Positions 1 through 64,000 are shown, counted from the first letter of the stretch. The stretch: 64,000 nt of DNA from Sphingobacterium sp. JB170 (GCF_900163865.1 NZ_FUKU01000014.1:62001-126000), one strand, 5' to 3'. Numbers and translations: made by a program. Notes: generated from the letters alone by a model not told the origin.

Positions 1-540
1 CCAACACATGTACCCTGCGTAACGCGGTTTTGCTTTAGGAAGTAGCTGCTGCCGTAACGTTGAACGAATGCCATCGGCAACAATTAGCCCATGGGCGTGG
101 ACGCTGGATCCATCCGAGAAATTAATAGTGACCCGGCCCTGATTTTGGGTGAAACTGATAGCTTGTTTGCCTAGTCGAACGTGTCCCTCCGGAAGCTGTG
201 CCAGCAGAAAGCTATGTAGCTCTCCCCGGTGTAAGGCAAAGTTCTTTTGTTTGTAATAGGTGCCTATTTGTTCGGTTTTTGGACTGATAAGGATTTTGCC
301 GTTCGCGTCAAGGATATTGTAGGAAGGTAGGAAATGACCGATTTTCTCTACACCCTGACGGAGTCCTAAAATGTCCAATGCATGCATGGCGTTGGCCGCT
401 AATCCAAATCCGGCGCCAATGCCGCGTAGTGCAGCAGCCTGTTCATATACGGTGGCCGAGAGGCCTGCTTTTTGAAGCGCTATAGCTGCGGTTAATCCGG
501 CGACTCCGCCGCCAATTATTGCGATGTTAGTAGTCTCCAT
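1..540 (-). CDS. FAD-dependent monooxygenase, N-terminal part (cut by window edge)
   Basis: This is the first 180 codons of a flavoprotein monooxygenase of the PHBH/UbiH-like class, and it runs off the left edge of the window. It starts with ATG at 540. A Rossmann FAD-binding loop GGGVAG lies at residues 10-15, a conserved Arg sits in ALHRGEL at about 122-128, and the second FAD/NADPH motif ADGIRS is at 155-160. The last visible residues, GYMCW, match the family's GYxCWRG stretch. Such enzymes hydroxylate aromatic or polyketide-like substrates using NAD(P)H and O2; the substrate cannot be told here. It follows rsmA by 11 nt on the same strand, so the two are probably co-transcribed. Confidence 0.85.
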   Translation of the reverse strand, partial: METTNIAIIGGGVAGLTAAIALQKAGLSATVYEQAAALRGIGAGFGLAANAMHALDILGLRQGVEKIGHFLPSYNILDANGKILISPKTEQIGTYYKQKNFALHRGELHSFLLAQLPEGHVRLGKQAISFTQNQGRVTINFSDGSSVHAHGLIVADGIRSTLRQQLLPKAKPRYAGYMCW

Positions 541-551
541 GCGCAGTGTTA

Positions 552-1331
552 TTAAAGCGCAGGTTCGACCTCGCGCGTTAGTTCCATGAAGTTTTCAACC
601 GAGAGCCGCTCGGCGCGTAACTCATATAACGGATTATCGCTCATGCGTTCTTTTGGAAGGACCGCCGATAGCGCGTTACGCAATGTTTTGCGCCGCTGGT
701 TAAACCCCGCTTTTACCACGCGCCAAAAAAGCTTTTCGTTACAGTCCAGTGATTCGCGCGTATTCCTTGTCATCTTTATGACTCCAGAGAGCACCTTCGG
801 TGGCGGATTGAAAGCGCCCGCCTTTACAGTAAATAGATATTGAACATCGTAGTACGTTTGTAGAAAGACGCTAAGTATGCCATATTCTTTATTGCCTGGT
901 TTTGCAACGCAACGTTCAGCGACTTCCTTTTGAAACATGCCGGTCATCTGTACTACACGGTCACGCTCATCCAGTATTTTGAAAAGAATTTGTGAGGATA
1001 TATTGTAAGGGAAGTTGCCTATTACGGCGATTCGAGGCCCGAAGAGCGTCGCAAAATCGAGTGTTAAAAAGTCTCCATGTATTAGGCGGTTTTCCAGTTG
1101 TGGATATTTGTCCGCAAGGAAGTTGATTGATTCCTCATCGACATCGATTAGCCATGTTTGGTAGGCTGTGTTTTGAAGAAGAAAGTCCGATAGTACGCCC
1201 ATCCCAGGACCGACTTCCAAAACGGTGTCGAAACCCACGGAGGGAGTCAGCGCATTCACAATCTTTTCTGCAGCATTTTTATCATTTAGAAAATGTTGTC
1301 CGAGGTGTTTTTTTGCGCGTACGGTGCTCAT
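552..1331 (-). CDS. rsmA: 16S rRNA (adenine1518/1519-N6)-dimethyltransferase RsmA (KsgA)
   Basis: RsmA dimethylates two adjacent adenines in the 3' hairpin of 16S rRNA late in small-subunit assembly, using S-adenosylmethionine. At 259 residues it has the usual length. The start shows the family opening KKHLGQHFL at 7-15. The SAM-binding motif EVGPGMG is at 39-45 and the catalytic motif IV is NFPY at about residue 105 (usually NLPY; Phe in place of Leu is seen in the family). A TATCTTTG box (1346-1353, minus strand) lies 14 nt before the ATG and is the likely promoter -7 element. The downstream partner is the FAD monooxygenase; pdxA lies nearby on the other strand. Confidence 0.97.
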   Translation of the reverse strand: MSTVRAKKHLGQHFLNDKNAAEKIVNALTPSVGFDTVLEVGPGMGVLSDFLLQNTAYQTWLIDVDEESINFLADKYPQLENRLIHGDFLTLDFATLFGPRIAVIGNFPYNISSQILFKILDERDRVVQMTGMFQKEVAERCVAKPGNKEYGILSVFLQTYYDVQYLFTVKAGAFNPPPKVLSGVIKMTRNTRESLDCNEKLFWRVVKAGFNQRRKTLRNALSAVLPKERMSDNPLYELRAERLSVENFMELTREVEPAL

Positions 1332-1345
1332 GTGATCTGTTTTTG

Positions 1346-1353
1346 CAAAGATA
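1346..1353 (-). promoter_or_regulatory. Putative -7 promoter box for rsmA (TATCTTTG)
   Basis: Matches the Bacteroidota -7 consensus TAnnTTTG exactly and lies 14 nt upstream of the rsmA start. No TTTG-like -33 box is found 18-20 nt further upstream, so the call rests on the -7 match and its position. Confidence 0.4.
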
Positions 1354-1553
1354 ACATTTTAAAATAAGTGGCCGTTATCGGTGGGGGATCGCGATTTCTT
1401 ATTTCAGCACGGCTGTGTAGCTTGTTTTTAACTAAGGGACAGATATTTAATCCATAAAATCAGCGACGAAAATATAATTTAATTCTCTGGTAATCTTACG
1501 TTATTGGATTCGATTTTGTGCTTTTTAAGCTTTATGAGCTTAAATATACGATT

Positions 1554-1883
1554 ATGAAAAATTTAGCTAAGTTTTTAAACATCGTGGCTATAGTAGCTGC
1601 AGTTTCTTTAATGTCGGTAGGATCAGTGCATGCCCAAGATTCGAAACCCAAAAAGATGCCGATCAAAAATACGCCAGTGGTACCACCGAGTAACAAAATG
1701 CCTGGAATTCCAGATTCAGGAGCTTTCAGCAAGAAAGGCAAAAAAGACGAGCCTAAAAAAATGGTTGACAAACCAACGGGCGAAAAGCATAATGGCTTCG
1801 ACGTTTTTATCGATGCGCAGAATAAAAAGTTTTATCTGGATGCAAAAGGCGAGAAGAAGTTTCTTACAGAAAAAGAAAAATAG
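1554..1883 (+). CDS. Small secreted basic protein of unknown function
   Basis: A 109-residue protein with a clear Sec signal peptide: Lys near the N-terminus, a hydrophobic stretch at about 9-22, and a likely cleavage site after SVHA at about 27. I chose the ATG at 1554 over an in-frame start at 1518 because it places the signal peptide at the N-terminus. The mature part is rich in Lys and Pro. Its last 35 residues contain FDVFID and KFYLDAKGEKKFL, which loosely resemble the short KxYYxxxxGKKxY type of basic-adaptor motif; that is only an impression. It has no clear operon partner, and pdxA follows 75 nt later. Function unknown; expected in the periplasm or outside the cell. Confidence 0.7.
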   Translation: MKNLAKFLNIVAIVAAVSLMSVGSVHAQDSKPKKMPIKNTPVVPPSNKMPGIPDSGAFSKKGKKDEPKKMVDKPTGEKHNGFDVFIDAQNKKFYLDAKGEKKFLTEKEK

Positions 1884-1932
1884 AATAATAGCATTGCATT
1901 GTTGAAAGCCCAATTATTAACCTAAATTTTTG

Positions 1933-1940
1933 TAATTTTG
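1933..1940 (+). promoter_or_regulatory. Putative -7 promoter box for pdxA (TAATTTTG)
   Basis: Exact TAnnTTTG match that ends 18 nt before the pdxA ATG at 1959. No good -33 box is seen at the expected distance. Confidence 0.4.
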
Positions 1941-1958
1941 ATTCAAAGCTTTCGAACA

Positions 1959-3014
1959 ATGAGTGAAAAATTAAAAATCGGAATTACCGTTGGAGATATC
2001 AACGGGGTAGGGTTAGAAGTGGTTATTAAATCGCTAATGGATAATCGTGTCTTAGAATTCTTTACTCCTATCGTATACGGTAATACTAAAGTCGCTTCAT
2101 TTCATCGTAAGGCTATTGGGGTGCAAGATTTTAGTTTTCAAGTTATTAATACCGCCGAGCAAGCAAATGTCAAACGGGCGAATATGATTAACTGTTGGCA
2201 AGAGGACGTAAAGATTACCTTGGGTGAGCAGAACGAGACGGGAGGGAAGTATGCTTTTCTTTCCTTAGAACGCGCTACAGAGGATCTTCTTGCAGGGGGA
2301 ATAGACGCTTTGGTAACCGCGCCAATAAACAAGAGCAATATACAACAGGAAGGTTTTTCATTCCCTGGGCATACCGAATACCTGCAAAAAAAGGCGGAGT
2401 CATCTGATGTGTTAATGTTTATGATCGCTGACGAATTGCGCGTCGGTGTGGTGACGGGGCATGTTCCTGTCAAAGAGATTGCTGCAAATATTACCGAAGA
2501 AGCGATTTTAGCAAAACTTCGCTTGATGAAGCAGAGCTTGATCAAAGATTTTTGGATACAGAAGCCCAAGATTGCCGTCTTAGGGTTAAACCCACATGCT
2601 GGCGATAACGGGCTGATAGGTACCGAGGATGAACAGATTATACGCCCCGCGATAGAGAAAGCCAATGAAGAAGGTATTTTTTGTTTCGGACCTTATCCGG
2701 CGGATGGTTTTTTCTCTGCAAATGCCTACACGAAATTTGATGGGATACTCGCGATGTACCATGATCAAGGCCTTATCCCCTTTAAACATATTGCCTCACG
2801 GAAGGGAGTGAATTTCACAGCGGGTCTGCCGTTTGTGCGTACATCGCCGGATCACGGTACGGGTTACGATATTGCTGGACAAAATTTGGCCGCGCATGAG
2901 TCATTTTTGGAAGCCATATTTTCGGCGCTACATATTGTTCAGCGAAGACGCGAACAAGGCGAGCTCACCACAAACCCATTGGCATTCCGGCGCTTGTCCA
3001 AAGACCGGGACTAG
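1959..3014 (+). CDS. pdxA: 4-hydroxythreonine-4-phosphate dehydrogenase PdxA
   Basis: PdxA oxidises 4-phosphohydroxy-L-threonine in the DXP-dependent pathway to pyridoxal 5'-phosphate, using NAD and a divalent metal. The protein is 351 residues, slightly longer than the E. coli enzyme (about 330). It opens with KIGITVGDINGVGLEV, where the family has the GDPAGIGPE-like motif. The metal-binding histidines are visible in PGHTEYL, in NPHAGDNG and in MYHDQGLIPFK. The ATG at 1959 is preferred over an upstream in-frame TTG at 1938 because homologous sequence begins there and the TTG overlaps the promoter box. It lies next to rsmA, as in E. coli, but here on the opposite strand. Confidence 0.95.
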   Translation: MSEKLKIGITVGDINGVGLEVVIKSLMDNRVLEFFTPIVYGNTKVASFHRKAIGVQDFSFQVINTAEQANVKRANMINCWQEDVKITLGEQNETGGKYAFLSLERATEDLLAGGIDALVTAPINKSNIQQEGFSFPGHTEYLQKKAESSDVLMFMIADELRVGVVTGHVPVKEIAANITEEAILAKLRLMKQSLIKDFWIQKPKIAVLGLNPHAGDNGLIGTEDEQIIRPAIEKANEEGIFCFGPYPADGFFSANAYTKFDGILAMYHDQGLIPFKHIASRKGVNFTAGLPFVRTSPDHGTGYDIAGQNLAAHESFLEAIFSALHIVQRRREQGELTTNPLAFRRLSKDRD

Positions 3015-3070
3015 TACCTTATGCCGCTCCCTATTAGGGAATCCGATGCTATATTGTTGGAAATAATCCT

Positions 3071-3078
3071 TATTTTTG
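3071..3078 (+). promoter_or_regulatory. Putative -7 promoter box for the CCA-adding enzyme (TATTTTTG)
   Basis: Exact TAnnTTTG match 36 nt before the ATG at 3115. A -33 box is not evident. A small GGGG/CCCC hairpin (3089-3101) lies between box and gene. Confidence 0.3.
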
Positions 3079-3114
3079 TCGTTTTTAAGGGGTTTTTCCC
3101 CAGACTAGTTTGTC

Positions 3115-4533
3115 ATGCAAGATAATTTACAACAACCGATATTTCATAAGATCAGAGATTTAGCGGATAACGCAAACGTTGACTGTTACGTCATTGGCGG
3201 CTATGTTCGCGACCGAATTATGGGACGTCCATTCAAAAATGATGTGGATATTCTTGTTGTTGGTAGCGGAATTGAGTTTGCAACAAAACTCGGCGAGCAG
3301 TTAAAGACAAAAGTTGCTGTGTACAAAAATTTCGGCACGGCAATGCTCGTCTGGGATAATATAAATATCGAATTCGTAGGAGCGAGAAAGGAATCGTATC
3401 GCACACATTCGCGCAACCCGATTGTTGAGGACGGTACCTTGGAGGATGATCAGAACCGACGAGACTTCACGATCAATGCGATGGCTTTGTGTTTAAATGC
3501 AGACCGTTTTGGAGACCTTGTGGACCCTTTCAATGGCACTGCGGATATAAAAGATCGCGTTATCAAAACACCATTAGATCCAAATATCACTTTTTCGGAT
3601 GACCCTTTACGTATGATGCGCGCCATTCGCTTTGCTTCACAATTGAATTTTAAGATTGATATCAAAGCTATTCAAGCTATTTCAGCGAATGCGGAACGTA
3701 TCTCAATAATATCTAAAGAACGGATTACCGACGAGCTTAATAAAATAATCTTATGCCAAAAACCTTCGATAGGGTTCCGCTACCTTTACGACACGGGGCT
3801 ATTAAAATATATTTTCCCGGCGATGAACGATCTGTATGGCGTAGAAATTATTGACGGTCGCGGGCACAAAGATAATTTTTATCATACATTAGAAGTGCTT
3901 GATAATGTTTGTGCCAGTACCCAGGATCTCTGGTTGCGATGGGCGGCAATCATGCATGATATCGCCAAGCCCGCAACCAAACGATTTGACAAACGCGTAG
4001 GGTGGACCTTTCACGGGCACGAAGACCGCGGAGCGAAGATGGTACCAAAGCTTTTTTCGGAATTAAAACTTCCACTAAACGATCGAATGAAATTCGTACA
4101 GAAATTGGTACAGCTCCACTTGCGTCCGATTGTTCTTGCACAAGATATTGTTACTGACTCAGCGGTGCGAAGGTTGTTGTTTGAGGCTGGGGATGATATC
4201 GATGCATTAATGGACTTGTGTCATGCCGACGTAACAACCAAGAACGAGTATAAAAAGCGTAAATACCGCGATAATTTTGAGCTCGTTAGGCAGAAGCTGA
4301 AGGACGTGGAGGAAAGAGACCGAATCCGGAATTGGCAACCACCTGTAACCGGCGAGGATATTATGGCATTATTTGAAATCGGCCCAGGACGCATAGTTGG
4401 TACAATAAAAAATGCGATGCGCGAAGCAATTTTGGAGGGTGAAATTACAAATACCCGTGATGAAGCGCTTGATTTTGTTCGTGCTAAAGGTACGAGCATA
4501 GGATTATCGTTGAAGAAAAACGAAGTACTTTAA
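3115..4533 (+). CDS. cca: CCA tRNA nucleotidyltransferase / poly(A) polymerase family protein with HD domain
   Basis: A class II nucleotidyltransferase of 472 residues. The head domain has the GGYVRD motif at about 28-33, followed by the catalytic NDVDILVVG, then RRDFTINAMA and the RFASQL region used for template-free nucleotide selection. The C-terminal half holds an HD phosphohydrolase domain (AAIMHDIAKP, later HGHEDRG). The likely job is to add CCA to tRNA 3' ends. This matters here because the two tRNA-Gln genes in the window do not encode CCA. A poly(A) polymerase role cannot be excluded from sequence alone, since the families are hard to separate. Confidence 0.85.
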   Translation: MQDNLQQPIFHKIRDLADNANVDCYVIGGYVRDRIMGRPFKNDVDILVVGSGIEFATKLGEQLKTKVAVYKNFGTAMLVWDNINIEFVGARKESYRTHSRNPIVEDGTLEDDQNRRDFTINAMALCLNADRFGDLVDPFNGTADIKDRVIKTPLDPNITFSDDPLRMMRAIRFASQLNFKIDIKAIQAISANAERISIISKERITDELNKIILCQKPSIGFRYLYDTGLLKYIFPAMNDLYGVEIIDGRGHKDNFYHTLEVLDNVCASTQDLWLRWAAIMHDIAKPATKRFDKRVGWTFHGHEDRGAKMVPKLFSELKLPLNDRMKFVQKLVQLHLRPIVLAQDIVTDSAVRRLLFEAGDDIDALMDLCHADVTTKNEYKKRKYRDNFELVRQKLKDVEERDRIRNWQPPVTGEDIMALFEIGPGRIVGTIKNAMREAILEGEITNTRDEALDFVRAKGTSIGLSLKKNEVL

Positions 4534-4639
4534 GTTTTTAAAAAATATTGTATTTTTATACCGCGTTAGCTCGTTGCTAGCAACAAACGGCGGATATACT
4601 CGGCCGGCGCTCGCGCATAACAATTTATTAAAGATAAGA

Positions 4640-5236
4640 ATGGCTATTTACAGATTTCGTGTAACTTTTGAGGATTATGAGGATATTTATCGGGAAATTG
4701 ATATGCCCTCGAAAGGAACCTTTTTACAGCTTCATGAAGCAATTCATCAGTCTACCGGATATAAATCAGATGCTAGCTCATCGTTCTATGTGAGTAACGA
4801 TCAATGGAAGAAAGGGACAGAAATAGGTCTTTTGTCGTCGGCGCGTAAAATTGATGACGGCGTTCTTAATATGGAAGACGTGAGGCTGAGTAAATTTATT
4901 GATGATCCTCACCAAAAATTTTACTACATCTATAATTTTAGTAGCCCTTATGAATTCCATGTCGAGCTCATTAAAATTCTAAAGGAAGAAGAAGGTAAAG
5001 TATATCCTTTAGTTAGTAAAAGAGTTGGAGAATCACCTAAAAATGCGGCGGCATCGAATTTTCCACTGACTACGGGCCTTGAAGATATCGATGATGAGGA
5101 AGAGATCACGGTAGATGAAACCGAATATGGTGTAGATGACGATGAATTGGATATGTTTGGCGAAGACGATGATACTAGCGCCAGTGCGGAAGATGAAGAT
5201 AAACAAGAGCCGAACGGTATGGAGGACGGGTATTAA
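4640..5236 (+). CDS. pRiA4b ORF-3-like / IS1096 passenger-like protein with acidic tail
   Basis: A 198-residue protein that begins MAIYRFRVTFEDYEDIYREIDM and continues with the short beta-rich pattern of the plasmid pRiA4b ORF-3-like family, often labelled IS1096 passenger TnpR. The core fills residues 1 to about 150. The last 40 residues are very acidic (runs of Asp and Glu such as DDDELDMFGEDDD). The ATG at 4640 fits the family start; an earlier in-frame start at 4574 would add an unrelated leader. No transposase, inverted repeat or other mobile feature surrounds it, so it appears to be a resident chromosomal gene. Its molecular function is not known. Confidence 0.7.
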   Translation: MAIYRFRVTFEDYEDIYREIDMPSKGTFLQLHEAIHQSTGYKSDASSSFYVSNDQWKKGTEIGLLSSARKIDDGVLNMEDVRLSKFIDDPHQKFYYIYNFSSPYEFHVELIKILKEEEGKVYPLVSKRVGESPKNAAASNFPLTTGLEDIDDEEEITVDETEYGVDDDELDMFGEDDDTSASAEDEDKQEPNGMEDGY

Positions 5237-5265
5237 TTAGAGTATATTAATTAATAATGTACATT

Positions 5266-5301
5266 AGTACCTTAAACGTAGCGTTTAAGGTACTTTTTTT
5301 T
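5266..5301 (+). terminator. Intrinsic-terminator hairpin directly upstream of miaA
   Basis: Perfect 12-bp arms (5267-5278 and 5282-5293) around a TAG loop, extended by one A-T pair, then eight T residues. It ends only 7 nt before the miaA ATG at 5309, so besides ending the upstream transcript it must lie in any miaA leader. Confidence 0.85.
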
Positions 5302-5308
5302 AGATGGG

Positions 5309-6214
5309 ATGAACATAACTAAAAAGAAATTGATCGTTGTAGTAGGGCCAACGGCTGTTGGTAAGACAACATTTGCAATACGGCTCGCGCAACATTTTAA
5401 TACGGAGATTATCTCGGCAGATTCGCGACAGTTCTATAGGGAAATGGCCGTGGGGACTGCCAAGCCTGACCTCTTCGAGCTCTCCCAAGCTAAGCATCAC
5501 TTTATTAATTCGCATTCCATAGCCCATAAATATTCTGCAGGTGATTTTGAACGCGATGCCTTGGCGTTGCTTACACATTTATTCCAAAAGCAGAATGCGG
5601 TAATAATGGTCGGTGGGTCGGGGCTATTTGTACGTGCAGTGTGCGAAGGGCTCGATGATCTCCCCAAAGCTCCCCCCGAGGTGCGGGAGTCGTTAAACGC
5701 TATTTATCGTGAACATGGAATAGAGCCTTTGCAGGAGCGGCTCCGAGAAATTGATCCTGCGTTTTTCGCTAAAACCGATATTCATAACCCGCAACGTCTT
5801 ATTCGTGCCATTGAAGTTTTTCTGGCTACAGGAAGGTGTTTTTCGGATTTTCAAAAACATGCGGCGGCCGAGCGTGATTTTCAGGTGATTACCATTGGAT
5901 TGAATCTCGAACGCGAAGTTCTTTATGACCGTATAAATATACGTGTTGACCAAATGGTAGACGGAGGGTTACTCCAAGAGGCGAAGCAGTTGATCGAGTA
6001 TCGTGAGGAGCCTGCCTTACGTACGGTGGGTTATGCCGAGATGTTCGAATACTTGGATGGAAAATATAGTTTGCCTGAAGCGATTTCGTTGATTAAACAA
6101 AATTCCAGGCGGTATGCCAAGCGGCAGATTACTTGGTTTAAGAAACATGGCGATACGCAGTGGTTTCTTCCGTCCGACTGGGATGCGGTTTTAAGTTATA
6201 TAGATGGGCGGTAG
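5309..6214 (+). CDS. miaA: tRNA dimethylallyltransferase MiaA
   Basis: MiaA transfers a dimethylallyl group from DMAPP to A37 of tRNAs that read UNN codons. At 301 residues it has the normal length. The P-loop GPTAVGKT is at about 13-20, followed by the DSRQ motif (ISADSRQFY) that holds the substrate base, and later the GGSGLFVRA and GTGR-like (LATGRCFSDF) segments. The C-terminal RRYAKRQITWFKKH is a typical tRNA-binding end. The start lies 7 nt after a strong terminator-like hairpin, which leaves no room for a separate promoter between hairpin and gene. Confidence 0.97.
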   Translation: MNITKKKLIVVVGPTAVGKTTFAIRLAQHFNTEIISADSRQFYREMAVGTAKPDLFELSQAKHHFINSHSIAHKYSAGDFERDALALLTHLFQKQNAVIMVGGSGLFVRAVCEGLDDLPKAPPEVRESLNAIYREHGIEPLQERLREIDPAFFAKTDIHNPQRLIRAIEVFLATGRCFSDFQKHAAAERDFQVITIGLNLEREVLYDRINIRVDQMVDGGLLQEAKQLIEYREEPALRTVGYAEMFEYLDGKYSLPEAISLIKQNSRRYAKRQITWFKKHGDTQWFLPSDWDAVLSYIDGR

Positions 6215-6300
6215 GGGTAGCGGTTATTAAGAGCGCAAATACCAAGGAAGGATTTGCGGACGTTAAAGTTTTTATCTTTCGTCGGGGCGTCTGGTCTAAA

Positions 6301-6335
6301 CAAACTCTCACTAGGATAGCCCTAGTGAGGGTTTG
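6301..6335. terminator. Hairpin between convergent miaA and ilvE
   Basis: Arms of 15 bp (6301-6315 and 6321-6335) with one T-G wobble and a 5-nt loop, placed between two converging genes. There is no long T run on either side, so efficiency is uncertain; position and length support a shared terminator. Confidence 0.6.
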
Positions 6336-6347
6336 ATATCTAGTATA

Positions 6348-7415
6348 TTAAACGATAAAGTTCCAGCCGAAAGGATCCTCTATTTTTCCATACCGTAGTT
6401 GGTTTAAATAATCGAATACTTTATTGGAAAATTCACGGCCCTCCACCGGTGGAAGTTCATAGTCTTGTCCTTCAAAACCAATCCGGGAGATATGTGTGAC
6501 TGTCGCTGCTGTTCCTGCGGCAAAGGCCTCGGTCACGGTACCATTTTTTATTCCATCGATCAATTCAGCCACAGATACGTTGCGCTGTTCGGTCGTGTAT
6601 CCCCACTTTTCAGCGAGTTCCATTATTGTACGTCTTGTTACCCCATGTAAGATTGTTTCTCCATGTGGCGTGATGATGCTATCGCCGATACGGAAGATAA
6701 GATTTGCCGTTCCGGCCTCTTCGATGTATTTATGCTCTGCAGCATCTGTCCACATGATTTGGTCGTACCCCTCTTCATTCGCTAATTGAGTAGGGTATAA
6801 GGATAGTGCGTAGTTACCTGCATTTTTGGAAAATCCTACCCCTCCGCTTACCGCGCGGGTATAATAGGTTTCTACTTTCAAGCTAATCGGTTGGCTGTAA
6901 TACGCACCTACAGGACATGTAATAATGATGAATTTATAGCTCGCTGATGCATGAACGCCTAATGCGGGTTCTGTTCCGAACATGAAAGGACGGATATATA
7001 ACGATGTTCCCTCTATTGAAGGGATCCATTGCTTGTCGATCTTTAGTAACTGCTTTAGGCCCTCTAAAAAAATTTCTTGAGGTACTTCGGGCATTTGTAA
7101 GCGTTTAGCAGACTTATTCAGGCGCTCCCAATTTTGATCGGGACGGAACACACTGACGGTTTCGTCTGCATATTTATAGGCTTTTACTCCTTCAAATATG
7201 GCTTGCCCATAATGCAACGATGACATGGCGGGGCTTATCTGCAGGTCTCCATAAGGAACGATCGAGACATCAGTCCATGCTCCATTATCATAGTTAGCGA
7301 CTAACATGTGGTCAGACATGATTTGACCAAACTTTAGATTGTTGAAATCTACTTGCGAGAGTCTTGATTGTTTTGTTGGCTCTACGCGAATTGAATAGCT
7401 ATTCGTATCGCTCAT
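6348..7415 (-). CDS. ilvE: Branched-chain amino acid aminotransferase IlvE
   Basis: A PLP fold-type IV aminotransferase of 355 residues, the long form related to eukaryotic BCATs. It interconverts Leu, Ile and Val with their 2-oxo acids. Visible motifs are YGQAIFEGVKAY near residue 65, YIRPFMFGTEP, the segment VGFSKNAGNYALSL that carries the region near the PLP site, and EEAGTANLIFRIG followed by ILHGVTRRTI. I use the ATG at 7415; a GTG directly before it is in frame. It lies 92 nt downstream of the GH3 gene on the same strand, but no other ilv gene is nearby. Confidence 0.95.
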   Translation of the reverse strand: MSDTNSYSIRVEPTKQSRLSQVDFNNLKFGQIMSDHMLVANYDNGAWTDVSIVPYGDLQISPAMSSLHYGQAIFEGVKAYKYADETVSVFRPDQNWERLNKSAKRLQMPEVPQEIFLEGLKQLLKIDKQWIPSIEGTSLYIRPFMFGTEPALGVHASASYKFIIITCPVGAYYSQPISLKVETYYTRAVSGGVGFSKNAGNYALSLYPTQLANEEGYDQIMWTDAAEHKYIEEAGTANLIFRIGDSIITPHGETILHGVTRRTIMELAEKWGYTTEQRNVSVAELIDGIKNGTVTEAFAAGTAATVTHISRIGFEGQDYELPPVEGREFSNKVFDYLNQLRYGKIEDPFGWNFIV

Positions 7416-7506
7416 CACATTAAAATTTAAGAATATGCAATTTAGAAAAAAAAGTAATAATAGCTCGCTGAAGGCGAATATTTTAATTAATATTAGGTGT
7501 TAGACT

Positions 7507-9033
7507 CTATGTCTTTCTTTGTAGGTGAGCTTGTTTGATTAAGGGTTCCAGGTAGGTCCGATCATTCGATAATCGAGGTACTTTGTTTTGCCCCCCTAAT
7601 TTGTTGCGAGATTTCAACCAATTGTAAAATGTTTTTTCTGGTGCGTTATGAATAATAGGTGGCGTAAGGGCCATGTTTTTATAACGTTTGGCATCATAAT
7701 CTGAATTTATTTCACGCAAAGTGTCATCTAATTTTTGGCAAAAATCTTGAAAATTAGAAGGCTGCGTTTCGAACTCGATGATCCATTCATGTGTACCTAC
7801 TTGCTTATCTCTAAAATAAACCGGTCCCGCGGTATAATCTTTAATAATAGCACTTGTGGCTTTACAAGCCACTTGTAACGCTTGTTCAGCGTTATCGACT
7901 ATCACTTCCTCACCAAATGTGTTTATAAACTGCTTCGTGCGACCGGAAATCTGGAACCGGTAGGGGGAGAGGTTTGTGAATTTTATTGTATCACCAATTT
8001 TGTATCGCCAGAGACCAGCGTTGGTGGAGATGATCAAGGCGTAATTTTTACCCAATTCTACTTGATCGAGACGAAGTGTTGGTGGGTGTTCTTGATCGAT
8101 GTACTCCATGGGTAAAAATTCGTAATATATGCCGTAATCAAGCATTAAAAGAAGATCTTCCGCATCCTCACGATCCTGAATCCCAAAGTAACCTTCCGAG
8201 GCGTTGTAGTTTTCCAAATAATACATGTTGTCCGATGGGATCAGCTTTTTGAACTGATCACGGTATGGTTTGAAGCTAACGCCGCCATGGCTATAGAACT
8301 CTAAGTTGGGCCATACCTCCAGTAGGTTGCTTTTTCCCGTTATCTCTAATATCCGTTTAGCCATGACGATATTCCATGTAGGAACGCCAGCCAGGCTCGT
8401 GACATTTTCTTTTATTGTTATTTGGGCAATCTGTTCTATTTTTTCCTCAAAATTCGGGTTCAATGTTACTTCGAGGTTTGGCGTTCGTTTGAATTCCGCC
8501 CAAAACGGCAGGTTTCGAATTAAGATGGAGGACAAGTCACCATTATAGGAGTCTGGATTGAAATTGTTTATTTGCGAAGATCCGCCGATCACAACCGACT
8601 TTCCGGTGAACATCTTGCTTTCTGGTTTGTTATGGCAGTATATGGAGAGCATATCTTTTCCCCCTTGGTAGTGGCAATCTTCTAATGCTTCCATGCTGAC
8701 TGGAATAAATTTGGATCGGTCGGAGGTAGTTCCCGAGGACTTGGCAAACCATTTAATGTCAGTCGGCCAAATTAAATTTTGTTCGCCTTGGATCATGCGA
8801 TCGACGTAGCTTTTGATATCGTCGTATTCTTGTATGGGTACGCGTTCTCTGTAAGTGTCAGGCGTCAGAATACTGTTGTAGTCATATTTCTTTCCCCATT
8901 CTGTTGCTTCTGCCGTCTTTATTAGACTTTGAAACCATTCATCTTGTACATCATGGGGATATTTCATGAACAGCTCGATTTGATGTATCCGCTTTTTCAT
9001 TAACCATGTGAATAAAGAATTTAATAGTTCCAT
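7507..9033 (-). CDS. GH3 auxin-responsive promoter family protein (acyl-adenylate-forming amido synthetase-like)
   Basis: A 508-residue member of the GH3 family. In plants these enzymes activate carboxylic acids as acyl-adenylates and join them to amino acids. The ATP-binding motif is visible as SSGTTSDRSK at 99-108, and further adenylation-domain segments include YNASEGYFGIQD and YRFQISGRTKQFINTFGEE. The bacterial substrate is unknown. It is the last gene of the run recJ-lptB-GH3; its start lies 27 nt after the lptB stop. This suggests co-transcription but does not by itself indicate function. Confidence 0.85.
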   Translation of the reverse strand: MELLNSLFTWLMKKRIHQIELFMKYPHDVQDEWFQSLIKTAEATEWGKKYDYNSILTPDTYRERVPIQEYDDIKSYVDRMIQGEQNLIWPTDIKWFAKSSGTTSDRSKFIPVSMEALEDCHYQGGKDMLSIYCHNKPESKMFTGKSVVIGGSSQINNFNPDSYNGDLSSILIRNLPFWAEFKRTPNLEVTLNPNFEEKIEQIAQITIKENVTSLAGVPTWNIVMAKRILEITGKSNLLEVWPNLEFYSHGGVSFKPYRDQFKKLIPSDNMYYLENYNASEGYFGIQDREDAEDLLLMLDYGIYYEFLPMEYIDQEHPPTLRLDQVELGKNYALIISTNAGLWRYKIGDTIKFTNLSPYRFQISGRTKQFINTFGEEVIVDNAEQALQVACKATSAIIKDYTAGPVYFRDKQVGTHEWIIEFETQPSNFQDFCQKLDDTLREINSDYDAKRYKNMALTPPIIHNAPEKTFYNWLKSRNKLGGQNKVPRLSNDRTYLEPLIKQAHLQRKT

Positions 9034-9060
9034 TTGTATACAGGCAACGGGGTTTTAAGT

Positions 9061-9795
9061 TTATAGTTTTTTACGTCTAAGTTCGAAATGCCGTCCCAAA
9101 TAAAATTTACGAGCTAATTCGTTATCAGCAATTTCCTCGGGTGTTCCGGTTAGCATTATTTTACCTTCGGTGAGAAGGTATGCACGGTCGGTGATGGAAA
9201 GCGTCTCCTGAACATTGTGATCAGTAATGAGCACACCAATGTTCTTACGCTTTAATTTAGAAACGATGGTTTGAATTTCCTCCACCGCAATTGGGTCTAC
9301 ACCAGCAAACGGCTCATCGAGAAGGATGAAATGCGGGTTTGCAGCGAGTGCTCGTGCAATCTCCGTACGGCGGCGCTCACCGCCAGAGAGGAGGTCTCCC
9401 CGATTCTTGCGTACACGGTGTAAGCTGAACTCGGTAAGCAATTCTTCAAGTTTCGCTAAACGCTCTTCTTTATCCGGATAATGGATTTCCAAGACCGCTA
9501 GAATATTGTTTTCAACCGACAGCTTCCGAAAAACCGATGCTTCCTGGGCAAGGTACCCAATGCCTTTTTGAGCACGTTGGAACATTGCATCCTGTGTGAT
9601 TTCTTTTCCATCCAGGTATACGTGGCCTCCGTTTGGCTTTATAAGCCCCACGATCATATAGAAAGATGTTGTTTTGCCGGCACCATTCGGCCCCAGTAAT
9701 CCGACAATCTCTCCTTGTTCCACATGGAAAGAAACATCATTTACAACGGTCCGTTGTTTATATTTCTTAACTAACTGTTCGGCCTTCAATATCAT
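9061..9795 (-). CDS. lptB: LPS export ABC transporter ATP-binding protein LptB
   Basis: The cytoplasmic ATPase of the Lpt system, which drives lipopolysaccharide from the inner membrane to the outer membrane. At 244 residues it has the usual length. Walker A is GPNGAGKT at 35-42, the Q-loop region reads YLAQEASVF at about 81-89, the signature is LSGGE at 136-140, and Walker B with its Glu is ILLDEP at 157-162. The H-loop is in ITDHNVQET. The text VDPIAVEEIQ and the GYLAQE start are typical of LptB over other ABC proteins. It follows recJ by 32 nt. No lptF, lptG or lptC is in the window. Confidence 0.95.
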   Translation of the reverse strand: MILKAEQLVKKYKQRTVVNDVSFHVEQGEIVGLLGPNGAGKTTSFYMIVGLIKPNGGHVYLDGKEITQDAMFQRAQKGIGYLAQEASVFRKLSVENNILAVLEIHYPDKEERLAKLEELLTEFSLHRVRKNRGDLLSGGERRRTEIARALAANPHFILLDEPFAGVDPIAVEEIQTIVSKLKRKNIGVLITDHNVQETLSITDRAYLLTEGKIMLTGTPEEIADNELARKFYLGRHFELRRKKL

Positions 9796-9827
9796 TTTAT
9801 GTTGATCGTTTACTTACAAATATATTT

Positions 9828-11522
9828 TTAATATCGGATTGCCCTGATATTTAATTGTAAATTCTTTTTTCCACGCCAATTGTTTTCCTCAAGGGTATAA
9901 CAAATGTCGAAGGGCTGCCCCGCATTTATATGATCTATGTATCCGGCTAAACCAAAACCAATGCATTCAAACGGACCAGATTCATGCTGGCAAACTGTGA
10001 TTTTGATGTGATTAGCACCCACGATATAACCAGATCCGGTAATATTTTTGGATACAAAGATTGGCGCATCGTTTAGCGGCCCATGGGGCTGAAACTGTTT
10101 TAATATACGATGGAATTTACTGTCGATATCCTCTAGCCGAATATTGGCTTCAATCTGAACCTCTTGCTCAAGCATTTCAGGTTTGATGTTACTACTTACG
10201 ACTCGTTCAAATTTCTCTTGGAAAGCGGGAACATTTTCGCGCTTCATAGTTAAGCCTGCGGCATACTTATGTCCACCATATTGGTCGAGAAGTTCGCTAC
10301 ATTCACTTAATGCTTCATAAAGGTCAAACCCCAGAACCGAGCGCGCCGAGCCAGCGATATGGCCGTTGGTTTGGGTCAGTATTACGGTCGGTCTGTAGTA
10401 TTTCTCGGTTAATCTAGAGGCCACAATTCCGATGACGCCTTTGTGCCAATCTTCTTTAAATAGTACAGTCGATTTGCGTTGTTGTAGCGCCTTGTTGCTG
10501 TTTATAAGCTCAAGTGCTTCTTCGGTTATCCGGAGATCAAAATCTTTGCGCAAATTATTTTGATCGTCGACCGTGACCGAGAAATCTTTCGCTTCTTGTA
10601 CTGATTTTGATATTAATAGTTTGACAGCGTCCTTGGCGTGTTCGATTCTACCGGCGGCGTTTATACGAGGACCGATTTGAAAAACGATATCGTTTACTGA
10701 GAACTGGCCGGTTTTATTTGAGGATAAGTTGATCAACGCTTGCAAACCGCAATTGGGATTTGTATTGAGTTTCTTGAGTCCAAAATGAGTGAGGATTCTA
10801 TTCTCGCCCGTGATGGGTACAATATCGGAGGCGATGCTCACGGCAACTAGATCGAGGTATTGGAAAGCGAGCTGGATATCCATTTCATTCTTTTGTATAA
10901 ATGCTTGGATTATTTTAAAGCCTATTCCGCATCCCGAGAGTTCTTTGTATGGATAAGGACAATCTGCTCGCTTGGGATCTAACACCGCTACCGCGTCAGG
11001 AATCTGCTCCCCAGGCAAGTGATGATCGCCGATAATAAAGTCAATGTTTTTACTTTTGGCATATTTGATTTTCTCCACGGCTTTGATTCCGCAGTCCAAC
11101 GCGATGATTAACGAAAAGCCATGCTGTGCGGCGTAATCGATCCCTTTGGTAGAAATGCCGTAACCTTCCAAATAGCGGTCTGGAATGTAGAATTCAAGGC
11201 CAGAATGAAAGTCGCGAAAGAAACTATACACGACAGCAACGGACGTGGTACCGTCGACGTCATAATCCCCATAGATTAGAATTTTCTCTTTGTTGCCTAT
11301 GGCCTTTTCAATGCGCGCGATCGCCAGGTCCATGTCTTTCATTAAAAAAGGATCATGAAGCTCGTCTAGGGAAGGTCGGAAAAATGTTTTTGCTTGCTCA
11401 AAGGTTTGGATACCACGATGAAGAAGTAGGTCTGCTATTATTGGGCTTACCGTTAGTTCTTCACGTAGTTTATTAGCTTTCTTGATGTCATTTTTTGGTT
11501 TTACTACCCACCTTTTTTGCAT
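9828..11522 (-). CDS. recJ: Single-stranded-DNA-specific exonuclease RecJ
   Basis: RecJ degrades single-stranded DNA 5' to 3' in recombination, base excision and mismatch repair. At 564 residues it has normal length. DHH-family metal motifs are clear: YGDYDVDG at 84-91, DCGIK, then GDHHLPG, and the C-terminal DHHA1 motif GGHKYAAGLTM. RINAAGRI marks the RecJ subgroup. It is the first gene of recJ-lptB-GH3, and it is divergent from the MBL hydrolase gene, with 114 nt between the two starts. Confidence 0.96.
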   Translation of the reverse strand: MQKRWVVKPKNDIKKANKLREELTVSPIIADLLLHRGIQTFEQAKTFFRPSLDELHDPFLMKDMDLAIARIEKAIGNKEKILIYGDYDVDGTTSVAVVYSFFRDFHSGLEFYIPDRYLEGYGISTKGIDYAAQHGFSLIIALDCGIKAVEKIKYAKSKNIDFIIGDHHLPGEQIPDAVAVLDPKRADCPYPYKELSGCGIGFKIIQAFIQKNEMDIQLAFQYLDLVAVSIASDIVPITGENRILTHFGLKKLNTNPNCGLQALINLSSNKTGQFSVNDIVFQIGPRINAAGRIEHAKDAVKLLISKSVQEAKDFSVTVDDQNNLRKDFDLRITEEALELINSNKALQQRKSTVLFKEDWHKGVIGIVASRLTEKYYRPTVILTQTNGHIAGSARSVLGFDLYEALSECSELLDQYGGHKYAAGLTMKRENVPAFQEKFERVVSSNIKPEMLEQEVQIEANIRLEDIDSKFHRILKQFQPHGPLNDAPIFVSKNITGSGYIVGANHIKITVCQHESGPFECIGFGLAGYIDHINAGQPFDICYTLEENNWRGKKNLQLNIRAIRY

Positions 11523-11636
11523 ACCTTTGCTGCTGTATTAACGTGTAAATATACGTTTTGTAAATTGTTTTACCTAATACGTAAAAGCGCCGAATTGAAA
11601 AGGGCTTGTGACATACGTAATTACGAAATAATAAAA

Positions 11637-12422
11637 ATGATTCAAGCATATTCTCTTTATGAAGGGTCTTTTTCGGTTGATGCTTCGAAGGTTTTTGTAC
11701 CGTTTGATCCAGCCAAAGATGATCCCCTTTCCAGAAAAGGCTCACTTTTCGTTCATGTTCATCCATTTTTAATTGTAGGCGAGGATGGTTTGATTGTCTG
11801 TGATGCAGGTCTGGGTTTCCGCGATGACAACGGTGAGTTGCTGATTCATCAAAATATTCAAAAATTGGGATTTAGTCCGCAGGATGTTAAATACGTATTG
11901 ATGTCGCACCTCCATAAGGATCACACCGGTGGTATGGTGGACATTAAAGATGGGACCGCTCGCGTAGCTTTTCCCAATGCCGAATATTATGTGCAACGCG
12001 AGGAATGGATGTACGCATTTAGCGGCGAAAACCCTTCGTATAAAACAGAAATTTTCGATGTAATTCAACGTAGCGGAAATCTTGTGCTGTTAGACGGCGA
12101 TGGTCAGATTAATGACCAGATTTCCTACGAAGTTAACGGTGCGCATACGCCCTATCATCAAGCTTTCCATATTCACGTTAATAGCGAGCACTATTTCTTC
12201 GGTGGTGATGTGTTACCTGAACCCGAAGAAATCTTTAAGAACTTCATCGCCAAGTACGATTTTGACGGGCGTAAAGCGCGTGATTTACGTAAAGAATATT
12301 GGGAGCAAGGTAGAGACGCCGATTGGGTGTATTTATTTTATCATTCCAAAAGTATTGCTATCGGTAAAGGGGAAAAAGGCGCTGATGGCACTTATAAAGT
12401 TGTCGATGTAGCGACAAAATAA
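11637..12422 (+). CDS. MBL-fold metallo-hydrolase
   Basis: A 261-residue metallo-beta-lactamase-fold enzyme. The zinc motif HxHxDH is present as SHLHKDHTGG, followed by the later histidines in GAHTPYHQAFHIH and the Asp in FGGDVLPEPE. These are the two-metal ligands of the lactonase/glyoxalase II-like group, so a hydrolytic role on an ester, lactone or thioester is plausible, but the substrate is not known. There is no signal peptide, so it should be cytoplasmic. The ATG at 11637 is used because homology to the fold begins right after it; an in-frame upstream start would overlap recJ. Confidence 0.85.
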   Translation: MIQAYSLYEGSFSVDASKVFVPFDPAKDDPLSRKGSLFVHVHPFLIVGEDGLIVCDAGLGFRDDNGELLIHQNIQKLGFSPQDVKYVLMSHLHKDHTGGMVDIKDGTARVAFPNAEYYVQREEWMYAFSGENPSYKTEIFDVIQRSGNLVLLDGDGQINDQISYEVNGAHTPYHQAFHIHVNSEHYFFGGDVLPEPEEIFKNFIAKYDFDGRKARDLRKEYWEQGRDADWVYLFYHSKSIAIGKGEKGADGTYKVVDVATK

Positions 12423-12602
12423 AGACAACATTCTTTCTATGCCAGTTTTAAATCCTATTAGGAAGTTACGATTACGGGTCAATTCTTGACTATTTTTAGG
12501 ATGCGTTTACTATAGAAGTACAGCCCTCATCTTGCGGCCAATATTTTAGATATACGCACGTTAAAACCAGTCGACTAGGGGGGGGATGTGTTTATTTTTT
12601 GC

Positions 12603-12610
12603 TATGTTTG
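12603..12610 (+). promoter_or_regulatory. Putative -7 promoter box for the antiporter pair (TATGTTTG)
   Basis: Exact TAnnTTTG match 54 nt before the ATG at 12665. There is no clear -33 box. Confidence 0.35.
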
Positions 12611-12624
12611 TTCAACTGTACAAT

Positions 12625-12641
12625 GTATTTAAATTAAATAC
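12625..12641 (+). promoter_or_regulatory. Perfect 17-bp inverted repeat in the antiporter leader
   Basis: Arms of 8 bp (12625-12632 and 12634-12641) around one central base, 14 nt after the -7 box. Position and symmetry fit an operator for a dimeric regulator, but it is AT-rich and could be chance. Confidence 0.35.
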
Positions 12642-12664
12642 GAAATCAATTAAATTTTAGTGCT

Positions 12665-13144
12665 ATGTCTATAGTTAGAGAAAGTGACTTGATTGGAATT
12701 GGGAAAAAATACCAAATCGAGACCGAGGCAGGTGACAACATGATTATTGTTATTCACGACGACGGAAAGCGAGAGTTGTACCGCTCGGATAGTGAAGACA
12801 GTGAAACTCACTGTGTAATGACACTCTCGGACGAAGAGTCTAGGCAGGTCGCCGGTATTGTCGGGGGACTGTCTTACAAACCCAAAGCGCTGGAGACAAT
12901 GGAAATCGCGTTAGATGATCTGCGTATTGAATGGTATAAGGTTGGTGAATCGAGTGATGGGGTAAATAAAAGTATTGGTGAACTGGGCGTTCGCCAACGT
13001 ACCGGTGCTTCTATTATTGCTGCCATCCGTGAGGAGGAGACGATTATTAACCCGGGGCCGGAGTACCATATTGCGCCAGGAACAACGCTGGTGGTAGCGG
13101 GGAAGAAGGCGAATATTAAATTGTTGAAAGAGATATTAATTTAA
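12665..13144 (+). CDS. Cation:proton antiporter regulatory subunit (TrkA-C/RCK-C domain, KhtT-like)
   Basis: A 159-residue soluble protein whose C-terminal half (about 75-158) is an RCK-C/TrkA-C domain: LGVRQRTGASIIAAIR, then PGPEYHIAPGTTLVVAGKK. The N-terminal half resembles that of KhtT, the cytoplasmic regulator of the KhtU K+/H+ antiporter. RCK-C domains bind small ligands (c-di-AMP in Bacillus KhtT) and gate the attached transporter. The antiporter gene follows after 4 nt, so the pair is one operon. The ligand in this organism is not shown by the sequence. Confidence 0.85.
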   Translation: MSIVRESDLIGIGKKYQIETEAGDNMIIVIHDDGKRELYRSDSEDSETHCVMTLSDEESRQVAGIVGGLSYKPKALETMEIALDDLRIEWYKVGESSDGVNKSIGELGVRQRTGASIIAAIREEETIINPGPEYHIAPGTTLVVAGKKANIKLLKEILI

Positions 13145-13148
13145 TTAT

Positions 13149-14399
13149 ATGTTGTCGACTACACTTATCTTAGAAGTTGGTATTGCTGTTTTTTTAGTAG
13201 CTATCGTTGGACTTTTAGCCAACAGGTTGCGGTTTTCAGTAATTCCTTTCTTTATAATTGTAGGTATGTTGGTCGGGCAGCATGCTCCGACAATAGGAAT
13301 CGTTGATCTGACGTTTACCGAGAGTAAACCGTTTATCGATTTTATGGGGCGTTTAGGCGTTCTTTTTCTGTTGTTTTATTTAGGTCTTGAATTCTCTGTC
13401 GGACGATTGATGAAGTCCGGCAAGTCTATTGTTACTGGAGGATCCATCTATGTTGTCTTGAATTTCGTTTCAGGACTGTTAATAGGGTGGCTCATGGATC
13501 TGCCTTTCAAGGAACGGATGGTGCTTTGTGGGGTGATGACAAGTTCGTCCACAGCAATTGTCGCAAAAGTACTTACCGACCTTAAACGGACAGCGAATCC
13601 TGAAACGGAAATCATTATGGGAATGATCATGTTTGACGATTTGTTTATTGCCATGCATATATCATTTCTGTCAGGACTTATACTCACTGGTGGGGGGAGC
13701 TTCTGGACGGTTGCGGGAACATCCGTGCTGGCCCTGGCTTTTATTTTGACATTTTTGATTTTAGGACGGAAATTAGTGCCTCTTATTGATAAGCTTCTGC
13801 AGGATAAGTCCCCGGAGCTATTCATTCTTATTATTTTCAGTCTGCTGTTTATTATTGCTGGTTTCTCGGAGACGATTCATGTTGCCGAAGCGATCGGCGC
13901 GTTAATGGCCGGATTAGTTTTTGCGGACTCGAAGTATATTAAGAAGATTGAAACGATGATTTCCTCGTATAGGGATTTTTTCGGCGCCATGTTTTTCTTC
14001 AGTTTCGGTTTGTCAATTGATCTCTATTCGCTCGGAGGGGCGGTTACTTGGGGTGCGCTTGCTGCGGTGGTTACGATTATTGGAAATTTGGCGTCAGGTT
14101 ATTTTGCAGCACGATTCGCGGGAAGTAAGCCTAAAACGTCCTTCGATATTGGGTTCACGCTATCTGCTCGAGGTGAGTTTTCCATTATTATGGCTAATAT
14201 TGGTAAGGCAGGGGGGCTCTTGCCTATCCTGCAGTCCTTTGTCGTTGTTTATGTGTTGATATTGTCAATCGTGTCCCCGCTGTTGACTAAAGAGTCTCGA
14301 AATCTATGGGATGCGCTCTTTGGAAAGGACCCTGTGGTGGTAAAGCCGCGTAAAACGTTAGAGCAACTCGAGCAGCGACAACAAAAACCTTCTAGCTAG
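13149..14399 (+). CDS. CPA2-family cation:proton antiporter (KhtU/KefB-like)
   Basis: A 416-residue integral membrane protein with about 12 hydrophobic segments and no cytoplasmic RCK domain of its own. The family's central Asp region is present in MIMFDDLFIAM, and LSARGEFSIIMANIGKAGG matches the CPA2 region after it. It probably exchanges K+ (or Na+) for H+ across the inner membrane, controlled by the KhtT-like protein encoded just upstream. The last 20 residues are polar (EQLEQRQQ) and cytoplasmic. A role in K+ export and pH or osmotic balance is inferred from the family. Confidence 0.88.
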   Translation: MLSTTLILEVGIAVFLVAIVGLLANRLRFSVIPFFIIVGMLVGQHAPTIGIVDLTFTESKPFIDFMGRLGVLFLLFYLGLEFSVGRLMKSGKSIVTGGSIYVVLNFVSGLLIGWLMDLPFKERMVLCGVMTSSSTAIVAKVLTDLKRTANPETEIIMGMIMFDDLFIAMHISFLSGLILTGGGSFWTVAGTSVLALAFILTFLILGRKLVPLIDKLLQDKSPELFILIIFSLLFIIAGFSETIHVAEAIGALMAGLVFADSKYIKKIETMISSYRDFFGAMFFFSFGLSIDLYSLGGAVTWGALAAVVTIIGNLASGYFAARFAGSKPKTSFDIGFTLSARGEFSIIMANIGKAGGLLPILQSFVVVYVLILSIVSPLLTKESRNLWDALFGKDPVVVKPRKTLEQLEQRQQKPSS

Positions 14400-14433
14400 T
14401 CAAGAGGGGTATACCTACCTTTTTTATGGCAAT

Positions 14434-14462
14434 AAAAAAGGATTTCTTATTAAAGAAATCCT
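14434..14462 (-). terminator. Intrinsic terminator of the SufT-like gene, stop codon in its loop
   Basis: Perfect 10-bp arms (14439-14448 and 14453-14462) with a 4-nt loop and a run of T on the minus strand at 14438-14434. The TAA stop (14450-14452) of the SufT-like gene lies in the loop. Confidence 0.75.
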
Positions 14463-14779
14463 AATTCAAGTTTTGCCTCTTCGGTCATCATGTCTTTGGT
14501 CCATGGTGGGTCAAAAGTTAGTTCTACTAAAGCCTCTTTTACACCCGGAATCTTCGCTACTTTTTCTTGCACTTCACTCATCAATTCACCTGCTACCGGA
14601 CAGCCCGGCGCTGTTAGGGTCATGACGATTTTTGCGACGCCATCCTCCTTGGTTATAATTTCGTAGACCAAACCAAGGTCAACAATATTCGCTGGTTTTA
14701 ATTCTGGATCGTAGACAGTTTCAAGTTGTTCTTGAATTGCTGGTGCCAGATTCAGCTTATCCATTATTATGATACTCAT
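14450..14779 (-). CDS. SufT/MIP18-type iron-sulfur assembly protein (DUF59)
   Basis: A 109-residue single-domain protein of the MIP18/DUF59 family, whose members (SufT, PaaD-like, eukaryotic CIA2) help mature Fe-S proteins. Family marks are YDPELKPANIVDLGLVY at about 24-40 and the conserved Cys in LTAPGCPVAGEL, followed by the DPPW motif near the C-terminus. Two in-frame ATGs exist (14779 and 14764); the second, MDKLNLAP, may be the true start. It begins 3 nt after the stop of the upstream glycosyltransferase gene and so is probably co-transcribed with it. No other suf gene is in the window. Confidence 0.88.
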   Translation of the reverse strand: MSIIIMDKLNLAPAIQEQLETVYDPELKPANIVDLGLVYEIITKEDGVAKIVMTLTAPGCPVAGELMSEVQEKVAKIPGVKEALVELTFDPPWTKDMMTEEAKLELGFL

Positions 14780-14782
14780 ATT

Positions 14783-15946
14783 TTAATCTTTTAGGTCGGC
14801 AATTGCTTCTTCGTATATTGCCAACAATTTATCCATATTTTTATCAAGCCGATAGTGCTTCTGAAATTCGGCATAACAATTAGCTCCTATCTGCCCTTTC
14901 TTCGTGCTGTCCAGGGTAGCCCATTCGCGAAGAGCTTGCTGTACTGCGCTTTGATCGAAGGGGTCGAATAAGAACCCTGTATACAAAGGTAATACCATTT
15001 CTGCTAATATACCAATTCTACTGGCAAGTACAGGTGTGTTAAGAGCATAGGCCTCGATAATTGCCATCGGCATTCCTTCATAGCATACCGAGGGTACGAT
15101 GAGTGCGTCTGCCTCGGCGATCGCTTCGATTAACTCATTAGTGGGTTTGAAGCCTTTGTAATGGATCAGATCAAATCGCTTGTCGAATTCCTCCACAGCC
15201 GCTTGAAGGGGGCCGCTACCGTATATATCAATTGGCAGCCCTAGGGGCGCTATTGCCTGCAGAAGAGGGAGGATTCCTTTTTCTTCTGCCAATCGCCCGA
15301 TATACACAAATTTGTGTTTACGAGGAGTATTGACATGCACGGGCGCAATGCTATTTGGTCGTATTCGGAACTTTTCGACATTGCCATTTGCGAACGTAGA
15401 TTTTCTGAAATTTTGCTTCGCGAAATCCGAAAGGACAATGAAGCGGGATATATGGTCCCAAGTGCCGATTTTTCTATGCATCCAATAGGTAAATGCCGTG
15501 ATGAACGTCTTAAGAAGCGAGTTGTCTAAAACACGCTTTCTTAGAGCGGTTGAAGGAAAGTCTTCTTGTAGACTTTGGATGAAAATTTTTCCGTTATGAA
15601 AAAGGCTCGCTGATGGACACAAAAGACGGTAATTATGTAAGGTCAGAACGACCGGAATACCAAGTACAGCTATCTTGCGTATCACCCAGGGACCGATTGC
15701 ATAGTGCAGATTGTGGATATGTACGACGTCCGGGCCGAATCGTTGCAGCGCACGAATGATCTTCGCAGCGGTGAATATATTGAAAGGATAACTCAAAAAT
15801 TGAAGTAAGCCCTTTATCCCTTTCTTATTTTGCTCAGTATACACCTCCACTTGATGATTTTTCGACAATTCTTCGACTTCCTGAGAAAATACAGCATCTT
15901 CGCCTCCGGGGTGTTGGTAGAAATTGTGAATAATAAAAATGCGCAT
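14783..15946 (-). CDS. Glycosyltransferase family 4 protein
   Basis: A 387-residue retaining GT-B glycosyltransferase. The N-terminal acceptor domain starts MRIFIIHNFYQHPGGEDAVF, and the phrase PDVVHIHNLH is typical of GT4. The C-terminal donor domain shows FVYIGRLAEEKG and the nucleotide-sugar E-x7-E type motif in PSVCYEGMPMAIIEAYA. It probably transfers a hexose in surface-glycan or glycolipid synthesis. It lies 14 kb from the main glycan cluster. A TATCTTTG box lies 15 nt upstream. The sugar and acceptor cannot be told. Confidence 0.88.
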   Translation of the reverse strand: MRIFIIHNFYQHPGGEDAVFSQEVEELSKNHQVEVYTEQNKKGIKGLLQFLSYPFNIFTAAKIIRALQRFGPDVVHIHNLHYAIGPWVIRKIAVLGIPVVLTLHNYRLLCPSASLFHNGKIFIQSLQEDFPSTALRKRVLDNSLLKTFITAFTYWMHRKIGTWDHISRFIVLSDFAKQNFRKSTFANGNVEKFRIRPNSIAPVHVNTPRKHKFVYIGRLAEEKGILPLLQAIAPLGLPIDIYGSGPLQAAVEEFDKRFDLIHYKGFKPTNELIEAIAEADALIVPSVCYEGMPMAIIEAYALNTPVLASRIGILAEMVLPLYTGFLFDPFDQSAVQQALREWATLDSTKKGQIGANCYAEFQKHYRLDKNMDKLLAIYEEAIADLKD

Positions 15947-15961
15947 GAATACGGGTTTTTA

Positions 15962-15969
15962 CAAAGATA
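15962..15969 (-). promoter_or_regulatory. Putative -7 promoter box for the GT4 gene (TATCTTTG)
   Basis: Exact TAnnTTTG match on the minus strand, 15 nt before the ATG at 15946. No clear -33 box. Confidence 0.35.
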
Positions 15970-16092
15970 ATATTTCCCACCGATAGTCTTCGCCCATGCG
16001 ATTTTTGGTTTTCTTTTGTGCCGTAATTACTGGTGATAAGCTTTCTAAAGGAGAAAAATATAATACGTATCTTAGCCTATCATTTTTTTTAT

Positions 16093-17070
16093 ATGTTTCA
16101 AAATTTAACACACGCAAAGGTATTTCAAGAATTTTTACAACAGACTACTTTCCCTGATCAGCCTTCTAATTTATATGAGCCGGTGCGCTATATGTTATCT
16201 TTATCGGGTAAGCGTATACGACCTTTATTAGTCCTGATGGGTGCAGAACTGTTTGATAGTGAGAAAATAGAAACGGCCCTTCCTGCAAGCTTGGCGATTG
16301 AACTTTTCCATAATTTCTCTCTTATTCACGATGATATTATGGATAAAGCACCCCTGCGGCGCGGTAAGCCGACGGTACATGAGAAGTGGAGCGATAGTGT
16401 GGGGATACTCTCGGGCGATGCGTTAATTATAAAGGCTTATGAACAGCTTTCCTTATGCCCGGCGAATGTACTGGGCACATTGCTACCACTATTCAATAGG
16501 ACCGCGCTTGAGGTTTGTGAAGGACAGCAGTACGATATGGATTTTGAAAATATGGCGGTCGTAAGTGTGGACTCGTATATCGCAATGATACGGTTAAAGA
16601 CGTCTGTTTTACTGGGATGTGCATTGCAGATGGGCGCTATTGTTGCAGAGGCAGGCTTTAAGGATCAGCAATTGGTGTACGAATTTGGTGTAAATATCGG
16701 TGTTGCATTCCAGTTGCAGGACGATATTTTAGATGTATACGGTGACCCTGATTTGTTTGGTAAGCAGATCGGAGGAGATATTTTATCGAATAAAAAAACG
16801 ATTCTTTACACTAAGCTGAAGGAGCTGGTGCAAGGGCACGATAGCGTAATACTCGACAAGCTACTTCAAGATTCTATTCATACCGAGCCGGGAAAAGTAG
16901 AAATGATGAAAGATTTATACGCCCAATATAATATAAAAGAGAAAGCTATTGCACTAAAAGATAAGTATATAAGGGCAGCCTATAATAAACTGAATGCAAT
17001 TGACGTGTCGGTGGAAAAAAAACAGGCATTATTTTCGCTTTCAGATGCGTTAACAAACCGCATACGGTAG
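16093..17070 (+). CDS. Polyprenyl diphosphate synthase (trans-isoprenyl)
   Basis: A 325-residue all-alpha isoprenyl diphosphate synthase that condenses IPP with allylic diphosphates. Both Asp-rich motifs are present: first DDIMD in LIHDDIMDKAPLRRGKPT, second DDILD in QLQDDILDVYGDP, plus GKRIRP at the start. Length and motifs fit a geranylgeranyl-to-octaprenyl synthase; which chain length it makes (GGPP, or the menaquinone tail) cannot be read with confidence. The ATG at 16093 is used because homology starts with MFQNLTHAK; an upstream in-frame start at 16033 adds 20 unlikely residues. Confidence 0.88.
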   Translation: MFQNLTHAKVFQEFLQQTTFPDQPSNLYEPVRYMLSLSGKRIRPLLVLMGAELFDSEKIETALPASLAIELFHNFSLIHDDIMDKAPLRRGKPTVHEKWSDSVGILSGDALIIKAYEQLSLCPANVLGTLLPLFNRTALEVCEGQQYDMDFENMAVVSVDSYIAMIRLKTSVLLGCALQMGAIVAEAGFKDQQLVYEFGVNIGVAFQLQDDILDVYGDPDLFGKQIGGDILSNKKTILYTKLKELVQGHDSVILDKLLQDSIHTEPGKVEMMKDLYAQYNIKEKAIALKDKYIRAAYNKLNAIDVSVEKKQALFSLSDALTNRIR

Positions 17071-17129
17071 ATTTTTTTAAAAGTTAAAAGTATTGCGTTT
17101 TTTTTAGTAATTTGTCGAGACATCAATTA

Positions 17130-17933
17130 ATGGAAAATAGCGAATCACGCATGACAGATAGGGAACCTATAAAGATTACAGTATTTCAAGCATACCTTTT
17201 TTGGGAAAATGCAGAGAAAAACCTTCAAAACTTATCATTACGTTTATCTGGCTTAAAAGAAAAGACAGACCTTATTATTTTGCCCGAAATGTTTAATACC
17301 GGGTTCACGATGAATGTCGAGAAATGTGCTGAAACGATGAACGGTCCGACGATGCATTGGATGTACGAACATGCAAAGAAGTATGATTGCGTTGTCGCTG
17401 GCACGTTGATAGTGGAAGAAGCTGGTAAATACTTTAACAGATTTGTGTGGATGTCGGCTGATGGTAGCTTTGTGCATTATGATAAACGCCACTTGTTTGG
17501 ATTGGGAGGGGAAGATAAGGCTTTTACCCCTGGAAACTCGCGAATCGTTTTGGAGCTCAAGGGGTGGAAAGTTTGTCCAATGGTCTGCTATGATCTGCGT
17601 TTTCCGGTATGGTCACGGAACTTAAATGAGTCTTATGACTTGCTTGTGTACACCGCGTGCTGGCCCGATAAAAGATCTGCGCATTGGAGAGCGCTTATTC
17701 CTGCGCGTGCGATAGAAAACCAGGCATATGTTATCGGCGTAAATCGAGTAGGGTATGACGGAAATGAGATTTATTACTCGGGGGGCTCCATGTGTATTTC
17801 CCCCTCCGGCGATGTCGTTTACTACAAACCTGAAGACGAAGACTTATATACATTTACACTTAATCCCTCGGAGCTCGTGAAAGCGAGAGAACAGTTACCT
17901 TTTCTCAAAGACGCAGATCATTTTACTCTTTAA
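17130..17933 (+). CDS. Nitrilase-superfamily amidohydrolase (YafV/omega-amidase-like)
   Basis: A 267-residue carbon-nitrogen hydrolase. The Glu-Lys-Cys triad is readable: Glu in PEMFNTGF, Lys in YDKRHLFGLGGE, and Cys in MVCYDLRFPVW. The PEMFxTGF and HLFxxGGED phrases are those of the YafV/NIT2 omega-amidase branch, which hydrolyses 2-oxoglutaramate and 2-oxosuccinamate left over from glutamine- or asparagine-dependent transamination, including the methionine salvage step. The ATG at 17130 is chosen; an alternative Met at 17151 is possible. It follows the polyprenyl synthase by 59 nt with no terminator between them. Confidence 0.9.
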   Translation: MENSESRMTDREPIKITVFQAYLFWENAEKNLQNLSLRLSGLKEKTDLIILPEMFNTGFTMNVEKCAETMNGPTMHWMYEHAKKYDCVVAGTLIVEEAGKYFNRFVWMSADGSFVHYDKRHLFGLGGEDKAFTPGNSRIVLELKGWKVCPMVCYDLRFPVWSRNLNESYDLLVYTACWPDKRSAHWRALIPARAIENQAYVIGVNRVGYDGNEIYYSGGSMCISPSGDVVYYKPEDEDLYTFTLNPSELVKAREQLPFLKDADHFTL

Positions 17934-17990
17934 TAATTAAAATCACCAATCTACATCCGAAGGTCAACGCTGGGTGGTTGAAGATTCGAT

Positions 17991-18027
17991 CGACATGGCG
18001 CTATGCCATGCGCTAGCGGGTCGTTTT
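17991..18027 (+). terminator. Possible terminator after the amidohydrolase gene
   Basis: A 6-bp hairpin (17994-17999 with 18005-18010) inside a longer GC-rich fold, followed by TTTTT at 18023-18027. It lies between converging genes and overlaps the stop codon of the minus-strand membrane protein gene. Confidence 0.4.
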
Positions 18028-18395
18028 TATTTGTAAGGTCTATCGAGGATCGCAGATTGGATTACCGCTTGGCGGAGGTCAAAGGAGTACGCTTCATCGG
18101 CTGAAATTTCTGGTTCAACCTTTTTCGGTATTTCTTGCAATTTTCGTTTGGGGCTTTCGGTCTGAAACCTTTTTTTCGTATATTTCTGTGTAATTTCTTC
18201 TTCTACGTTAGGAAGTTGTACGGTAGTCGGTTTGAGAGTCGGAGGAACGATGCGTTTTGGCGGAGACGGCGGAGTCGTTTTGATCGGGCGACTGGGATTT
18301 CTATGACGCGCTTTTTCCTGATCTTTTTTATATTCAGAATAGATTTTGTAGATTACGCCACCAATTATTAGAAGAGCCGGTAAAAAATTTTCCAT
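18027..18395 (-). CDS. Small single-pass membrane protein of unknown function
   Basis: A 122-residue protein with one N-terminal hydrophobic helix (about residues 3-18, FLPALLIIGGVIYKIY), then a basic, Pro-rich linker (PSRPIKTTPPSPPKRIVPPTLKP) and a mixed charged tail. The helix without a signal-cleavage site suggests an anchor with the tail in the cytoplasm. The tail ends in FDLRQAVIQSAILDRPYK, a segment that looks structured and could be a contact site. I do not recognise a family. It stands alone between the amidohydrolase and marR-like genes. Confidence 0.7.
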   Translation of the reverse strand: MENFLPALLIIGGVIYKIYSEYKKDQEKARHRNPSRPIKTTPPSPPKRIVPPTLKPTTVQLPNVEEEITQKYTKKRFQTESPKRKLQEIPKKVEPEISADEAYSFDLRQAVIQSAILDRPYK

Positions 18396-18460
18396 TTATG
18401 GAAATTACGCAAAAACAGGGTAATATCAAATTTTATTTGCTTAATAGCACATTTTTTATT

Positions 18461-18476
18461 TTGTTTGTATAAACAA
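18461..18476 (+). promoter_or_regulatory. 16-bp inverted repeat upstream of the MarR gene
   Basis: TTGTTT and AAACAA arms around GTAT (18461-18466, 18471-18476), 19 nt before the MarR ATG. Size and position fit a MarR-type operator for autoregulation. Not proven. Confidence 0.45.
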
Positions 18477-18495
18477 CTAACCTAGGTACTAACGA

Positions 18496-18936
18496 ATGAC
18501 TACAAATTTTGAACATGCAGAGGAATTTTTCTCATTTCTAACAGGGAAAGCATCGGCAGCATTAGGACGTCGATTGCAACGCAATTTGAAGGACGAAGGT
18601 GTGATTATTACTTCGGAACAGTGGAGCTTGCTTTACTATCTTTGGATTGAAGAGGGTAGAACACAGCAAGAACTTGCAATGTTAACATTTCGCGACAAAC
18701 CAAGTATTTCTCGATTGATAAATAATCTCGAAAAACTTAAATTCGTTATGCGCGTCAATGACAAGGAAGACAAAAGATCGAATCTTATATTTCTAACGAA
18801 GCAGGGGAGGCAGTTAAGGGATCGCTGTATGCGCGGAGCTAACAGGACAATTCAAGAAGCTTTAGAGGGTGTGAACTACGAGCAGATGCTAAGGGCTAAA
18901 GACACGCTGGAACATTTATATGCAAATTTAAAATAA
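18496..18936 (+). CDS. MarR-family transcriptional regulator
   Basis: A 146-residue winged-helix protein. The core HTH region reads EQWSLLYYLWIEEGRTQQELAMLTFRDKPSISRLINNLEKLKFVMRV, and the wing with DKEDKRSNLIFLTKQG contains the family's D-x-R-s motif. MarR proteins bind as dimers and usually repress their own gene and a neighbour until a small ligand binds. The inverted repeat just upstream is a candidate site. No adjacent co-directional target gene exists; the next gene converges on it. The ligand is unknown. Confidence 0.93.
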   Translation: MTTNFEHAEEFFSFLTGKASAALGRRLQRNLKDEGVIITSEQWSLLYYLWIEEGRTQQELAMLTFRDKPSISRLINNLEKLKFVMRVNDKEDKRSNLIFLTKQGRQLRDRCMRGANRTIQEALEGVNYEQMLRAKDTLEHLYANLK

Positions 18937-18942
18937 TCAATT

Positions 18943-18969
18943 CGTTGCAGTGAACCAATCACTGCAACG
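18943..18969. terminator. Bidirectional hairpin between marR-like and glutamate synthase-like genes
   Basis: Perfect 11-bp arms (18943-18953 and 18959-18969) with a 5-nt loop between two converging genes. The T-rich tract on the plus strand starts a few bases later (18979-18983). Confidence 0.65.
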
Positions 18970-18980
18970 GACGAACGTTT

Positions 18981-20531
18981 TTAAATTTCTTGTTCTTCAA
19001 AAGCGCTGTGGCTTTTAACTAGCTTACCTGTATTGCGGAAATATATTTCTTGGAAGCTTAGTGTGTTGATATTATCCGTCTTACGGAAAAACTTGTCGGC
19101 CGATACATCGTCGAGTGTTTTGAACCCACACGCTTCCATTATTTCTACCGTTGCGCGTAAAGTGTTGCGATGAAACTGAGCCACCCGAATGTATTTATCT
19201 TGAACGTTTAGGGCCTTGTAAAGGTGTGGCTGTTGTGTGGCGACACCGACAGGGCACGTGTCTTCATTACATTTTAGCGCTTGAATACATCCAAGTGCGA
19301 ACATCATTCCACGCGCACTATAGCAAGCGTCTGCACCCAAAGCGATTACCTTTAAAAGATCAAATCCTGTCACAATCCTGCTCGATACAATTAGTTTGAT
19401 ATGTTTCTTTAATCCGAATTTTATTAAGGTCGTTGTGACAAAGGATAAAGCATCGTAAAGCGGCATACCTAAGTTATCTGTGAATTCCAGTGGTGCAGCT
19501 CCGGTACCACCTTCTGAACCATCTATTGAAATAAAATCTGGGTAAATCTGCGATGTGAGCATGGCGTGGCAAATGTCGATAAACTCTTGTTTGTCGCCTA
19601 TACACATTTTAATGCCAATCGGTTTATATCCAGATAGCTCCCGGAGAGTCTGAATATATTGGATCATTTCATCGGGCGAGGAAAATGAGCTATGCGCCGG
19701 AGGCGACATGACATCGGTGCCGGGTACTACGTGACGAATAGCAGCTACTTCGGGCGTGTTTTTTGCAGCAGGAAGAATTCCGCCGTGGCCTGGTTTAGCA
19801 CCTTGCGATAGTTTTATTTCGATCATTTTGACGTAAGGGCGATTTGCCTTTTCAGTAAAGAGTTCTGCATCAAACATCCCCATTTCATTTCGACAGCCGA
19901 AATAGCCTGTGCCGATCTGCCATATTAAATCACCTCCATTGATATGGTAAGGGCTTAATCCACCTTCGCCGGTATTGTGTGCAAAATTCTGCAGTGCTGC
20001 TCCTTTATTTAGTGCCATGATCGCATTTTTACTCAGGGAGCCATAGCTCATCGCTGAAATATTAAAAACGCTCAAGCTGTAGGGCTGTTTACAGTATTTA
20101 TTCCCAACCATTGTTCTTAAGTCGTGGTTTTCGATGTGACATGGAAATACCGAGTGGGCAACCCATTCATTCCCGATAGTCTGCGGGTCGGTCTGCATAC
20201 CGAACGCAACAGTTTCCCGTTCATTTTTTGCGCGCTGGTAGACGATGGAACGTTGACGCCTGTTGAATGGTCGTCCGTCGGTATCTGACTCCCAAAAATA
20301 TTGACGCATTTCCGGACGAATACTCTCGAAGAAGAAGCGAAAATAGCCTAAGACAGGGTAATTCCGTAAAATTGCATGTTTGCTCGCATAGCTATTGTAC
20401 AATGCCAAGATCAGTAAAGGAAAAGGAATGATCAACAACCAGAACCACTGTGAAGTGAAAACGATGCCGAAAGAGAAGATGATCACGTTTATGATAACTA
20501 TTGTCGCGAGAATTAGTTTTCTAACTGCCAT
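18981..20531 (-). CDS. FMN-binding glutamate synthase family protein (orphan, membrane-anchored)
   Basis: A 516-residue protein that matches only the FMN/3Fe-4S synthase domain of the glutamate synthase large subunit. Two hydrophobic helices lie at about residues 5-22 and 28-45, so it is likely anchored in the inner membrane. The barrel shows SAMSYGSLSKNA, then GAKPGHGG, SIDGSEGGTGAAP, and the iron-sulfur cysteines in GCIQALKCNEDTCPVGVATQ. The glutaminase domain and a GltD partner are missing, so ordinary ammonia-channelling glutamate synthase activity is unlikely without other partners. The real substrate of this widespread orphan family is unsettled. Confidence 0.88.
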   Translation of the reverse strand: MAVRKLILATIVIINVIIFSFGIVFTSQWFWLLIIPFPLLILALYNSYASKHAILRNYPVLGYFRFFFESIRPEMRQYFWESDTDGRPFNRRQRSIVYQRAKNERETVAFGMQTDPQTIGNEWVAHSVFPCHIENHDLRTMVGNKYCKQPYSLSVFNISAMSYGSLSKNAIMALNKGAALQNFAHNTGEGGLSPYHINGGDLIWQIGTGYFGCRNEMGMFDAELFTEKANRPYVKMIEIKLSQGAKPGHGGILPAAKNTPEVAAIRHVVPGTDVMSPPAHSSFSSPDEMIQYIQTLRELSGYKPIGIKMCIGDKQEFIDICHAMLTSQIYPDFISIDGSEGGTGAAPLEFTDNLGMPLYDALSFVTTTLIKFGLKKHIKLIVSSRIVTGFDLLKVIALGADACYSARGMMFALGCIQALKCNEDTCPVGVATQQPHLYKALNVQDKYIRVAQFHRNTLRATVEIMEACGFKTLDDVSADKFFRKTDNINTLSFQEIYFRNTGKLVKSHSAFEEQEI

Positions 20532-20737
20532 GATTGATATCGGGGATATTATGCTTGTTTTAGTTTAAAACGATGGTTCGATAAGTTTGTTTGATCCTTC
20601 GACTTTTTTTTCTGTTATACGTGTATAAACCAACACAAAATTAATTTAATGGACAACGCAAAATTAGGAACTTATTTAGTAGAAAGCTAAAAAAGAATAG
20701 TGTTCGGAGTGAATTTGTGTTTTTCGTAATATTTTTG
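20532..20737 (-). other. Intergenic region upstream of the glutamate synthase-like gene
   Basis: 206 bp with two CAAAATTA octamers (20636-20643 and 20659-20666). On the minus strand these read TAATTTTG, a -7-like box, but neither has a good -33 box. No gene is seen. Confidence 0.4.
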
Positions 20738-21505
20738 CTAAATATTCCTGTTACTGCTGATTTCTTCAGTGAGTTGTTGATATATTTTGACCCAACTAGG
20801 GTTTCTACTGAGAAACTGCAAATGCCGGCGTATCGTTTGAATGTCATTTCGTTGGGCCGGTCCAGTTTGTGTCTGGCTTGGAAGATGATCTTGGATCTTT
20901 TTGGCGGTTTCCTCGATGATTGGTTTTAGTAAATCGAACGATAGATCATGGGTTTGTAGAATATCGTAGGCTATTTGAAAAAGAGCATTACTGAAATTGT
21001 TCGCGAATACGGCGGCGGTATGCAGCGCTAAACGTTGAGTGCTGTCGCAAGAGAATGTTTTGTTGGACAAAGCGGTCATCAGTGCCGTGAGTGTGCTGGA
21101 GACACGCGCGTCGCTGCCTTCTACGCCAAAGGGGATCTCGCTTAAATTGCTAGGCATGCCTTTGGTTATGCTTTGTACGGGATAGATCACGCCGTACTGT
21201 TTGAATTTCACCAAAGTATTCATCGGTGTTGCCCCAGCGGTGTGCACGAGTATTCCTTGAATTGACTTTGGCAATTGGGATATCACTTCAGGTATCGCGT
21301 TATCGCTTACGGCGATCACGTATAAGTCGGCCAATACGTCAATATCGTTGATTTGGTTGGTGGCGGGGACAGCAAATAATTTAGCCAGCGCTTGAGCGTT
21401 GGCTAAATTTCGACTGTATACTTGAAGGATATTGTGTCCTTGGCCGTTAAAGCTTGTTGCAAAGTGTGTTGCAATATTTCCGCTGCCGACGATTACAATG
21501 TCCAT
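20738..21505 (-). CDS. Rossmann-like and DUF2520 domain-containing protein
   Basis: A 255-residue protein of the pyrroline-5-carboxylate-reductase-like Rossmann superfamily. The nucleotide-binding start IVGSGNIATHFA is at residues 5-16. The DUF2520 C-terminal half contains the LHTAAVFANNFSNALF helix, a family signature. Enzymes of this fold use NAD(P)H, but the reaction of DUF2520 proteins is not established. It begins 6 nt after the ccmF stop and so is translated from the same transcript as the cytochrome c maturation genes. Whether that link is functional is unknown. Confidence 0.85.
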   Translation of the reverse strand: MDIVIVGSGNIATHFATSFNGQGHNILQVYSRNLANAQALAKLFAVPATNQINDIDVLADLYVIAVSDNAIPEVISQLPKSIQGILVHTAGATPMNTLVKFKQYGVIYPVQSITKGMPSNLSEIPFGVEGSDARVSSTLTALMTALSNKTFSCDSTQRLALHTAAVFANNFSNALFQIAYDILQTHDLSFDLLKPIIEETAKKIQDHLPSQTQTGPAQRNDIQTIRRHLQFLSRNPSWVKIYQQLTEEISSNRNI

Positions 21506-21511
21506 ATCTGT

Positions 21512-23977
21512 TTATTTTTTTGCAATCCGCTGGTCTTTTATCCGGCGGTAAATTGCCATGAGAAAGCCAATGGTCATGATGATGGTACCTGCCCAAAAGA
21601 AATTAATGTAAGGGAACTTAATGGCTTTAAAAACGATCCATTTTTTCTCCGGAAGTGGTTTTTGATAAAGCATGATTTCCAATTTATCCTGTGCCGGTAG
21701 AATGTTTGTAAAACGGAAGCGAAGCCCTTGCTCGTCGATATCTTTATTAAAGTCGTACGAATTTCCGTCTTTGATAAGAAATACCGGTTCGGCACTATAT
21801 TCTTTTTGGTCTTTGTCGACTACCCTAATTTTAAGACCGACTGCAATATCTTCAGGGCCTTTAGGGATGTTATTTATGGCGGCATCTTTGTTTACGTCTT
21901 CGATGATGTAAAAACCATTCCGGTATCGTAATGTATCACCCACGCTAACTTGATAGGTAGCAGGTTCATCGTAATCCTCATAACCTGTTTTTTCTTCTTC
22001 CGACGCTGCTTGCTGAGGCTGTGAGTCTGCTGCCGCTGCGGTAATTAGCGTATAAATGTCATGTGTTAGGTAGTGCCGGGTGGCGGGGGTACCAATTAAA
22101 CCACCCATATCCGGGTTGTTTTGTGCAAAGGGCTTGAGGACGAATGATTCGGTTACCTTACCGCTCTCCTCGTCGATACGTTCGTATTTAATCTTATAAT
22201 AAACGTTGGGAGCCTCTACACTATCCCCGATATAGGTGATGCGGTAATCTCCCATCTGAACGGGCTCATTTTCATTTAGAAAGAGATTTTCTCCTGGATC
22301 GGAGAACTTATCGCCTTCTTTTCCGAAGTTTTGAACGGCAATATATTTGCTTTCATTTATAGAAATGACTTCATTGGTCGCCGCTGCCGTAAGCGCTCCG
22401 AGCAATAGTAGTGCAAAACCAATATGTGATACTGCGGACCCCGCTAAACGCCACTTACCTTTGAAAGCATCACCCAGTACGCGTAAGTTGACGAGCAAAC
22501 AGAAGACACAGGCGAAGGTGAGTAAAATATACATAACGTTGGTATACAACATCGCAAAATATACCACAACAGCTGAAATCAATAACGAAATTACTAGGGA
22601 TCCGATTGTCGCAGCCCAAAATTTGCGTGAATCTGTTCGTTTGTATTTTAAAAATTGAGTGAATGCCGTGAGGAGCATAATCACGACAGCAAACGCACCC
22701 TGCCACTTGTTGTAATGTGGAATAGGATCGATCGGCGGGGCGACTTTTGTCCCAAATAGCGCGTTAAATACAGGTATTGATGTCGTGGCGATCATTTGAA
22801 TACATGCGACGGTAAGCACTAGGCCACCGATAAACATCCAAAATTCGCGCGAATATATATCTTCTTCTTTTTTCGTCGACGGCATTTGTTTATTTCGCCA
22901 CACCAACAAGCCGATCAAGATAGCCAGGAAGACAAGATTGAAAACAATTAGCTGTCCGGACATACCTAAGCTGGTAAAGGAATGGACCGAAGTCTCGCCC
23001 AGGATACCGCTGCGGGTTAAGTAGGATGCATAGATGACCAATACGAAGCTTATTAAGGCAAGGAAAGTTGCCGTGAAGTAGCCGTGTTCGGAGTTACGGT
23101 AAGCAACCATGACGTGCACTGCGGCAATAAGCGTAAACCAAGGGATGATCGAGACGTTTTCTACCGGGTCCCAAGCCCAGAATCCACCGAAGTTTAGCGC
23201 TTCGTAGGCCCAAAAAGACCCCATAATAATCCCTGCGCCAAGGATCATTACTGCAAATAGCGCCCAGGGGAGTCCCGGTGTCATCCATTCTTTAAAACGT
23301 CCAGTCCAAAGTCCGGCCGCAGCGTAAGAAAATGGTACGATCATCGAGGCAAAGCCCAAGAAAAGTGTTGGCGGGTGAATGACCATCCAGTAATTTTGTA
23401 GTAGTGGATTTAGACCATTACCATCGGCAATCATTGACAGATAATTCGGGTTACTAAATATTGGGATATCTAGGGCGTCCCGTAGAAGGATGAAAGGAGA
23501 GCTTCCTAGACGGAAGCCGAAAATTTCTACTCCCACGAGCATCGATCCAAGGAACACCTGGCACAACATTACGAAAGTCATCACTGGAGCTTCCCAGCTT
23601 TTTGACCTAAATAATAGGATAGAGCCAAGCACAACTTGCCAAAAGGTCCATAGCCAGAAGCTACCCTCTTGACCTTCCCAAAAAGAGGAAATTATGTAAT
23701 GCGTTGGTAGCGACTTGGAGGAGTGTGCAAAGACGTAATGGTATTCAAATAAATGATTGTAAATAATATAAAATAAAATAACCCCAATGGAGACGACCGA
23801 CATTGCATTTACCCAAAATCCGATACGCCCAAGTCGTTTCCATGATTTGACTTCAGGCTCCCTTGTTGCAAAGAAGTAACTGATCAATGATAAAATTGCA
23901 GCACCGAAACCAAGAACAACAAAAAACTGTCCTATTTTTCCAGGTAAAAGTTGTTCACCAACGTAATTTACGTCCAT
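21512..23977 (-). CDS. ccmF: Cytochrome c biogenesis protein of the CcmF/CcsA (heme handling) family
   Basis: An 821-residue polytopic membrane protein of the heme-handling superfamily. It begins with helices typical of CcmF. It has GQEGSFWLWTFW near residue 100 and the heme-binding WWD-type region as GGFWAWDPVENVSIIPW around 268-285. Histidines in NPLLQNYWMVIHPPTLFLGF fit the external heme ligand region. The C-terminal third is a large soluble part (about 550-790) before a last helix. CcmF joins heme, delivered by CcmE, to apocytochrome c in the periplasm. ccmE lies 62 nt upstream. ccmH, ccmG, ccmABC are not in the window. Confidence 0.88.
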   Translation of the reverse strand: MDVNYVGEQLLPGKIGQFFVVLGFGAAILSLISYFFATREPEVKSWKRLGRIGFWVNAMSVVSIGVILFYIIYNHLFEYHYVFAHSSKSLPTHYIISSFWEGQEGSFWLWTFWQVVLGSILLFRSKSWEAPVMTFVMLCQVFLGSMLVGVEIFGFRLGSSPFILLRDALDIPIFSNPNYLSMIADGNGLNPLLQNYWMVIHPPTLFLGFASMIVPFSYAAAGLWTGRFKEWMTPGLPWALFAVMILGAGIIMGSFWAYEALNFGGFWAWDPVENVSIIPWFTLIAAVHVMVAYRNSEHGYFTATFLALISFVLVIYASYLTRSGILGETSVHSFTSLGMSGQLIVFNLVFLAILIGLLVWRNKQMPSTKKEEDIYSREFWMFIGGLVLTVACIQMIATTSIPVFNALFGTKVAPPIDPIPHYNKWQGAFAVVIMLLTAFTQFLKYKRTDSRKFWAATIGSLVISLLISAVVVYFAMLYTNVMYILLTFACVFCLLVNLRVLGDAFKGKWRLAGSAVSHIGFALLLLGALTAAATNEVISINESKYIAVQNFGKEGDKFSDPGENLFLNENEPVQMGDYRITYIGDSVEAPNVYYKIKYERIDEESGKVTESFVLKPFAQNNPDMGGLIGTPATRHYLTHDIYTLITAAAADSQPQQAASEEEKTGYEDYDEPATYQVSVGDTLRYRNGFYIIEDVNKDAAINNIPKGPEDIAVGLKIRVVDKDQKEYSAEPVFLIKDGNSYDFNKDIDEQGLRFRFTNILPAQDKLEIMLYQKPLPEKKWIVFKAIKFPYINFFWAGTIIMTIGFLMAIYRRIKDQRIAKK

Positions 23978-24039
23978 TATTTGAATTGATATTTATAGTT
24001 TGAAGTTGGGAAATAAACAAGCGAGGCTTTGTTTAACGT

Positions 24040-24447
24040 CTAAAAGGCGACTGATGCAGTCGACTCTATTATTTCCACTTGATCTTGATTGTACTTCGAA
24101 GGACATTTCATCAAAATTTTACTCGCGTGAAAGATTTGCCCTTCCATTTTTCCTGTTAGCACGATTTGTTCGGAACGTTCAATGTCTTGCGGTTTAGAAC
24201 CTCGGAACACAATCTGACATTCAGTGCTATCATTATCATACATATAAAATGAAAAATGATTGGCATCGGTAATCGGATCATAGTGTAAAGCCTTTTCTTT
24301 GTTAAGCACACCTACGACGTACAACTCCGTGTTTTTTTCTTTAGCTTCTGTAAATGTAGAATATGTACTCGAATCAGTGTAAATAACTAAAATCATCGCA
24401 ATAGCGACAGCAATAATAGCAATTAAGATAATTGAGCTTTTCTTCAT
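24040..24447 (-). CDS. ccmE: Cytochrome c maturation heme chaperone CcmE, CxxxY type
   Basis: A 135-residue protein with an N-terminal membrane anchor (about 4-22, SIILIAIIAVAIAMILVIY) followed by a small OB-fold beta-barrel. CcmE carries heme to CcmF in the periplasm. In E. coli the heme-binding end is AKHDENY, with His as the covalent ligand. Here the aligned segment is MKCPSKY, so the motif is CxxxY, not HxxxY. Such Cys variants are known from some deltaproteobacteria and archaea. The gene precedes ccmF. A TAATTTTG box lies 24 nt upstream. Confidence 0.88.
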   Translation of the reverse strand: MKKSSIILIAIIAVAIAMILVIYTDSSTYSTFTEAKEKNTELYVVGVLNKEKALHYDPITDANHFSFYMYDNDSTECQIVFRGSKPQDIERSEQIVLTGKMEGQIFHASKILMKCPSKYNQDQVEIIESTASVAF

Positions 24448-24471
24448 AGTGTATTATACATAAATAATATA

Positions 24472-24479
24472 CAAAATTA
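24472..24479 (-). promoter_or_regulatory. Putative -7 promoter box for ccmE (TAATTTTG)
   Basis: Exact TAnnTTTG match on the minus strand, 24 nt before the ccmE ATG. No clear -33 box. Confidence 0.35.
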
Positions 24480-24626
24480 CAAAATGCTTTTGCAAGGCAC
24501 TAATATATCAAATTTTGCAGTTTATTTAGAATGATTCTATAAATAAAATTTAACATTATTAAGTTCTTGTTTGTTAATTACTTGCGTGTTCTACTACCTT
24601 TGGCGGCCCGTACCATAATAGTAATA

Positions 24627-25871
24627 TTACACTTCCTGTACCTTTTTAGCAATCGGACTGTCAAATTTGTCCTTTGAAAATCGTGTAACAAGCATAGCTG
24701 CGACGGTATCTCCCGTTGCATTCAAGATTGTCGCTAAAGGGTCAACGAGTGTTCCTATAATCATCACTGCAGGGATAGCCTCGGCAGGGAGCCCGTAGAC
24801 CGATATCATCAGCATTTCCCCAATATAACCACCGTTTGGGATACCGCCGGCAACAATTGTCACGAGTATCGTGATGCCGATTGCTATGATAATGGTTTCC
24901 CACGTAAAAAAGTCCCATCCAAGCAGTGAAAATGCTACATATATTTTTAAGATTGAAGATATTGCAGACCCATTTTTGTAAAGCGTGTTGCCTAGTGGAA
25001 TAACCACATTTGCTATGGGGCCGGGGATTCCTATCTTTTTTGCCGCAGCTAAATTTGGTGGCATCGTGGCTAGGCTACTGCAGGTGCTGAGTGCTGTGAG
25101 CGAAGGAATGATATTGTTTTTCCAATAAAGCTTAGGCCCTAGCTTCCCTTTTGCGATGAAGGCATAAAGGCTATAGAATACGAAGAAAAATACCGTTCCA
25201 AAAATGTAGTACAAAGCCATGGGCTTTGCGTAAAAGCCAAAGAGTTGCGGCCCCAATGTTTTTACTTGAAAGGCGAAATATGCACCGAGTCCAATTGGCG
25301 CGATGGTCATAATGATGATTAGTAATTGTTTCATCACCTCGTTTCCCGAGCGCACGAACGCGACAAATGCTGTTGAGTTTTCTCCCGCTTTTCGCGCCGC
25401 GATTCCCACTAAAAACGAAAATATTACGAAAGCTAAGATGTTTTGTCGATTTAGCAGGAGATTAAATTCGCTCACTGTGAGAAAACTAACCATCTTGTCA
25501 CCCCAGTTACTGCCGTCGTTTGTCAATGGGTTTTCACCTATTGATGTTTGATCAATATTTGAGTTTACGGGGAAGATGTAGAGCGCTAAGACCGTTGTTG
25601 CCGCGGCGATGATTAGCGTTACCAAGAATACGGCCGTCATGGTTCCAATGATCTTTCCTAATTTATTTCCGTTATCGATACTTGAAACTGAAGACGTAAT
25701 AGCAAAAAATAACAAAGGAATAATCGATACAAACAATAGATTAAGGAAAATGTCGCCCAGTGGCTTGATGTATGTAACCAAGTCGGGATACCAAAGTCCG
25801 ATAATACTACCGACGACGATACCCATTAGTAGAAGTAGTATACTTCCGTAGTTTTCAAGGATAGTGCGCAT
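24627..25871 (-). CDS. Dicarboxylate/amino acid:cation symporter (DAACS family)
   Basis: A 414-residue transporter of the GltP/DctA/GltPh family, which takes up glutamate, aspartate or C4-dicarboxylates with H+ or Na+. It has about eight membrane helices plus two hairpins. The first hairpin contains TALSTCSSLATMPPN, where the family usually has a serine-rich SSSA-like motif; the next helix carries VIPLGNTLYKNGSAI. The later ATGDTVAAMLVTR covers the substrate-binding Asp. The exact substrate is not clear. It is divergent from mnmD, with 57 nt between starts, so the two promoters must overlap. Confidence 0.9.
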   Translation of the reverse strand: MRTILENYGSILLLLMGIVVGSIIGLWYPDLVTYIKPLGDIFLNLLFVSIIPLLFFAITSSVSSIDNGNKLGKIIGTMTAVFLVTLIIAAATTVLALYIFPVNSNIDQTSIGENPLTNDGSNWGDKMVSFLTVSEFNLLLNRQNILAFVIFSFLVGIAARKAGENSTAFVAFVRSGNEVMKQLLIIIMTIAPIGLGAYFAFQVKTLGPQLFGFYAKPMALYYIFGTVFFFVFYSLYAFIAKGKLGPKLYWKNNIIPSLTALSTCSSLATMPPNLAAAKKIGIPGPIANVVIPLGNTLYKNGSAISSILKIYVAFSLLGWDFFTWETIIIAIGITILVTIVAGGIPNGGYIGEMLMISVYGLPAEAIPAVMIIGTLVDPLATILNATGDTVAAMLVTRFSKDKFDSPIAKKVQEV

Positions 25872-25902
25872 ATTGGAAAGCTAAAATAATAGTTTTTTAT
25901 GG

Positions 25903-25910
25903 TAGTTTTG
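25903..25910 (+). promoter_or_regulatory. Putative -7 promoter box for mnmD (TAGTTTTG)
   Basis: Exact TAnnTTTG match 18 nt before the ATG at 25929. The -33 position is not well matched. Confidence 0.4.
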
Positions 25911-25928
25911 TGATAAAAAATAGGCTGT

Positions 25929-26594
25929 ATGGAATTTGTTGTAACAGGAGACGGTTCAAAAACGTTATACCACCCGGAAATAGGAGAACATTATCATTCG
26001 CAAAATGGTGCTCTACAGGAAAGTGAGCATGTTTTTTTGAAGTCTGGTCTTCAGTTTTTGCGCGCAAAAGATGCGGTAGATGAGGTGAATATTTTAGAGG
26101 TTGGTTTTGGTACAGGATTAAATTTCCTCGTTACCTCGCAGTACGCCAATAAGGAGGGGATTAAGCTCCGATACTACGGAATAGAAGCATATCCTTTAAT
26201 GCCGGAAATCATTATGCAGACCGGGTATGAAAAGTTTGTAGAGCGTGAGCTATGGGACTCCTTTGTTGCCAACTATCCGGTTGTCCTTGAGCAGCCAGTA
26301 GAAATGTTACCAAATATTACTTTGGGCATCCGTCCGTGCAAAGTGATGGAGTATACGCATCAAGGCAAAGTCGATCTCGTGTATTTCGATGCGTTTGCGG
26401 CTGTTCGACAGCCGGAGATGTGGTCAGAGGACACCCTTTACCATGTTTGCCAGTTTTTACGCCCCGGAGGAGTTTTTGTTACCTACGCCATCACAGGGAA
26501 TTTAAAACGTGCTATGAGGAACTTAGGGTTCGAAATAGAGAAAGCGCCCGGAGCACTTGGAAAGCGGGAGATGCTACGAGCGATAAAATTGTAA
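25929..26594 (+). CDS. mnmD: tRNA (5-methylaminomethyl-2-thiouridine) methyltransferase MnmD
   Basis: A 221-residue SAM-dependent methyltransferase of the DUF752 family, matching the MnmC2 half of the fused enterobacterial MnmC. It methylates the wobble uridine of tRNAs for Gln, Glu and Lys, completing mnm5U. The SAM loop is EVGFGTGLNFLV at about residues 57-68; VDLVYFDAFA at about 150 is the motif next to the active site, followed by FVTYA. The FAD-dependent MnmC1 domain is absent, as in other stand-alone MnmD proteins. The tRNA-Gln(TTG) genes at 54 kb are plausible substrates. Confidence 0.9.
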   Translation: MEFVVTGDGSKTLYHPEIGEHYHSQNGALQESEHVFLKSGLQFLRAKDAVDEVNILEVGFGTGLNFLVTSQYANKEGIKLRYYGIEAYPLMPEIIMQTGYEKFVERELWDSFVANYPVVLEQPVEMLPNITLGIRPCKVMEYTHQGKVDLVYFDAFAAVRQPEMWSEDTLYHVCQFLRPGGVFVTYAITGNLKRAMRNLGFEIEKAPGALGKREMLRAIKL

Positions 26595-26652
26595 ACACGC
26601 AAAATAGAAATTGCGGCAGAACGAGGGTTTGGAAATGACCGTTATGCCCAAT

Positions 26653-26690
26653 AAAAAATGGTGAACTACATTGTAGATCACCATTTTTTT
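26653..26690. terminator. Bidirectional terminator between mnmD and the FKBP gene
   Basis: Inverted repeat with 12-bp outer arms (26653-26664, 26678-26689), one A-A mismatch and a 5-bp inner stem. A runs on the left and T runs on the right give a T tail in both directions. Confidence 0.85.
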
Positions 26691-26706
26691 AACTTTTAAT
26701 GGAAAA

Positions 26707-27207
26707 TTAGTGTTCTGCGTTTCCATCTACTCCATGTGCGTGCCCATGAGTCAACTCTTCTTCAGTTGCGGGACGTACATTTAAAACCTCCACATCGAAA
26801 TTTAATGTTTTACCAGCCATCGGATGGTTCAGATCAGCTACAACGGCCTCAGGTGTTACCTCTACGACAACCGCTTGAAATTGATTCCCTTCATTATCTT
26901 GAAGTGGTAACACTTCGCCTACCGGAGGTAGACCAGTCTCTTTAAACATATCTGCAGGCAATTGAGCGACTGCACGTTCGTCTTTTTCACCATAAGCATT
27001 TTCAGGAGTAAGGGTGAATGATGTTTTGTCACCTTGGTTTAAAGAAGAGATATTTTCTTCAAATTTAGGTAGCATCATACCTACGCCATATAGAAAGGTT
27101 AATGGATTTTCTGCTGTAGTTTCTTCTACAAAAGTTTTCTCTCCGTTTTCTTCAATCATGTGAAGCGTGTAATTTAACGCAACTACGTTGTTGGTTTCTA
27201 TCGCCAT
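26707..27207 (-). CDS. FKBP-type peptidyl-prolyl cis-trans isomerase (SlyD-like)
   Basis: A 166-residue SlyD/FkpA-like isomerase. The FKBP part begins with NNVVALNYTLHMIEENG, has PLTFLYGVGMMLPKFEENI and the flap-like PENAYGEKDERAV. The middle (about 70-130) is the chaperone insert-in-flap domain. The C-terminus, ELTHGHAHGVDGNAEH, contains four His in 13 residues, a short version of the metal-binding tail of E. coli SlyD. It has no signal peptide, so it is cytoplasmic. It follows the YyaL-like gene by 20 nt. Confidence 0.92.
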   Translation of the reverse strand: MAIETNNVVALNYTLHMIEENGEKTFVEETTAENPLTFLYGVGMMLPKFEENISSLNQGDKTSFTLTPENAYGEKDERAVAQLPADMFKETGLPPVGEVLPLQDNEGNQFQAVVVEVTPEAVVADLNHPMAGKTLNFDVEVLNVRPATEEELTHGHAHGVDGNAEH

Positions 27208-27227
27208 TTTAATTAATTTTTTGGGAC

Positions 27228-29240
27228 TTAGTCCCTGTTATCATTCAATAATTGTAGGATCCCCAAAACGGAATTTTGAGGTAAACTACAAGTTTTGTTT
27301 CGACAAAGGTAGGCTTTTGAATCCAAACCACCTTTATCCTTTAACAATGGTAAGCTACTTTTTGTTCCCCCCAGCACGGTTTTATTTGGTATATAATATT
27401 TATCGAGCTCTTTCCGCCATTTTAAACTACTGTTGCCGACGAAAGCTATTTGATTGTTGCCATAGACATGTTCGAGTAATTGAGTGGCCCAGTTGGAGTA
27501 TGCAGAACCATACTTTTTGATGTATGGGAAGACATTAGCGAAAACTTGATCCGCGAGTTCGAGATAGTATGAATTGTCAAAAAGTTCGGATAGAACGTAC
27601 AATACACGTACAAATGTGGAGGAAGAGGAAGGAATCACATTATCCATTATCTCACTTTTTCGAGCAATCAATGATTGGTCATTTTGCGCGGTATAATAAA
27701 ACGTTTTTTCGCTTGCCTTGTAAAAATGATTTATCGCATTTCGCGTTAGCGTGTTTGCCTGTTCTAAATAAGACTCATCAAAGGTGGCGCTATACAGCGC
27801 GATTAACGCTTCAGCAGTTAAGGCATAATCATCTAAAAACCCAGGAATTATTCTGTTTTTATCCGCTGGTTGGTGGAGTAGCTGATCACCCGAATAGCAA
27901 TGTTTGTTTATAAATGCCAATGTTTGGGTGGCCAGTTCGAGGTATTCAGGTTTATCGAACGTGCGATACGCATCGATCAACCCTTTTAGCATCAATGCAT
28001 TCCAAGAAGTTAATTGCTTGTGATCAAGTCCTGGACGAATACGCTGTGCTCGGTAGGTGAATAGTTTCGACTTTATCTCGTCGAGATAAAGACGCCATTC
28101 TTGTTCAGAAAATCCTGCCTGCTGTATTAAATCGAAAGAATCGGTACCTGTCTTCAATACGTTGGTGTGCTCTTCGGGCCAGTTACCTTCTTCTGTGATA
28201 TTATAATATGCAGCAGCCAGTGTAGCATCATCACCTAATACGGAGCGAATTTCTTGCAGATCAAAGATATAGTATTTACCTTCTATCCCCTCACTGTCGG
28301 CATCTAAAGCGGCGTAGAACCCTCCGTTTGCATCAAGCATCTCGCGGCGTGCCCACTCGATCGTTTCTTCGACGACTTGTTTATATGTTGCCGATTGTTT
28401 ATGTTGAAATGCTTCGCAGTATAACGATATTAATTGGCCGTTATCGTATAGCATTTTCTCGAAGTGGGGAATATGCCATTGCCCGTCTACGGCGTAGCGC
28501 GCAAATCCTCCACCAACATGATCGTATATTCCACCACTAGCAATCTTATCCAGCGTAAAATGAACGTGCGATAGTATAGATTCATCCTTTGTCAGGGCGG
28601 CATAGCGAAGTAAAAACATCCAATTGTTAGGGAGCGGGAATTTGGGGGCTCGCGTATACCCACCATCATTGGTATCGAATTGTGCGACCCAGGGTTGTAC
28701 AATTTCCTGAAGATCGGAGAGGGTGTACCGGTTGGGGATAGGGGAAATAGGTAATTTTTCCGCGTCGACAACCCCCTGTGTCAGCCTTTCGGCGTAGTCA
28801 ATGGCAATCTCAGGAGTTTGTTCCCACATTTGCGCTACTTGTAGTAAAACTTGCTGCCAATCTTGGGGTTTGAAATAGGTTCCACCGTAGATGGGACGGC
28901 CGTCGGGTAGACAGATGCAGTTTAATGGCCATCCACCAGCGTTTGTCATGAGCTGCACAGCGATCATATATATTTGATCAATATCTGGGCGCTCTTCGCG
29001 ATCGATTTTGATGGGCACATAGAAAGAATTCATTGTTTTAGCAATCGCATCATTCTCAAAACTTTCTCTTTCCATCACGTGACACCAGTGGCAAGCTGAA
29101 TAACCGATACTTACGATGATTAGTTTGTTTTCATCCTTTGCTTTTTGTAATGCTTTATCTCCCCAAGGCATCCAGTCAACGGGATTATGGGCATGTTGTT
29201 GCAAGTAAGGTGAATTTTCATGTTGTAGTTCGTTTGCCAT
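27228..29240 (-). CDS. Thioredoxin-domain protein of the YyaL/DUF255 family
   Basis: A 670-residue protein with an N-terminal thioredoxin-like domain (DUF255, about 1-165) that opens [19 protein letters not shown] and has the redox pair in [13 protein letters not shown]. The rest is an alpha/alpha-barrel of the six-hairpin glycosidase type: [21 protein letters not shown], and repeated helices. The family occurs from bacteria to humans (SPATA20), but its reaction is not established; the barrel resembles N-acyl-glucosamine epimerases and cellobiose epimerases. It lies between the SixA and FKBP genes, 17 nt after sixA, likely one transcript. Confidence 0.9.
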
Positions 29241-29244
29241 GCTA

Positions 29245-29252
29245 CAAATGTA
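29245..29252 (-). promoter_or_regulatory. Possible -7 box inside the sixA/yyaL gap (TACATTTG)
   Basis: Exact TAnnTTTG match 4 nt before the YyaL-like ATG. If used, the transcript would be almost leaderless. No -33 box; this could be a chance match. Confidence 0.2.
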
Positions 29253-29257
29253 GGGAT

Positions 29258-29755
29258 TTAAGAACTAATCACCTTGTTCAGTGTAGCGGTGTTCGCAGAT
29301 AACGTGGAGTAATCTAAACCGTTTTCAATTGTTAGACAAGCGATGCTAGCAGTCTTCAGTTCCACATATTGGTTTGACGTGTAGGTTACTAGGTCGGATA
29401 ATCCCGGATTGTGTCCAAAGACTAAAAGATAGTCATAATTCGCTGAAACGTCATTGATACTTTTTAGTATTTGAAGATAATGGGCTTCGTAGATACTAGG
29501 GGCCCATTGTATCATTTCCGCCGGATAATCTAGCGTATCTGCAAAAATTCGAGCTGTTTGCGCAGCGCGTACTGCGGTCGAGGAAAGTATAAGAATTTTA
29601 TCATTCCGTTGGGCGAATTCCTCTTTTAACATTAACGCGTGTTTTTGTGCCCGCTTGATCCCAGGCCCAATCAATCCTCGGTCGAAATCCCCTTTCCCAA
29701 AAGAAAACTCTTCTGCTTTGCCATGTCGTATGATATATAGTATTTTTCGTTTCAT
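29258..29755 (-). CDS. SixA-like phosphohistidine phosphatase (histidine phosphatase family)
   Basis: A 165-residue histidine-phosphatase-superfamily protein. The catalytic RHG is in [10 protein letters not shown] at about residues 6-15, a second Arg is in [10 protein letters not shown], and the second His is in [12 protein letters not shown]. These match SixA, which removes phosphate from phosphohistidine in E. coli. I start at the ATG 29755 ([12 protein letters not shown]) because an upstream in-frame start adds 19 residues that do not fit the family. It is the first gene of the sixA-yyaL-FKBP run. Confidence 0.88.
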
Positions 29756-29992
29756 TGTTAAACTTAAAAAAAATACTGTGAAAGAGAGACGATATTCGTT
29801 ATAGATCGTCATGAAGCACCTAATTTAGGAGCATAATGACCTGCTTTCTCGTTGCAACAAGAAAAAAAATATATCGTTAATAGGTGTAGAATTTTAACTA
29901 ACGCATATTAATGAGAAATGCTAGCGTTGTATCAAATTTTAAATGAACGATAATATTTTATTCGTCGATAACTTTCTCAAAATAAGTGTATT

Positions 29993-30850
29993 TTAGAGTC
30001 TGATAAATGATTTTAATAGTAAAGCATCCGAATTGACAAAGGGATCGTTTTTCCATTTCTGAGGTGCAACAACAATCTTTTTTTCCCGATCATTTAGCCA
30101 TGCCCCCCACCAACTAAACGTACTGTTTGAGATAATAACATGATTACATAAACTAATAAGCTGCATATCTCTAAAACTATCCTCTCCTTTATTCCAATCG
30201 ACATAAAAAGCTTGCAGAGTACTGAATGTTTTTCGGCACCATTCTATATCATCGGAAAAAAATAGATAGAGAGGGCTTTCGACATGTTCATTAATATAGT
30301 TAATGCTCCGTTTATAATAAGCTTTGTCGCATATATTTTTAAACAAAGGTTCGGAAAGATAATCGCCCCGTCGAACATGAATAGCTACCGTCTCATGTTG
30401 TTTCATCCGTTCTATTAGTTTTAGATTCTGTGTGTCAGTAAACTTGGGGAATGTTAATCGTGCGCGAAGCTTTTCTTCTATCAGATTGATATAATCGATA
30501 TGTTGCCAGTAGCCCCAATAATATTTGTTTTTTTTATTTTTAAATATTGAAGCATCATAAGCGAACGGCTTGGATTCTTGGTGATAGGCATTTTTGGTTC
30601 CTGCGATACGACGTAATTTTCGCCAAATCCATCTTCTATCAGTTGTATCATGGAGTTTGATTTCGAAATTATGTGCCTTCCTTAGTTTTACTCCAAATAT
30701 TTTCTCTAATTCGAACCCATTGTGAAGTTTATAGGTTCGAAAATCAGTTAGATCGGACTTTACCGTGGTGAAATTTTCTTCGAGACCGAGATAAAATGCA
30801 TATTGAAATAGCTGATTGCCTAGACCTCCTAAAAACTTAACTATTTTCAT
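29993..30850 (-). CDS. Alpha-1,2-fucosyltransferase (GT11)
   Basis: A 285-residue GT11 enzyme, which transfers L-fucose from GDP-fucose in alpha-1,2 linkage. The N-terminal motif GGLGNQLFQYAF is at about 8-19, the donor-binding HVRRGDYL lies in the middle, followed by FFSDDIEWC and the C-terminal SNSTFSWWGAW. These are all hallmark GT11 motifs. It is the last gene of the glycan cluster and overlaps the preceding GT2 gene by 14 nt. Start at ATG 30850; an in-frame GTG-like extension is not needed. No GDP-fucose genes are in the window. Confidence 0.93.
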   Translation of the reverse strand: MKIVKFLGGLGNQLFQYAFYLGLEENFTTVKSDLTDFRTYKLHNGFELEKIFGVKLRKAHNFEIKLHDTTDRRWIWRKLRRIAGTKNAYHQESKPFAYDASIFKNKKNKYYWGYWQHIDYINLIEEKLRARLTFPKFTDTQNLKLIERMKQHETVAIHVRRGDYLSEPLFKNICDKAYYKRSINYINEHVESPLYLFFSDDIEWCRKTFSTLQAFYVDWNKGEDSFRDMQLISLCNHVIISNSTFSWWGAWLNDREKKIVVAPQKWKNDPFVNSDALLLKSFIRL

Positions 30851-31868
30851 TTTTTTCAATTTTAGGACGTACAAAAGATTTAATCGACAACTTTAATATC
30901 CTTCGCAATTGTTTTAGCTCGATATTTTTAATGAAAAACATGGGTACATCAAAAAGTTGGATAATTGCGTGGCGCTTCCCCTTATACAATAATACCTCGT
31001 ACCACAGATCAAAGAGTATTTTCTCAAAGGTGTTTTCCGGATAGACACCTAGATCTTTGTTCTTATTGATTAACAGGATAATAAAGCTTTGGTAATCGGG
31101 TATATTGTAGACGGTGCTAGATGGATGATGCAATAGCATCCGAACATATTCAGCTTTTTGGGGTATTTCTAGTTCATCGAGTTGAGCAAATTTTATCGAC
31201 TGTAGGTAGCTTGCTTGTTCACTGGAATGCATGCTCGAAATATTACTGTCATGTGTTCTATATTCAACTAAGGGGGTCTGTAGATTGTCGACCTCATAGC
31301 CGTGGGAAATACGAATCATTAAATCGTAGTCTTGCGCAAATCGGTAGTTTCTATACCCCCCAATCGATCGGAATATACTTGTCTTCATCATTACTGAAGA
31401 ATGCACGAAGGTGTTATAGAATAATAGTTTACATGCGACAATATCGGCTCCTGATGGTACCTCTAGGATTTTTTTTGTTCGTTTAGAATGCTGATCGATA
31501 TGATACGCCGGTGTGCCGAGTAGGGCGAGGCTATCTCGTCGTTTAAATTCATTCACTTGAAGCTCTAATCGATCAGGTAATGCTATGTCATCACTATCAA
31601 TGATTGCAAGGTATCTACCCTTAGCTTCAGCAAGAGCAATATTCCTACTATAGATTAGCCCTTCGTTTTTGTCATTTTGAATGACTCTAATCCGCGTGTC
31701 ATTAAAACTTAAAATTAGTTCATGCGTATTGTCCGTTGAGCCGTCATCAACAATGAGTAATTCAAAATCAGTATATGTTTGTTGTACTAAACTTTGAATT
31801 GCCTCTTCGATATATCGACTTGCGTTATACGCAGTCATGAATATGGTAACTGTTGGCGAAGGAATCAT
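30837..31868 (-). CDS. Glycosyltransferase family 2 protein
   Basis: A 343-residue GT-A inverting glycosyltransferase. The start VTIFMTAYNASRYIEEAIQSL and the GSTD in VDDGSTDNT are standard, and the DxD motif is DSDD in LAIIDSDDIALPDRLE. The C-terminal half (about 230-343) is not a standard domain and has basic residues at its end, which may hold it at the membrane. It sits between GT4 and the fucosyltransferase with short spacing or overlap, so it acts in the same glycan pathway. The sugar is unknown. Confidence 0.9.
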   Translation of the reverse strand: MIPSPTVTIFMTAYNASRYIEEAIQSLVQQTYTDFELLIVDDGSTDNTHELILSFNDTRIRVIQNDKNEGLIYSRNIALAEAKGRYLAIIDSDDIALPDRLELQVNEFKRRDSLALLGTPAYHIDQHSKRTKKILEVPSGADIVACKLLFYNTFVHSSVMMKTSIFRSIGGYRNYRFAQDYDLMIRISHGYEVDNLQTPLVEYRTHDSNISSMHSSEQASYLQSIKFAQLDELEIPQKAEYVRMLLHHPSSTVYNIPDYQSFIILLINKNKDLGVYPENTFEKILFDLWYEVLLYKGKRHAIIQLFDVPMFFIKNIELKQLRRILKLSIKSFVRPKIEKNENS

Positions 31869-31877
31869 ATTGAGGTA

Positions 31878-33047
31878 CTAATTAATCAAAATATTTCGGT
31901 AGTTTTTGGTGAAGGTTGCACCGGAAAATTTATTTTTTACCAGATTATAGCCATTGTCGGCATATTGGTTAAGATCGTACTCCCCGTTGGCGATTTCTTC
32001 CATCTTTTTTATGAAATCTAGTACTATTTCATTTTCAGTTTGCAGATTGTCTATAATAAACCCGGTCATATTTTTCTGGTTTATTTCTTGACTGATTTCA
32101 CCAACATCGGTTGAGACAGGGATCACACCGTGGCACATTCCTTCAAGCAGAACCATTGGTAAACCTTCAAATATGGATGTTATAAAAATGAAATGTGCCT
32201 TTTTATAATACCGATCTAATAAAGCTTTGTCCGTAATTTTTCCAATTATCTGGACATTATCAGGTTTTATACTTGCGAAGTTTTCAAAGTCTCCAATCAT
32301 TTGGAAGTTAAATGGAAGCTTTTGAATGTGCGATTGGTTTGCAATTTGAAGAAACAGTTCCGGTCTTTTTTCATATCCATTTCTCGCTACAAAAAGAACA
32401 GTTTTGTTTTGTAAATAATTTTTACGTTCCGGGGTCGTTGGTGGAACGGGGACGCCATTGTGAATTATTTTTATTTTGTCAATTTCCTCAGCAGGGATCC
32501 CGCTATTCTTATAGAATACTTTTATTTTCTCTTTGTGACTCGTCCCTAGTAAAATGCGGTGGTTAAGCATCGAGGTCAGTGCTGAGGCGTAATTTTCAAT
32601 AGAAAGAGGGAGGTGACTAAGGTCGGTGTGTAATAAATCAATTTTAACACATTCATCGTTTAGATGTGGAAATAGATCGTAAAACAGCTCGGAATTACTC
32701 CCGAAAATGACAGGAGATTGAACTTTGTTAATTGAAGTAGCGATAATTCTCGCCATTTTTTTTCGAAAACTCGTTTTCCACCCCCATCGATGCAAGTTTA
32801 TTACGGTAGCGTGGCGTGTATACGCTGCTAAAAGGTCGTCATTGTCCGATAGATTTGTGAAGAAACAAACTGGCTTTTTATCTGAAACGCTTTTGATAAT
32901 CTCCAGATGAACCTTTTCCGCTCCGCCCGTTTGAAAACGGGGAAAGAAAAAGAACATGTTGGATTCTACATTTTTTACTTGCTTAAGTATGTATGGATAC
33001 AAGATGAGTGCGCGTAGCGTTTCTATCCATTTTGTAAATTTATTCAT
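31878..33047 (-). CDS. Glycosyltransferase family 4 protein
   Basis: A 389-residue GT-B enzyme. The acceptor domain has FPRFQTGGAEKVHLEI, and the donor domain has TVLFVARNGYEKRPELFLQ and the GT4 motif in ITSIFEGLPMVLLEGMCHG. The first 25 residues are hydrophobic and basic, which suggests peripheral membrane binding. It lies 9 nt from each neighbouring GT2 gene, so it belongs to a single operon. The donor and acceptor cannot be told. Confidence 0.88.
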   Translation of the reverse strand: MNKFTKWIETLRALILYPYILKQVKNVESNMFFFFPRFQTGGAEKVHLEIIKSVSDKKPVCFFTNLSDNDDLLAAYTRHATVINLHRWGWKTSFRKKMARIIATSINKVQSPVIFGSNSELFYDLFPHLNDECVKIDLLHTDLSHLPLSIENYASALTSMLNHRILLGTSHKEKIKVFYKNSGIPAEEIDKIKIIHNGVPVPPTTPERKNYLQNKTVLFVARNGYEKRPELFLQIANQSHIQKLPFNFQMIGDFENFASIKPDNVQIIGKITDKALLDRYYKKAHFIFITSIFEGLPMVLLEGMCHGVIPVSTDVGEISQEINQKNMTGFIIDNLQTENEIVLDFIKKMEEIANGEYDLNQYADNGYNLVKNKFSGATFTKNYRNILIN

Positions 33048-33056
33048 TTGTTTAAT

Positions 33057-34073
33057 TTACTCATTTTTCGGCAATCCGGGGTCCGAAATGAATTTGTTAA
33101 CGTCATTGGTAAGCGGCGAATTAAAACTCGATGTTGGGAAAAGCAGTCCTAATAGTATTTTTTGTCGTGTTTTTTTTATCCCCGAGTAAATTCGAACGCG
33201 AAGTTTTGTCAACATTTTTAGGCGTAACTTTTCAAATGAAGTTTTGTACTTGTCCGAATGAACTTTGGCAGCCATATAATAGGCGTCGATAACGTCGAAT
33301 GAATTGTCAATATTGTAGTTTAATTTCTCCCAATAGTCGATACTTAATCGTTCGTTTGGGACAAAATGCTGTAATACTAGTTTGGGCGAATAGTATAACT
33401 TGAAGCCCCGTAATACTAGTCTCAGGCAGTACTCGGTGTCTTCGGCTACAAGGATATTTTTGGTCGTATGTGTGATTAAAAAAGAAGGGTACTTCTCATA
33501 GAAGTCTCGGTATAGTTGTGTTCGCGAGACCATTCCGGCACCCCAAAGATGTTTTCTACATGTAACATCACCTTCGTCGCCTTGCTCGCCGATCGCATAG
33601 CGTTCCGCATCGTTGACAAACCATTTGGGAATCGGTGGATGATGCTTTTCAAATACTGCTTCGGTTTTACTTCCTATTGCGCCAATACTGGGCTGGTGAT
33701 GAATAAGTTCGAATGCTTGCCGAATATAATCGGGACGAAGGATATTGTCGTCGTCGACGATGACGAAATAGCTGAAACTTGCTCTTAATATTGCTGTATT
33801 AAAAGCATGATATTTTCCGATTTTCGTCTCTGATAGCGAAATAAAAGGGATCTTGGCTGTTTGCGGAAGATTGTTCCAATTCATTTTTGCGACCGTTTGG
33901 GAATTATCTGATGAATTGTTATCCACAAAAATAATTTCCCAAGGGATGTTGTCTGGTACATTCTGGTCAGCAAGTGCCTGTATTGTTTTGGGGAGTTTCT
34001 GTGCGCCGTTATAGGTGCAAATAATGATCGAGACGCCCGGAGTTAGCGTTCTATTTTGTTTAATATCACTCAA
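33057..34073 (-). CDS. Glycosyltransferase family 2 protein (TTG start)
   Basis: A 338-residue GT2 enzyme. The domain starts VSIIICTYNGAQKLPKTIQAL, with FVDNNSSDNSQ and the DxD-type motif DDDN in FVIVDDDNILRPDYI. The later segment LVAEDTEYCLRLVLRG is the GT2 ED-type catalytic area. The only reasonable start is TTG at 34073: an in-frame TAG lies three codons upstream of it and there is no early ATG. It follows the next GT2 gene by 25 nt. Confidence 0.87.
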   Translation of the reverse strand: MSDIKQNRTLTPGVSIIICTYNGAQKLPKTIQALADQNVPDNIPWEIIFVDNNSSDNSQTVAKMNWNNLPQTAKIPFISLSETKIGKYHAFNTAILRASFSYFVIVDDDNILRPDYIRQAFELIHHQPSIGAIGSKTEAVFEKHHPPIPKWFVNDAERYAIGEQGDEGDVTCRKHLWGAGMVSRTQLYRDFYEKYPSFLITHTTKNILVAEDTEYCLRLVLRGFKLYYSPKLVLQHFVPNERLSIDYWEKLNYNIDNSFDVIDAYYMAAKVHSDKYKTSFEKLRLKMLTKLRVRIYSGIKKTRQKILLGLLFPTSSFNSPLTNDVNKFISDPGLPKNE

Positions 34074-34098
34074 TTTGAAAGGCTATTTAGATATGGCT

Positions 34099-34881
34099 TT
34101 AAATTGCAACTTCGTGAAAACCCGGAGTACGATGGCACATCTTGTGTTGGACCGTTTCACGATAGATGAGTTCATTGGGTTTGAAGTTCGCTCGGGATGA
34201 TAGTGGGTGAAATATATGGAACCCTACGGCGGCCCATTTTAATCGTTTTTTCTTTACGCCAGAATTTATTAGACGTTCGGCAAACTCGTAATCCTCCCAT
34301 CCCCATCCGGTGAACCCATTAAAATAGCCGTTAATGCGAACATAGTCCTTTAACCAAAAAGCAAGATTACATCCTTTCACATTGTTTGAACTGCAGGGAT
34401 CAGTTTTAAAAAGACCCGAAAATAATGGAAATCGAATTGCATTAAAGCGCGTAGTCATTCCAACAGTTAGGCAAGTGAATTTTAACCTCTTATTCTCCAA
34501 TACTTCTTTTGTGAGCTCCTGGCCAATCATCGCCCGGCTGCCCTGTACAAAATAACCTTCTTCTGCTGCAGTTATATGGTCTTTTATAAAATGTTTATGC
34601 AGAATAATATCGCCATCAATTTCAATGATATAGTCCGAAGTGCATATTTTTAAGGCCTTATTTAGAATAAGCGTTTTCTGAAAACCATTGTCGGCATGCC
34701 AAACGTGCTCGACGGGAAGGACCTCTCTGAACCTTTCGATAAGATCTGCCGTATCCTGCTTTGAACCGTCATCAGCAATGATTATTTGTTCGGGAATAAT
34801 ACTTTGTTTTGCTACGCTCAAAAGTACCAATTCTAATGCCGCGGGCCAATTATAGGTGGAAATTATTAAACTTACCGTCAT
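34099..34881 (-). CDS. Glycosyltransferase family 2 with galactosyltransferase-type C-terminal motif
   Basis: A 260-residue GT2 protein. It starts VSLIISTYNWPAALELVLLS, has ADDGSKQDT and the DxD EIDGDIIL. The region GFTGWGWEDYEFAERLINSG is the FxGWGxEDxE motif of GT7/GT27-type C-terminal domains (galactosyl- or N-acetylgalactosaminyltransferases), so a Gal or GalNAc donor is a reasonable guess. It is the first gene after a 281-bp gap in the cluster and is probably the head of the second glycan operon. Confidence 0.88.
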   Translation of the reverse strand: MTVSLIISTYNWPAALELVLLSVAKQSIIPEQIIIADDGSKQDTADLIERFREVLPVEHVWHADNGFQKTLILNKALKICTSDYIIEIDGDIILHKHFIKDHITAAEEGYFVQGSRAMIGQELTKEVLENKRLKFTCLTVGMTTRFNAIRFPLFSGLFKTDPCSSNNVKGCNLAFWLKDYVRINGYFNGFTGWGWEDYEFAERLINSGVKKKRLKWAAVGFHIFHPLSSRANFKPNELIYRETVQHKMCHRTPGFHEVAI

Positions 34882-35162
34882 ATATAGCGTTTTTGTCGTT
34901 CATTTATTATAACGTTTATTATTTCAAAAACGTTACAATAGTAGCCGAAAAAAATAAAATAATTCGTGTTTTTTGTGTTTCTATTTGTCATTATTAGGGT
35001 TCGTTCAAGCCCAGCTCGCTTTTTAAATATACTTGAAAATTGCTAAAAAACATCCTTTTGAAATGTTTTTCCCCTTTTCAGGTCCTGTTATGGTGCATTG
35101 ATATGTATTTTATACGTAGTCTCCTAGTGATCATAAATTTAGTCATATTAATATTTTCTCGA
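34882..35162 (-). other. Intergenic gap that splits the glycan cluster
   Basis: 281 bp, AT-rich, without a credible gene. An inverted repeat of AAAACAT and ATGTTTT (about 35045-35070) with a T run on the minus strand could end the upstream operon, but it is weak. No exact TAnnTTTG box on the minus strand was found; a CAATAGTA (34935-34942) has one mismatch. Confidence 0.4.
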
Positions 35163-36239
35163 TCATTTTAAAAACTCTTCAAGCTGCTTGTAAATTACTT
35201 TCTGATCAAAGCGCTTTAAAACCAATTGGTAGCCTGCATTTCCGAATTCGTCTCGTTTTTCTTGTTCGCTTAGGCTCAAAATAGAATCAATTGTTTGGTT
35301 AATGTCACCGTAGGGTACCAGATAGCCTGTGTGGTCGTGCTCTATAAGTTCTTTATTGCTGCTCACATCGAAGGCGATACTCGGTTTCCTATATAATGCG
35401 GCTTCCGCAAGAACATATCCAAAACCTTCCCATTTGGAGCTTAACATAAAGACGTCAATTTGATTAAAAAAACCATCTAAATCGGAAATAAAACCCAAGA
35501 AGGAAACATCGTGTTCCGTTTTCATCTGTTTGTTGTACTTTTCAAGCTCGTGAGCCAGCGGACCAGTTCCGCCGACAAGTATTTTATGTCTTATTTTTCG
35601 ATGGCTGAGCGCGCGAGACAGATCGATAAGAAACGCCTGATTTTTTTGTGGCGCCAAACGCGCGAGATTGCCGATGACGAGATGGTCGTTTTTTGTTTTT
35701 CCTACGCATTTGTCTTGAAAGGGCGTTGTGTCGATGGGATTGTAGATTACTTTTATTTTTTCCAATGGGAACATCGCTGCAAAGCGCATGTTGATCGTTC
35801 GTTTTGTTTCTAGTGAATTGGCTAATACATCACTTATGCAATTTTTGAAAAGGTATCTGTTTACGGCGCTGTTTTTTATAGGAATGGCCGAACCGCGGCG
35901 GTAGATAATCCGTTTTGTACCTGATAGGTGACCTGCGTATGCTGCAATTTTAAAGTCCGCTGACCCATTGATTATTAATATATCGAAAGAAAGCGTGTTG
36001 AAGATTGATTTTAGCCGGTTTACTTTGATCGGATTTAGGAAACTTCGATTTGATACGGCGAAATCAATATAGGTGATCTGGGGGTAGTGTGCCAGCCTTT
36101 TTTTTAACTCACTATCGGGTGCTCCGAAGACGAAGACATCGTAGTTCGGCAATGCTGCAAAATGCAATGCCGATTCCATATGCCACTTTTCTCCACCACC
36201 CCATGATACAGAGGAATTAAAAAAGGCTAATTTGATCAT
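35163..36239 (-). CDS. Glycosyltransferase family 4 protein
   Basis: A 358-residue GT-B enzyme. It begins KLAFFNSSVSWGGGEKWH, a typical GT4 acceptor-domain start; the donor domain has VIGNLARLAPQKNQAFLID and the sugar-nucleotide motif in SSKWEGFGYVLAEAALYRKP. Its start overlaps the end of the upstream GT4 gene by 23 nt, so the two are translationally coupled. It is the last gene before the 281-bp gap. The sugar is unknown. Confidence 0.88.
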   Translation of the reverse strand: MIKLAFFNSSVSWGGGEKWHMESALHFAALPNYDVFVFGAPDSELKKRLAHYPQITYIDFAVSNRSFLNPIKVNRLKSIFNTLSFDILIINGSADFKIAAYAGHLSGTKRIIYRRGSAIPIKNSAVNRYLFKNCISDVLANSLETKRTINMRFAAMFPLEKIKVIYNPIDTTPFQDKCVGKTKNDHLVIGNLARLAPQKNQAFLIDLSRALSHRKIRHKILVGGTGPLAHELEKYNKQMKTEHDVSFLGFISDLDGFFNQIDVFMLSSKWEGFGYVLAEAALYRKPSIAFDVSSNKELIEHDHTGYLVPYGDINQTIDSILSLSEQEKRDEFGNAGYQLVLKRFDQKVIYKQLEEFLK

Positions 36240-37344
36240 CAGCTAAATTTTGATATAATTTTTCGATTTTGCAAGTAATAATTTCATCATTAAATTGTTG
36301 CACGTAATTTAAACCATCACTTTTCATTTGCTGCTGTATGGAGGAAGAAGCCAAAATCGAGTTAATTGCGCTCGAGAGCTCCTCAATATCCTCGGGATCG
36401 ATGTACTTAGAGGTTGGTCCAGCAGCCTCAGGGAAGACGCCGAAACGATTTGTGATAACAGGTGTTCCCGCATATAGTGCTTCGATTAGCGGAATTCCGA
36501 AGCCTTCAAAAGTGGAAGGATATACGAATATGCGAGCTAGTTTATAAATGCAGGCCAAATCGAACATGCTTTCGACCTGTAGAAATTTTACTTTTTGCGC
36601 TAAATTATGGGCTCCGATATAGGTCTTAATTTCATCTGCATAAGACGTTGACTTACCAATGATTATCAAGGGTATGTCGATATCTTCGATGGCCTTGACA
36701 ATTTGAATCGCATTTTTTCGGCGTTCCACGGAACCAACATTTAAAATGAAATCGACGGGTAATGCGTAACGTTTACGGACTTCATCTCTTTTCTGTTCGC
36801 TGATAGGTTGTTTAAATGCGGGGTGACAACTTTGGTAAATTACCTCAATCTTGTTTTCATCGATATGAAGAAATTGGATAATATCTCGCTTGGTTTGCTC
36901 GCTTATTGCGATGATTTTATCGGCACGTTGTGCGGCATAGTGAAATTTTTTAGCGTAGATCATTCGATCTAACGGTTTATAGAGTTCAGGATATCGAAAA
37001 AAGATAAGGTCATGAATGGTGACCACAGATCGGAGCCCTGACTTGTCAATACCAACGGGGATCTCACCCGATAGTCCGTGATAGATCTGTATTTTATCTT
37101 CTTTAAGATCTTTAATGATACCGCGACTACGCCAATAGAACGGGAAATTCTTCGAAATAAAATCATTTCCGGGGGTTCGAACTTTTAAATTTTCGTGTAC
37201 CGCTTCATGCTTTGTTCCGGTGGTGTATAGGATATAATCATTTTCCGGATAATATTCCTGCATCGAACGAATCAGGTCCCGGCTGTAATTTCCGAGTCCC
37301 GAACTGTTATTGAAATAGCGTTTAGCATCATACCCTATGCGCAT
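36217..37344 (-). CDS. Glycosyltransferase family 4 protein (mannosyltransferase-like)
   Basis: A 375-residue GT-B enzyme. It starts RIGYDAKRYFNNSSGLGNYSRDL, the form typical of WbdB/MtfB-like mannosyltransferases, continues with VVTIHDLIFFRYPE, and has ILNVGSVERRKN and the GT4 motif in YPSTFEGFGIPLIEALYAGTP. Mannose is a guess based on this subfamily look. It lies 9 nt after the GT9 gene and overlaps the next GT4 gene. Confidence 0.87.
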   Translation of the reverse strand: MRIGYDAKRYFNNSSGLGNYSRDLIRSMQEYYPENDYILYTTGTKHEAVHENLKVRTPGNDFISKNFPFYWRSRGIIKDLKEDKIQIYHGLSGEIPVGIDKSGLRSVVTIHDLIFFRYPELYKPLDRMIYAKKFHYAAQRADKIIAISEQTKRDIIQFLHIDENKIEVIYQSCHPAFKQPISEQKRDEVRKRYALPVDFILNVGSVERRKNAIQIVKAIEDIDIPLIIIGKSTSYADEIKTYIGAHNLAQKVKFLQVESMFDLACIYKLARIFVYPSTFEGFGIPLIEALYAGTPVITNRFGVFPEAAGPTSKYIDPEDIEELSSAINSILASSSIQQQMKSDGLNYVQQFNDEIITCKIEKLYQNLADDQISLF

Positions 37345-37353
37345 ACCAACAAG

Positions 37354-38373
37354 TTATATTTTACTCAGTTTAGAGATAACCATTTCTGGGGTTATTAGTT
37401 CGATCGCTTCCACGCCATTACAAAGACAAGATTTGTTTCCATAGATAGAGCTGGGTCTATTGGGGTGTTGCACCTGTATACAATCCTGCATGGACTGACC
37501 ATAGCCAAGAAAGCCGCTATACGGGTGGGTGGCCCCCCAGAAAGATATACAACGTGTTCCTACTAGTGACGCCATATGCATGCCCGAGGAGTCCATACTT
37601 AGCATTACATCTAGGTGGCTGATCATATCCAGTTCGCCGCTGATACCAAGTTTGCCGATCGTGTTGTAGACATGCGGATACTGCCCACTCCAGTACTCGG
37701 AGATTTCATTTTCTTGCTTGCCACCACCAAAAATATAAAATGTATATTTTTCGGGGCTAAAGTGTTTGAAGATATCGTCCCAGTGTTTGACTCCCCACAC
37801 CTTATAGGGATGCTGTGCAAAGGGAGCTATTCCTATGTGCGTTTTCTCCTGCCGCGAGCGCTCCTGCCGATATTCATTTGGTAACTCGCGCCGTTGCTTT
37901 TTGAGTTTATGATCAAGTTTAATGGTAAAGCCGAGTCGACGAAATACGTCGGCGTAACGTTCTATGGTAAAGCGCAGGGGCTTAAATTCCTTGTGTTTTT
38001 TACGCGTCAACGCCTTTTTACTATGACGAGCCTTATCCAAGGTCGCTAGTGGAAACCCTGCAGTTTTGAAGAATAACGATAAAATACGCGAGCGTATGTT
38101 GTTATGTAGGTCTGCAACATAATCGATATCGTAATGCTTTAGTTCTCCAAACAAACGCCACAACCCCTTAGGGCCCTTATGCTGGTCTTCTGCATAAATG
38201 GGGTGGAAGATCAAGTTTGGAATATCGGTGAAAAATGCTTTAAATTGCGGCCGACTAACCATGATCAACTCGACGTGCTTTTGCTGCGCACTTAGCTCCC
38301 GTAATACGGAAGCAACCATGACAACGTCGCCCATGGCAGAAAAACGCGTAACGAGCACTCGAACTTTCTTCAT
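37354..38373 (-). CDS. Glycosyltransferase family 9 protein (heptosyltransferase-like)
   Basis: A 339-residue GT9 protein, the family of LPS core heptosyltransferases. It begins VRVLVTRFSAMGDVVMVA, which fits the family's RFSxxGDV opening, and the C-terminal domain has SHLDVMLSMDSSGMHMASLVG followed by FWGATHPYSGF. The usual D/GDS-GxxH donor site is visible as MDSSGMHMA. It probably adds a heptose or related sugar to lipid A core in the cytoplasm. DUF4254 lies 5 nt upstream, and the two form a fixed pair at the head of the glycan operon. Confidence 0.9.
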   Translation of the reverse strand: MKKVRVLVTRFSAMGDVVMVASVLRELSAQQKHVELIMVSRPQFKAFFTDIPNLIFHPIYAEDQHKGPKGLWRLFGELKHYDIDYVADLHNNIRSRILSLFFKTAGFPLATLDKARHSKKALTRKKHKEFKPLRFTIERYADVFRRLGFTIKLDHKLKKQRRELPNEYRQERSRQEKTHIGIAPFAQHPYKVWGVKHWDDIFKHFSPEKYTFYIFGGGKQENEISEYWSGQYPHVYNTIGKLGISGELDMISHLDVMLSMDSSGMHMASLVGTRCISFWGATHPYSGFLGYGQSMQDCIQVQHPNRPSSIYGNKSCLCNGVEAIELITPEMVISKLSKI

Positions 38374-38378
38374 AACCT

Positions 38379-38984
38379 TTATTTTTGCTTCCCGTAAAGT
38401 ACAGGATTCAATGAAGGGTCATTATACATTTTCATTTGCTTGTATACCTTCATGTATTTTTTTCCATTTTCGATATCCGTTAAAAGTTGATCGATACTTT
38501 GTGAGAGGTCCTGGCGCTGCTCAAGTAAAATGGATAACTTATTTTGGCATGTCGCTATGTGATTTTCGCTGGCATCCTCACGACGGGTTTCTTGCTCCAT
38601 GTGATAGATTTTTAATGCTAAAATCGAAAGACGGTCGATTGCCCAAGCCGGGCTCTCCGTATTGATTCGTGCATCGGTCAATGGTTCCACGTGGTTGAAC
38701 AGGTTCAAGTAATAGCTATCGATATATTCTACCGTATCGGTGCGAAACTGATTCGATTCATCGATACGCCGCTTCCAATACAAACCTTGTGTGGGTTCTA
38801 TGTTGGGATTGCGAATGACATCTTCCATATGCCACTGCACTGTGTCTATCCAGCATTTAAGATACAGTAGATGCTCCAAGGATTGGGGGGCATAGGAATT
38901 GTCTATCGGCTGGTCGATGTTGTCAAATTTATGGTAATCATCGATTGCCTTTTTAAACAGGCTGTTGGCAATTGCACTAATCAT
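38379..38984 (-). CDS. DUF4254 protein
   Basis: A 201-residue, mostly alpha-helical, charged protein of the DUF4254 family, without a signal peptide or membrane helix. The middle has PAWAIDRLSILALKIYHMEQETRRED, and the C-terminal third is a Gln-rich helix (ILLEQRQDLSQSIDQLLTDI) likely to form a coiled coil. The function is unknown. It sits directly upstream of the GT9 gene and probably starts the glycan operon, so a role as a partner or regulator of GT9 is a fair guess. Confidence 0.8.
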   Translation of the reverse strand: MISAIANSLFKKAIDDYHKFDNIDQPIDNSYAPQSLEHLLYLKCWIDTVQWHMEDVIRNPNIEPTQGLYWKRRIDESNQFRTDTVEYIDSYYLNLFNHVEPLTDARINTESPAWAIDRLSILALKIYHMEQETRREDASENHIATCQNKLSILLEQRQDLSQSIDQLLTDIENGKKYMKVYKQMKMYNDPSLNPVLYGKQK

Positions 38985-38989
38985 AAACG

Positions 38990-38997
38990 CAAAGATA
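38990..38997 (-). promoter_or_regulatory. Putative -7 promoter box of the glycan operon (TATCTTTG)
   Basis: Exact TAnnTTTG match 5 nt before the DUF4254 ATG, which would give a nearly leaderless transcript. No clear -33 box, but the inverted repeat at 39001-39036 covers that area. Confidence 0.4.
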
Positions 38998-39000
38998 AGG

Positions 39001-39036
39001 AATTAACTTTTTGCGCGAGGAATGAAAAAGTTAATT
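39001..39036. terminator. Inverted repeat at the nuoN stop codon
   Basis: Perfect 12-bp arms (39001-39012 and 39025-39036) with a 12-nt loop, covering the nuoN TAA (39031-39033). It is AT-rich and no long T tail follows, so it may be a weak terminator of the nuo operon or an mRNA 3'-end stabiliser. Confidence 0.5.
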
Positions 39037-40494
39037 AAAGAGATCTATTAGAAAACTTGGGAATAGACCAAAGAAAATAAGCAGAATGGTAAAAGCGTAG
39101 CTGACGTATAAAAGAGTATTTGGAGCTATTCGCTGTTTTGCGTGGTCTTCGGATTTGCGTAAGAATGCATATAGCGGAATACGGAAATAGAAAAACAGCG
39201 AAATTACCGACGTTAAGGCACCTACAGCGAGAAGTAATATTACCGCGGTGTTGTCGTATGCTCCAGTAAAATCAAATAACGCCGAAAATACCATAAGTTT
39301 CCCCATAAAGCCAATCGTAGGAGGGAGCCCGACAAGGGAGATACAAACCAACGAAAAAGCGGTAAATAGAATAGGCATCTTTTTCCCTAATCCTGCATAG
39401 CTATTGATAGCAGTCGACCCCGTCCGCTGCTCGAGCTGATCGATAAAGAGAAATGCCGCAAGATTCATCAGCACATACGCACTAATGTAAAAGAACAAGA
39501 ACGCTGCGCTGTCTTGGTAAGCATAGATCGCCATTAATAAGAAGCCTGTATGTCCGATTGATGAATAAGCCATCATCCGTTTCGCGTCCTGCTGGCGTAA
39601 CGCGGCCAGGTTACCAATTAACATCGTAGCTATTGCAACCACGACCATATACCACTCCAAAAGCTCCGAAAAATAGAAATCCGTCGACGACCAGGATCGA
39701 TAAAGACGCGCGAACAAAATTAATGCGCCGACTTTCGGTATGGTAGATAAAAATGCGGTGATACTCGTTGGTGCACCTTGGTACACGTCAGGTGTCCACA
39801 CGTGGAAGGGAACAAACCCTAATTTAAAACCGATGCCCACAAATACGAATAATAGCGCTAGGCTAACGATCAATTCTGGCGCATCCATCAATCCTTGTAG
39901 GTGAGCGGTTGCTTCGAAATTTAGATCCCCCGTTAACCCGTAAACTAGCGATAATCCGTAGAGCATGACGGCTGCACAAACGGAACCGAATAGGGCGTAT
40001 TTCATGGCCGCTTCGGCCTGTATTTTGTTCTTGGAAAAGTAACCAACTAGGATATACGATGCGATGGAAACCATCTCAATGCCGATAAACGCTAATAACC
40101 AGTTGCTGGTGCTACTTAGCACGTGCGTACCTAAGACTGCTGCAAGCAGCACACTGTAAACATCGCCATTATTGCAGGAATGACGATGTTTAATGAAAAT
40201 AGTTATGACAAAGGCCGAAAGGACGATGATGATGCGCGCATAACTGCTTAAGGGATCAACGATCCAGCTCTCGGAAAAACCAGTAGCCGTTTGGCCGATT
40301 TGATCAAACAACAAATAACCGACAGCGATTAACGAGAGTAGTGTCGTGATATAGGTACTATGCTTGTATATTTTAGTCAGAAATAAAGAAGAGAATATAC
40401 TGATGACAAACCCAGTAATAAGTGCTAATTCGGGCTTAAATAAGGGAACCGAATTAATGATTTGATCGAGTATATTGGTGAGAGCGGTATTCAC
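39031..40494 (-). CDS. nuoN: NADH-quinone oxidoreductase subunit N
   Basis: NuoN is an antiporter-like membrane subunit of complex I that takes part in proton pumping. The protein has 487 residues and about 14 hydrophobic helices. Typical stretches are LAFIGIEMVSIASYILVGY with the conserved Glu, KLGFVPFHVWTPDVYQGAPT, and RMMAYSSIGHTGF. It starts with GTG (40494), with no other early Met in frame, 12 nt after nuoM. It is the last gene of the run. Confidence 0.96.
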   Translation of the reverse strand: MNTALTNILDQIINSVPLFKPELALITGFVISIFSSLFLTKIYKHSTYITTLLSLIAVGYLLFDQIGQTATGFSESWIVDPLSSYARIIIVLSAFVITIFIKHRHSCNNGDVYSVLLAAVLGTHVLSSTSNWLLAFIGIEMVSIASYILVGYFSKNKIQAEAAMKYALFGSVCAAVMLYGLSLVYGLTGDLNFEATAHLQGLMDAPELIVSLALLFVFVGIGFKLGFVPFHVWTPDVYQGAPTSITAFLSTIPKVGALILFARLYRSWSSTDFYFSELLEWYMVVVAIATMLIGNLAALRQQDAKRMMAYSSIGHTGFLLMAIYAYQDSAAFLFFYISAYVLMNLAAFLFIDQLEQRTGSTAINSYAGLGKKMPILFTAFSLVCISLVGLPPTIGFMGKLMVFSALFDFTGAYDNTAVILLLAVGALTSVISLFFYFRIPLYAFLRKSEDHAKQRIAPNTLLYVSYAFTILLIFFGLFPSFLIDLFN

Positions 40495-40506
40495 TGTTTC
40501 TAGGGA

Positions 40507-42111
40507 CTATATGTAAGGGTTGATGATGTCAATAAGCTTCAGGATCGATGCGTTCAATTTGCCAAACACGAGCGAAGGCACAATACCCAAAATGAGCGCT
40601 AAGGAAATTGTAGGTACTAGAATGAGCAGCTCCCGGCGATTAAGATCTGTAAGAGCTGACGCCCATGCCGTTCCTCCTTGTAGACGCGTTTGTCCGAAAA
40701 ACATTCGTTGTAAGGTCCAAAGAAAGTATGCCGCACTTAAGAAGATTCCAGCCGAACCGGCTATGGCCATCCAACGTGGTATTCCCGTCGTCATGCTTTG
40801 TGCGTTAAATGTGCCAATGATCACGAACGCCTCTCCAATAAAGGCCGAAAATCCTGGTAGACCAAGCGAGGCAAAAAATACTATAGCGACACACGCCGTG
40901 TATTTGGGCATTATGCCCGCTAAGCCTCTAAAATTGTATATGTACCTGTCATGAACCCTATCGTAGATGACACCTACAAGGAAAAATAATGCGGCACTCA
41001 AAAATCCATGCGAGATCATCTGGAACATAGCGCCGGAGATACCTTCTGCGGTTAACGAGGCGATTCCTAAAAGGACAAAACCCATATGGGATACCGAAGA
41101 GTATGCAATCATACGCTTTAAATCTTTTTGTGCCAGGGCGTTGAGAGCTCCATATAGGATAGAAATTATTCCGATAAGTGCAAGCCACCAGTTTGTTAGT
41201 GCGGCCATATCGGGAAATATACTGTAACAAACCCGGATGATGCCGTAGCCACCGATCTTTAAAAGAATTCCCGCTAAGATGATCGAAACCGGAGTGGGGG
41301 CTTCTACGTGCGCGTCGGGAAGCCATGTGTGAAGAGGTACGATAGGAACTTTGATCGCAAAAGCGAAAAACAGGATGATAAACCCGATCAGCCTTGCAGG
41401 TATGCCAAGTACCTCATGATAATTGGCAATAAAGCTGAAGAACGAACCATCAACATAATTGCTCGGGTTCATCATATGGAGCATGTTGAAGGTATGTGCG
41501 CCTGTTTCTGGATTAGTAACCGAGAAGTATAGCCCTACGATAACCAAAAGCATGAAGACCGAGCCCAGAAGTGTATATAGGAAAAACTTGATCGCTGCAT
41601 ATTCTCGGCGAACGCCTCCCCAAATACCAATCAGGAAATAAAGCGGAAAAAGCATCACCTCGTAAAAGACATAGAACAGGAAAAAATCTAACGCGCAGAA
41701 TATTCCCATAACTGCGGTGTTGAGCAGCATGAGTAAGGCAAAATACCCTTTGGGACTTTTATCAATATTCCAGGATGCGCCAACTCCCATGAGCATAACC
41801 AATGCACTTAAAACAATTAAAGGGAGCGATATGCCATCTAATCCAATGAGATAATCGATTTCGAGTTTGCCGATTGCACCTAAGTCTAGTCGTATCCAAG
41901 AAGCTTGTTCTAGAAACTGAAAATCCGATAGGATATTCACGCCCGCTTGTGCTCCTTGAAAGTTTTGATAAATATATAATGCGATACCCAGTTGCAACAC
42001 GGTAAATCCGAGCGCAATATATTTATAACTCGACTTAGCGGTATTCGGTAATGCCAAAATCAACGCTAAGGCAATTAGTGGAAGAAATATCAGTATGGAT
42101 AATAAGCCCAT
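40507..42111 (-). CDS. nuoM: NADH-quinone oxidoreductase subunit M
   Basis: NuoM is a proton-pumping antiporter-like subunit. It has 534 residues and about 14 helices. Motifs include FYVFYEVMLFPLYFLIGIWGG with the conserved Glu, KVPIVPLHTWLPDAHVEAPT and LKRMIAYSSVSHMGFV. It lies 3 nt downstream of nuoL and 12 nt upstream of nuoN. Confidence 0.97.
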   Translation of the reverse strand: MGLLSILIFLPLIALALILALPNTAKSSYKYIALGFTVLQLGIALYIYQNFQGAQAGVNILSDFQFLEQASWIRLDLGAIGKLEIDYLIGLDGISLPLIVLSALVMLMGVGASWNIDKSPKGYFALLMLLNTAVMGIFCALDFFLFYVFYEVMLFPLYFLIGIWGGVRREYAAIKFFLYTLLGSVFMLLVIVGLYFSVTNPETGAHTFNMLHMMNPSNYVDGSFFSFIANYHEVLGIPARLIGFIILFFAFAIKVPIVPLHTWLPDAHVEAPTPVSIILAGILLKIGGYGIIRVCYSIFPDMAALTNWWLALIGIISILYGALNALAQKDLKRMIAYSSVSHMGFVLLGIASLTAEGISGAMFQMISHGFLSAALFFLVGVIYDRVHDRYIYNFRGLAGIMPKYTACVAIVFFASLGLPGFSAFIGEAFVIIGTFNAQSMTTGIPRWMAIAGSAGIFLSAAYFLWTLQRMFFGQTRLQGGTAWASALTDLNRRELLILVPTISLALILGIVPSLVFGKLNASILKLIDIINPYI

Positions 42112-42114
42112 GTT

Positions 42115-44154
42115 CTATTTAATTATCAAATAAAGAAATCCCAAAATCAGAACGGTTAGCGCGAACCCTAGGTACCCTTGTAACTGTCCATTCTGGACAT
42201 GCCGCACTAGATGCCCAAGGTAATAGGTGCTGTTGGCAACCATATTTACCAGGCCGTCAATAACGTTTTTATCCAGCCAGTTGACGGCTCGGGCAATTGA
42301 TTGAATGAGGTTTGTGAATAAATACGTTAGCCCATCGACTACTTTTCGATCGACGAAATAAAGAAATCCACTTAAACGTTTTATGCTGTTTACAAAAATA
42401 ACCTCATTGAATTCGTTGAGATAGAATTGGTTGTTGGCAAGCTGGACCAATTTGTTGCCCGTTGAAAAAGGATATTCTCGCTGGGTGTACCACTTCCAAC
42501 CAATGAACCAGGATACTATTGCTCCGATCGATAAAATAACTGGAATGTATAAGTGGGCCGATGGTATCGCCGGGTAGGCAGTTTGCACGTGTAAGCCTTG
42601 CATCAACCACGAAGCATGATAGTCTAATGGCTGCAGGCTAAAGGCCGGCGCGAAGCAACATAAAGCAAGGAAAATCATGGGCGCCAACATTAATACGGGG
42701 GCCTCACGCATCGTGTGATCTGTATTAAGCAGGTCTGCAAAACGGAAATTGCCGAAGAACGCTTTCCAAATCAGTCGCCCGATATAGAATGCAGTGAGGA
42801 TGCTAACAATGATCAGGGTTATAGGTATGATCATATGCCAGCCGCCATGGTATGCTCCCCACTCGAACGCGCCCACTACGATGCTATCTTTAGAGAGGTA
42901 ACCAGCGGTAAGTGGAAAACCGGCTAAGGCCAGCGAGGCAATACTCATGCAGAGGAATGTTTTGGGCATATATTTACGCAGGCCACCCATGTTGCGTAGA
43001 TTCTGAGGATCGAACTCGAGGTTGCGATGTTTTTTTAAATGCGCCATTTCGTGAATAACAGCTCCAGCGCATAAAAATAGTAGGCATTTAAAAAAAGCAT
43101 GTGTTCCCAGGTGAAACATAGCGCTATCCCACGCCCCTATGCCGACCCCTACCATCATGAAACCGAGTTGGGAGATCGTCGAAAATGCAAGTATCTTTTT
43201 AATATCCTGTTGGCCAAGTGCAAATATAGCGCCGCTAATAGCCGTTAATGTTCCTATTATGGCGATCAGTAGCAGTACAGTAGCGTTAAAAAGCGGGAAT
43301 ATTGTACAGAGTAAGAACACGCCGGCAGCAACCATAGTCGCCGCGTGTATCAGTGAAGAAACTGAAGTTGGACCTTCCATAGCGTCAGGGAGCCAAATAT
43401 GTAAAGGGAACTGGGCTGATTTTGCCATCGCTCCCAAAAAGAAGCATATTCCCGCCCACGTCCGCCAGGAAGCGTCGGTGTCGATCACAAGCGATTGACC
43501 GTGCTCTAAACTACTCGGATTAAAAACACCGCTGGGTCCAAATAACATGGTTAAATCGAGGGTGCCCACATGCGAATAGATTAAGGCAATTCCAATCAAA
43601 AAGCCAATATCGCCGATTCGATTTACAAGAAATGCTTTTTTGTTAGCCTGGACGGCGGAATCTTTGGTAAACCAATAACCGATTAAAAGATACGACGCGA
43701 AACCTACGAGTTCCCAGAAAATGTACGATTGAAACAGGTTAATGGAGATTGTTAAACTCAGCATGGCAAAGCAGAATAGGCTCAGAAACATCCAATAACG
43801 ATGTAGTCCGGGGTCTGCTTTCATATAGGCTTTCGAATAAATATGCACCGGTAAAGCAATGATGCATACAATCAGCTGCATGAGGACGGTCAAATTGTTT
43901 AGTAGTACGCCGACATTAAGGTCATACTCTCCAATTACAAACCACACTAATTTTAATGTTTGTTGATCATGATTCCAAACCGCTGGGAATACCCAAAATA
44001 GACTAAGTGTGGTACTTAATATTATAGCTACTAAACTGATATTACCGGAAGTTTGTGTTTTACCAAGGACTGCTTGAATTAAAAAAGCAAGGAAAGGTAG
44101 CAGCGCTATGAGTACGCTGGCATTAATCGGAGATATGGGTAGGAGCTCGTTCAC
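42115..44154 (-). CDS. nuoL: NADH-quinone oxidoreductase subunit L
   Basis: NuoL is the distal proton-pumping subunit, with the long lateral helix along the membrane arm. It has 679 residues, longer than E. coli NuoL (613). It shows FWELVGFASYLLIGYWF with the conserved Glu, AQFPLHIWLPDAMEGPT, and KKILAFSTISQLGFMMVGVG. Start codon GTG at 44154, adjacent to the nuoK stop. The C-terminal extension holds the lateral helix and a last anchor (GFALTVLILGFLYLII). Confidence 0.97.
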   Translation of the reverse strand: MNELLPISPINASVLIALLPFLAFLIQAVLGKTQTSGNISLVAIILSTTLSLFWVFPAVWNHDQQTLKLVWFVIGEYDLNVGVLLNNLTVLMQLIVCIIALPVHIYSKAYMKADPGLHRYWMFLSLFCFAMLSLTISINLFQSYIFWELVGFASYLLIGYWFTKDSAVQANKKAFLVNRIGDIGFLIGIALIYSHVGTLDLTMLFGPSGVFNPSSLEHGQSLVIDTDASWRTWAGICFFLGAMAKSAQFPLHIWLPDAMEGPTSVSSLIHAATMVAAGVFLLCTIFPLFNATVLLLIAIIGTLTAISGAIFALGQQDIKKILAFSTISQLGFMMVGVGIGAWDSAMFHLGTHAFFKCLLFLCAGAVIHEMAHLKKHRNLEFDPQNLRNMGGLRKYMPKTFLCMSIASLALAGFPLTAGYLSKDSIVVGAFEWGAYHGGWHMIIPITLIIVSILTAFYIGRLIWKAFFGNFRFADLLNTDHTMREAPVLMLAPMIFLALCCFAPAFSLQPLDYHASWLMQGLHVQTAYPAIPSAHLYIPVILSIGAIVSWFIGWKWYTQREYPFSTGNKLVQLANNQFYLNEFNEVIFVNSIKRLSGFLYFVDRKVVDGLTYLFTNLIQSIARAVNWLDKNVIDGLVNMVANSTYYLGHLVRHVQNGQLQGYLGFALTVLILGFLYLIIK

Positions 44155-44460
44155 TTAGTCTTTCAGTTCGTGCATGTTTTTAGGATTTATCGTGTTGAAA
44201 TGGCGGTATACGTTGAGTATAATCGCGAGTCCCACTGCTACGGCAGCAGCGGCAAGTACGATCGCAAACAAAGCAAATATCTGCCCGCCATAGTTCGTTT
44301 TGTCGTATTTCGAGAAAGCAACGAAGTTGAGAATCGCTGCGTTTATCATCAGCTCGATTCCAACTAAGATCATTATGGCGTTTCGTTTCGCTAATACCGC
44401 ATACATCCCAATACAAAAGATACATGCGCTGACAAGAAGAAAGTGAGTTAGTGTAATCAT
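44155..44460 (-). CDS. nuoK: NADH-quinone oxidoreductase subunit K
   Basis: A 101-residue protein with three membrane helices, the usual NuoK size. The conserved Glu in the second helix is in ILVGIELMINAAILNF, and a third helix carries GLAIILNVYRHF. It overlaps nuoJ by 4 nt (ATGA) and directly precedes nuoL. Confidence 0.97.
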   Translation of the reverse strand: MITLTHFLLVSACIFCIGMYAVLAKRNAIMILVGIELMINAAILNFVAFSKYDKTNYGGQIFALFAIVLAAAAVAVGLAIILNVYRHFNTINPKNMHELKD

Positions 44461-45005
44461 GCGGTGTTGTCCTTTCTGGATAGGTGTGCCGCGCCAATCA
44501 GCGCCATCATCAAGAAAATGGATATGATCTCAAAGGGCAATACATATTGCGTCATAAATTTAAACCCCAGCAGCTCAATGTTGTTGTCTTTCGCTTGAAT
44601 AAGTGTGCCCTTTGAAATAGATTGTTCGATCCAGCCGGGCATTTGTTGCGACCAATTCACAAATGTATATACCATCAGGGAAAGGAAAGTGATTGAGAGC
44701 ACCACTGACTGCCAGTTCGCTAATGAGATAAAGCGTGTCGAGGATGTTTGTATATCCTTCAACAGTTCTTTATTGGACAGCATAAAAGCAAATATAAGTA
44801 GTATCAATACGCCCCCAACATAAATTAAAATTTGAGTGATCGCGATAAAATCCGCTAAGGCGAATAAATAGAGGCCAGCCATCGCAAAAAGGACGACGAA
44901 AAACAGAAATAACGCGCGTGCCGTGTTGCGTATATTAACCAGTAGAAGGCCAGCACCAATAGCCATTGCCGCGAACGCATAAAATATGATCGTTTCTATC
45001 GTCAT
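44457..45005 (-). CDS. nuoJ: NADH-quinone oxidoreductase subunit J
   Basis: NuoJ is a membrane subunit of complex I close to the quinone channel. It has 182 residues and five helices. The conserved ITQILIYVGGVLILLIFAFML segment covers the pi-bulge helix that couples quinone reduction to pumping. It overlaps the end of nuoI by 1 nt (TAATG) and nuoK by 4 nt. The start codon is ATG. Confidence 0.95.
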   Translation of the reverse strand: MTIETIIFYAFAAMAIGAGLLLVNIRNTARALFLFFVVLFAMAGLYLFALADFIAITQILIYVGGVLILLIFAFMLSNKELLKDIQTSSTRFISLANWQSVVLSITFLSLMVYTFVNWSQQMPGWIEQSISKGTLIQAKDNNIELLGFKFMTQYVLPFEIISIFLMMALIGAAHLSRKDNTA

Positions 45006-45568
45006 TATTTTTTCTTAGCAGCCTCCTTCTCCGCTTGAAATTGTGTCCATTCCTGTTTCCGTTGATTGATTTCTGTATCGCTCATCTCTGAAAAACCGTA
45101 TATCAAATCCGTTAGTTTTTGCGTACTACGGTCGTATTTGTTCGTCATCGTGATACATTCTGTCGGGCACACAACCGTGCATAAGCCGCAATACATACAC
45201 TTTGCCATGTCGATATCAAACTTTTCTGGATAGAGCCGTTTAACGCTGCCGTCGGAAGTATTTCCTATTGCTTGCGGGGACTTGATTGAAATGATATCGA
45301 TGCAGTCGACCGGACAAGCTTTGGCACAAAGATCACACACGATGCAATCATCAATTTCTACATCGAGTTGGTAACGTGCCACCTCGGGTATAGGCATTTT
45401 TTGTTTAGGAAACTGCACGGTAGCTATCCCATGCTGTTTCTCGAAATAGTTTTCATCACGGATATCAAGCGACTCCCGTGAATTTCGAGCAGCAAAAAGG
45501 TGCCTCACCGTTATGAGTAAACCCTTAACAGCGGTTAAAAAGCCTTGTATCGTCGTTTTAAGTATCAA
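45005..45568 (-). CDS. nuoI: NADH-quinone oxidoreductase subunit I (two 4Fe-4S clusters)
   Basis: NuoI is a peripheral-arm subunit that passes electrons through two 4Fe-4S clusters (N6a and N6b). Both cysteine sets are present: CIVCDLCAKACPVDC and CMYCGLCTVVCPTEC. It has 187 residues; the N-terminal segment with basic residues binds the membrane arm. The start is TTG at 45568: there is no ATG in the first 57 codons. It begins 3 nt after the nuoH stop. Confidence 0.95.
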   Translation of the reverse strand: MILKTTIQGFLTAVKGLLITVRHLFAARNSRESLDIRDENYFEKQHGIATVQFPKQKMPIPEVARYQLDVEIDDCIVCDLCAKACPVDCIDIISIKSPQAIGNTSDGSVKRLYPEKFDIDMAKCMYCGLCTVVCPTECITMTNKYDRSTQKLTDLIYGFSEMSDTEINQRKQEWTQFQAEKEAAKKK

Positions 45569-45571
45569 GCG

Positions 45572-46645
45572 TTACAACATTATAAATATTCTCCAAAATC
45601 CCGATATGGCTAAACATAAAAAGCCAACAGGAATTAATATTTTCCAACAAAGCGTCATCAACTGATCAGCTCTAAATCGCGGTAAGGTCCAGCGTATCCA
45701 TATTTGTATCCCTACGATGAGTAAGGATTTTGTAAAAGTCCAAAATAAGCCCCAACCCAAGCCGGTAGTCCAATCCGCTAAACGGAGTGCTCCAATGTTC
45801 GGCAAAGGGGTGTTCCAGGCGCCAAGGAAGATCACTACCCCTAAGATAGCCACTAAAAACATCATTGCATATTCTGCTAAAAAAAGAAATGCAAATTTGA
45901 TCCCGCCATATTCTGTGTGGAAGCCGCCAATAAGTTCGGATTCGGCTTCAGGTATATCAAACGGTGCACGATTACATTCCGCTAGCGTGGCAAGAAAAAA
46001 GATCACGTAAACGATCAATAGATGCGGTGCTTGAAAAATGTGCCAAGCGAAGACTCCACCAATTTGCGTCACATCCCAAAAGCCAAAGAAGTAAATTGGA
46101 TGGGGTGAGTCGATGCCTTGTAAATAAGCAATGTCATTAAGATTCAGCGTCTGAGTGATCATTACTGCCGAAATTAGACAAAGTCCGACCGGTATTTCGT
46201 AGGACACCATCTGCGCTATTGCACGTATGGCTCCTAATAGTGAGTACTTGTTATTCGACCCCCATCCAGCCATCAATATGCCAATTGCATCGATGGATAC
46301 GACTGCCATCAGAAAGAAAAGTCCCGTGTTGGTGTTGGCGGGAATGAAATCCGGTGCCCACGGCACTACGCTATAACCAATAAATACGGCAGTGAAAATC
46401 ACAACCGGCGCAATTGCAAAGAGCACTTTATCCGCGGCAGACGGGGTTATAAACTCCTTTTGAAGTAGCTTCAAAATATCGGCCACAGTTTGAATGAGCC
46501 CAAATTTTCCCGTCTCCATTGGTCCGAGCCTGTCCTGCAAAAATCCAGCTATTTTTCGTTCGGCATACACGGCGAACAGCGTGAACGTGGCAATAAATAG
46601 GAATATTGCAATAGGAACAATAATATGGATAAATAGATCAGGCAA
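45572..46645 (-). CDS. nuoH: NADH-quinone oxidoreductase subunit H
   Basis: NuoH is the membrane subunit that with NuoB and NuoD forms the quinone site. It has 357 residues and eight helices. Typical segments are AERKIAGFLQDRLGPMETG and SYEIPVGLCLI, and the C-terminal FRADQLMTLCWKILIPVGF. The start is TTG at 46645, with an in-frame TAA four codons upstream and no early ATG. It is the first gene of the run; nuoA-G are not upstream, as the preceding 567 bp hold no gene. Confidence 0.95.
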   Translation of the reverse strand: MPDLFIHIIVPIAIFLFIATFTLFAVYAERKIAGFLQDRLGPMETGKFGLIQTVADILKLLQKEFITPSAADKVLFAIAPVVIFTAVFIGYSVVPWAPDFIPANTNTGLFFLMAVVSIDAIGILMAGWGSNNKYSLLGAIRAIAQMVSYEIPVGLCLISAVMITQTLNLNDIAYLQGIDSPHPIYFFGFWDVTQIGGVFAWHIFQAPHLLIVYVIFFLATLAECNRAPFDIPEAESELIGGFHTEYGGIKFAFLFLAEYAMMFLVAILGVVIFLGAWNTPLPNIGALRLADWTTGLGWGLFWTFTKSLLIVGIQIWIRWTLPRFRADQLMTLCWKILIPVGFLCLAISGFWRIFIML

Positions 46646-47212
46646 CTTTTCTTCTTAGAATTATTCTTAATTGGTTGCAAACATACGTAAAACAGAGCAA
46701 AAGCCCATGAATTTTAAAAAAATATACCAATTTACTAGATAATTAATATTGTTGCGAAAGGTGTCGGCTTTCACCCTCATTGTCAGCGGTAATCTCTCGC
46801 GGTTAAACAATGCCTTCATGCCGACAGCAGGTTATAAATTATTAGGTGTAGCATTTGAAACACAGTCTACGTTTTTATGTTGAGTTGGAAGCAAATAGAG
46901 GCGTTTGCTACTCTTCCATTCGAGTTCTTTGCGCGCACCAATTTGCGATTATTAAAAAATTGATCATGTCTTAGCAGGCCTTAGAATTGCGTAGGGATGT
47001 TAGATCGGAGATAGAAAGTGCTTTTAAGAAAATTAAAATAGAAAAATAAGTTCTAAAAACTGAAGCCGTGGCGCATTAATTGATATAAGGTACAATAAAC
47101 ACAGCGTAAGCGGTTGCCATTTGATGATGGTATACTGGACAGTGGTGACCAGCCCGCCGCGCTAGCGAAGTGATTTATATATATTATTATTTTTTACAAT
47201 AGTTTGAAAATT
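46646..47212. other. 567-bp intergenic region between nuoH and the META-domain gene
   Basis: No credible gene is seen. It holds a TATGTTTG box near nuoH, an imperfect pairing of TGTCGGC (46762-46768) with GCCGACA (46820-46826), and two short open frames (a 48-codon one on the minus strand and a 24-codon one on the plus strand) with no recognisable product. The divergent promoters of nuoH and the META gene must be here. Confidence 0.5.
46678..46685 (-). promoter_or_regulatory. Putative -7 promoter box of nuoHIJKLMN (TATGTTTG)
   Basis: Exact TAnnTTTG match on the minus strand, 32 nt before the nuoH TTG. The nearest TTTG lies only 12 nt upstream, shorter than the usual 19-21, so the -33 box is doubtful. 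Confidence 0.45.
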
Positions 47213-47989
47213 ATGAAACGAATGAAATGGGGTTATTTAGTAATCAGCGCAGTGATTTTAGTAGGCTGTGCCACAAAGAAGGATATGGTGAAGCAAGGTG
47301 ATACGGAGCTCCTCGTTGGCAAAAAGTGGCAATTGGTCGAGTTGAGTGGTAATCCAGTTGCCGAAAAAATTAATGGTAAAACGCCATTCTTAGAATTGAT
47401 GGCTGAAGGAGGCCGATATAGTGCTACTGGCGGATGTAACGGTATAGGAGGTGAGTATGAGCTAGTCAAAAACCAAGGGGTTAAATTTCAGCGTGGGATG
47501 TCGACCATGATGGCCTGTCCCGATATGACGATCGAGCAGGGGTTCGGGAAAGTTTTTGAAGCGGCAGATAGTTATGCTGTTTCGGATAGCGCGTTATCAC
47601 TTTTATCTAAAGGAACATTACTCGCTAAATTCAAATTGTTTGAAACTGCTTCGAATGATCTTTCTGGAAGTTGGGAACTGGACTACATTATGGAGTCTGG
47701 ATCAACTTTAGAGACTTTGTTTCCTGGTAAGCGTCCAAAGATAGTTTTCGATGTTGCAAATAAAAAAGTAAGTGGAAATGGCGGATGTAATAGCTTCAAT
47801 GGAGGCATCACGCTTGCTGGTAGTAGATTGAAGTTCGGCCCGCTTATGTCAACCAAGATGGCGTGTCAAGGTACAGCTGAAGATGTGTTTTTTAAGAACA
47901 TTGACCGGGTAACCTCGTACAGCGCAACTGATGACCAATTAACGTTAATTGCAGACGACATTGTCGTAATGCGGTTGAAAAAGGACTAA
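47213..47989 (+). CDS. Lipoprotein with two META (HslJ-like) domains
   Basis: A 258-residue lipoprotein: a short helix and lipobox ISAVILVGC with the lipidated Cys at about 19, then two META domains. The first has TGGCNGIGGEY and MSTMMACPDM; the second has GNGGCNSFNGGI and MSTKMACQG. These pairs of Cys/Asn and MACP-like segments are the family's marks. META domains are found in HslJ and in surface proteins; the function is unclear, perhaps protection of the envelope. The ATG at 47213 is the start; an upstream TTG adds three residues. Confidence 0.85.
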   Translation: MKRMKWGYLVISAVILVGCATKKDMVKQGDTELLVGKKWQLVELSGNPVAEKINGKTPFLELMAEGGRYSATGGCNGIGGEYELVKNQGVKFQRGMSTMMACPDMTIEQGFGKVFEAADSYAVSDSALSLLSKGTLLAKFKLFETASNDLSGSWELDYIMESGSTLETLFPGKRPKIVFDVANKKVSGNGGCNSFNGGITLAGSRLKFGPLMSTKMACQGTAEDVFFKNIDRVTSYSATDDQLTLIADDIVVMRLKKD

Positions 47990-48014
47990 TATACGGCGTG
48001 CAGCCATTTAATTT

Positions 48015-48064
48015 AAAAAGGGAGGGGTCCGGATTTACGATTAAATCCGGACCCCTCCCTTTTT
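48015..48064. terminator. Strong bidirectional terminator between the META gene and gltA
   Basis: Perfect 23-bp arms (48015-48037 and 48042-48064) with a 4-nt loop, flanked by A5 and T5, so each strand gives a hairpin with a U tail. It serves the two converging genes. Confidence 0.95.
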
Positions 48065-48075
48065 ATAGGACGTTA

Positions 48076-49362
48076 TTATCTTTTGTCGAAATCTTTATAG
48101 TCGCGCGCTGTTTCGCCGGTGTAAACCTGACGCGGGCGACCAATAGGTTCTTTGTTGTCTCGCATTTCTTTCCATTGCGCAATCCATCCCGGTAGGCGGC
48201 CTAATGCAAATAATACGGTAAACATATCCGACTGAAATCCTAGTGCACGGTAGATAATACCAGAATAGAAATCTACGTTTGGATATAATTTTCTGTCCAC
48301 GAAATAAGGATCACTAAGTGCGGCCTCTTCGAGTTTTTTAGCGATATCTAAAACCGGATCATTAACACCTAATTTTTCTAAAATTTCGTCACATGCTTTT
48401 TTGATAATCTTTGCACGAGGGTCAAAGTTTTTGTAGACACGGTGACCAAAGCCCATTAAGCGGAAAGGATCATTTTTATCCTTAGCTTTTGCAAGATACT
48501 TGTCCGCATCACCTCCGTCGTTTTTGATAGCTTCAAGCATTTCGATTACCGCTTGGTTAGCACCGCCGTGTAGCGGTCCCCAAAGAGCGTTGATGCCGGC
48601 GGAAACAGAAGCATAAAGATTTGCATTGGAAGATCCAACGATACGCACCGTTGATGTCGAACAGTTTTGTTCGTGATCTGCGTGTAAAATCAACAACGTA
48701 TGCATTGCACTAACTACGACAGGATCGATAGGATTTTCTCCTGTAACCTCGCCGAATATCATGTTCAAGAAATTCTCAATGTAGCCTAAATTATTTTTAG
48801 GATATACAACAGGTTGACCGAGCGATTTCTTTTGAATCCATGATACGATTGTCGGCATTTTAGCCAAAAGGTTAATGATGGTTTTATCTTCTTCCTCATC
48901 GGTGGGGTTGGGATTCAATGATTCGGGGTAAAATGCTGATAAGGCACCAACCAGACAAGAAAGTTGCCCCATTGGGTGTGACTTAGATGGGAAACCAACG
49001 AAGAAGTTTTTCATATCTTCATGGACCATCATCTGTTTTCTGATATCTGAACGAAATTTCTCCAAAACTTCTTTACTAGGAAGTTCCCCGTAAATTAATA
49101 GATAGGCGACTTCTAAAAAAGTGGATTTCTCAGCTAATTGCTCAATGGGGTAACCTCTATAGTGTAAAACGCCTTTTTCACCATCCAAAAATGTTATAGC
49201 ACTTTTAGTGGCGCCTGTATTTTTGAATCCTGGGTCTAACGTGATATATCCCGTTTGATCTCTGAGTTTAGAGATGTCAATAGCTTTTTCGTTTTCAGTA
49301 CCAATAATAATTGGCGCTTCATAGGAAGCACCACCTAAATTTATTGTTGCTTTATCCGACAT
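48076..49362 (-). CDS. gltA: Citrate synthase GltA
   Basis: Citrate synthase condenses oxaloacetate and acetyl-CoA in the TCA cycle. At 428 residues it is the long, hexameric bacterial type. Active-site segments are GPLHGGANQAVIEML, GFGHRVYKNFDPRA and VDFYSGIIYRALGF (with the catalytic Asp). The N-terminal domain SYEAPIIIGTENEKAIDISKL is typical of the type II NADH-regulated group. The start is ATG at 49362; an earlier in-frame start would overlap the promoter. A promoter with a close -33/-7 match lies just upstream. Confidence 0.96.
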   Translation of the reverse strand: MSDKATINLGGASYEAPIIIGTENEKAIDISKLRDQTGYITLDPGFKNTGATKSAITFLDGEKGVLHYRGYPIEQLAEKSTFLEVAYLLIYGELPSKEVLEKFRSDIRKQMMVHEDMKNFFVGFPSKSHPMGQLSCLVGALSAFYPESLNPNPTDEEEDKTIINLLAKMPTIVSWIQKKSLGQPVVYPKNNLGYIENFLNMIFGEVTGENPIDPVVVSAMHTLLILHADHEQNCSTSTVRIVGSSNANLYASVSAGINALWGPLHGGANQAVIEMLEAIKNDGGDADKYLAKAKDKNDPFRLMGFGHRVYKNFDPRAKIIKKACDEILEKLGVNDPVLDIAKKLEEAALSDPYFVDRKLYPNVDFYSGIIYRALGFQSDMFTVLFALGRLPGWIAQWKEMRDNKEPIGRPRQVYTGETARDYKDFDKR

Positions 49363-49382
49363 GTTTATTATACTAGTTTCTA

Positions 49383-49413
49383 CAAATATAAAAAAATCAA
49401 GCATAATTTCGAA
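49383..49413 (-). promoter_or_regulatory. gltA promoter (TTCG-N19-TATATTTG)
   Basis: An exact TAnnTTTG -7 box (49383-49390) and a TTCG -33-like box (49410-49413, one mismatch to TTTG) with the expected 19-nt spacing, 20 nt before the gltA ATG. Confidence 0.6.
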
Positions 49414-49680
49414 GGCGTATTTGAATTAAAATGACACAAATCAGTCATTTTAAGACTTTCTTCTGCTTGCCAGCAGAAGAAGATAGATTGCAAGAATCTT
49501 ATGGTTCGTGGTTAATAATGTATTTATGACGGTTATTCGTGGGATTTATTTGGTGCAGGTTCGTACTCGGAGATCGTTTTAGCGAAGAGTCACTAGCAAG
49601 CGAATGATTTTTTGTTTATCCTAAATAGTTAATGAGCCAGAGGAGCTGACGGAGTGTTTGTATAAAAAAGATTTTTTTTA
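49414..49680. other. Intergenic region between gltA and blaI promoters
   Basis: Together with the flanking promoter sites this forms a 368-bp gap between gltA and the BlaI gene. A small inverted repeat CTTCTGCTTGCCAGCAGAAG (49460-49479) could form a hairpin. No gene or known RNA is seen. Confidence 0.4.
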
Positions 49681-49711
49681 TTTGTTTTTTTACGAAATTT
49701 CCGTAGGTTTA
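49681..49711 (+). promoter_or_regulatory. Promoter of the BlaI/M56 operon (TTTG-N19-TAGGTTTA)
   Basis: TTTG at 49681-49684 and TAGGTTTA at 49704-49711, one mismatch to TAnnTTTG, with exactly 19 nt between. The BlaI ATG lies 19 nt after the box. The -7 box is straddled by the two operator half-repeats. Confidence 0.6.
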
Positions 49712-49725
49712 TGAAATATTCGTAG
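49691..49725 (+). promoter_or_regulatory. Two tandem dyad operators of the BlaI-type repressor
   Basis: TACGAAATTTCCGTAG (49691-49706) and TATGAAATATTCGTAG (49710-49725) are 13/16 identical direct repeats, 19 nt apart (start to start), and each is nearly palindromic. They cover the -7 box and the transcription start. They end 5 nt before the BlaI ATG. Confidence 0.65.
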
Positions 49726-49730
49726 TTATC

Positions 49731-50090
49731 ATGGAGAAATTAACATTACAGGAAGAGGAAGCGATGTTGTCGATTTGGCAATTGGGAGGTGGATTTGTGA
49801 AAGCGATACTGGAGAATCTAAAGGATGAAAAGACGCCTTATACAACGCTAGCCTCAACAATTCGGAATTTAGAGCGAAAAGGCTACGTTAAGGCCGTTAG
49901 GTTCGCGAATGCGAAACGGTATGAGCCGATTATCACCGAGGAAGAATACAAAGCTAAATTTATGAACGGTTTCGTGGTGGATTACTTTCGCAATTCGTAT
50001 AAAGAAATGGTTTCTTTCTTTGTGGAGCAGGAAAAACTCTCTCCGTCAGAATTGGAGGAAATTATGCGCTTAATCAAAAACAAAAAATAA
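49731..50090 (+). CDS. BlaI/MecI/CopY-family transcriptional repressor
   Basis: A 119-residue winged-helix repressor. It starts LTLQEEEAMLSIWQLGGGFV, with the recognition part YTTLASTIRNLERKGYV and the wing FANAKRYEPIITEEEY. The C-terminal helices form the dimer. BlaI-type proteins repress their own operon until a membrane sensor peptidase cleaves them. The M56 peptidase gene follows after 3 nt, and two candidate operators lie upstream. The antibiotic or stress signal is unknown; no beta-lactamase gene is in the window. Confidence 0.92.
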   Translation: MEKLTLQEEEAMLSIWQLGGGFVKAILENLKDEKTPYTTLASTIRNLERKGYVKAVRFANAKRYEPIITEEEYKAKFMNGFVVDYFRNSYKEMVSFFVEQEKLSPSELEEIMRLIKNKK

Positions 50091-50093
50091 GTT

Positions 50094-51347
50094 ATGGATG
50101 CGCTACTGATCTATTTTATTCAAGTAAATGTGTTGATATCGGTAATATATATCGGGTATTACCTTTTTTTACGGTATCTCACATTTTATCGCTTGAATCG
50201 TTTGTATTTTTTGATCGGATTAATATTCGCGATCGCATATCCTTTTTTGGACTTTGGTTGGTTGTTTCCAAATGAGTTTTCTCCGCTTGGTCAATTCGAT
50301 GAATATTTGCCATTTCTGAACGATAAGTTCGAGTCGACGAAAAGCTTAACCCTAACCGGGGGAGTGTCTTTTTTGGTTGGGGTAGGTGTGATCGCTTTTG
50401 CTGGTCGTTTCATTTTTCAGATCTTGAGTATCCTGCGGGTTCATTATTACTCGGTGGATGCAAAGTGGCAAGGGTTTCTTTTTCGGAATGTGGTTTTCCA
50501 GGTGAGTCCATTTTCCTTTTTAAAACGAATTTACGTTCATATTGAACAACATAACGAGCATGAGCTTCGCGATATTTTTGAACATGAGGATATTCATGTG
50601 AAAGGCCTTCACAGCGTGGATATTATTGTGTTTGAGATGCTTCTGATAGGTTGTTGGTACAACCCCTTCGTATGGCTGACGCGCATCGCTGTACGTCATA
50701 ATTTAGAATTCCTGACTGATCAACAGGTACTAAACAAGGGGATCGATCCGCAGACTTACCAGTATTCTTTATTGCAGGTCGCACGCGAGGGAACCTCCGT
50801 GAGGCTGAGTAATCAATTTAATTTTAAACTTTTAAAAACACGCATTATGATGATGAACAAAAAACGCTCTTCGAAGCGACGGCTAAGTAATTATATCTTT
50901 TTACTGCCCGTAATTATTTTTTCAGCGGGAGCATTTACCATAAACCGGGCGGAAGCTCAAATTGAACGTGTTGTATTTACGGCTTCGTCGTGGCAGCTAA
51001 ATGGTGATTCCAAAACATTTTCAGCGGTGCCGGACACGGTTGTAGAGCCGGTGATTGTTCAAGTGAAAAAAAAGGAGGGGAATCTTGCAAAACAACAAGA
51101 CCTCGAATCTCCGGTAGAAGTGGTGAGTGCTTCGGACACGGTACCGGTAAAATCTCGACAGGAAGCATTCGAAAATTCAAATATACTGTATATTATTGAT
51201 GGCGAACGAATGGGGAAAGACTTTAAAATAGAGACTATCGACCCCAATACCATTGATAGCATAAGTGTGTTGAAACGCAAGACAGCGCGTGAACGTTTTG
51301 GAGATGAAGAACTGGACGGGGTGATGATAATTGTACTGAAAAAGTAA
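50094..51347 (+). CDS. M56-family (BlaR1-like) membrane peptidase with TonB-plug-like tail
   Basis: A 417-residue protein. Membrane helices lie at about 5-28, 37-55, 88-112 and 180-197, with a fifth at about 265-282. The gluzincin motif HEDIH is at residues 164-168, the metal site of M56 peptidases. After the last helix comes a linker and, at about 364-417, a plug-like end: ILYIIDGERMG, then TIDSISVLKRKTARERFGDEELDGVMII, which resembles the ID-GV-ESI-VLK-A-ALYG-GA-GVI pattern of TonB-receptor plugs. No penicillin-binding sensor domain is present. It probably cleaves the BlaI partner when triggered. Confidence 0.9.
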   Translation: MDALLIYFIQVNVLISVIYIGYYLFLRYLTFYRLNRLYFLIGLIFAIAYPFLDFGWLFPNEFSPLGQFDEYLPFLNDKFESTKSLTLTGGVSFLVGVGVIAFAGRFIFQILSILRVHYYSVDAKWQGFLFRNVVFQVSPFSFLKRIYVHIEQHNEHELRDIFEHEDIHVKGLHSVDIIVFEMLLIGCWYNPFVWLTRIAVRHNLEFLTDQQVLNKGIDPQTYQYSLLQVAREGTSVRLSNQFNFKLLKTRIMMMNKKRSSKRRLSNYIFLLPVIIFSAGAFTINRAEAQIERVVFTASSWQLNGDSKTFSAVPDTVVEPVIVQVKKKEGNLAKQQDLESPVEVVSASDTVPVKSRQEAFENSNILYIIDGERMGKDFKIETIDPNTIDSISVLKRKTARERFGDEELDGVMIIVLKK

Positions 51348-51378
51348 ATGAATTTTTCTAAAAATTAGTTACCGGTAG

Positions 51379-51407
51379 AGGGGACGTTTTGCGGTCCCCT
51401 TTATTTT
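51379..51407. terminator. Hairpin between the M56 gene and pth
   Basis: AGGGGAC/GTCCCCT arms (51379-51385, 51394-51400) with an 8-nt loop and a T-rich tail on the plus strand, between two converging genes. Confidence 0.65.
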
Positions 51408-51964
51408 GTGTTTAGGTTGGTCATTGTCAGTTCAATACCGATATTGACGAAACTTTGAATCATTTTTTCGGCATGTGCTATCAGCTGCGGAAGATCCTTT
51501 TCCTCATCGGGATCAAAAGGACCTAATACGTAATCGACCTGTCTTCCTTTAGGGTAATTATCGCCGATACCGAAACGTAAACGCGGGTATGCCTGTCCGC
51601 CGCAGCACTGCTCTATGGAGCGTAGGCCGTTATGGCCCGCCGCAGACCCCTTTGGCTTAATTCTTAATGAACCAAAAGGTATCGCCAAATCGTCGACCAC
51701 CACAAGCACATTCTCAATAGGTACCTTTAATTGTTGCATCCAATAATTGACCGCTTTACCGCTAAGGTTCATAAAGGTTGTAGGCTTAATCATAAAAACC
51801 TTCCGCCCGCGTTGTTTAAATTCGGTGTAATAAGCTAGTTTAAGAAGTGACCATGTTGCATCCGCATTCTTGGCAACTTCGTCGACCACCATAAACCCAA
51901 TATTATGGCGTGTGTCCGCATATTCCTTGCCGATATTACCTAGCCCAACAATTAAAAAGTTCAT
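51401..51964 (-). CDS. pth: Peptidyl-tRNA hydrolase Pth
   Basis: Pth frees tRNA from peptidyl-tRNAs that drop off the ribosome. It has 187 residues, the usual size. The catalytic His is in DTRHNIGFMVVDEV at about 20; MKPTTFMN-like MIKPTTFMNLSGKAV and VVVDDLAIPFGSLRIK follow. It lies 81 nt downstream of the rplY stop, but a terminator separates them, and a promoter with a T-rich -33 overlaps that terminator. Its -7 box is 4 nt from the ATG. Confidence 0.96.
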   Translation of the reverse strand: MNFLIVGLGNIGKEYADTRHNIGFMVVDEVAKNADATWSLLKLAYYTEFKQRGRKVFMIKPTTFMNLSGKAVNYWMQQLKVPIENVLVVVDDLAIPFGSLRIKPKGSAAGHNGLRSIEQCCGGQAYPRLRFGIGDNYPKGRQVDYVLGPFDPDEEKDLPQLIAHAEKMIQSFVNIGIELTMTNLNTK

Positions 51965-51968
51965 GCCG

Positions 51969-51999
51969 CAAAAGTAAATAAATTGCTCGGAATTAAAAA
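51969..51999 (-). promoter_or_regulatory. pth promoter (TTTT-N19-TACTTTTG) overlapping the rplY terminator
   Basis: An exact -7 box (51969-51976) and a TTTT -33 box with one mismatch (51996-51999), 19 nt apart. The -33 falls in the T run of the rplY terminator. The ATG follows 4 nt after the -7 box, so the message would be leaderless or nearly so. Confidence 0.55.
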
Positions 52000-52023
52000 A
52001 GGCATCGATTGCTCGATGCCTTT
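51995..52023 (-). terminator. Intrinsic terminator of rplY
   Basis: Stem GGCATCGA/TCGATGCC (52001-52008, 52013-52020) extended by A-T pairs, with a 4-nt loop and a run of T on the minus strand (52000-51995). Confidence 0.88.
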
Positions 52024-52045
52024 GCTAAACCCGGTAGGTTTAATG

Positions 52046-52645
52046 TTATTTTTTACCTTTTACAACAGCTGCTTTCGCTGCTTCTTGCTCAGCTTGACGT
52101 AAAGCACGTGACATGACTACAGACACAATCGTGTCATCACCGTTGTTTAGAATTTTAGCATTTTCTATTTGCGTTTGTTCAACACGGACAGATTTGCCAA
52201 CTTCTAAAGATTCTAAAGAAACTTGGATTTCTTGAGGTAAGTTGTTCGGTAATGCTTTAACACGTAAGCTACGTAGTTTTTGAACTAATTTACCACCCAT
52301 TTTAACACCAGGAGAAGTTCCTGTTAATGTGATTGGGATATTCATAGAGACTTCTTTGTCTTCAAATAATTCCAAAAAATCAACGTGTGTTACTACGTCG
52401 GTAAGTGGATGGAATTGTGCTTCTTGAACAATAGCCTTTTTTGTTGCGCCTTCGACGTTCAATTCTACAAATACTGTTTCTGCAGTATAAAGAATTGACT
52501 TCAAATCAGCTGCGGATACAGAAAAGTGAGTTTGTTCTTTCCCACCGTAAAGAACTGCTGGTACTTGACCTTGGTAACGCAATTCTTTTGCATCTCGTTT
52601 CCCTACGTTCTGTCTAGCAGAACCGCTAATAGCAATTGATTTCAT
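52046..52645 (-). CDS. rplY: 50S ribosomal protein L25 / general stress protein Ctc
   Basis: A 199-residue long-form L25 (TL5/Ctc type), which binds 5S rRNA. The N-terminal L25 domain starts MKSIAISGSARQNVGKRDAKELR and continues with VPAVLYGGKEQTHFSV; the C-terminal Ctc domain holds IPITLTGTSPGVKMGGKLVQK and LPQEIQVSLESLEVGKSVRV. The last residues are Ala- and Lys-rich. It lies between prs and pth, an order also seen in Bacillus (prs-ctc-pth). Confidence 0.96.
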   Translation of the reverse strand: MKSIAISGSARQNVGKRDAKELRYQGQVPAVLYGGKEQTHFSVSAADLKSILYTAETVFVELNVEGATKKAIVQEAQFHPLTDVVTHVDFLELFEDKEVSMNIPITLTGTSPGVKMGGKLVQKLRSLRVKALPNNLPQEIQVSLESLEVGKSVRVEQTQIENAKILNNGDDTIVSVVMSRALRQAEQEAAKAAVVKGKK

Positions 52646-52670
52646 TATTTTATATATTAATTTTGAGGTG

Positions 52671-52701
52671 CAAAAATAAGTTATTTTTTTTACTTCTGAA
52701 A
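52671..52701 (-). promoter_or_regulatory. rplY promoter (TTTC-N19-TATTTTTG)
   Basis: An exact -7 box (52671-52678) and TTTC (52698-52701), one mismatch to TTTG, with 19-nt spacing, 25 nt before the rplY ATG. Confidence 0.55.
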
Positions 52702-52708
52702 GGATGTT

Positions 52709-52779
52709 GCAAAATATAAAGGGTGAGTACGTAAAATACTCACCCTCATTGTTCTAAAAAGTTCGTTAACGAACCTTAT
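52709..52779 (-). terminator. Two tandem terminators after prs
   Basis: A first hairpin at 52756-52779 (a GTTCG/CGAAC core) covers the prs TAA and is followed by TTTTT on the minus strand. A second, with perfect 10-bp arms (52720-52729, 52737-52746), is followed by a TTATATTTT tail. Confidence 0.75.
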
Positions 52780-53732
52780 TTAATTTCGAATAAATCGGAT
52801 ATCGATCCGTGCTCATTTATGTTTTTAATGGCACCAGCGAACAAATCTCCTGTTGAAAGTAGTTTGATTTTTGAGCAAGAGCTTACTTTTTCTGGATCCA
52901 GGCGAATTGTATCGGTAACAATCATTTCTGTTAATACAGAATTTTCGATCGTTTCATAGGCGTTACCCGAAAGTACCGCATGGGTACAGACCGCTCTTAC
53001 TGAATTTGCTCCATTTTCCATGATCAACGCAGCTGCTTTTGATAGTGTGCCCGCTGTGTCACAAATGTCATCAATTAAAACAACGTCTTGACCAGTTACA
53101 TCACCAATTATTGACATGGATTCAATTTCGTTCGCACGTTTCCGACGTTTATCACAAATGATAACCTCGGCATTGAAAAACTTTGCAAACGTACGAGCGC
53201 GGTATGATCCGCCCATATCTGGCGATGCGATCGTAAGATTAGGAAGTTTCAGTGACTTAATGTAGGGAACGAAGATAATTGATCCGTCAAGATGATCCAC
53301 AGGGATATCGAAAAATCCTTGGATTTGTGCAGCGTGAAGGTCCATTGTCATGATACGATGGGCGCCGGCAGCCATGATCAGGTTTGCAATTAATTTAGCA
53401 CCAATCGCTACACGAGGCTTATCTTTTCTATCTTGGCGAGCGTAACCAAAATAAGGAACAACTACCGTAATGTAGTGTGCCGAGGCTCTTTTTGCCGCGT
53501 CAATCATTAATAGAAGTTCAAGAAGATTGTCTGCAGGTTGGTTGGTTGATTGAATTAAGAATATGTCACTTCCGCGGACAGATTCGTTGTAAAAAGGCTG
53601 GATCTCTCCGTCGCTGAATTTTGACAAGGTCATGTCGCCAAGAGGCTTGCCATACGATTTGGAGATTTTTTCAGCTAACTCCACTGTTCCTGAACCAGCG
53701 AACAGTTTCACTGTGTTAAATTGCAAAGGCAT
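52776..53732 (-). CDS. prs: Ribose-phosphate pyrophosphokinase (PRPP synthetase)
   Basis: Prs makes PRPP from ribose 5-phosphate and ATP, feeding purine, pyrimidine, His and Trp synthesis. At 318 residues it has normal length. It has KFSDGEIQPFYNESVRG, PYFGYARQDRKD, and the PRPP-binding DVVLIDDICDTAGTL. It has its own terminators and lies 67 nt downstream of the first tRNA-Gln gene. PRPP is also the substrate of PyrR at 57.5 kb. Confidence 0.97.
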   Translation of the reverse strand: MPLQFNTVKLFAGSGTVELAEKISKSYGKPLGDMTLSKFSDGEIQPFYNESVRGSDIFLIQSTNQPADNLLELLLMIDAAKRASAHYITVVVPYFGYARQDRKDKPRVAIGAKLIANLIMAAGAHRIMTMDLHAAQIQGFFDIPVDHLDGSIIFVPYIKSLKLPNLTIASPDMGGSYRARTFAKFFNAEVIICDKRRKRANEIESMSIIGDVTGQDVVLIDDICDTAGTLSKAAALIMENGANSVRAVCTHAVLSGNAYETIENSVLTEMIVTDTIRLDPEKVSSCSKIKLLSTGDLFAGAIKNINEHGSISDLFEIK

Positions 53733-53799
53733 TATGCGTGATTTTATGTTGGATTAACTCAATTTTTCCAGTGTTATACATAAGACTAATTAAAGAATG

Positions 53800-53870
53800 T
53801 TGTCCGACTAGGATTCGAACCTAGACTGAATGAACCAAAATCACTTGTACTACCCTTATACTATCGGACA
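53800..53870 (-). tRNA. tRNA-Gln (anticodon TTG), copy 1
   Basis: A 71-nt cloverleaf: 7-bp acceptor stem (TGTCCGA with TCGGACA), 3-bp D stem, 5-bp anticodon stem with loop TTTTGGT, 4-nt variable loop, and T arm CTAGG-TTCGAAT-CCTAG. The anticodon TTG reads CAA (and CAG) glutamine codons. The 3' CCA is not encoded. It is identical over 71 nt to copy 2. Confidence 0.95.
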
Positions 53871-53904
53871 AAACATTTTTAATTACGCTTCTTCGTATTG
53901 GGGG

Positions 53905-53934
53905 CAAAGTTAGCTAAATGTTTCATAAAACAAA
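53905..53934 (-). promoter_or_regulatory. Promoter of tRNA-Gln copy 1 (TTTG-N18-TAACTTTG)
   Basis: Exact -33 TTTG (53931-53934) and exact -7 TAACTTTG (53905-53912), 18 nt apart, 34 nt before the tRNA 5' end. Confidence 0.75.
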
Positions 53935-53983
53935 ATACTTTTTACAGGGTAAAACGATACCAGAGAGGCGGTTATTTGAAACG

Positions 53984-54013
53984 AAAAAAGAGAGCCGATC
54001 TGCTCTCTTTTTT
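53984..54013 (-). terminator. Terminator of tRNA-Gln copy 2
   Basis: GAGAGC/GCTCTC stem (53990-53995, 54002-54007) extended by six A-T pairs, 6-nt loop. It starts 2 nt after the copy 2 tRNA and gives a T6 tail on the minus strand, so the two tRNA genes are separate units. Confidence 0.85.
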
Positions 54014-54014
54014 G

Positions 54015-54085
54015 TTGTCCGACTAGGATTCGAACCTAGACTGAATGAACCAAAATCACTTGTACTACCCTTATACTATCGGACA
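54015..54085 (-). tRNA. tRNA-Gln (anticodon TTG), copy 2
   Basis: Same 71-nt sequence as copy 1, with the identical anticodon loop TTTTGGT and no encoded CCA. It lies 144 nt upstream of copy 1 in transcription order and has its own promoter and terminator. Confidence 0.95.
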
Positions 54086-54126
54086 ATCATCTGTCATTAC
54101 GTAACAGTTGTTTTGTTTTGACGATG

Positions 54127-54157
54127 CAAATATACGGCTGATTTTATTTTTTCCAAA
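54127..54157 (-). promoter_or_regulatory. Promoter of tRNA-Gln copy 2 (TTTG-N19-TATATTTG)
   Basis: Exact -33 TTTG (54154-54157) and exact -7 TATATTTG (54127-54134) with exactly 19 nt between, 41 nt before the tRNA 5' end. This is the best consensus promoter in the window. Confidence 0.8.
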
Positions 54158-54357
54158 ACTTTTTTCATGATTGACTGTATCGTAGCTGATTTTCAGGGCT
54201 ATATTTTTTTGTTATGAAATTACCTCTCTCTGGGTTAGATGCCGTTAAAGCGGGGAATTTTGTGTAAACTTTGGTTAAAAGTTGTAAATATTATTTAATA
54301 GTCGATTTGTATTCCTTATTTTCGAGCCGTAATATCGGAATACCTTATCAAAATACA

Positions 54358-57300
54358 ATGAGATACAATAAGATTAACAACCTTTTGGGATGGATCTGTG
54401 CGGCAATTGCTACGATAGTTTATGTGGCGACGATCGAACGTACGGTCAGTTGGTGGGATTGTGGGGAGTTTATAGCCTCCGCATTTAAAATGCAAATTGT
54501 TCATCAACCTGGTGCGCCGCTATTTTTAATGATGGAAAATGTTTTCTCAAATTTAGCAATGGGCGATGGTAGTCGCGTTGCTTTTTGGATGAATATGGGT
54601 TCAGCCATTTGTAGTGGACTAACCATTCTTTTCCTATTTTGGACTATTACTGCCCTAGCTCGAAAAATCTTTTCGGGCGTATCTCCTAAAGCAGAGCTCC
54701 CCGCTAATCAGGTATTCATTATTATGGCATCTGGAGTAGTGGGCGCCTTAGCTTATGCTTTTACCGATACATTTTGGTTTTCCGCTGTGGAGGCTGAAGT
54801 CTACGGGATGTCGTCTTTGTGTACGGCGGTAGTATTCTGGGCGATTCTTAAATGGGAAGCATCCGCGGATGAACCTCGCGCGGACAAATGGCTCATTTTG
54901 ATTGCATATATTATGGGGCTATCTATCGGGGTTCACCTTTTGAACTTACTCGTAATCCCAGCTATCGCGCTGGTTATATATTTCCGGAAAACGAAACATG
55001 CTACTAACGCCGGTATTTTCCGTTCGCTTGGTATAGGCGTGGTGGTACTCGGTTTTATTCTTTGGGGGATCATCCAGTTTTCGGTGAAATTTGCTGCGTA
55101 TTTTGATTTGTTTTTCGTCAATACATTAGGAATGGGGTTCGGTTACGGAGTTGCATTCTTTGTGATTTTAGTCGTTGGCGGCTTAATTTACGGGATAAAT
55201 TATTCGATTAAGAAATCTAAGCGTCTTTTAAATATAGCTTTAATATCAACATGCTTTATTATATTAGGGTATAGTTCTTTTGCAATGATTATGATTCGTG
55301 CAAAAGCCGACCCGACACTAAATAACAGTGATCCCGACAATGCGTTTACCTTTTTAAGTTACCTGAACAGAGAGCAATATGGCGATGAGCCTTTGTTTAA
55401 AGGTCGTTTTTTCGATTCGAAAGTTACGGGCGTAGAAGATGGTAAAAATGTATACCGCAAGGATGGTGACAAATATGTTGTTGCTAAACGTAACCCTACT
55501 TATACTTATGATAAGGAAACCTTATTTCCCCGGGTATATAGTGAAAAGAACGGCCATCCGGAATTTTACCGCGAGTTTCTAGGCTTAGGCCCAAATGATG
55601 CACCTACTTTTGCCGATAATATCAAATTCTTTTTCGGCTATCAAATCGGACATATGTATGGACGTTATTTCTTGTGGAATTTCGCCGGCCGGCAAAATGA
55701 CCAGCAAGGGCACGGCTCCTACACGGAAGGGAATTGGATTTCGGGTATCAAGCCCATTGATAATATGTTAGTCGGGGGGCAAAACGTGCTACCCACTTCG
55801 GCCAAAGATGATCCTTCTCGCAATACCTACTTTTTCTTGCCGTTGATGATAGGCTTGATTGGTGCATTTTGGCATTTCGGTAAACGGCAGCGTGATGCAG
55901 GAGTTGTCGGTTTATTGTTTTTCTTTACCGGGATTGCGATCGTACTATATTTAAATCAAACACCGCTGCAGCCCAGGGAACGTGATTATGCTTATGCCGG
56001 ATCGTTCTATGCTTTCAGTATATGGATAGGTCTTGGCGTATTAGCAATCGCGGATTTCTTGAAGAAGAAAACAAATGTGAAAGTGGCCGGTTATGTGGCA
56101 ACTGCTGTAGGCCTGCTTGCAGGACCGGTTATCTTGATTGCCCAGAACTACAATGATCATAACCGATCGGAGAAATCTTTAGCACGAGATATGGCCAGAA
56201 ATTATTTGGAGTCCTGTGCGCCTAATGCTATTTTATTCAGTTATGGTGATAACGACACCTATCCTTTATGGTACGTGCAAGAGGTAGAAGGGTTTCGTAC
56301 AGATGTTCGTGTGGTAAATTTGAGTTTATTAAGTGCAGATTGGTATATGAAACAAATGATGAGTAAAGCCAACGACGCGGACGCCCTACCAATTAATATC
56401 GACCCTGAGCTCATAAAAGATGGTGTTCGTGATGTTATTTACTATCAGGATTATAATATTCCGGGATACGTGCCCGTACAAGATTTATTGAAAGTGATGC
56501 TGTCGGATAATCCGCAGAATAAAGCACAATTACAGAGCGGTGAATTTGTGAACCTACTTCCGACCAAAAAGATGGAGTTAGCTATAGATAAACAGGCGGT
56601 GTTGGCTAATAATGTTGTTCCTAAGGAATGGGAGTCGGCAGTAACTGATACGATGCGCTGGACCTATAGCCAAAATTATGTGAGCCGTGCGGAACTATCG
56701 ATGTTAGCCATTCTAGCGAACAACAACTGGAAGCGTCCGATTTATTTTACGATAACAACGCCGGAAACTAATTATATGGGTTTAGATCGTTTCTTGGTGA
56801 GTGAAGGTTTTGCTTTCCGACTGATGCCGATTGATATGGGACTGAACGAGGGAGATCCGAGCTCTATTATTAACGTTGATCAAACATATGAGAATGTTGT
56901 AAACAAATTCACTTGGGGAAATATAGGGAATGCCGCGTACATTGATCCGGATTCCTATCGATATATCAGCATGTATGTTGGTTCCATATACGGACAGACC
57001 GGGCAGGAGCTGTTAGCTGCAGGGGAGACCGAAAAGGCGAAGAAGCTCGTGCTTGACGCTTACCAAGATATGCCAAAGAAAGCCTTCCTGATGTCCGATG
57101 TGATGAGCTACGTTCCGCTGCTTGAAGTAATGTACAAAGTGGGTGTGTCCGATAAAGCCAGCGAACTTGTCCGGCGTAATTTACAGTTTGTAAAAGAGAA
57201 CATGGCGTATTATGAGGCTGTCGCAGATACAAAGACAAACCTTGAATTTAGGAATATGCGTTATGGTTTAGCATCCATACAGCGTTACAAGCAACTCTTG

Positions 57301-57387
57301 GATCAGGTCGGATCACCGGAAGATAAAAAACTCTCTGACGAGCTGTATCAGAAGTACATTGAATACTTCCAAGAATCAGGCGAATAA
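54358..57387 (+). CDS. GT117 / DUF2723 membrane glycosyltransferase (protein O-mannosyltransferase-like)
   Basis: A 1009-residue integral membrane protein of the DUF2723 family, placed in GT117 and related in fold to protein O-mannosyltransferases. The N-terminal half has about a dozen helices. The first periplasmic loop has TVSWWDCGEFIASAFKMQI, with the Asp and Glu expected to act in catalysis. The middle has NQTPLQPRERDYAYAGSFYAFSIW. The C-terminal part (about 640-1009) is soluble, periplasmic and TPR-like (ETEKAKKLVLDAYQDMP). It likely transfers a lipid-linked sugar to envelope proteins. Start ATG at 54358; upstream in-frame starts are not supported. Confidence 0.85.
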   Translation: MRYNKINNLLGWICAAIATIVYVATIERTVSWWDCGEFIASAFKMQIVHQPGAPLFLMMENVFSNLAMGDGSRVAFWMNMGSAICSGLTILFLFWTITALARKIFSGVSPKAELPANQVFIIMASGVVGALAYAFTDTFWFSAVEAEVYGMSSLCTAVVFWAILKWEASADEPRADKWLILIAYIMGLSIGVHLLNLLVIPAIALVIYFRKTKHATNAGIFRSLGIGVVVLGFILWGIIQFSVKFAAYFDLFFVNTLGMGFGYGVAFFVILVVGGLIYGINYSIKKSKRLLNIALISTCFIILGYSSFAMIMIRAKADPTLNNSDPDNAFTFLSYLNREQYGDEPLFKGRFFDSKVTGVEDGKNVYRKDGDKYVVAKRNPTYTYDKETLFPRVYSEKNGHPEFYREFLGLGPNDAPTFADNIKFFFGYQIGHMYGRYFLWNFAGRQNDQQGHGSYTEGNWISGIKPIDNMLVGGQNVLPTSAKDDPSRNTYFFLPLMIGLIGAFWHFGKRQRDAGVVGLLFFFTGIAIVLYLNQTPLQPRERDYAYAGSFYAFSIWIGLGVLAIADFLKKKTNVKVAGYVATAVGLLAGPVILIAQNYNDHNRSEKSLARDMARNYLESCAPNAILFSYGDNDTYPLWYVQEVEGFRTDVRVVNLSLLSADWYMKQMMSKANDADALPINIDPELIKDGVRDVIYYQDYNIPGYVPVQDLLKVMLSDNPQNKAQLQSGEFVNLLPTKKMELAIDKQAVLANNVVPKEWESAVTDTMRWTYSQNYVSRAELSMLAILANNNWKRPIYFTITTPETNYMGLDRFLVSEGFAFRLMPIDMGLNEGDPSSIINVDQTYENVVNKFTWGNIGNAAYIDPDSYRYISMYVGSIYGQTGQELLAAGETEKAKKLVLDAYQDMPKKAFLMSDVMSYVPLLEVMYKVGVSDKASELVRRNLQFVKENMAYYEAVADTKTNLEFRNMRYGLASIQRYKQLLDQVGSPEDKKLSDELYQKYIEYFQESGE

Positions 57388-57390
57388 AAC

Positions 57391-57428
57391 AAACAAAATG
57401 GCTGTCGAAAGATAGCCATTTTGTTTTC
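57391..57428 (+). terminator. Terminator after the GT117 gene
   Basis: 16-bp arms with one wobble (57391-57406, 57411-57426) closed by a GAAA tetraloop, ending in TGTTTT, 3 nt after the stop codon. Confidence 0.85.
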
Positions 57429-57471
57429 CTAATAATCGCTGGGTGATGCTGATATTTTCGAAAAAATACCG

Positions 57472-57479
57472 TAAGTTTG
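57472..57479 (+). promoter_or_regulatory. Putative -7 promoter box of pyrR-pyrB (TAAGTTTG)
   Basis: Exact TAnnTTTG match 16 nt before the pyrR ATG. No clear -33 box. The short leader has no room for an attenuator. Confidence 0.45.
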
Positions 57480-57495
57480 CCCAAACAACCCCATA

Positions 57496-58041
57496 ATGAA
57501 ACAATCGATTTTATTAGAAGGAGCCAAATTTCAGATTACAATCAAACGACTTTGTCAACAATTGATTGAAAATCACGGCGATTTTTCCAACGCCGTTTTA
57601 ATCGGAATTCAACCTCGCGGTACCTATTTAGCAAAACGTATTCAAAAAGAAATTATAGCCATGACCGGCAAGGATGTTGCCTTGGGGGTTTTGGATATCA
57701 CTTTCTATCGCGACGATTTTCGAATGAAAGGCGCTAATCCACTTGCAGCGAACAGTACGGAAATCGACTTTATCGTCGACGGTAAGGATGTCATTCTAAT
57801 CGATGATGTTCTTTGGACAGGCCGTACGATACGCTCGGCGATGGATGCTATGCAGTCATTCGGCCGGTGTGAGAAAATGGAATTATTGGTTTTAGTCGAT
57901 CGCCGATTTTCCAGACAGATACCTATTCAGCCGGACTATATCGGTATGCAGGTTGATTCTATCGATTCGCAGAAAGTTATCGTTAGCTGGAAGGAGATCG
58001 ACAATAAGGATAGCATCGTGCTAGTAACGGAAAAGAAATAG
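57496..58041 (+). CDS. pyrR: PyrR uracil phosphoribosyltransferase / pyrimidine regulator
   Basis: PyrR binds UMP and RNA to control pyrimidine operons in Firmicutes and also has uracil phosphoribosyltransferase activity. It has 181 residues, the usual length. The PRPP loop is DVILIDDVLWTGRTIRSAMDA at about 95-115, and IGIQPRGTYLAKRI is the phosphate-binding start. The basic surface used for RNA binding cannot be judged here. pyrB follows 24 nt later. No PyrR-type RNA site is seen in the leader or between the genes, so it may act mainly as an enzyme. Confidence 0.94.
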   Translation: MKQSILLEGAKFQITIKRLCQQLIENHGDFSNAVLIGIQPRGTYLAKRIQKEIIAMTGKDVALGVLDITFYRDDFRMKGANPLAANSTEIDFIVDGKDVILIDDVLWTGRTIRSAMDAMQSFGRCEKMELLVLVDRRFSRQIPIQPDYIGMQVDSIDSQKVIVSWKEIDNKDSIVLVTEKK

Positions 58042-58065
58042 AAGCGCTAGTAAAACCTACTTAAA

Positions 58066-59004
58066 ATGTCAACAACCACCGAGCAGCTAAGTACACGACA
58101 CCTATTAGGGATTAAAGATTTGAATGAAAATGATATCCAGCTAATTCTCGATACGGCGGCAAACTTTAAAGAAGTGCTTAATCGTCCAATAAAGAAAGTT
58201 CCTTCATTGCGTGATATCACTATTGCAAATGTGTTTTTTGAAAATTCAACCCGTACGCGCTTGTCGTTCGAACTGGCCGAAAAACGTCTTTCGGCAGATA
58301 TCGTTAATTTTGCCGCATCCTCGTCATCGGTCAGTAAAGGAGAAACGTTAATCGATACAGTCAATAATATCCTAGCGATGAAAGTGGATATGATTGTCAT
58401 GCGTCATCCATATGCGGGAGCGGGAGTTTTCTTAAGCAAGCATATCGATGCGCAAATTGTCAACGCAGGCGATGGCGCACACGAACACCCTACGCAGGCC
58501 CTGTTAGATTCTTTCTCGATACGCGAGCGCTTCGGCGATGTAGCGGGACGAAAAGTAGCCATCATTGGAGATATTTTACATTCTCGAGTTGCACTCTCCA
58601 ATATCCTATGCCTTCAAAAATTAGGCGCAGAAGTCATGGTATGCGGGCCAACAACCCTTATCCCAAAATTCATTACGTCTTTAGGCGTCCGAGTGGAGCA
58701 TGACTTACGAAAAGCACTCAATTGGTGTGATGTGGCTAATATGCTACGGATACAATTAGAGCGGCAAGATATTGCTTATTTTCCTTCTCTACGGGAGTAT
58801 ACAATGCTTTACGGGGTCGACAAAAAGATTTTGGACAGCTTGGATAAAGAAATTACAATCATGCACCCGGGGCCGATCAATCGTGGCGTGGAAATTTCAA
58901 CGGATGTAGCGGATAGTAAACATTCCATCATCCTAGATCAGGTAGAAAATGGTGTTGCAGTTCGCATGGCTGTACTCTATTTGTTAGCCGGGCACCGGGG
59001 TTGA
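58066..59004 (+). CDS. pyrB: Aspartate carbamoyltransferase catalytic subunit PyrB
   Basis: PyrB joins carbamoyl phosphate and aspartate, the first committed step of pyrimidine synthesis. It has 312 residues. The carbamoyl-phosphate site FFENSTRTRLSFE and HPTQALLDSF are present, as well as MHPGPINRGVEI near the C-terminus. It follows pyrR by 24 nt and a good terminator comes after it. pyrI is not adjacent. Confidence 0.97.
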   Translation: MSTTTEQLSTRHLLGIKDLNENDIQLILDTAANFKEVLNRPIKKVPSLRDITIANVFFENSTRTRLSFELAEKRLSADIVNFAASSSSVSKGETLIDTVNNILAMKVDMIVMRHPYAGAGVFLSKHIDAQIVNAGDGAHEHPTQALLDSFSIRERFGDVAGRKVAIIGDILHSRVALSNILCLQKLGAEVMVCGPTTLIPKFITSLGVRVEHDLRKALNWCDVANMLRIQLERQDIAYFPSLREYTMLYGVDKKILDSLDKEITIMHPGPINRGVEISTDVADSKHSIILDQVENGVAVRMAVLYLLAGHRG

Positions 59005-59035
59005 TTTAGCGTTTCTGGGAATAAAAAACTAATAT

Positions 59036-59067
59036 TGCCTGACTTTTAGAAGTTAGGCACTTTTTTT
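59036..59067 (+). terminator. Terminator of pyrR-pyrB
   Basis: 10-bp arms with one G-T wobble (59036-59045, 59050-59059), TTAG loop, followed by CTTTTTTT. Confidence 0.88.
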
Positions 59068-59226
59068 GGTAAAATGTTCGTTATAATAGTCAGTTACCAA
59101 CAGGTGTTAACAACTTTTGCGGAAAACTTAAAGCATTAGTTCTAATTTAGTACCCTGAAGCTATGTGCTTTTTTGGAGCAAACTTCATTTTTAACACGAT
59201 AATTTAGTTGTTGAATAATCATCAGT

Positions 59227-62200
59227 ATGAATAAAAAAATTTATGGTGTAGGTGTGGCGTTGAGTTTGATGGCGTCAACGTCGTTTGCACAGGAAACGGC
59301 ATGGCAGAAAATAAACAATGCATATAAGTCAGGTATGGAATTGTTTGAAAGAGGGAAATATAGTTCGGCTGCCAAACAATTTGACCGTGTGGAGGAGATA
59401 CGAACGAAATCGACTCTTCAGCTCGATGAAACAGAAGAGCTTACCTTAGTTAAAGAAAATGTCCGTTTTTATCAAGCAATCTGTGCCCTCGAGCTAGGCG
59501 ATTCCAATGCCGAGACACGCTTTTTAAAATATATCAAAGATTATCCAGCGAGTGCAAATTCCAAAGCAGCTTATTTTCAAATTGGAAAATCCTATTACGC
59601 TAAAGAGGACTATACGAAAGCCATTGAGTGGTTCCAAAAAATCGATAGCAAAAATCTTGCGGGAGCTGAAAACACGGAGTACCGCTTCAAGCTTGGTTAT
59701 GCACAGTTTATGACTGGGGATTACAAATCTGCAAAACCACTCTTTGAACGTTTAAAAGACGATAGCGGACAGTACCAAGAAGCATCGATATACTATTACG
59801 CTTATTTATGTTACCTGGATGCGGAATATAAGACGGCTTTAAATGAATTTGAACGGTTAGATGGATCAAAGGCCTATGAAAATAGTTACCCTTATTACAT
59901 CACTGCGTTATATTTCTTGGACAAGCGGTACGACGAAGTATTAGCTTACGCCTTGCCGGTTTTAGACCGCACGAAGCAGGAGAATGAAACCGAACTTTTT
60001 CGTATCGTAGCGGCAACCTATTTTATAAAAGGGGATTTGCAGAAATCGAAAGACTATTACGATAAATTCCAAGCAAAAGACCAGGGCAAGACACAAAATA
60101 ATCAAGATAGTTACCAAATCGGGTACATTGCATATACCTTAGAAGATTATCCCAAAGCGATACAGGAACTAGAAAAACTAACCGAACCGGATGCGTATTA
60201 TCAAAGTGCGATGATCACGCTGGGTGAATCGTTTTTAAAAGAGGGCAACAAGCAAAGTGCGCGTAGCGCTTTCTTTAGAGCCTCAAAATTAGATTTCGAT
60301 CCAGAACTAAAGGAAGAGGGATTGTTTAATTACGGGAAACTATCATATGAATTAGAATTTCATCAAGTGGCGCTTGAATCGGTCCAAGAATATTTGGAAA
60401 CCTACCCAAATTCGACGCGACAAGAAGAGGCGAAAACATTATTAGCCGAAGTGTTGTTGAGTACCAAGAATTATCGCGCAGCGGTCGATATTCTCGAGGG
60501 CATCAACAAACGCGGTCCCCAAGCGAACGCGGCTTATCAAAAAGTGACCTACTATCGTGGTTTAGAATTTTACAATGAAAGAGCGTTCGAAAATGCGATA
60601 TCAATGTTTATCCGATCCGAGGCTAATCGCCACGATGAGGAGATTTACGCGCTTTCATTATACTGGAAAGCGGAAGCCATGTATGAAGTTCGTAAATATG
60701 GTGAGGCCGTAGCAAATTTTAATAAGTTTATGCAGCTTCCAGCATCAAGAAAAACAGACGTTTATAGTTATGCCAATTACGCTTTGGCCTATGCCGCTTT
60801 TCGGAATGACCGTTATACAACGGCAGCTAATTATTTCGAGCGTTTTCTAGCTACAGGCGGTAAAGAAGGTATTGAGATTAATACCCGTAATGACGCTATT
60901 GCCAGACTGGCTGATTCGTACTTTGGAATGAAGAACTATGGCCGGGCGTTATCGTATTACAACCGCCTGATAAGTTCCAAGGCGCCGAGCCAAGATTACG
61001 CGTTATTTCAACGCGGAATCATTCAAGGATTGCAGGGTGATAATAATGGGAAGATTTCGCTCTTAAATTCCGTGGTGGAGCAGTTTCCTAAATCCAACTA
61101 CGCCGATGACGTCGCTTTTGAAGTGCCGTACACTTATTTCTTGATGGGCGATTACGACCGTGCAATTTCTGGACTGCAATTGATGATTGAGGCCTACCCG
61201 CGTAGTAGTTACGTACCACGTGCATTGGTAACGATTGGATTGGTACAATATAACAAGGACGACAACGATGCCGCTTTGAAAACATTTCAACGTGTTGTAG
61301 ATCAGTATGCAACTACTGATGAGGCCAAGCAATCGATGCGTTCGATTGAAAATATCTATTTGGACAAAGGAGACGCGACAGGATATATTCGCTATGCCAC
61401 CAGCACGAATATTGGGGACCTTACCAATGCCGAGCAAGATGGACATACTTTTAGTGTTGCTAGAACATTATTTGATCGTGCAAACTATCAAGGAGCCGTT
61501 GAAGCAGTGAACGCTTATTTTGACAAGTTTTCAAAACCCATTCACGAAAAACATGCACGATTCATTCGTGGAGAAAGCTATGCACAACTTGGACAGGACG
61601 ACGAAGCGTTACATGATTTTAATATTATCATGAACGACTGGACAAGCGCCTATACTGAACAAACCTTAATCAGTGTTGCCCGGTTGCATCTGAAAAAGAA
61701 AGCATACAACGAGGCCGTACAGGTGTTACGTAAACTCGAATTAACTTCCGAGTATAAAGCCAATTACGGTTTTGCAATAAATAATTTGCTGGTAAGTTTC
61801 TATCATATTGGAGACCATGTAGAAACGCAGAATTACGCGAAATTGGTTAAGGAGTACGAGAAATCTTCCGAAGAGGATATCGCCTTAGCGCATCTTTATT
61901 CTGGGAGGGCTTACCAAGCGACTAACAAAGATGCCGAGGCAGCGAAAGAGTTTAATTTAGCCGCATTGAAAAGCAATACGGTAACTGGAGCTGAAGCGCG
62001 CTATCGCGTAGGGGAACTCCAATTAAAAGATAAGCAGTACGACAAGGCAATTGAATCGGCTATGGATATCTCGGATACATTTTCCTCTTACGATTATTGG
62101 GTTGCCAAAGGTTTTATCATGATGGCCGATGCATACCTAGGTAAGGACGATAAATTCCAAGCGAAATCAACACTTGAGAGTGTGATTGATAATTATGAAA

Positions 62201-62256
62201 ACCAAGAAGATGACGTGCTTGAAGAAGCGAAATCTCGTTTGGAAAAATTGAATTAA
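59227..62256 (+). CDS. Large secreted TPR-repeat protein
   Basis: A 1009-residue protein with a signal peptide cleaved after about residue 21 (ASTSFA), then TPR repeats along nearly its whole length. Recurrent signatures are YFQIGKSYYAKEDYTKAIEWFQKI, FKLGYAQFMTGDYKSAKPLFERL, IGYIAYTLEDYPKAIQEL and RLADSYFGMKNYGRALSYYN. Many are of the YfiO/BamD-like type: FPKSNYADDVAFEV and YPRSSYVPRALVTIG. It lies in the periplasm, probably near the outer membrane, as a scaffold. The next gene codes for an outer-membrane barrel and starts 16 nt later, so the two are an operon and likely partners. No known function. Confidence 0.85.
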   Translation: MNKKIYGVGVALSLMASTSFAQETAWQKINNAYKSGMELFERGKYSSAAKQFDRVEEIRTKSTLQLDETEELTLVKENVRFYQAICALELGDSNAETRFLKYIKDYPASANSKAAYFQIGKSYYAKEDYTKAIEWFQKIDSKNLAGAENTEYRFKLGYAQFMTGDYKSAKPLFERLKDDSGQYQEASIYYYAYLCYLDAEYKTALNEFERLDGSKAYENSYPYYITALYFLDKRYDEVLAYALPVLDRTKQENETELFRIVAATYFIKGDLQKSKDYYDKFQAKDQGKTQNNQDSYQIGYIAYTLEDYPKAIQELEKLTEPDAYYQSAMITLGESFLKEGNKQSARSAFFRASKLDFDPELKEEGLFNYGKLSYELEFHQVALESVQEYLETYPNSTRQEEAKTLLAEVLLSTKNYRAAVDILEGINKRGPQANAAYQKVTYYRGLEFYNERAFENAISMFIRSEANRHDEEIYALSLYWKAEAMYEVRKYGEAVANFNKFMQLPASRKTDVYSYANYALAYAAFRNDRYTTAANYFERFLATGGKEGIEINTRNDAIARLADSYFGMKNYGRALSYYNRLISSKAPSQDYALFQRGIIQGLQGDNNGKISLLNSVVEQFPKSNYADDVAFEVPYTYFLMGDYDRAISGLQLMIEAYPRSSYVPRALVTIGLVQYNKDDNDAALKTFQRVVDQYATTDEAKQSMRSIENIYLDKGDATGYIRYATSTNIGDLTNAEQDGHTFSVARTLFDRANYQGAVEAVNAYFDKFSKPIHEKHARFIRGESYAQLGQDDEALHDFNIIMNDWTSAYTEQTLISVARLHLKKKAYNEAVQVLRKLELTSEYKANYGFAINNLLVSFYHIGDHVETQNYAKLVKEYEKSSEEDIALAHLYSGRAYQATNKDAEAAKEFNLAALKSNTVTGAEARYRVGELQLKDKQYDKAIESAMDISDTFSSYDYWVAKGFIMMADAYLGKDDKFQAKSTLESVIDNYENQEDDVLEEAKSRLEKLN

Positions 62257-62272
62257 TAAGAATTAGGATAGA

Positions 62273-64000
62273 ATGATGAAATTGCATAAAACAGTTTTTA
62301 AAAGTTACGCAATAGTGGCGTTGTTTATGGGGCTAGGTGTTCAGGTCTACGCGCAGCAAACAGATCCAGAGCCTGATAAGCCTGTTACTATCGATTCTTT
62401 TGATGTCGTTCGTGATTATAAACCACTATTGGCCGATGCTGTTAAGATTCGTCGCAGCCCGGACATGACCAATAAGCGTAGCTATATGCCCAAGCTCACG
62501 TACGGGAATATAGCTGATAAAAAACTGGATATAAATACCGGATTGAAGGAACTTAACGTCCAAGAGACGCCGTTTACGATAACCTCGGATCCAACGAGTA
62601 ATTATGTGAAATTCGGATTGGGAAATTTCAATACAATACTTGGTGAGGGCTATTTTGCATACGATGCCTATGAAGATCTTCGTGTAGGTGGTTTTGTAAA
62701 ACATCTGAGCCAAAAAGGAAGTTTGGAGGCCCAAAAATTTTCTAAGCAAGAAGTTGGTGTTTTCGGACGTCGAATCTTACCACTATTTACTGTGGATGGG
62801 GTGATTGGGTATAACCGTTATGCCACCAACTTTTACGGTATACCATATGCCGATGATGGTGTAACGCTACTTAATCCTTCAACAGAGAAACAAGCTTTTA
62901 ACGATATTTACTTTACAGGAGAGTTGACTAGCAATTATGACCCTGAAAACGAAAATGCCACGAGTTTCTCCGCAAAGATTGACGCGTATTCCTTTGGTGA
63001 TAAATATGACGGCAAAGAAACGTCTGTTGCACTATCTGGTTATTTAAATAAAAGAGTGCGTGCATTTAATATTGGAGCGAATGTCGCGGTAGATATTAAT
63101 AACGTCAAAGGAACTAACGCACCGGGCGGGAATACAACAAAAAATTCCTTCGCAAATTTGAACCCTTATATCCGGTTCAAGGGTGATAACTACGCGGTAA
63201 CATTGGGCGCTAATTTTGTTCCTGAGTTTGGTGATAGCTCAAGTTTTAATATTTTCCCATCCGCGGAAGTTGACTTTGCACTTGCACCGGAGTATTTCCA
63301 TATTTTCGGGGGAGTGAATGGCGGTGTTCGTAAAGCATCATACCGAGACTTTGCCAGGGAAAATCCATTTTTAGGACCGAATTTAGCGATACAGAATACT
63401 GTTGAAAGAATAAATTTTTACGGTGGTATCAAAGGGAATGCCGGGGCAACCTTTGGCTATAAGGTGAAAGCGATTTATCGTCAATTAGAAGGTCTGCCGC
63501 TATTTGTGAATAATGCAGATAGACCATTCCAATTTGATTTGGTGTATGATGGCGATGGAGACGAGGCGGTAAAACATTTTGGAATCGAAGGGGAAATTAA
63601 TGTAAGGTTATCGGAAATTGTGAATTTAGGCGGCCGGTTAAACATTGATGAATACACGATGGCCCAACAAGAAGAGGCTTGGCATATGCCGAAGTTACGT
63701 CTAGCGGCAAACGCAAGGTTCAATATTTCTGAAAAACTATATATCGATGCCGAGGCTTTGTTCCACGGGAAAGCGTATGCGAAAGATTGGGATGACCCAA
63801 TGAGTGATTTGGGAAACCAGCAAACGTATAGCAAAGCCGAAATTCCATCTTTCGTGGATGTGAGTGCTGGTGCAGAATATAAGGCGACCAAGCAGCTCGG
63901 TTTGTTTGTAAAGGCAAACAATCTATTCAATAAGGAATACGAAACTTATCTTTATTATCCTAAATTAGGTTTTAATATTATAGGTGGTTTAAATTTTTCA
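62273..64000 (+). CDS. Outer-membrane beta-barrel protein (runs to the window edge)
   Basis: The visible 576 codons have a signal peptide ending near residue 27 (VQVYA), a short periplasmic stretch with DSFDVVRDYKPLLADAVKIRR, then alternating beta-strands rich in Gly, Tyr and Phe, of a TonB-receptor-like or porin-like barrel. I see no TonB box or classic plug. The last residues, GFNIIGGLNFS, look like the final strand; the stop should follow within a few codons. It starts 16 nt after the TPR gene. The protein could carry substrates across the outer membrane with the TPR partner; the substrate is unknown. Confidence 0.8.
   Translation, partial: MMKLHKTVFKSYAIVALFMGLGVQVYAQQTDPEPDKPVTIDSFDVVRDYKPLLADAVKIRRSPDMTNKRSYMPKLTYGNIADKKLDINTGLKELNVQETPFTITSDPTSNYVKFGLGNFNTILGEGYFAYDAYEDLRVGGFVKHLSQKGSLEAQKFSKQEVGVFGRRILPLFTVDGVIGYNRYATNFYGIPYADDGVTLLNPSTEKQAFNDIYFTGELTSNYDPENENATSFSAKIDAYSFGDKYDGKETSVALSGYLNKRVRAFNIGANVAVDINNVKGTNAPGGNTTKNSFANLNPYIRFKGDNYAVTLGANFVPEFGDSSSFNIFPSAEVDFALAPEYFHIFGGVNGGVRKASYRDFARENPFLGPNLAIQNTVERINFYGGIKGNAGATFGYKVKAIYRQLEGLPLFVNNADRPFQFDLVYDGDGDEAVKHFGIEGEINVRLSEIVNLGGRLNIDEYTMAQQEEAWHMPKLRLAANARFNISEKLYIDAEALFHGKAYAKDWDDPMSDLGNQQTYSKAEIPSFVDVSAGAEYKATKQLGLFVKANNLFNKEYETYLYYPKLGFNIIGGLNFS

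Follow-up and report, generated by a model that had tools for sequence, protein, structure and literature searches.

The window, a stretch of 64,000 nucleotides from Sphingobacterium sp. JB170 (GCF_900163865.1, NZ_FUKU01000014.1:62001-126000), closes with a pair of genes on the same strand that encode a 1009-residue exported protein built of TPR repeats and, after a spacing of 16 nt, an outer-membrane barrel protein (Table 1). An earlier note on this DNA had described the two proteins as adjoining at this distance, and both the open reading frames and their pairing were borne out. Reading of the contig established that the barrel gene spans 62273-64006 and encodes 577 amino acids, the end of the window removing its last Phe codon and the stop codon. 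Between pyrB and the TPR gene lies an intrinsic terminator, recognized by consensus match, with its stem at 59036-59059 and a T-run thereafter; it probably delimits the transcription unit of the pair on its upstream side and, because so strong a terminator-like site follows pyrB, the TPR gene probably begins a transcript of its own.

Table 1. Features of the TPR-barrel locus and of the genes that follow it. Positions are those of the window; for genes beyond its end, 59000 was added to the coordinates of locus L002.
Feature	Position	Strand	Basis
Intrinsic terminator after pyrB	59036..59068	+	10-pair stem TGCCTGACTTTTAGAAGTTAGGCA then CTTTTTTT; consensus match only
Exported TPR scaffold gene (CpoB/YbgF-like repeats), 1009 aa	59227..62256	+	TPR families, TIGR02795 match
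Signal peptide of TPR protein, residues 1-21	59227..59289	+	MNKKIYGVGVALSLMASTSFA before Q, by eye; without lipobox
Plug-less TBDT-like outer-membrane barrel gene (predicted), part in window	62273..64000	+	AF2 model, BtuB/FhuA matches
Signal peptide of barrel protein, residues 1-27	62273..62353	+	MMKLHKTVFKSYAIVALFMGLGVQVYA before Q, by eye
TonB-box-like tail motif, barrel residues 38-65	62384..62467	+	Class alignment, PWM test, genome-wide uniqueness
Barrel domain, residues 111-577	62603..64000	+	AF2 model, pLDDT mostly 70-90
HU-CCDC81/SPOR protein	64048-65088	+	Family-based SPOR assignment
TolQ/ExbB	65118-65822	+	PF01618, E 2.6e-21
TolR/ExbD	65846-66253	+	PF02472, E 4.3e-23
TolA/TonB-like protein, one TM segment (by eye)	66316-67143	+	C-terminus aligned to TonB
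folC	67239-68528	+	

The repeats of the TPR protein extend over nearly its whole length, with at least seven TPR_6 stretches and E-values for the TPR families of Pfam down to 1.3e-36. Its score against TIGR02795 (tol_pal_ybgF) was 173 bits, above the equivalog cut-off of 90.1, and the same model was matched by all 35 members of the protein from the class; because TPR models cross-react, these matches denote similarity of repeats and do not prove orthology with CpoB/YbgF. Sequence searches of the PDB returned generic TPR matches only and no relative of the barrel, and a fold search with the model of the TPR protein found generic TPR superhelices only, mostly eukaryotic.

An AF2 model of the barrel protein (mean pLDDT 73) has a barrel of about 22-24 strands at residues 111-576, preceded by a disordered stretch (residues 24-107), and the C-terminal sequence GGLNFSF is a typical outer-membrane protein ending. 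Among solved structures, BtuB and FhuA come closest to this model (Foldseek E 1e-15, TM about 0.6), with VIA-align giving Z up to 22 and rmsd 3.5 over 413 residues. A Pfam search matched no family, the barrel is absent from the 105 genome-wide matches to Plug (PF07715) at E<=1e-5, and among 39 members from the class none contained Plug and one touched TonB_dep_Rec_b-barrel. Given the likeness of the model to BtuB and FhuA and the absence from the 105 Plug matches, the protein is predicted to be a plug-less barrel of the TBDT type. Its closest counterpart among named barrels is from S. shayense (91% identity). The earlier note had seen neither a plug nor a TonB box; the absence of the plug was confirmed, but a TonB-box-like peptide, IDSFDVVRDYKPLLADAVKIRRSPDM, was found at the mature N-terminus. 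Compared to the TBDTs BtuB and FhuA, the barrel fold and such an N-terminal peptide are shared, whereas the protein described here lacks the plug and has a short disordered tail, fixed neighbours and no import genes.

A class-wide alignment and a set of 68 barrels placed this peptide within a longer motif between the signal peptide and the barrel, E-[VI]-x-[VI]-[VI]-x-x-[YF]-x-P-x-[LI]-x-[DE]-A-x-K-I-x3-P, which is recognizable in most lineages aligned and looser in families f3, f6 and f8-f10. The mean pair score of the motif, 1.13, exceeds that of the barrel (0.84) and that of the linker after the motif (0.21), so that the motif is the best conserved of the three. With a six-residue SusC-type PWM built on 27 genuine TonB boxes of the same genome, the tails averaged 6.5 bits, compared to 2.0 for shuffled tails and -1.1 for control windows in the barrel body, and the best window coincided with the motif in 54 of the 68. 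An HMM of the full motif, which extends beyond the TonB-box-like stretch, gave no significant match to genuine pre-plug TonB boxes. Outside the class, some homologues carry PEVIVTG or PEFVITG in the tail, which by eye resembles a textbook TonB box; with the PWM, one of 12 tails from outside the class scored high (L320) and most were unrecognized. The tail motif is thus a likely but unproven TonB box.

In a search of 27 genomes, the motif gave significant matches in two proteins, the barrel and a protein of about 830-875 amino acids that is present in some Sphingobacteriaceae. This second carrier is a natural fusion of the first 60-80 residues of the barrel protein (signal peptide and motif) with residues 244-1009 of the TPR protein. 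In some Parapedobacter, its gene lies within the operon, between the TPR and barrel genes; in the genome studied here it is encoded on contig C40 (L029:5889-8423, minus strand) as a single-gene locus. Since a natural gene fusion joins the two, it suggests that tail and TPR repeats act in one complex. An AF2 model of a Parapedobacter fusion (L126:7448-9982) left the tail unplaced (pLDDT <50) and not docked on the TPR region.

The distribution of the pair was followed across Bacteroidota, class and order being read from kinship labels together with named Sphingobacteriaceae loci. The barrel was found in all 61 genomes of the source family, in 72 of 73 genomes of the same class in one sample (family profile), and in 40 of 40 in a second (class-wide profile, E <= 1.3e-113); almost every genome of the class has a single full-length copy, irrespective of lifestyle. 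In a second order, reached through genome G284 and Bacteroidales-like in its members, about 49 of the 59 genomes gave a strong match; the ten or so that did not are G358, G361, G362, G380, G381, G389, G400, G401, G402 and G405. Of 122 class loci read with ORF and HMM scans, 119 have the TPR gene directly upstream of the barrel gene and on its strand, and the remaining three begin at the end of a contig; the adjacency was thus kept in 119 of 119 testable loci. The same holds for all 29 testable loci of the second order, where L212 begins at a contig end. The median gap is 15 nt. Pairing in 119 of 119 class loci is far beyond chance. The view of the earlier note that these genes may form an uncharacterised envelope pair was upheld, the pair being conserved across Bacteroidota, and none of the findings named there as contrary to it (a normal plug, SusD neighbours, a loss of the pairing) was made.

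In the source strain, the pair is followed by genes for an HU/SPOR protein, TolQ, TolR, a TolA-like protein and folC, so that the operon contains the TolQ/ExbB and TolR/ExbD subunits of a proton channel. The best NCBIfam match of the TolQ protein was TIGR02796 (tolQ), at 61.5 bits and below the equivalog cut-off of 221. SPOR was matched by 17 of 20 relatives of the HU-SPOR protein and HU-CCDC81_bac_2 by 16 of 20; with the source strain only the HU part was significant, and its SPOR domain is assigned through the family. The TolA-like protein scored 13.8 bits with PF03544 (TonB_C), under the cut-off of 24.6, and its C-terminus aligned with those of TonB proteins over 37 columns with an hhalign probability of 77.5 (E 1.9e-5). 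Genome-wide, there are two TonB_C matches over the cut-off compared to 105 Plug matches, and one of the two is an ORF a few genes downstream of the operon (L002:13153-13998, minus strand). Neither a TolB propeller nor a Pal lipoprotein was identified in the operon, nor was either seen in the loci that were read from other families and classes.

The complete order TPR-barrel-HU/SPOR-TolQ-TolR-TolA(-folC) recurs in the source family (f1), f8 and f9, and partially in f10. In f2, HU-SPOR alone follows the pair in most loci, and f3-f7 and f11 have the pair by itself, with the motor elsewhere in the genome. Where the motor does not adjoin the pair, each of the 24 class genomes searched has one clearly best TolQ orthologue, and of the 20 loci read, 19 have TolR beside TolQ, frequently together with TolA and folC (no TolR was recognized in L183); in family f5, this motor has two tandem TolR/ExbD genes (L186:5982-6765, L189:5819-6630 and L190:482-1321). 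Loci outside the class, reached through full-length barrel homologues and hence an independent test of the linkage to the motor, have the order TPR-barrel-SPOR-TolQ-TolR-TolA (L319, L321 and L324), barrel-SPOR-TolQ-TolR-TolA (L313-L318), or retain TPR-barrel (L320, L322 and L323). The simplest reading of these gene orders would be an ancestral operon that was later split in some lineages, and the membership of the pair in the TolQRA motor gene set is well supported by them. In distant families, a gene for an FtsE-like ABC ATPase was noticed by eye next to the pair or close to TolQR (L157:4002-4685, L162:4350-5030 and L181:7216-7908), another hint of a division context.

These neighbours bear directly on what the pair may do. 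The earlier note had proposed an exopolysaccharide export pore of the type of PgaA and BcsC or of AlgK-AlgE, in which a TPR region is likewise coupled to an outer-membrane barrel, and had pointed to a glycan cluster at 30-39 kb, some 20 kb away in the window, as a possible source of substrate. Adjacency of the TPR protein and the barrel is common to both, but the known export systems have another class of barrel, other neighbours and no proton motor. The structural matches listed for the barrel are TBDTs, with 16-18-strand export barrels not among the top matches listed (an absence that is not in itself an exclusion), and no polysaccharide synthase or co-polymerase genes are found among the conserved neighbours, inside or outside the class. 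The glycan cluster lies outside the conserved neighbourhood and nothing in relatives connects it with the pair; that link was rejected. With TolQRA and SPOR kept with the pair, an energised Tol/Ton arm is favoured over an exopolysaccharide pore, and the PgaA/AlgK-AlgE reading, which neither the neighbours nor the type of barrel favour, was rejected as highly improbable.

The alternative offered in the earlier note, a receptor with a helper scaffold, came closer to the evidence than the export pore, although no indication of an import substrate was found. In its fuller form, the pair would be a dedicated importer: a TonB-dependent channel for nutrients that has an unusual mini-plug and its own TolQRA/Ton motor, the TPR protein serving as a substrate-handling scaffold. 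A TBDT-like barrel, a TonB-box-like tail and a motor in the operon are what such a channel would have, but its Plug domain is absent, its partner is a SPOR/HU protein, no SusD or catabolic genes are conserved near the pair in the class families, and its near-constant single copy differs from the pattern of variable transporters. We regard an importer as unlikely.

Somewhat poorer odds attach to an energised device for export or assembly, by which lipids, lipoproteins or proteins would be moved to or through the outer membrane as the T9SS uses GldLM. The combination of a large scaffold, a wide plug-less barrel and a motor would suit it, and partial similarity to PorW/SprE was found in 34 of 35 class members of the TPR protein; the score with the T9SS PorW/SprE model (NF052312), however, was 42.1 bits, far under the cut-off of 250, no secretion genes occur in the conserved neighbourhood in the class or outside it, and the SPOR partner points instead to the septum. 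A similarly low probability is given to the pair being an essential outer-membrane unit by itself, for example in OMP biogenesis, with the motor operon merely a convenient neighbour. That the pair is intact in families whose motor lies elsewhere agrees with this, but recurrence of one gene order in distant classes is difficult to account for unless the function is shared. Moreover, the solved BAM complex of F. johnsoniae comprises BamG (FadL-like), BamH, BamM and BamP, with no TPR protein described (PMC12611786); these subunits do not correspond to such a pair, and membership in BAM was rejected.

The explanation we prefer, with a probability of about 55%, is that the TPR protein and the barrel form, in the periplasm and in the outer membrane, one arm of a trans-envelope system of the Tol/Ton type. 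The genomes show the gene set, its order and its conservation, and that of the tail; the barrel is predicted to be of TBDT type, to have lost its plug and to retain the conserved, TonB-box-like tail on its periplasmic side; from these we infer the contacts, the direction of force and the septal role that follow. TolQR would move TolA at the expense of the proton motive force, and the C-terminal domain of TolA would grip the tail of the barrel as TonB grips a TonB box. The TPR protein would organise this contact as a CpoB-like scaffold, and the SPOR protein would bring the complex to septal peptidoglycan, such that the two together could tie the barrel to it. The cycle would then exert a pull on the outer membrane, or anchor it, where the cell divides, performing in Bacteroidota the job of Tol-Pal without the classical TolB-Pal in the operon. 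Against the Tol/Ton reading stand the non-significant comparison of the tail HMM with TonB boxes, the TonB_C score below its cut-off and the undocked tail of the fusion, as well as the operon having no TolB or Pal and the location of the motor elsewhere in f3-f7 and f11.

The likeness to Tol-Pal (TolQ-TolR-TolA-TolB-Pal-CpoB) comprises a TolQ/TolR-type motor, a TolA/TonB-like transducer, a CpoB/YbgF-like TPR protein and a link to division, here a putative one through SPOR. Unlike Tol-Pal, the operon has no TolB or Pal and instead a barrel with a TonB-box-like tail; its TPR protein is several times the length of CpoB, and an HU-SPOR protein is built in. Because TolB and Pal are not part of the locus, the system is classed as Tol/Ton-like and not as Tol-Pal. 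In Bacteroidetes, a 2025 survey could identify neither pal nor any tol-pal locus, and it proposed PorE, a CpoB-TolB-Pal fusion and putative tether of the outer membrane to peptidoglycan, as a substitute (PMC12204202). The operon is another candidate for the Tol-Pal role that is apparently missing from Bacteroidota; PorE differs in being a lipoprotein encoded outside the operon, and the two could be partners. A bolder version, in which the missing Tol system of Bacteroidota and related classes has its transducer pull directly on a plug-less, TBDT-derived barrel, with the TonB box turned into a tether and no TolB-Pal, is offered tentatively as the less probable form of the idea. A gene named tolA in C. 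hutchinsonii (chu_0135), a putative counterpart only, was deleted without effect on growth on cellulose (PMC5891637). No description of a TPR-barrel-SPOR-TolQRA operon was found in the open-access papers searched, which does not prove priority.

For the question of how the outer membrane is constricted and stabilised at division in Bacteroidota, which are major gut and environmental bacteria, the operon provides a concrete, mostly single-copy and almost universally kept gene set. It also suggests that a TBDT barrel without its plug may be reused as a mechanical anchor. Upstream of the pair by three genes, at 54271-57387 of the window on the plus strand, is a gene for a TMEM260-like protein O-mannosyltransferase (PF11028, E 4.5e-72). 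In most Sphingobacterium loci this gene stays beside pyrR-pyrB and the pair, and it may be relevant to the O-glycosylation of exported proteins.
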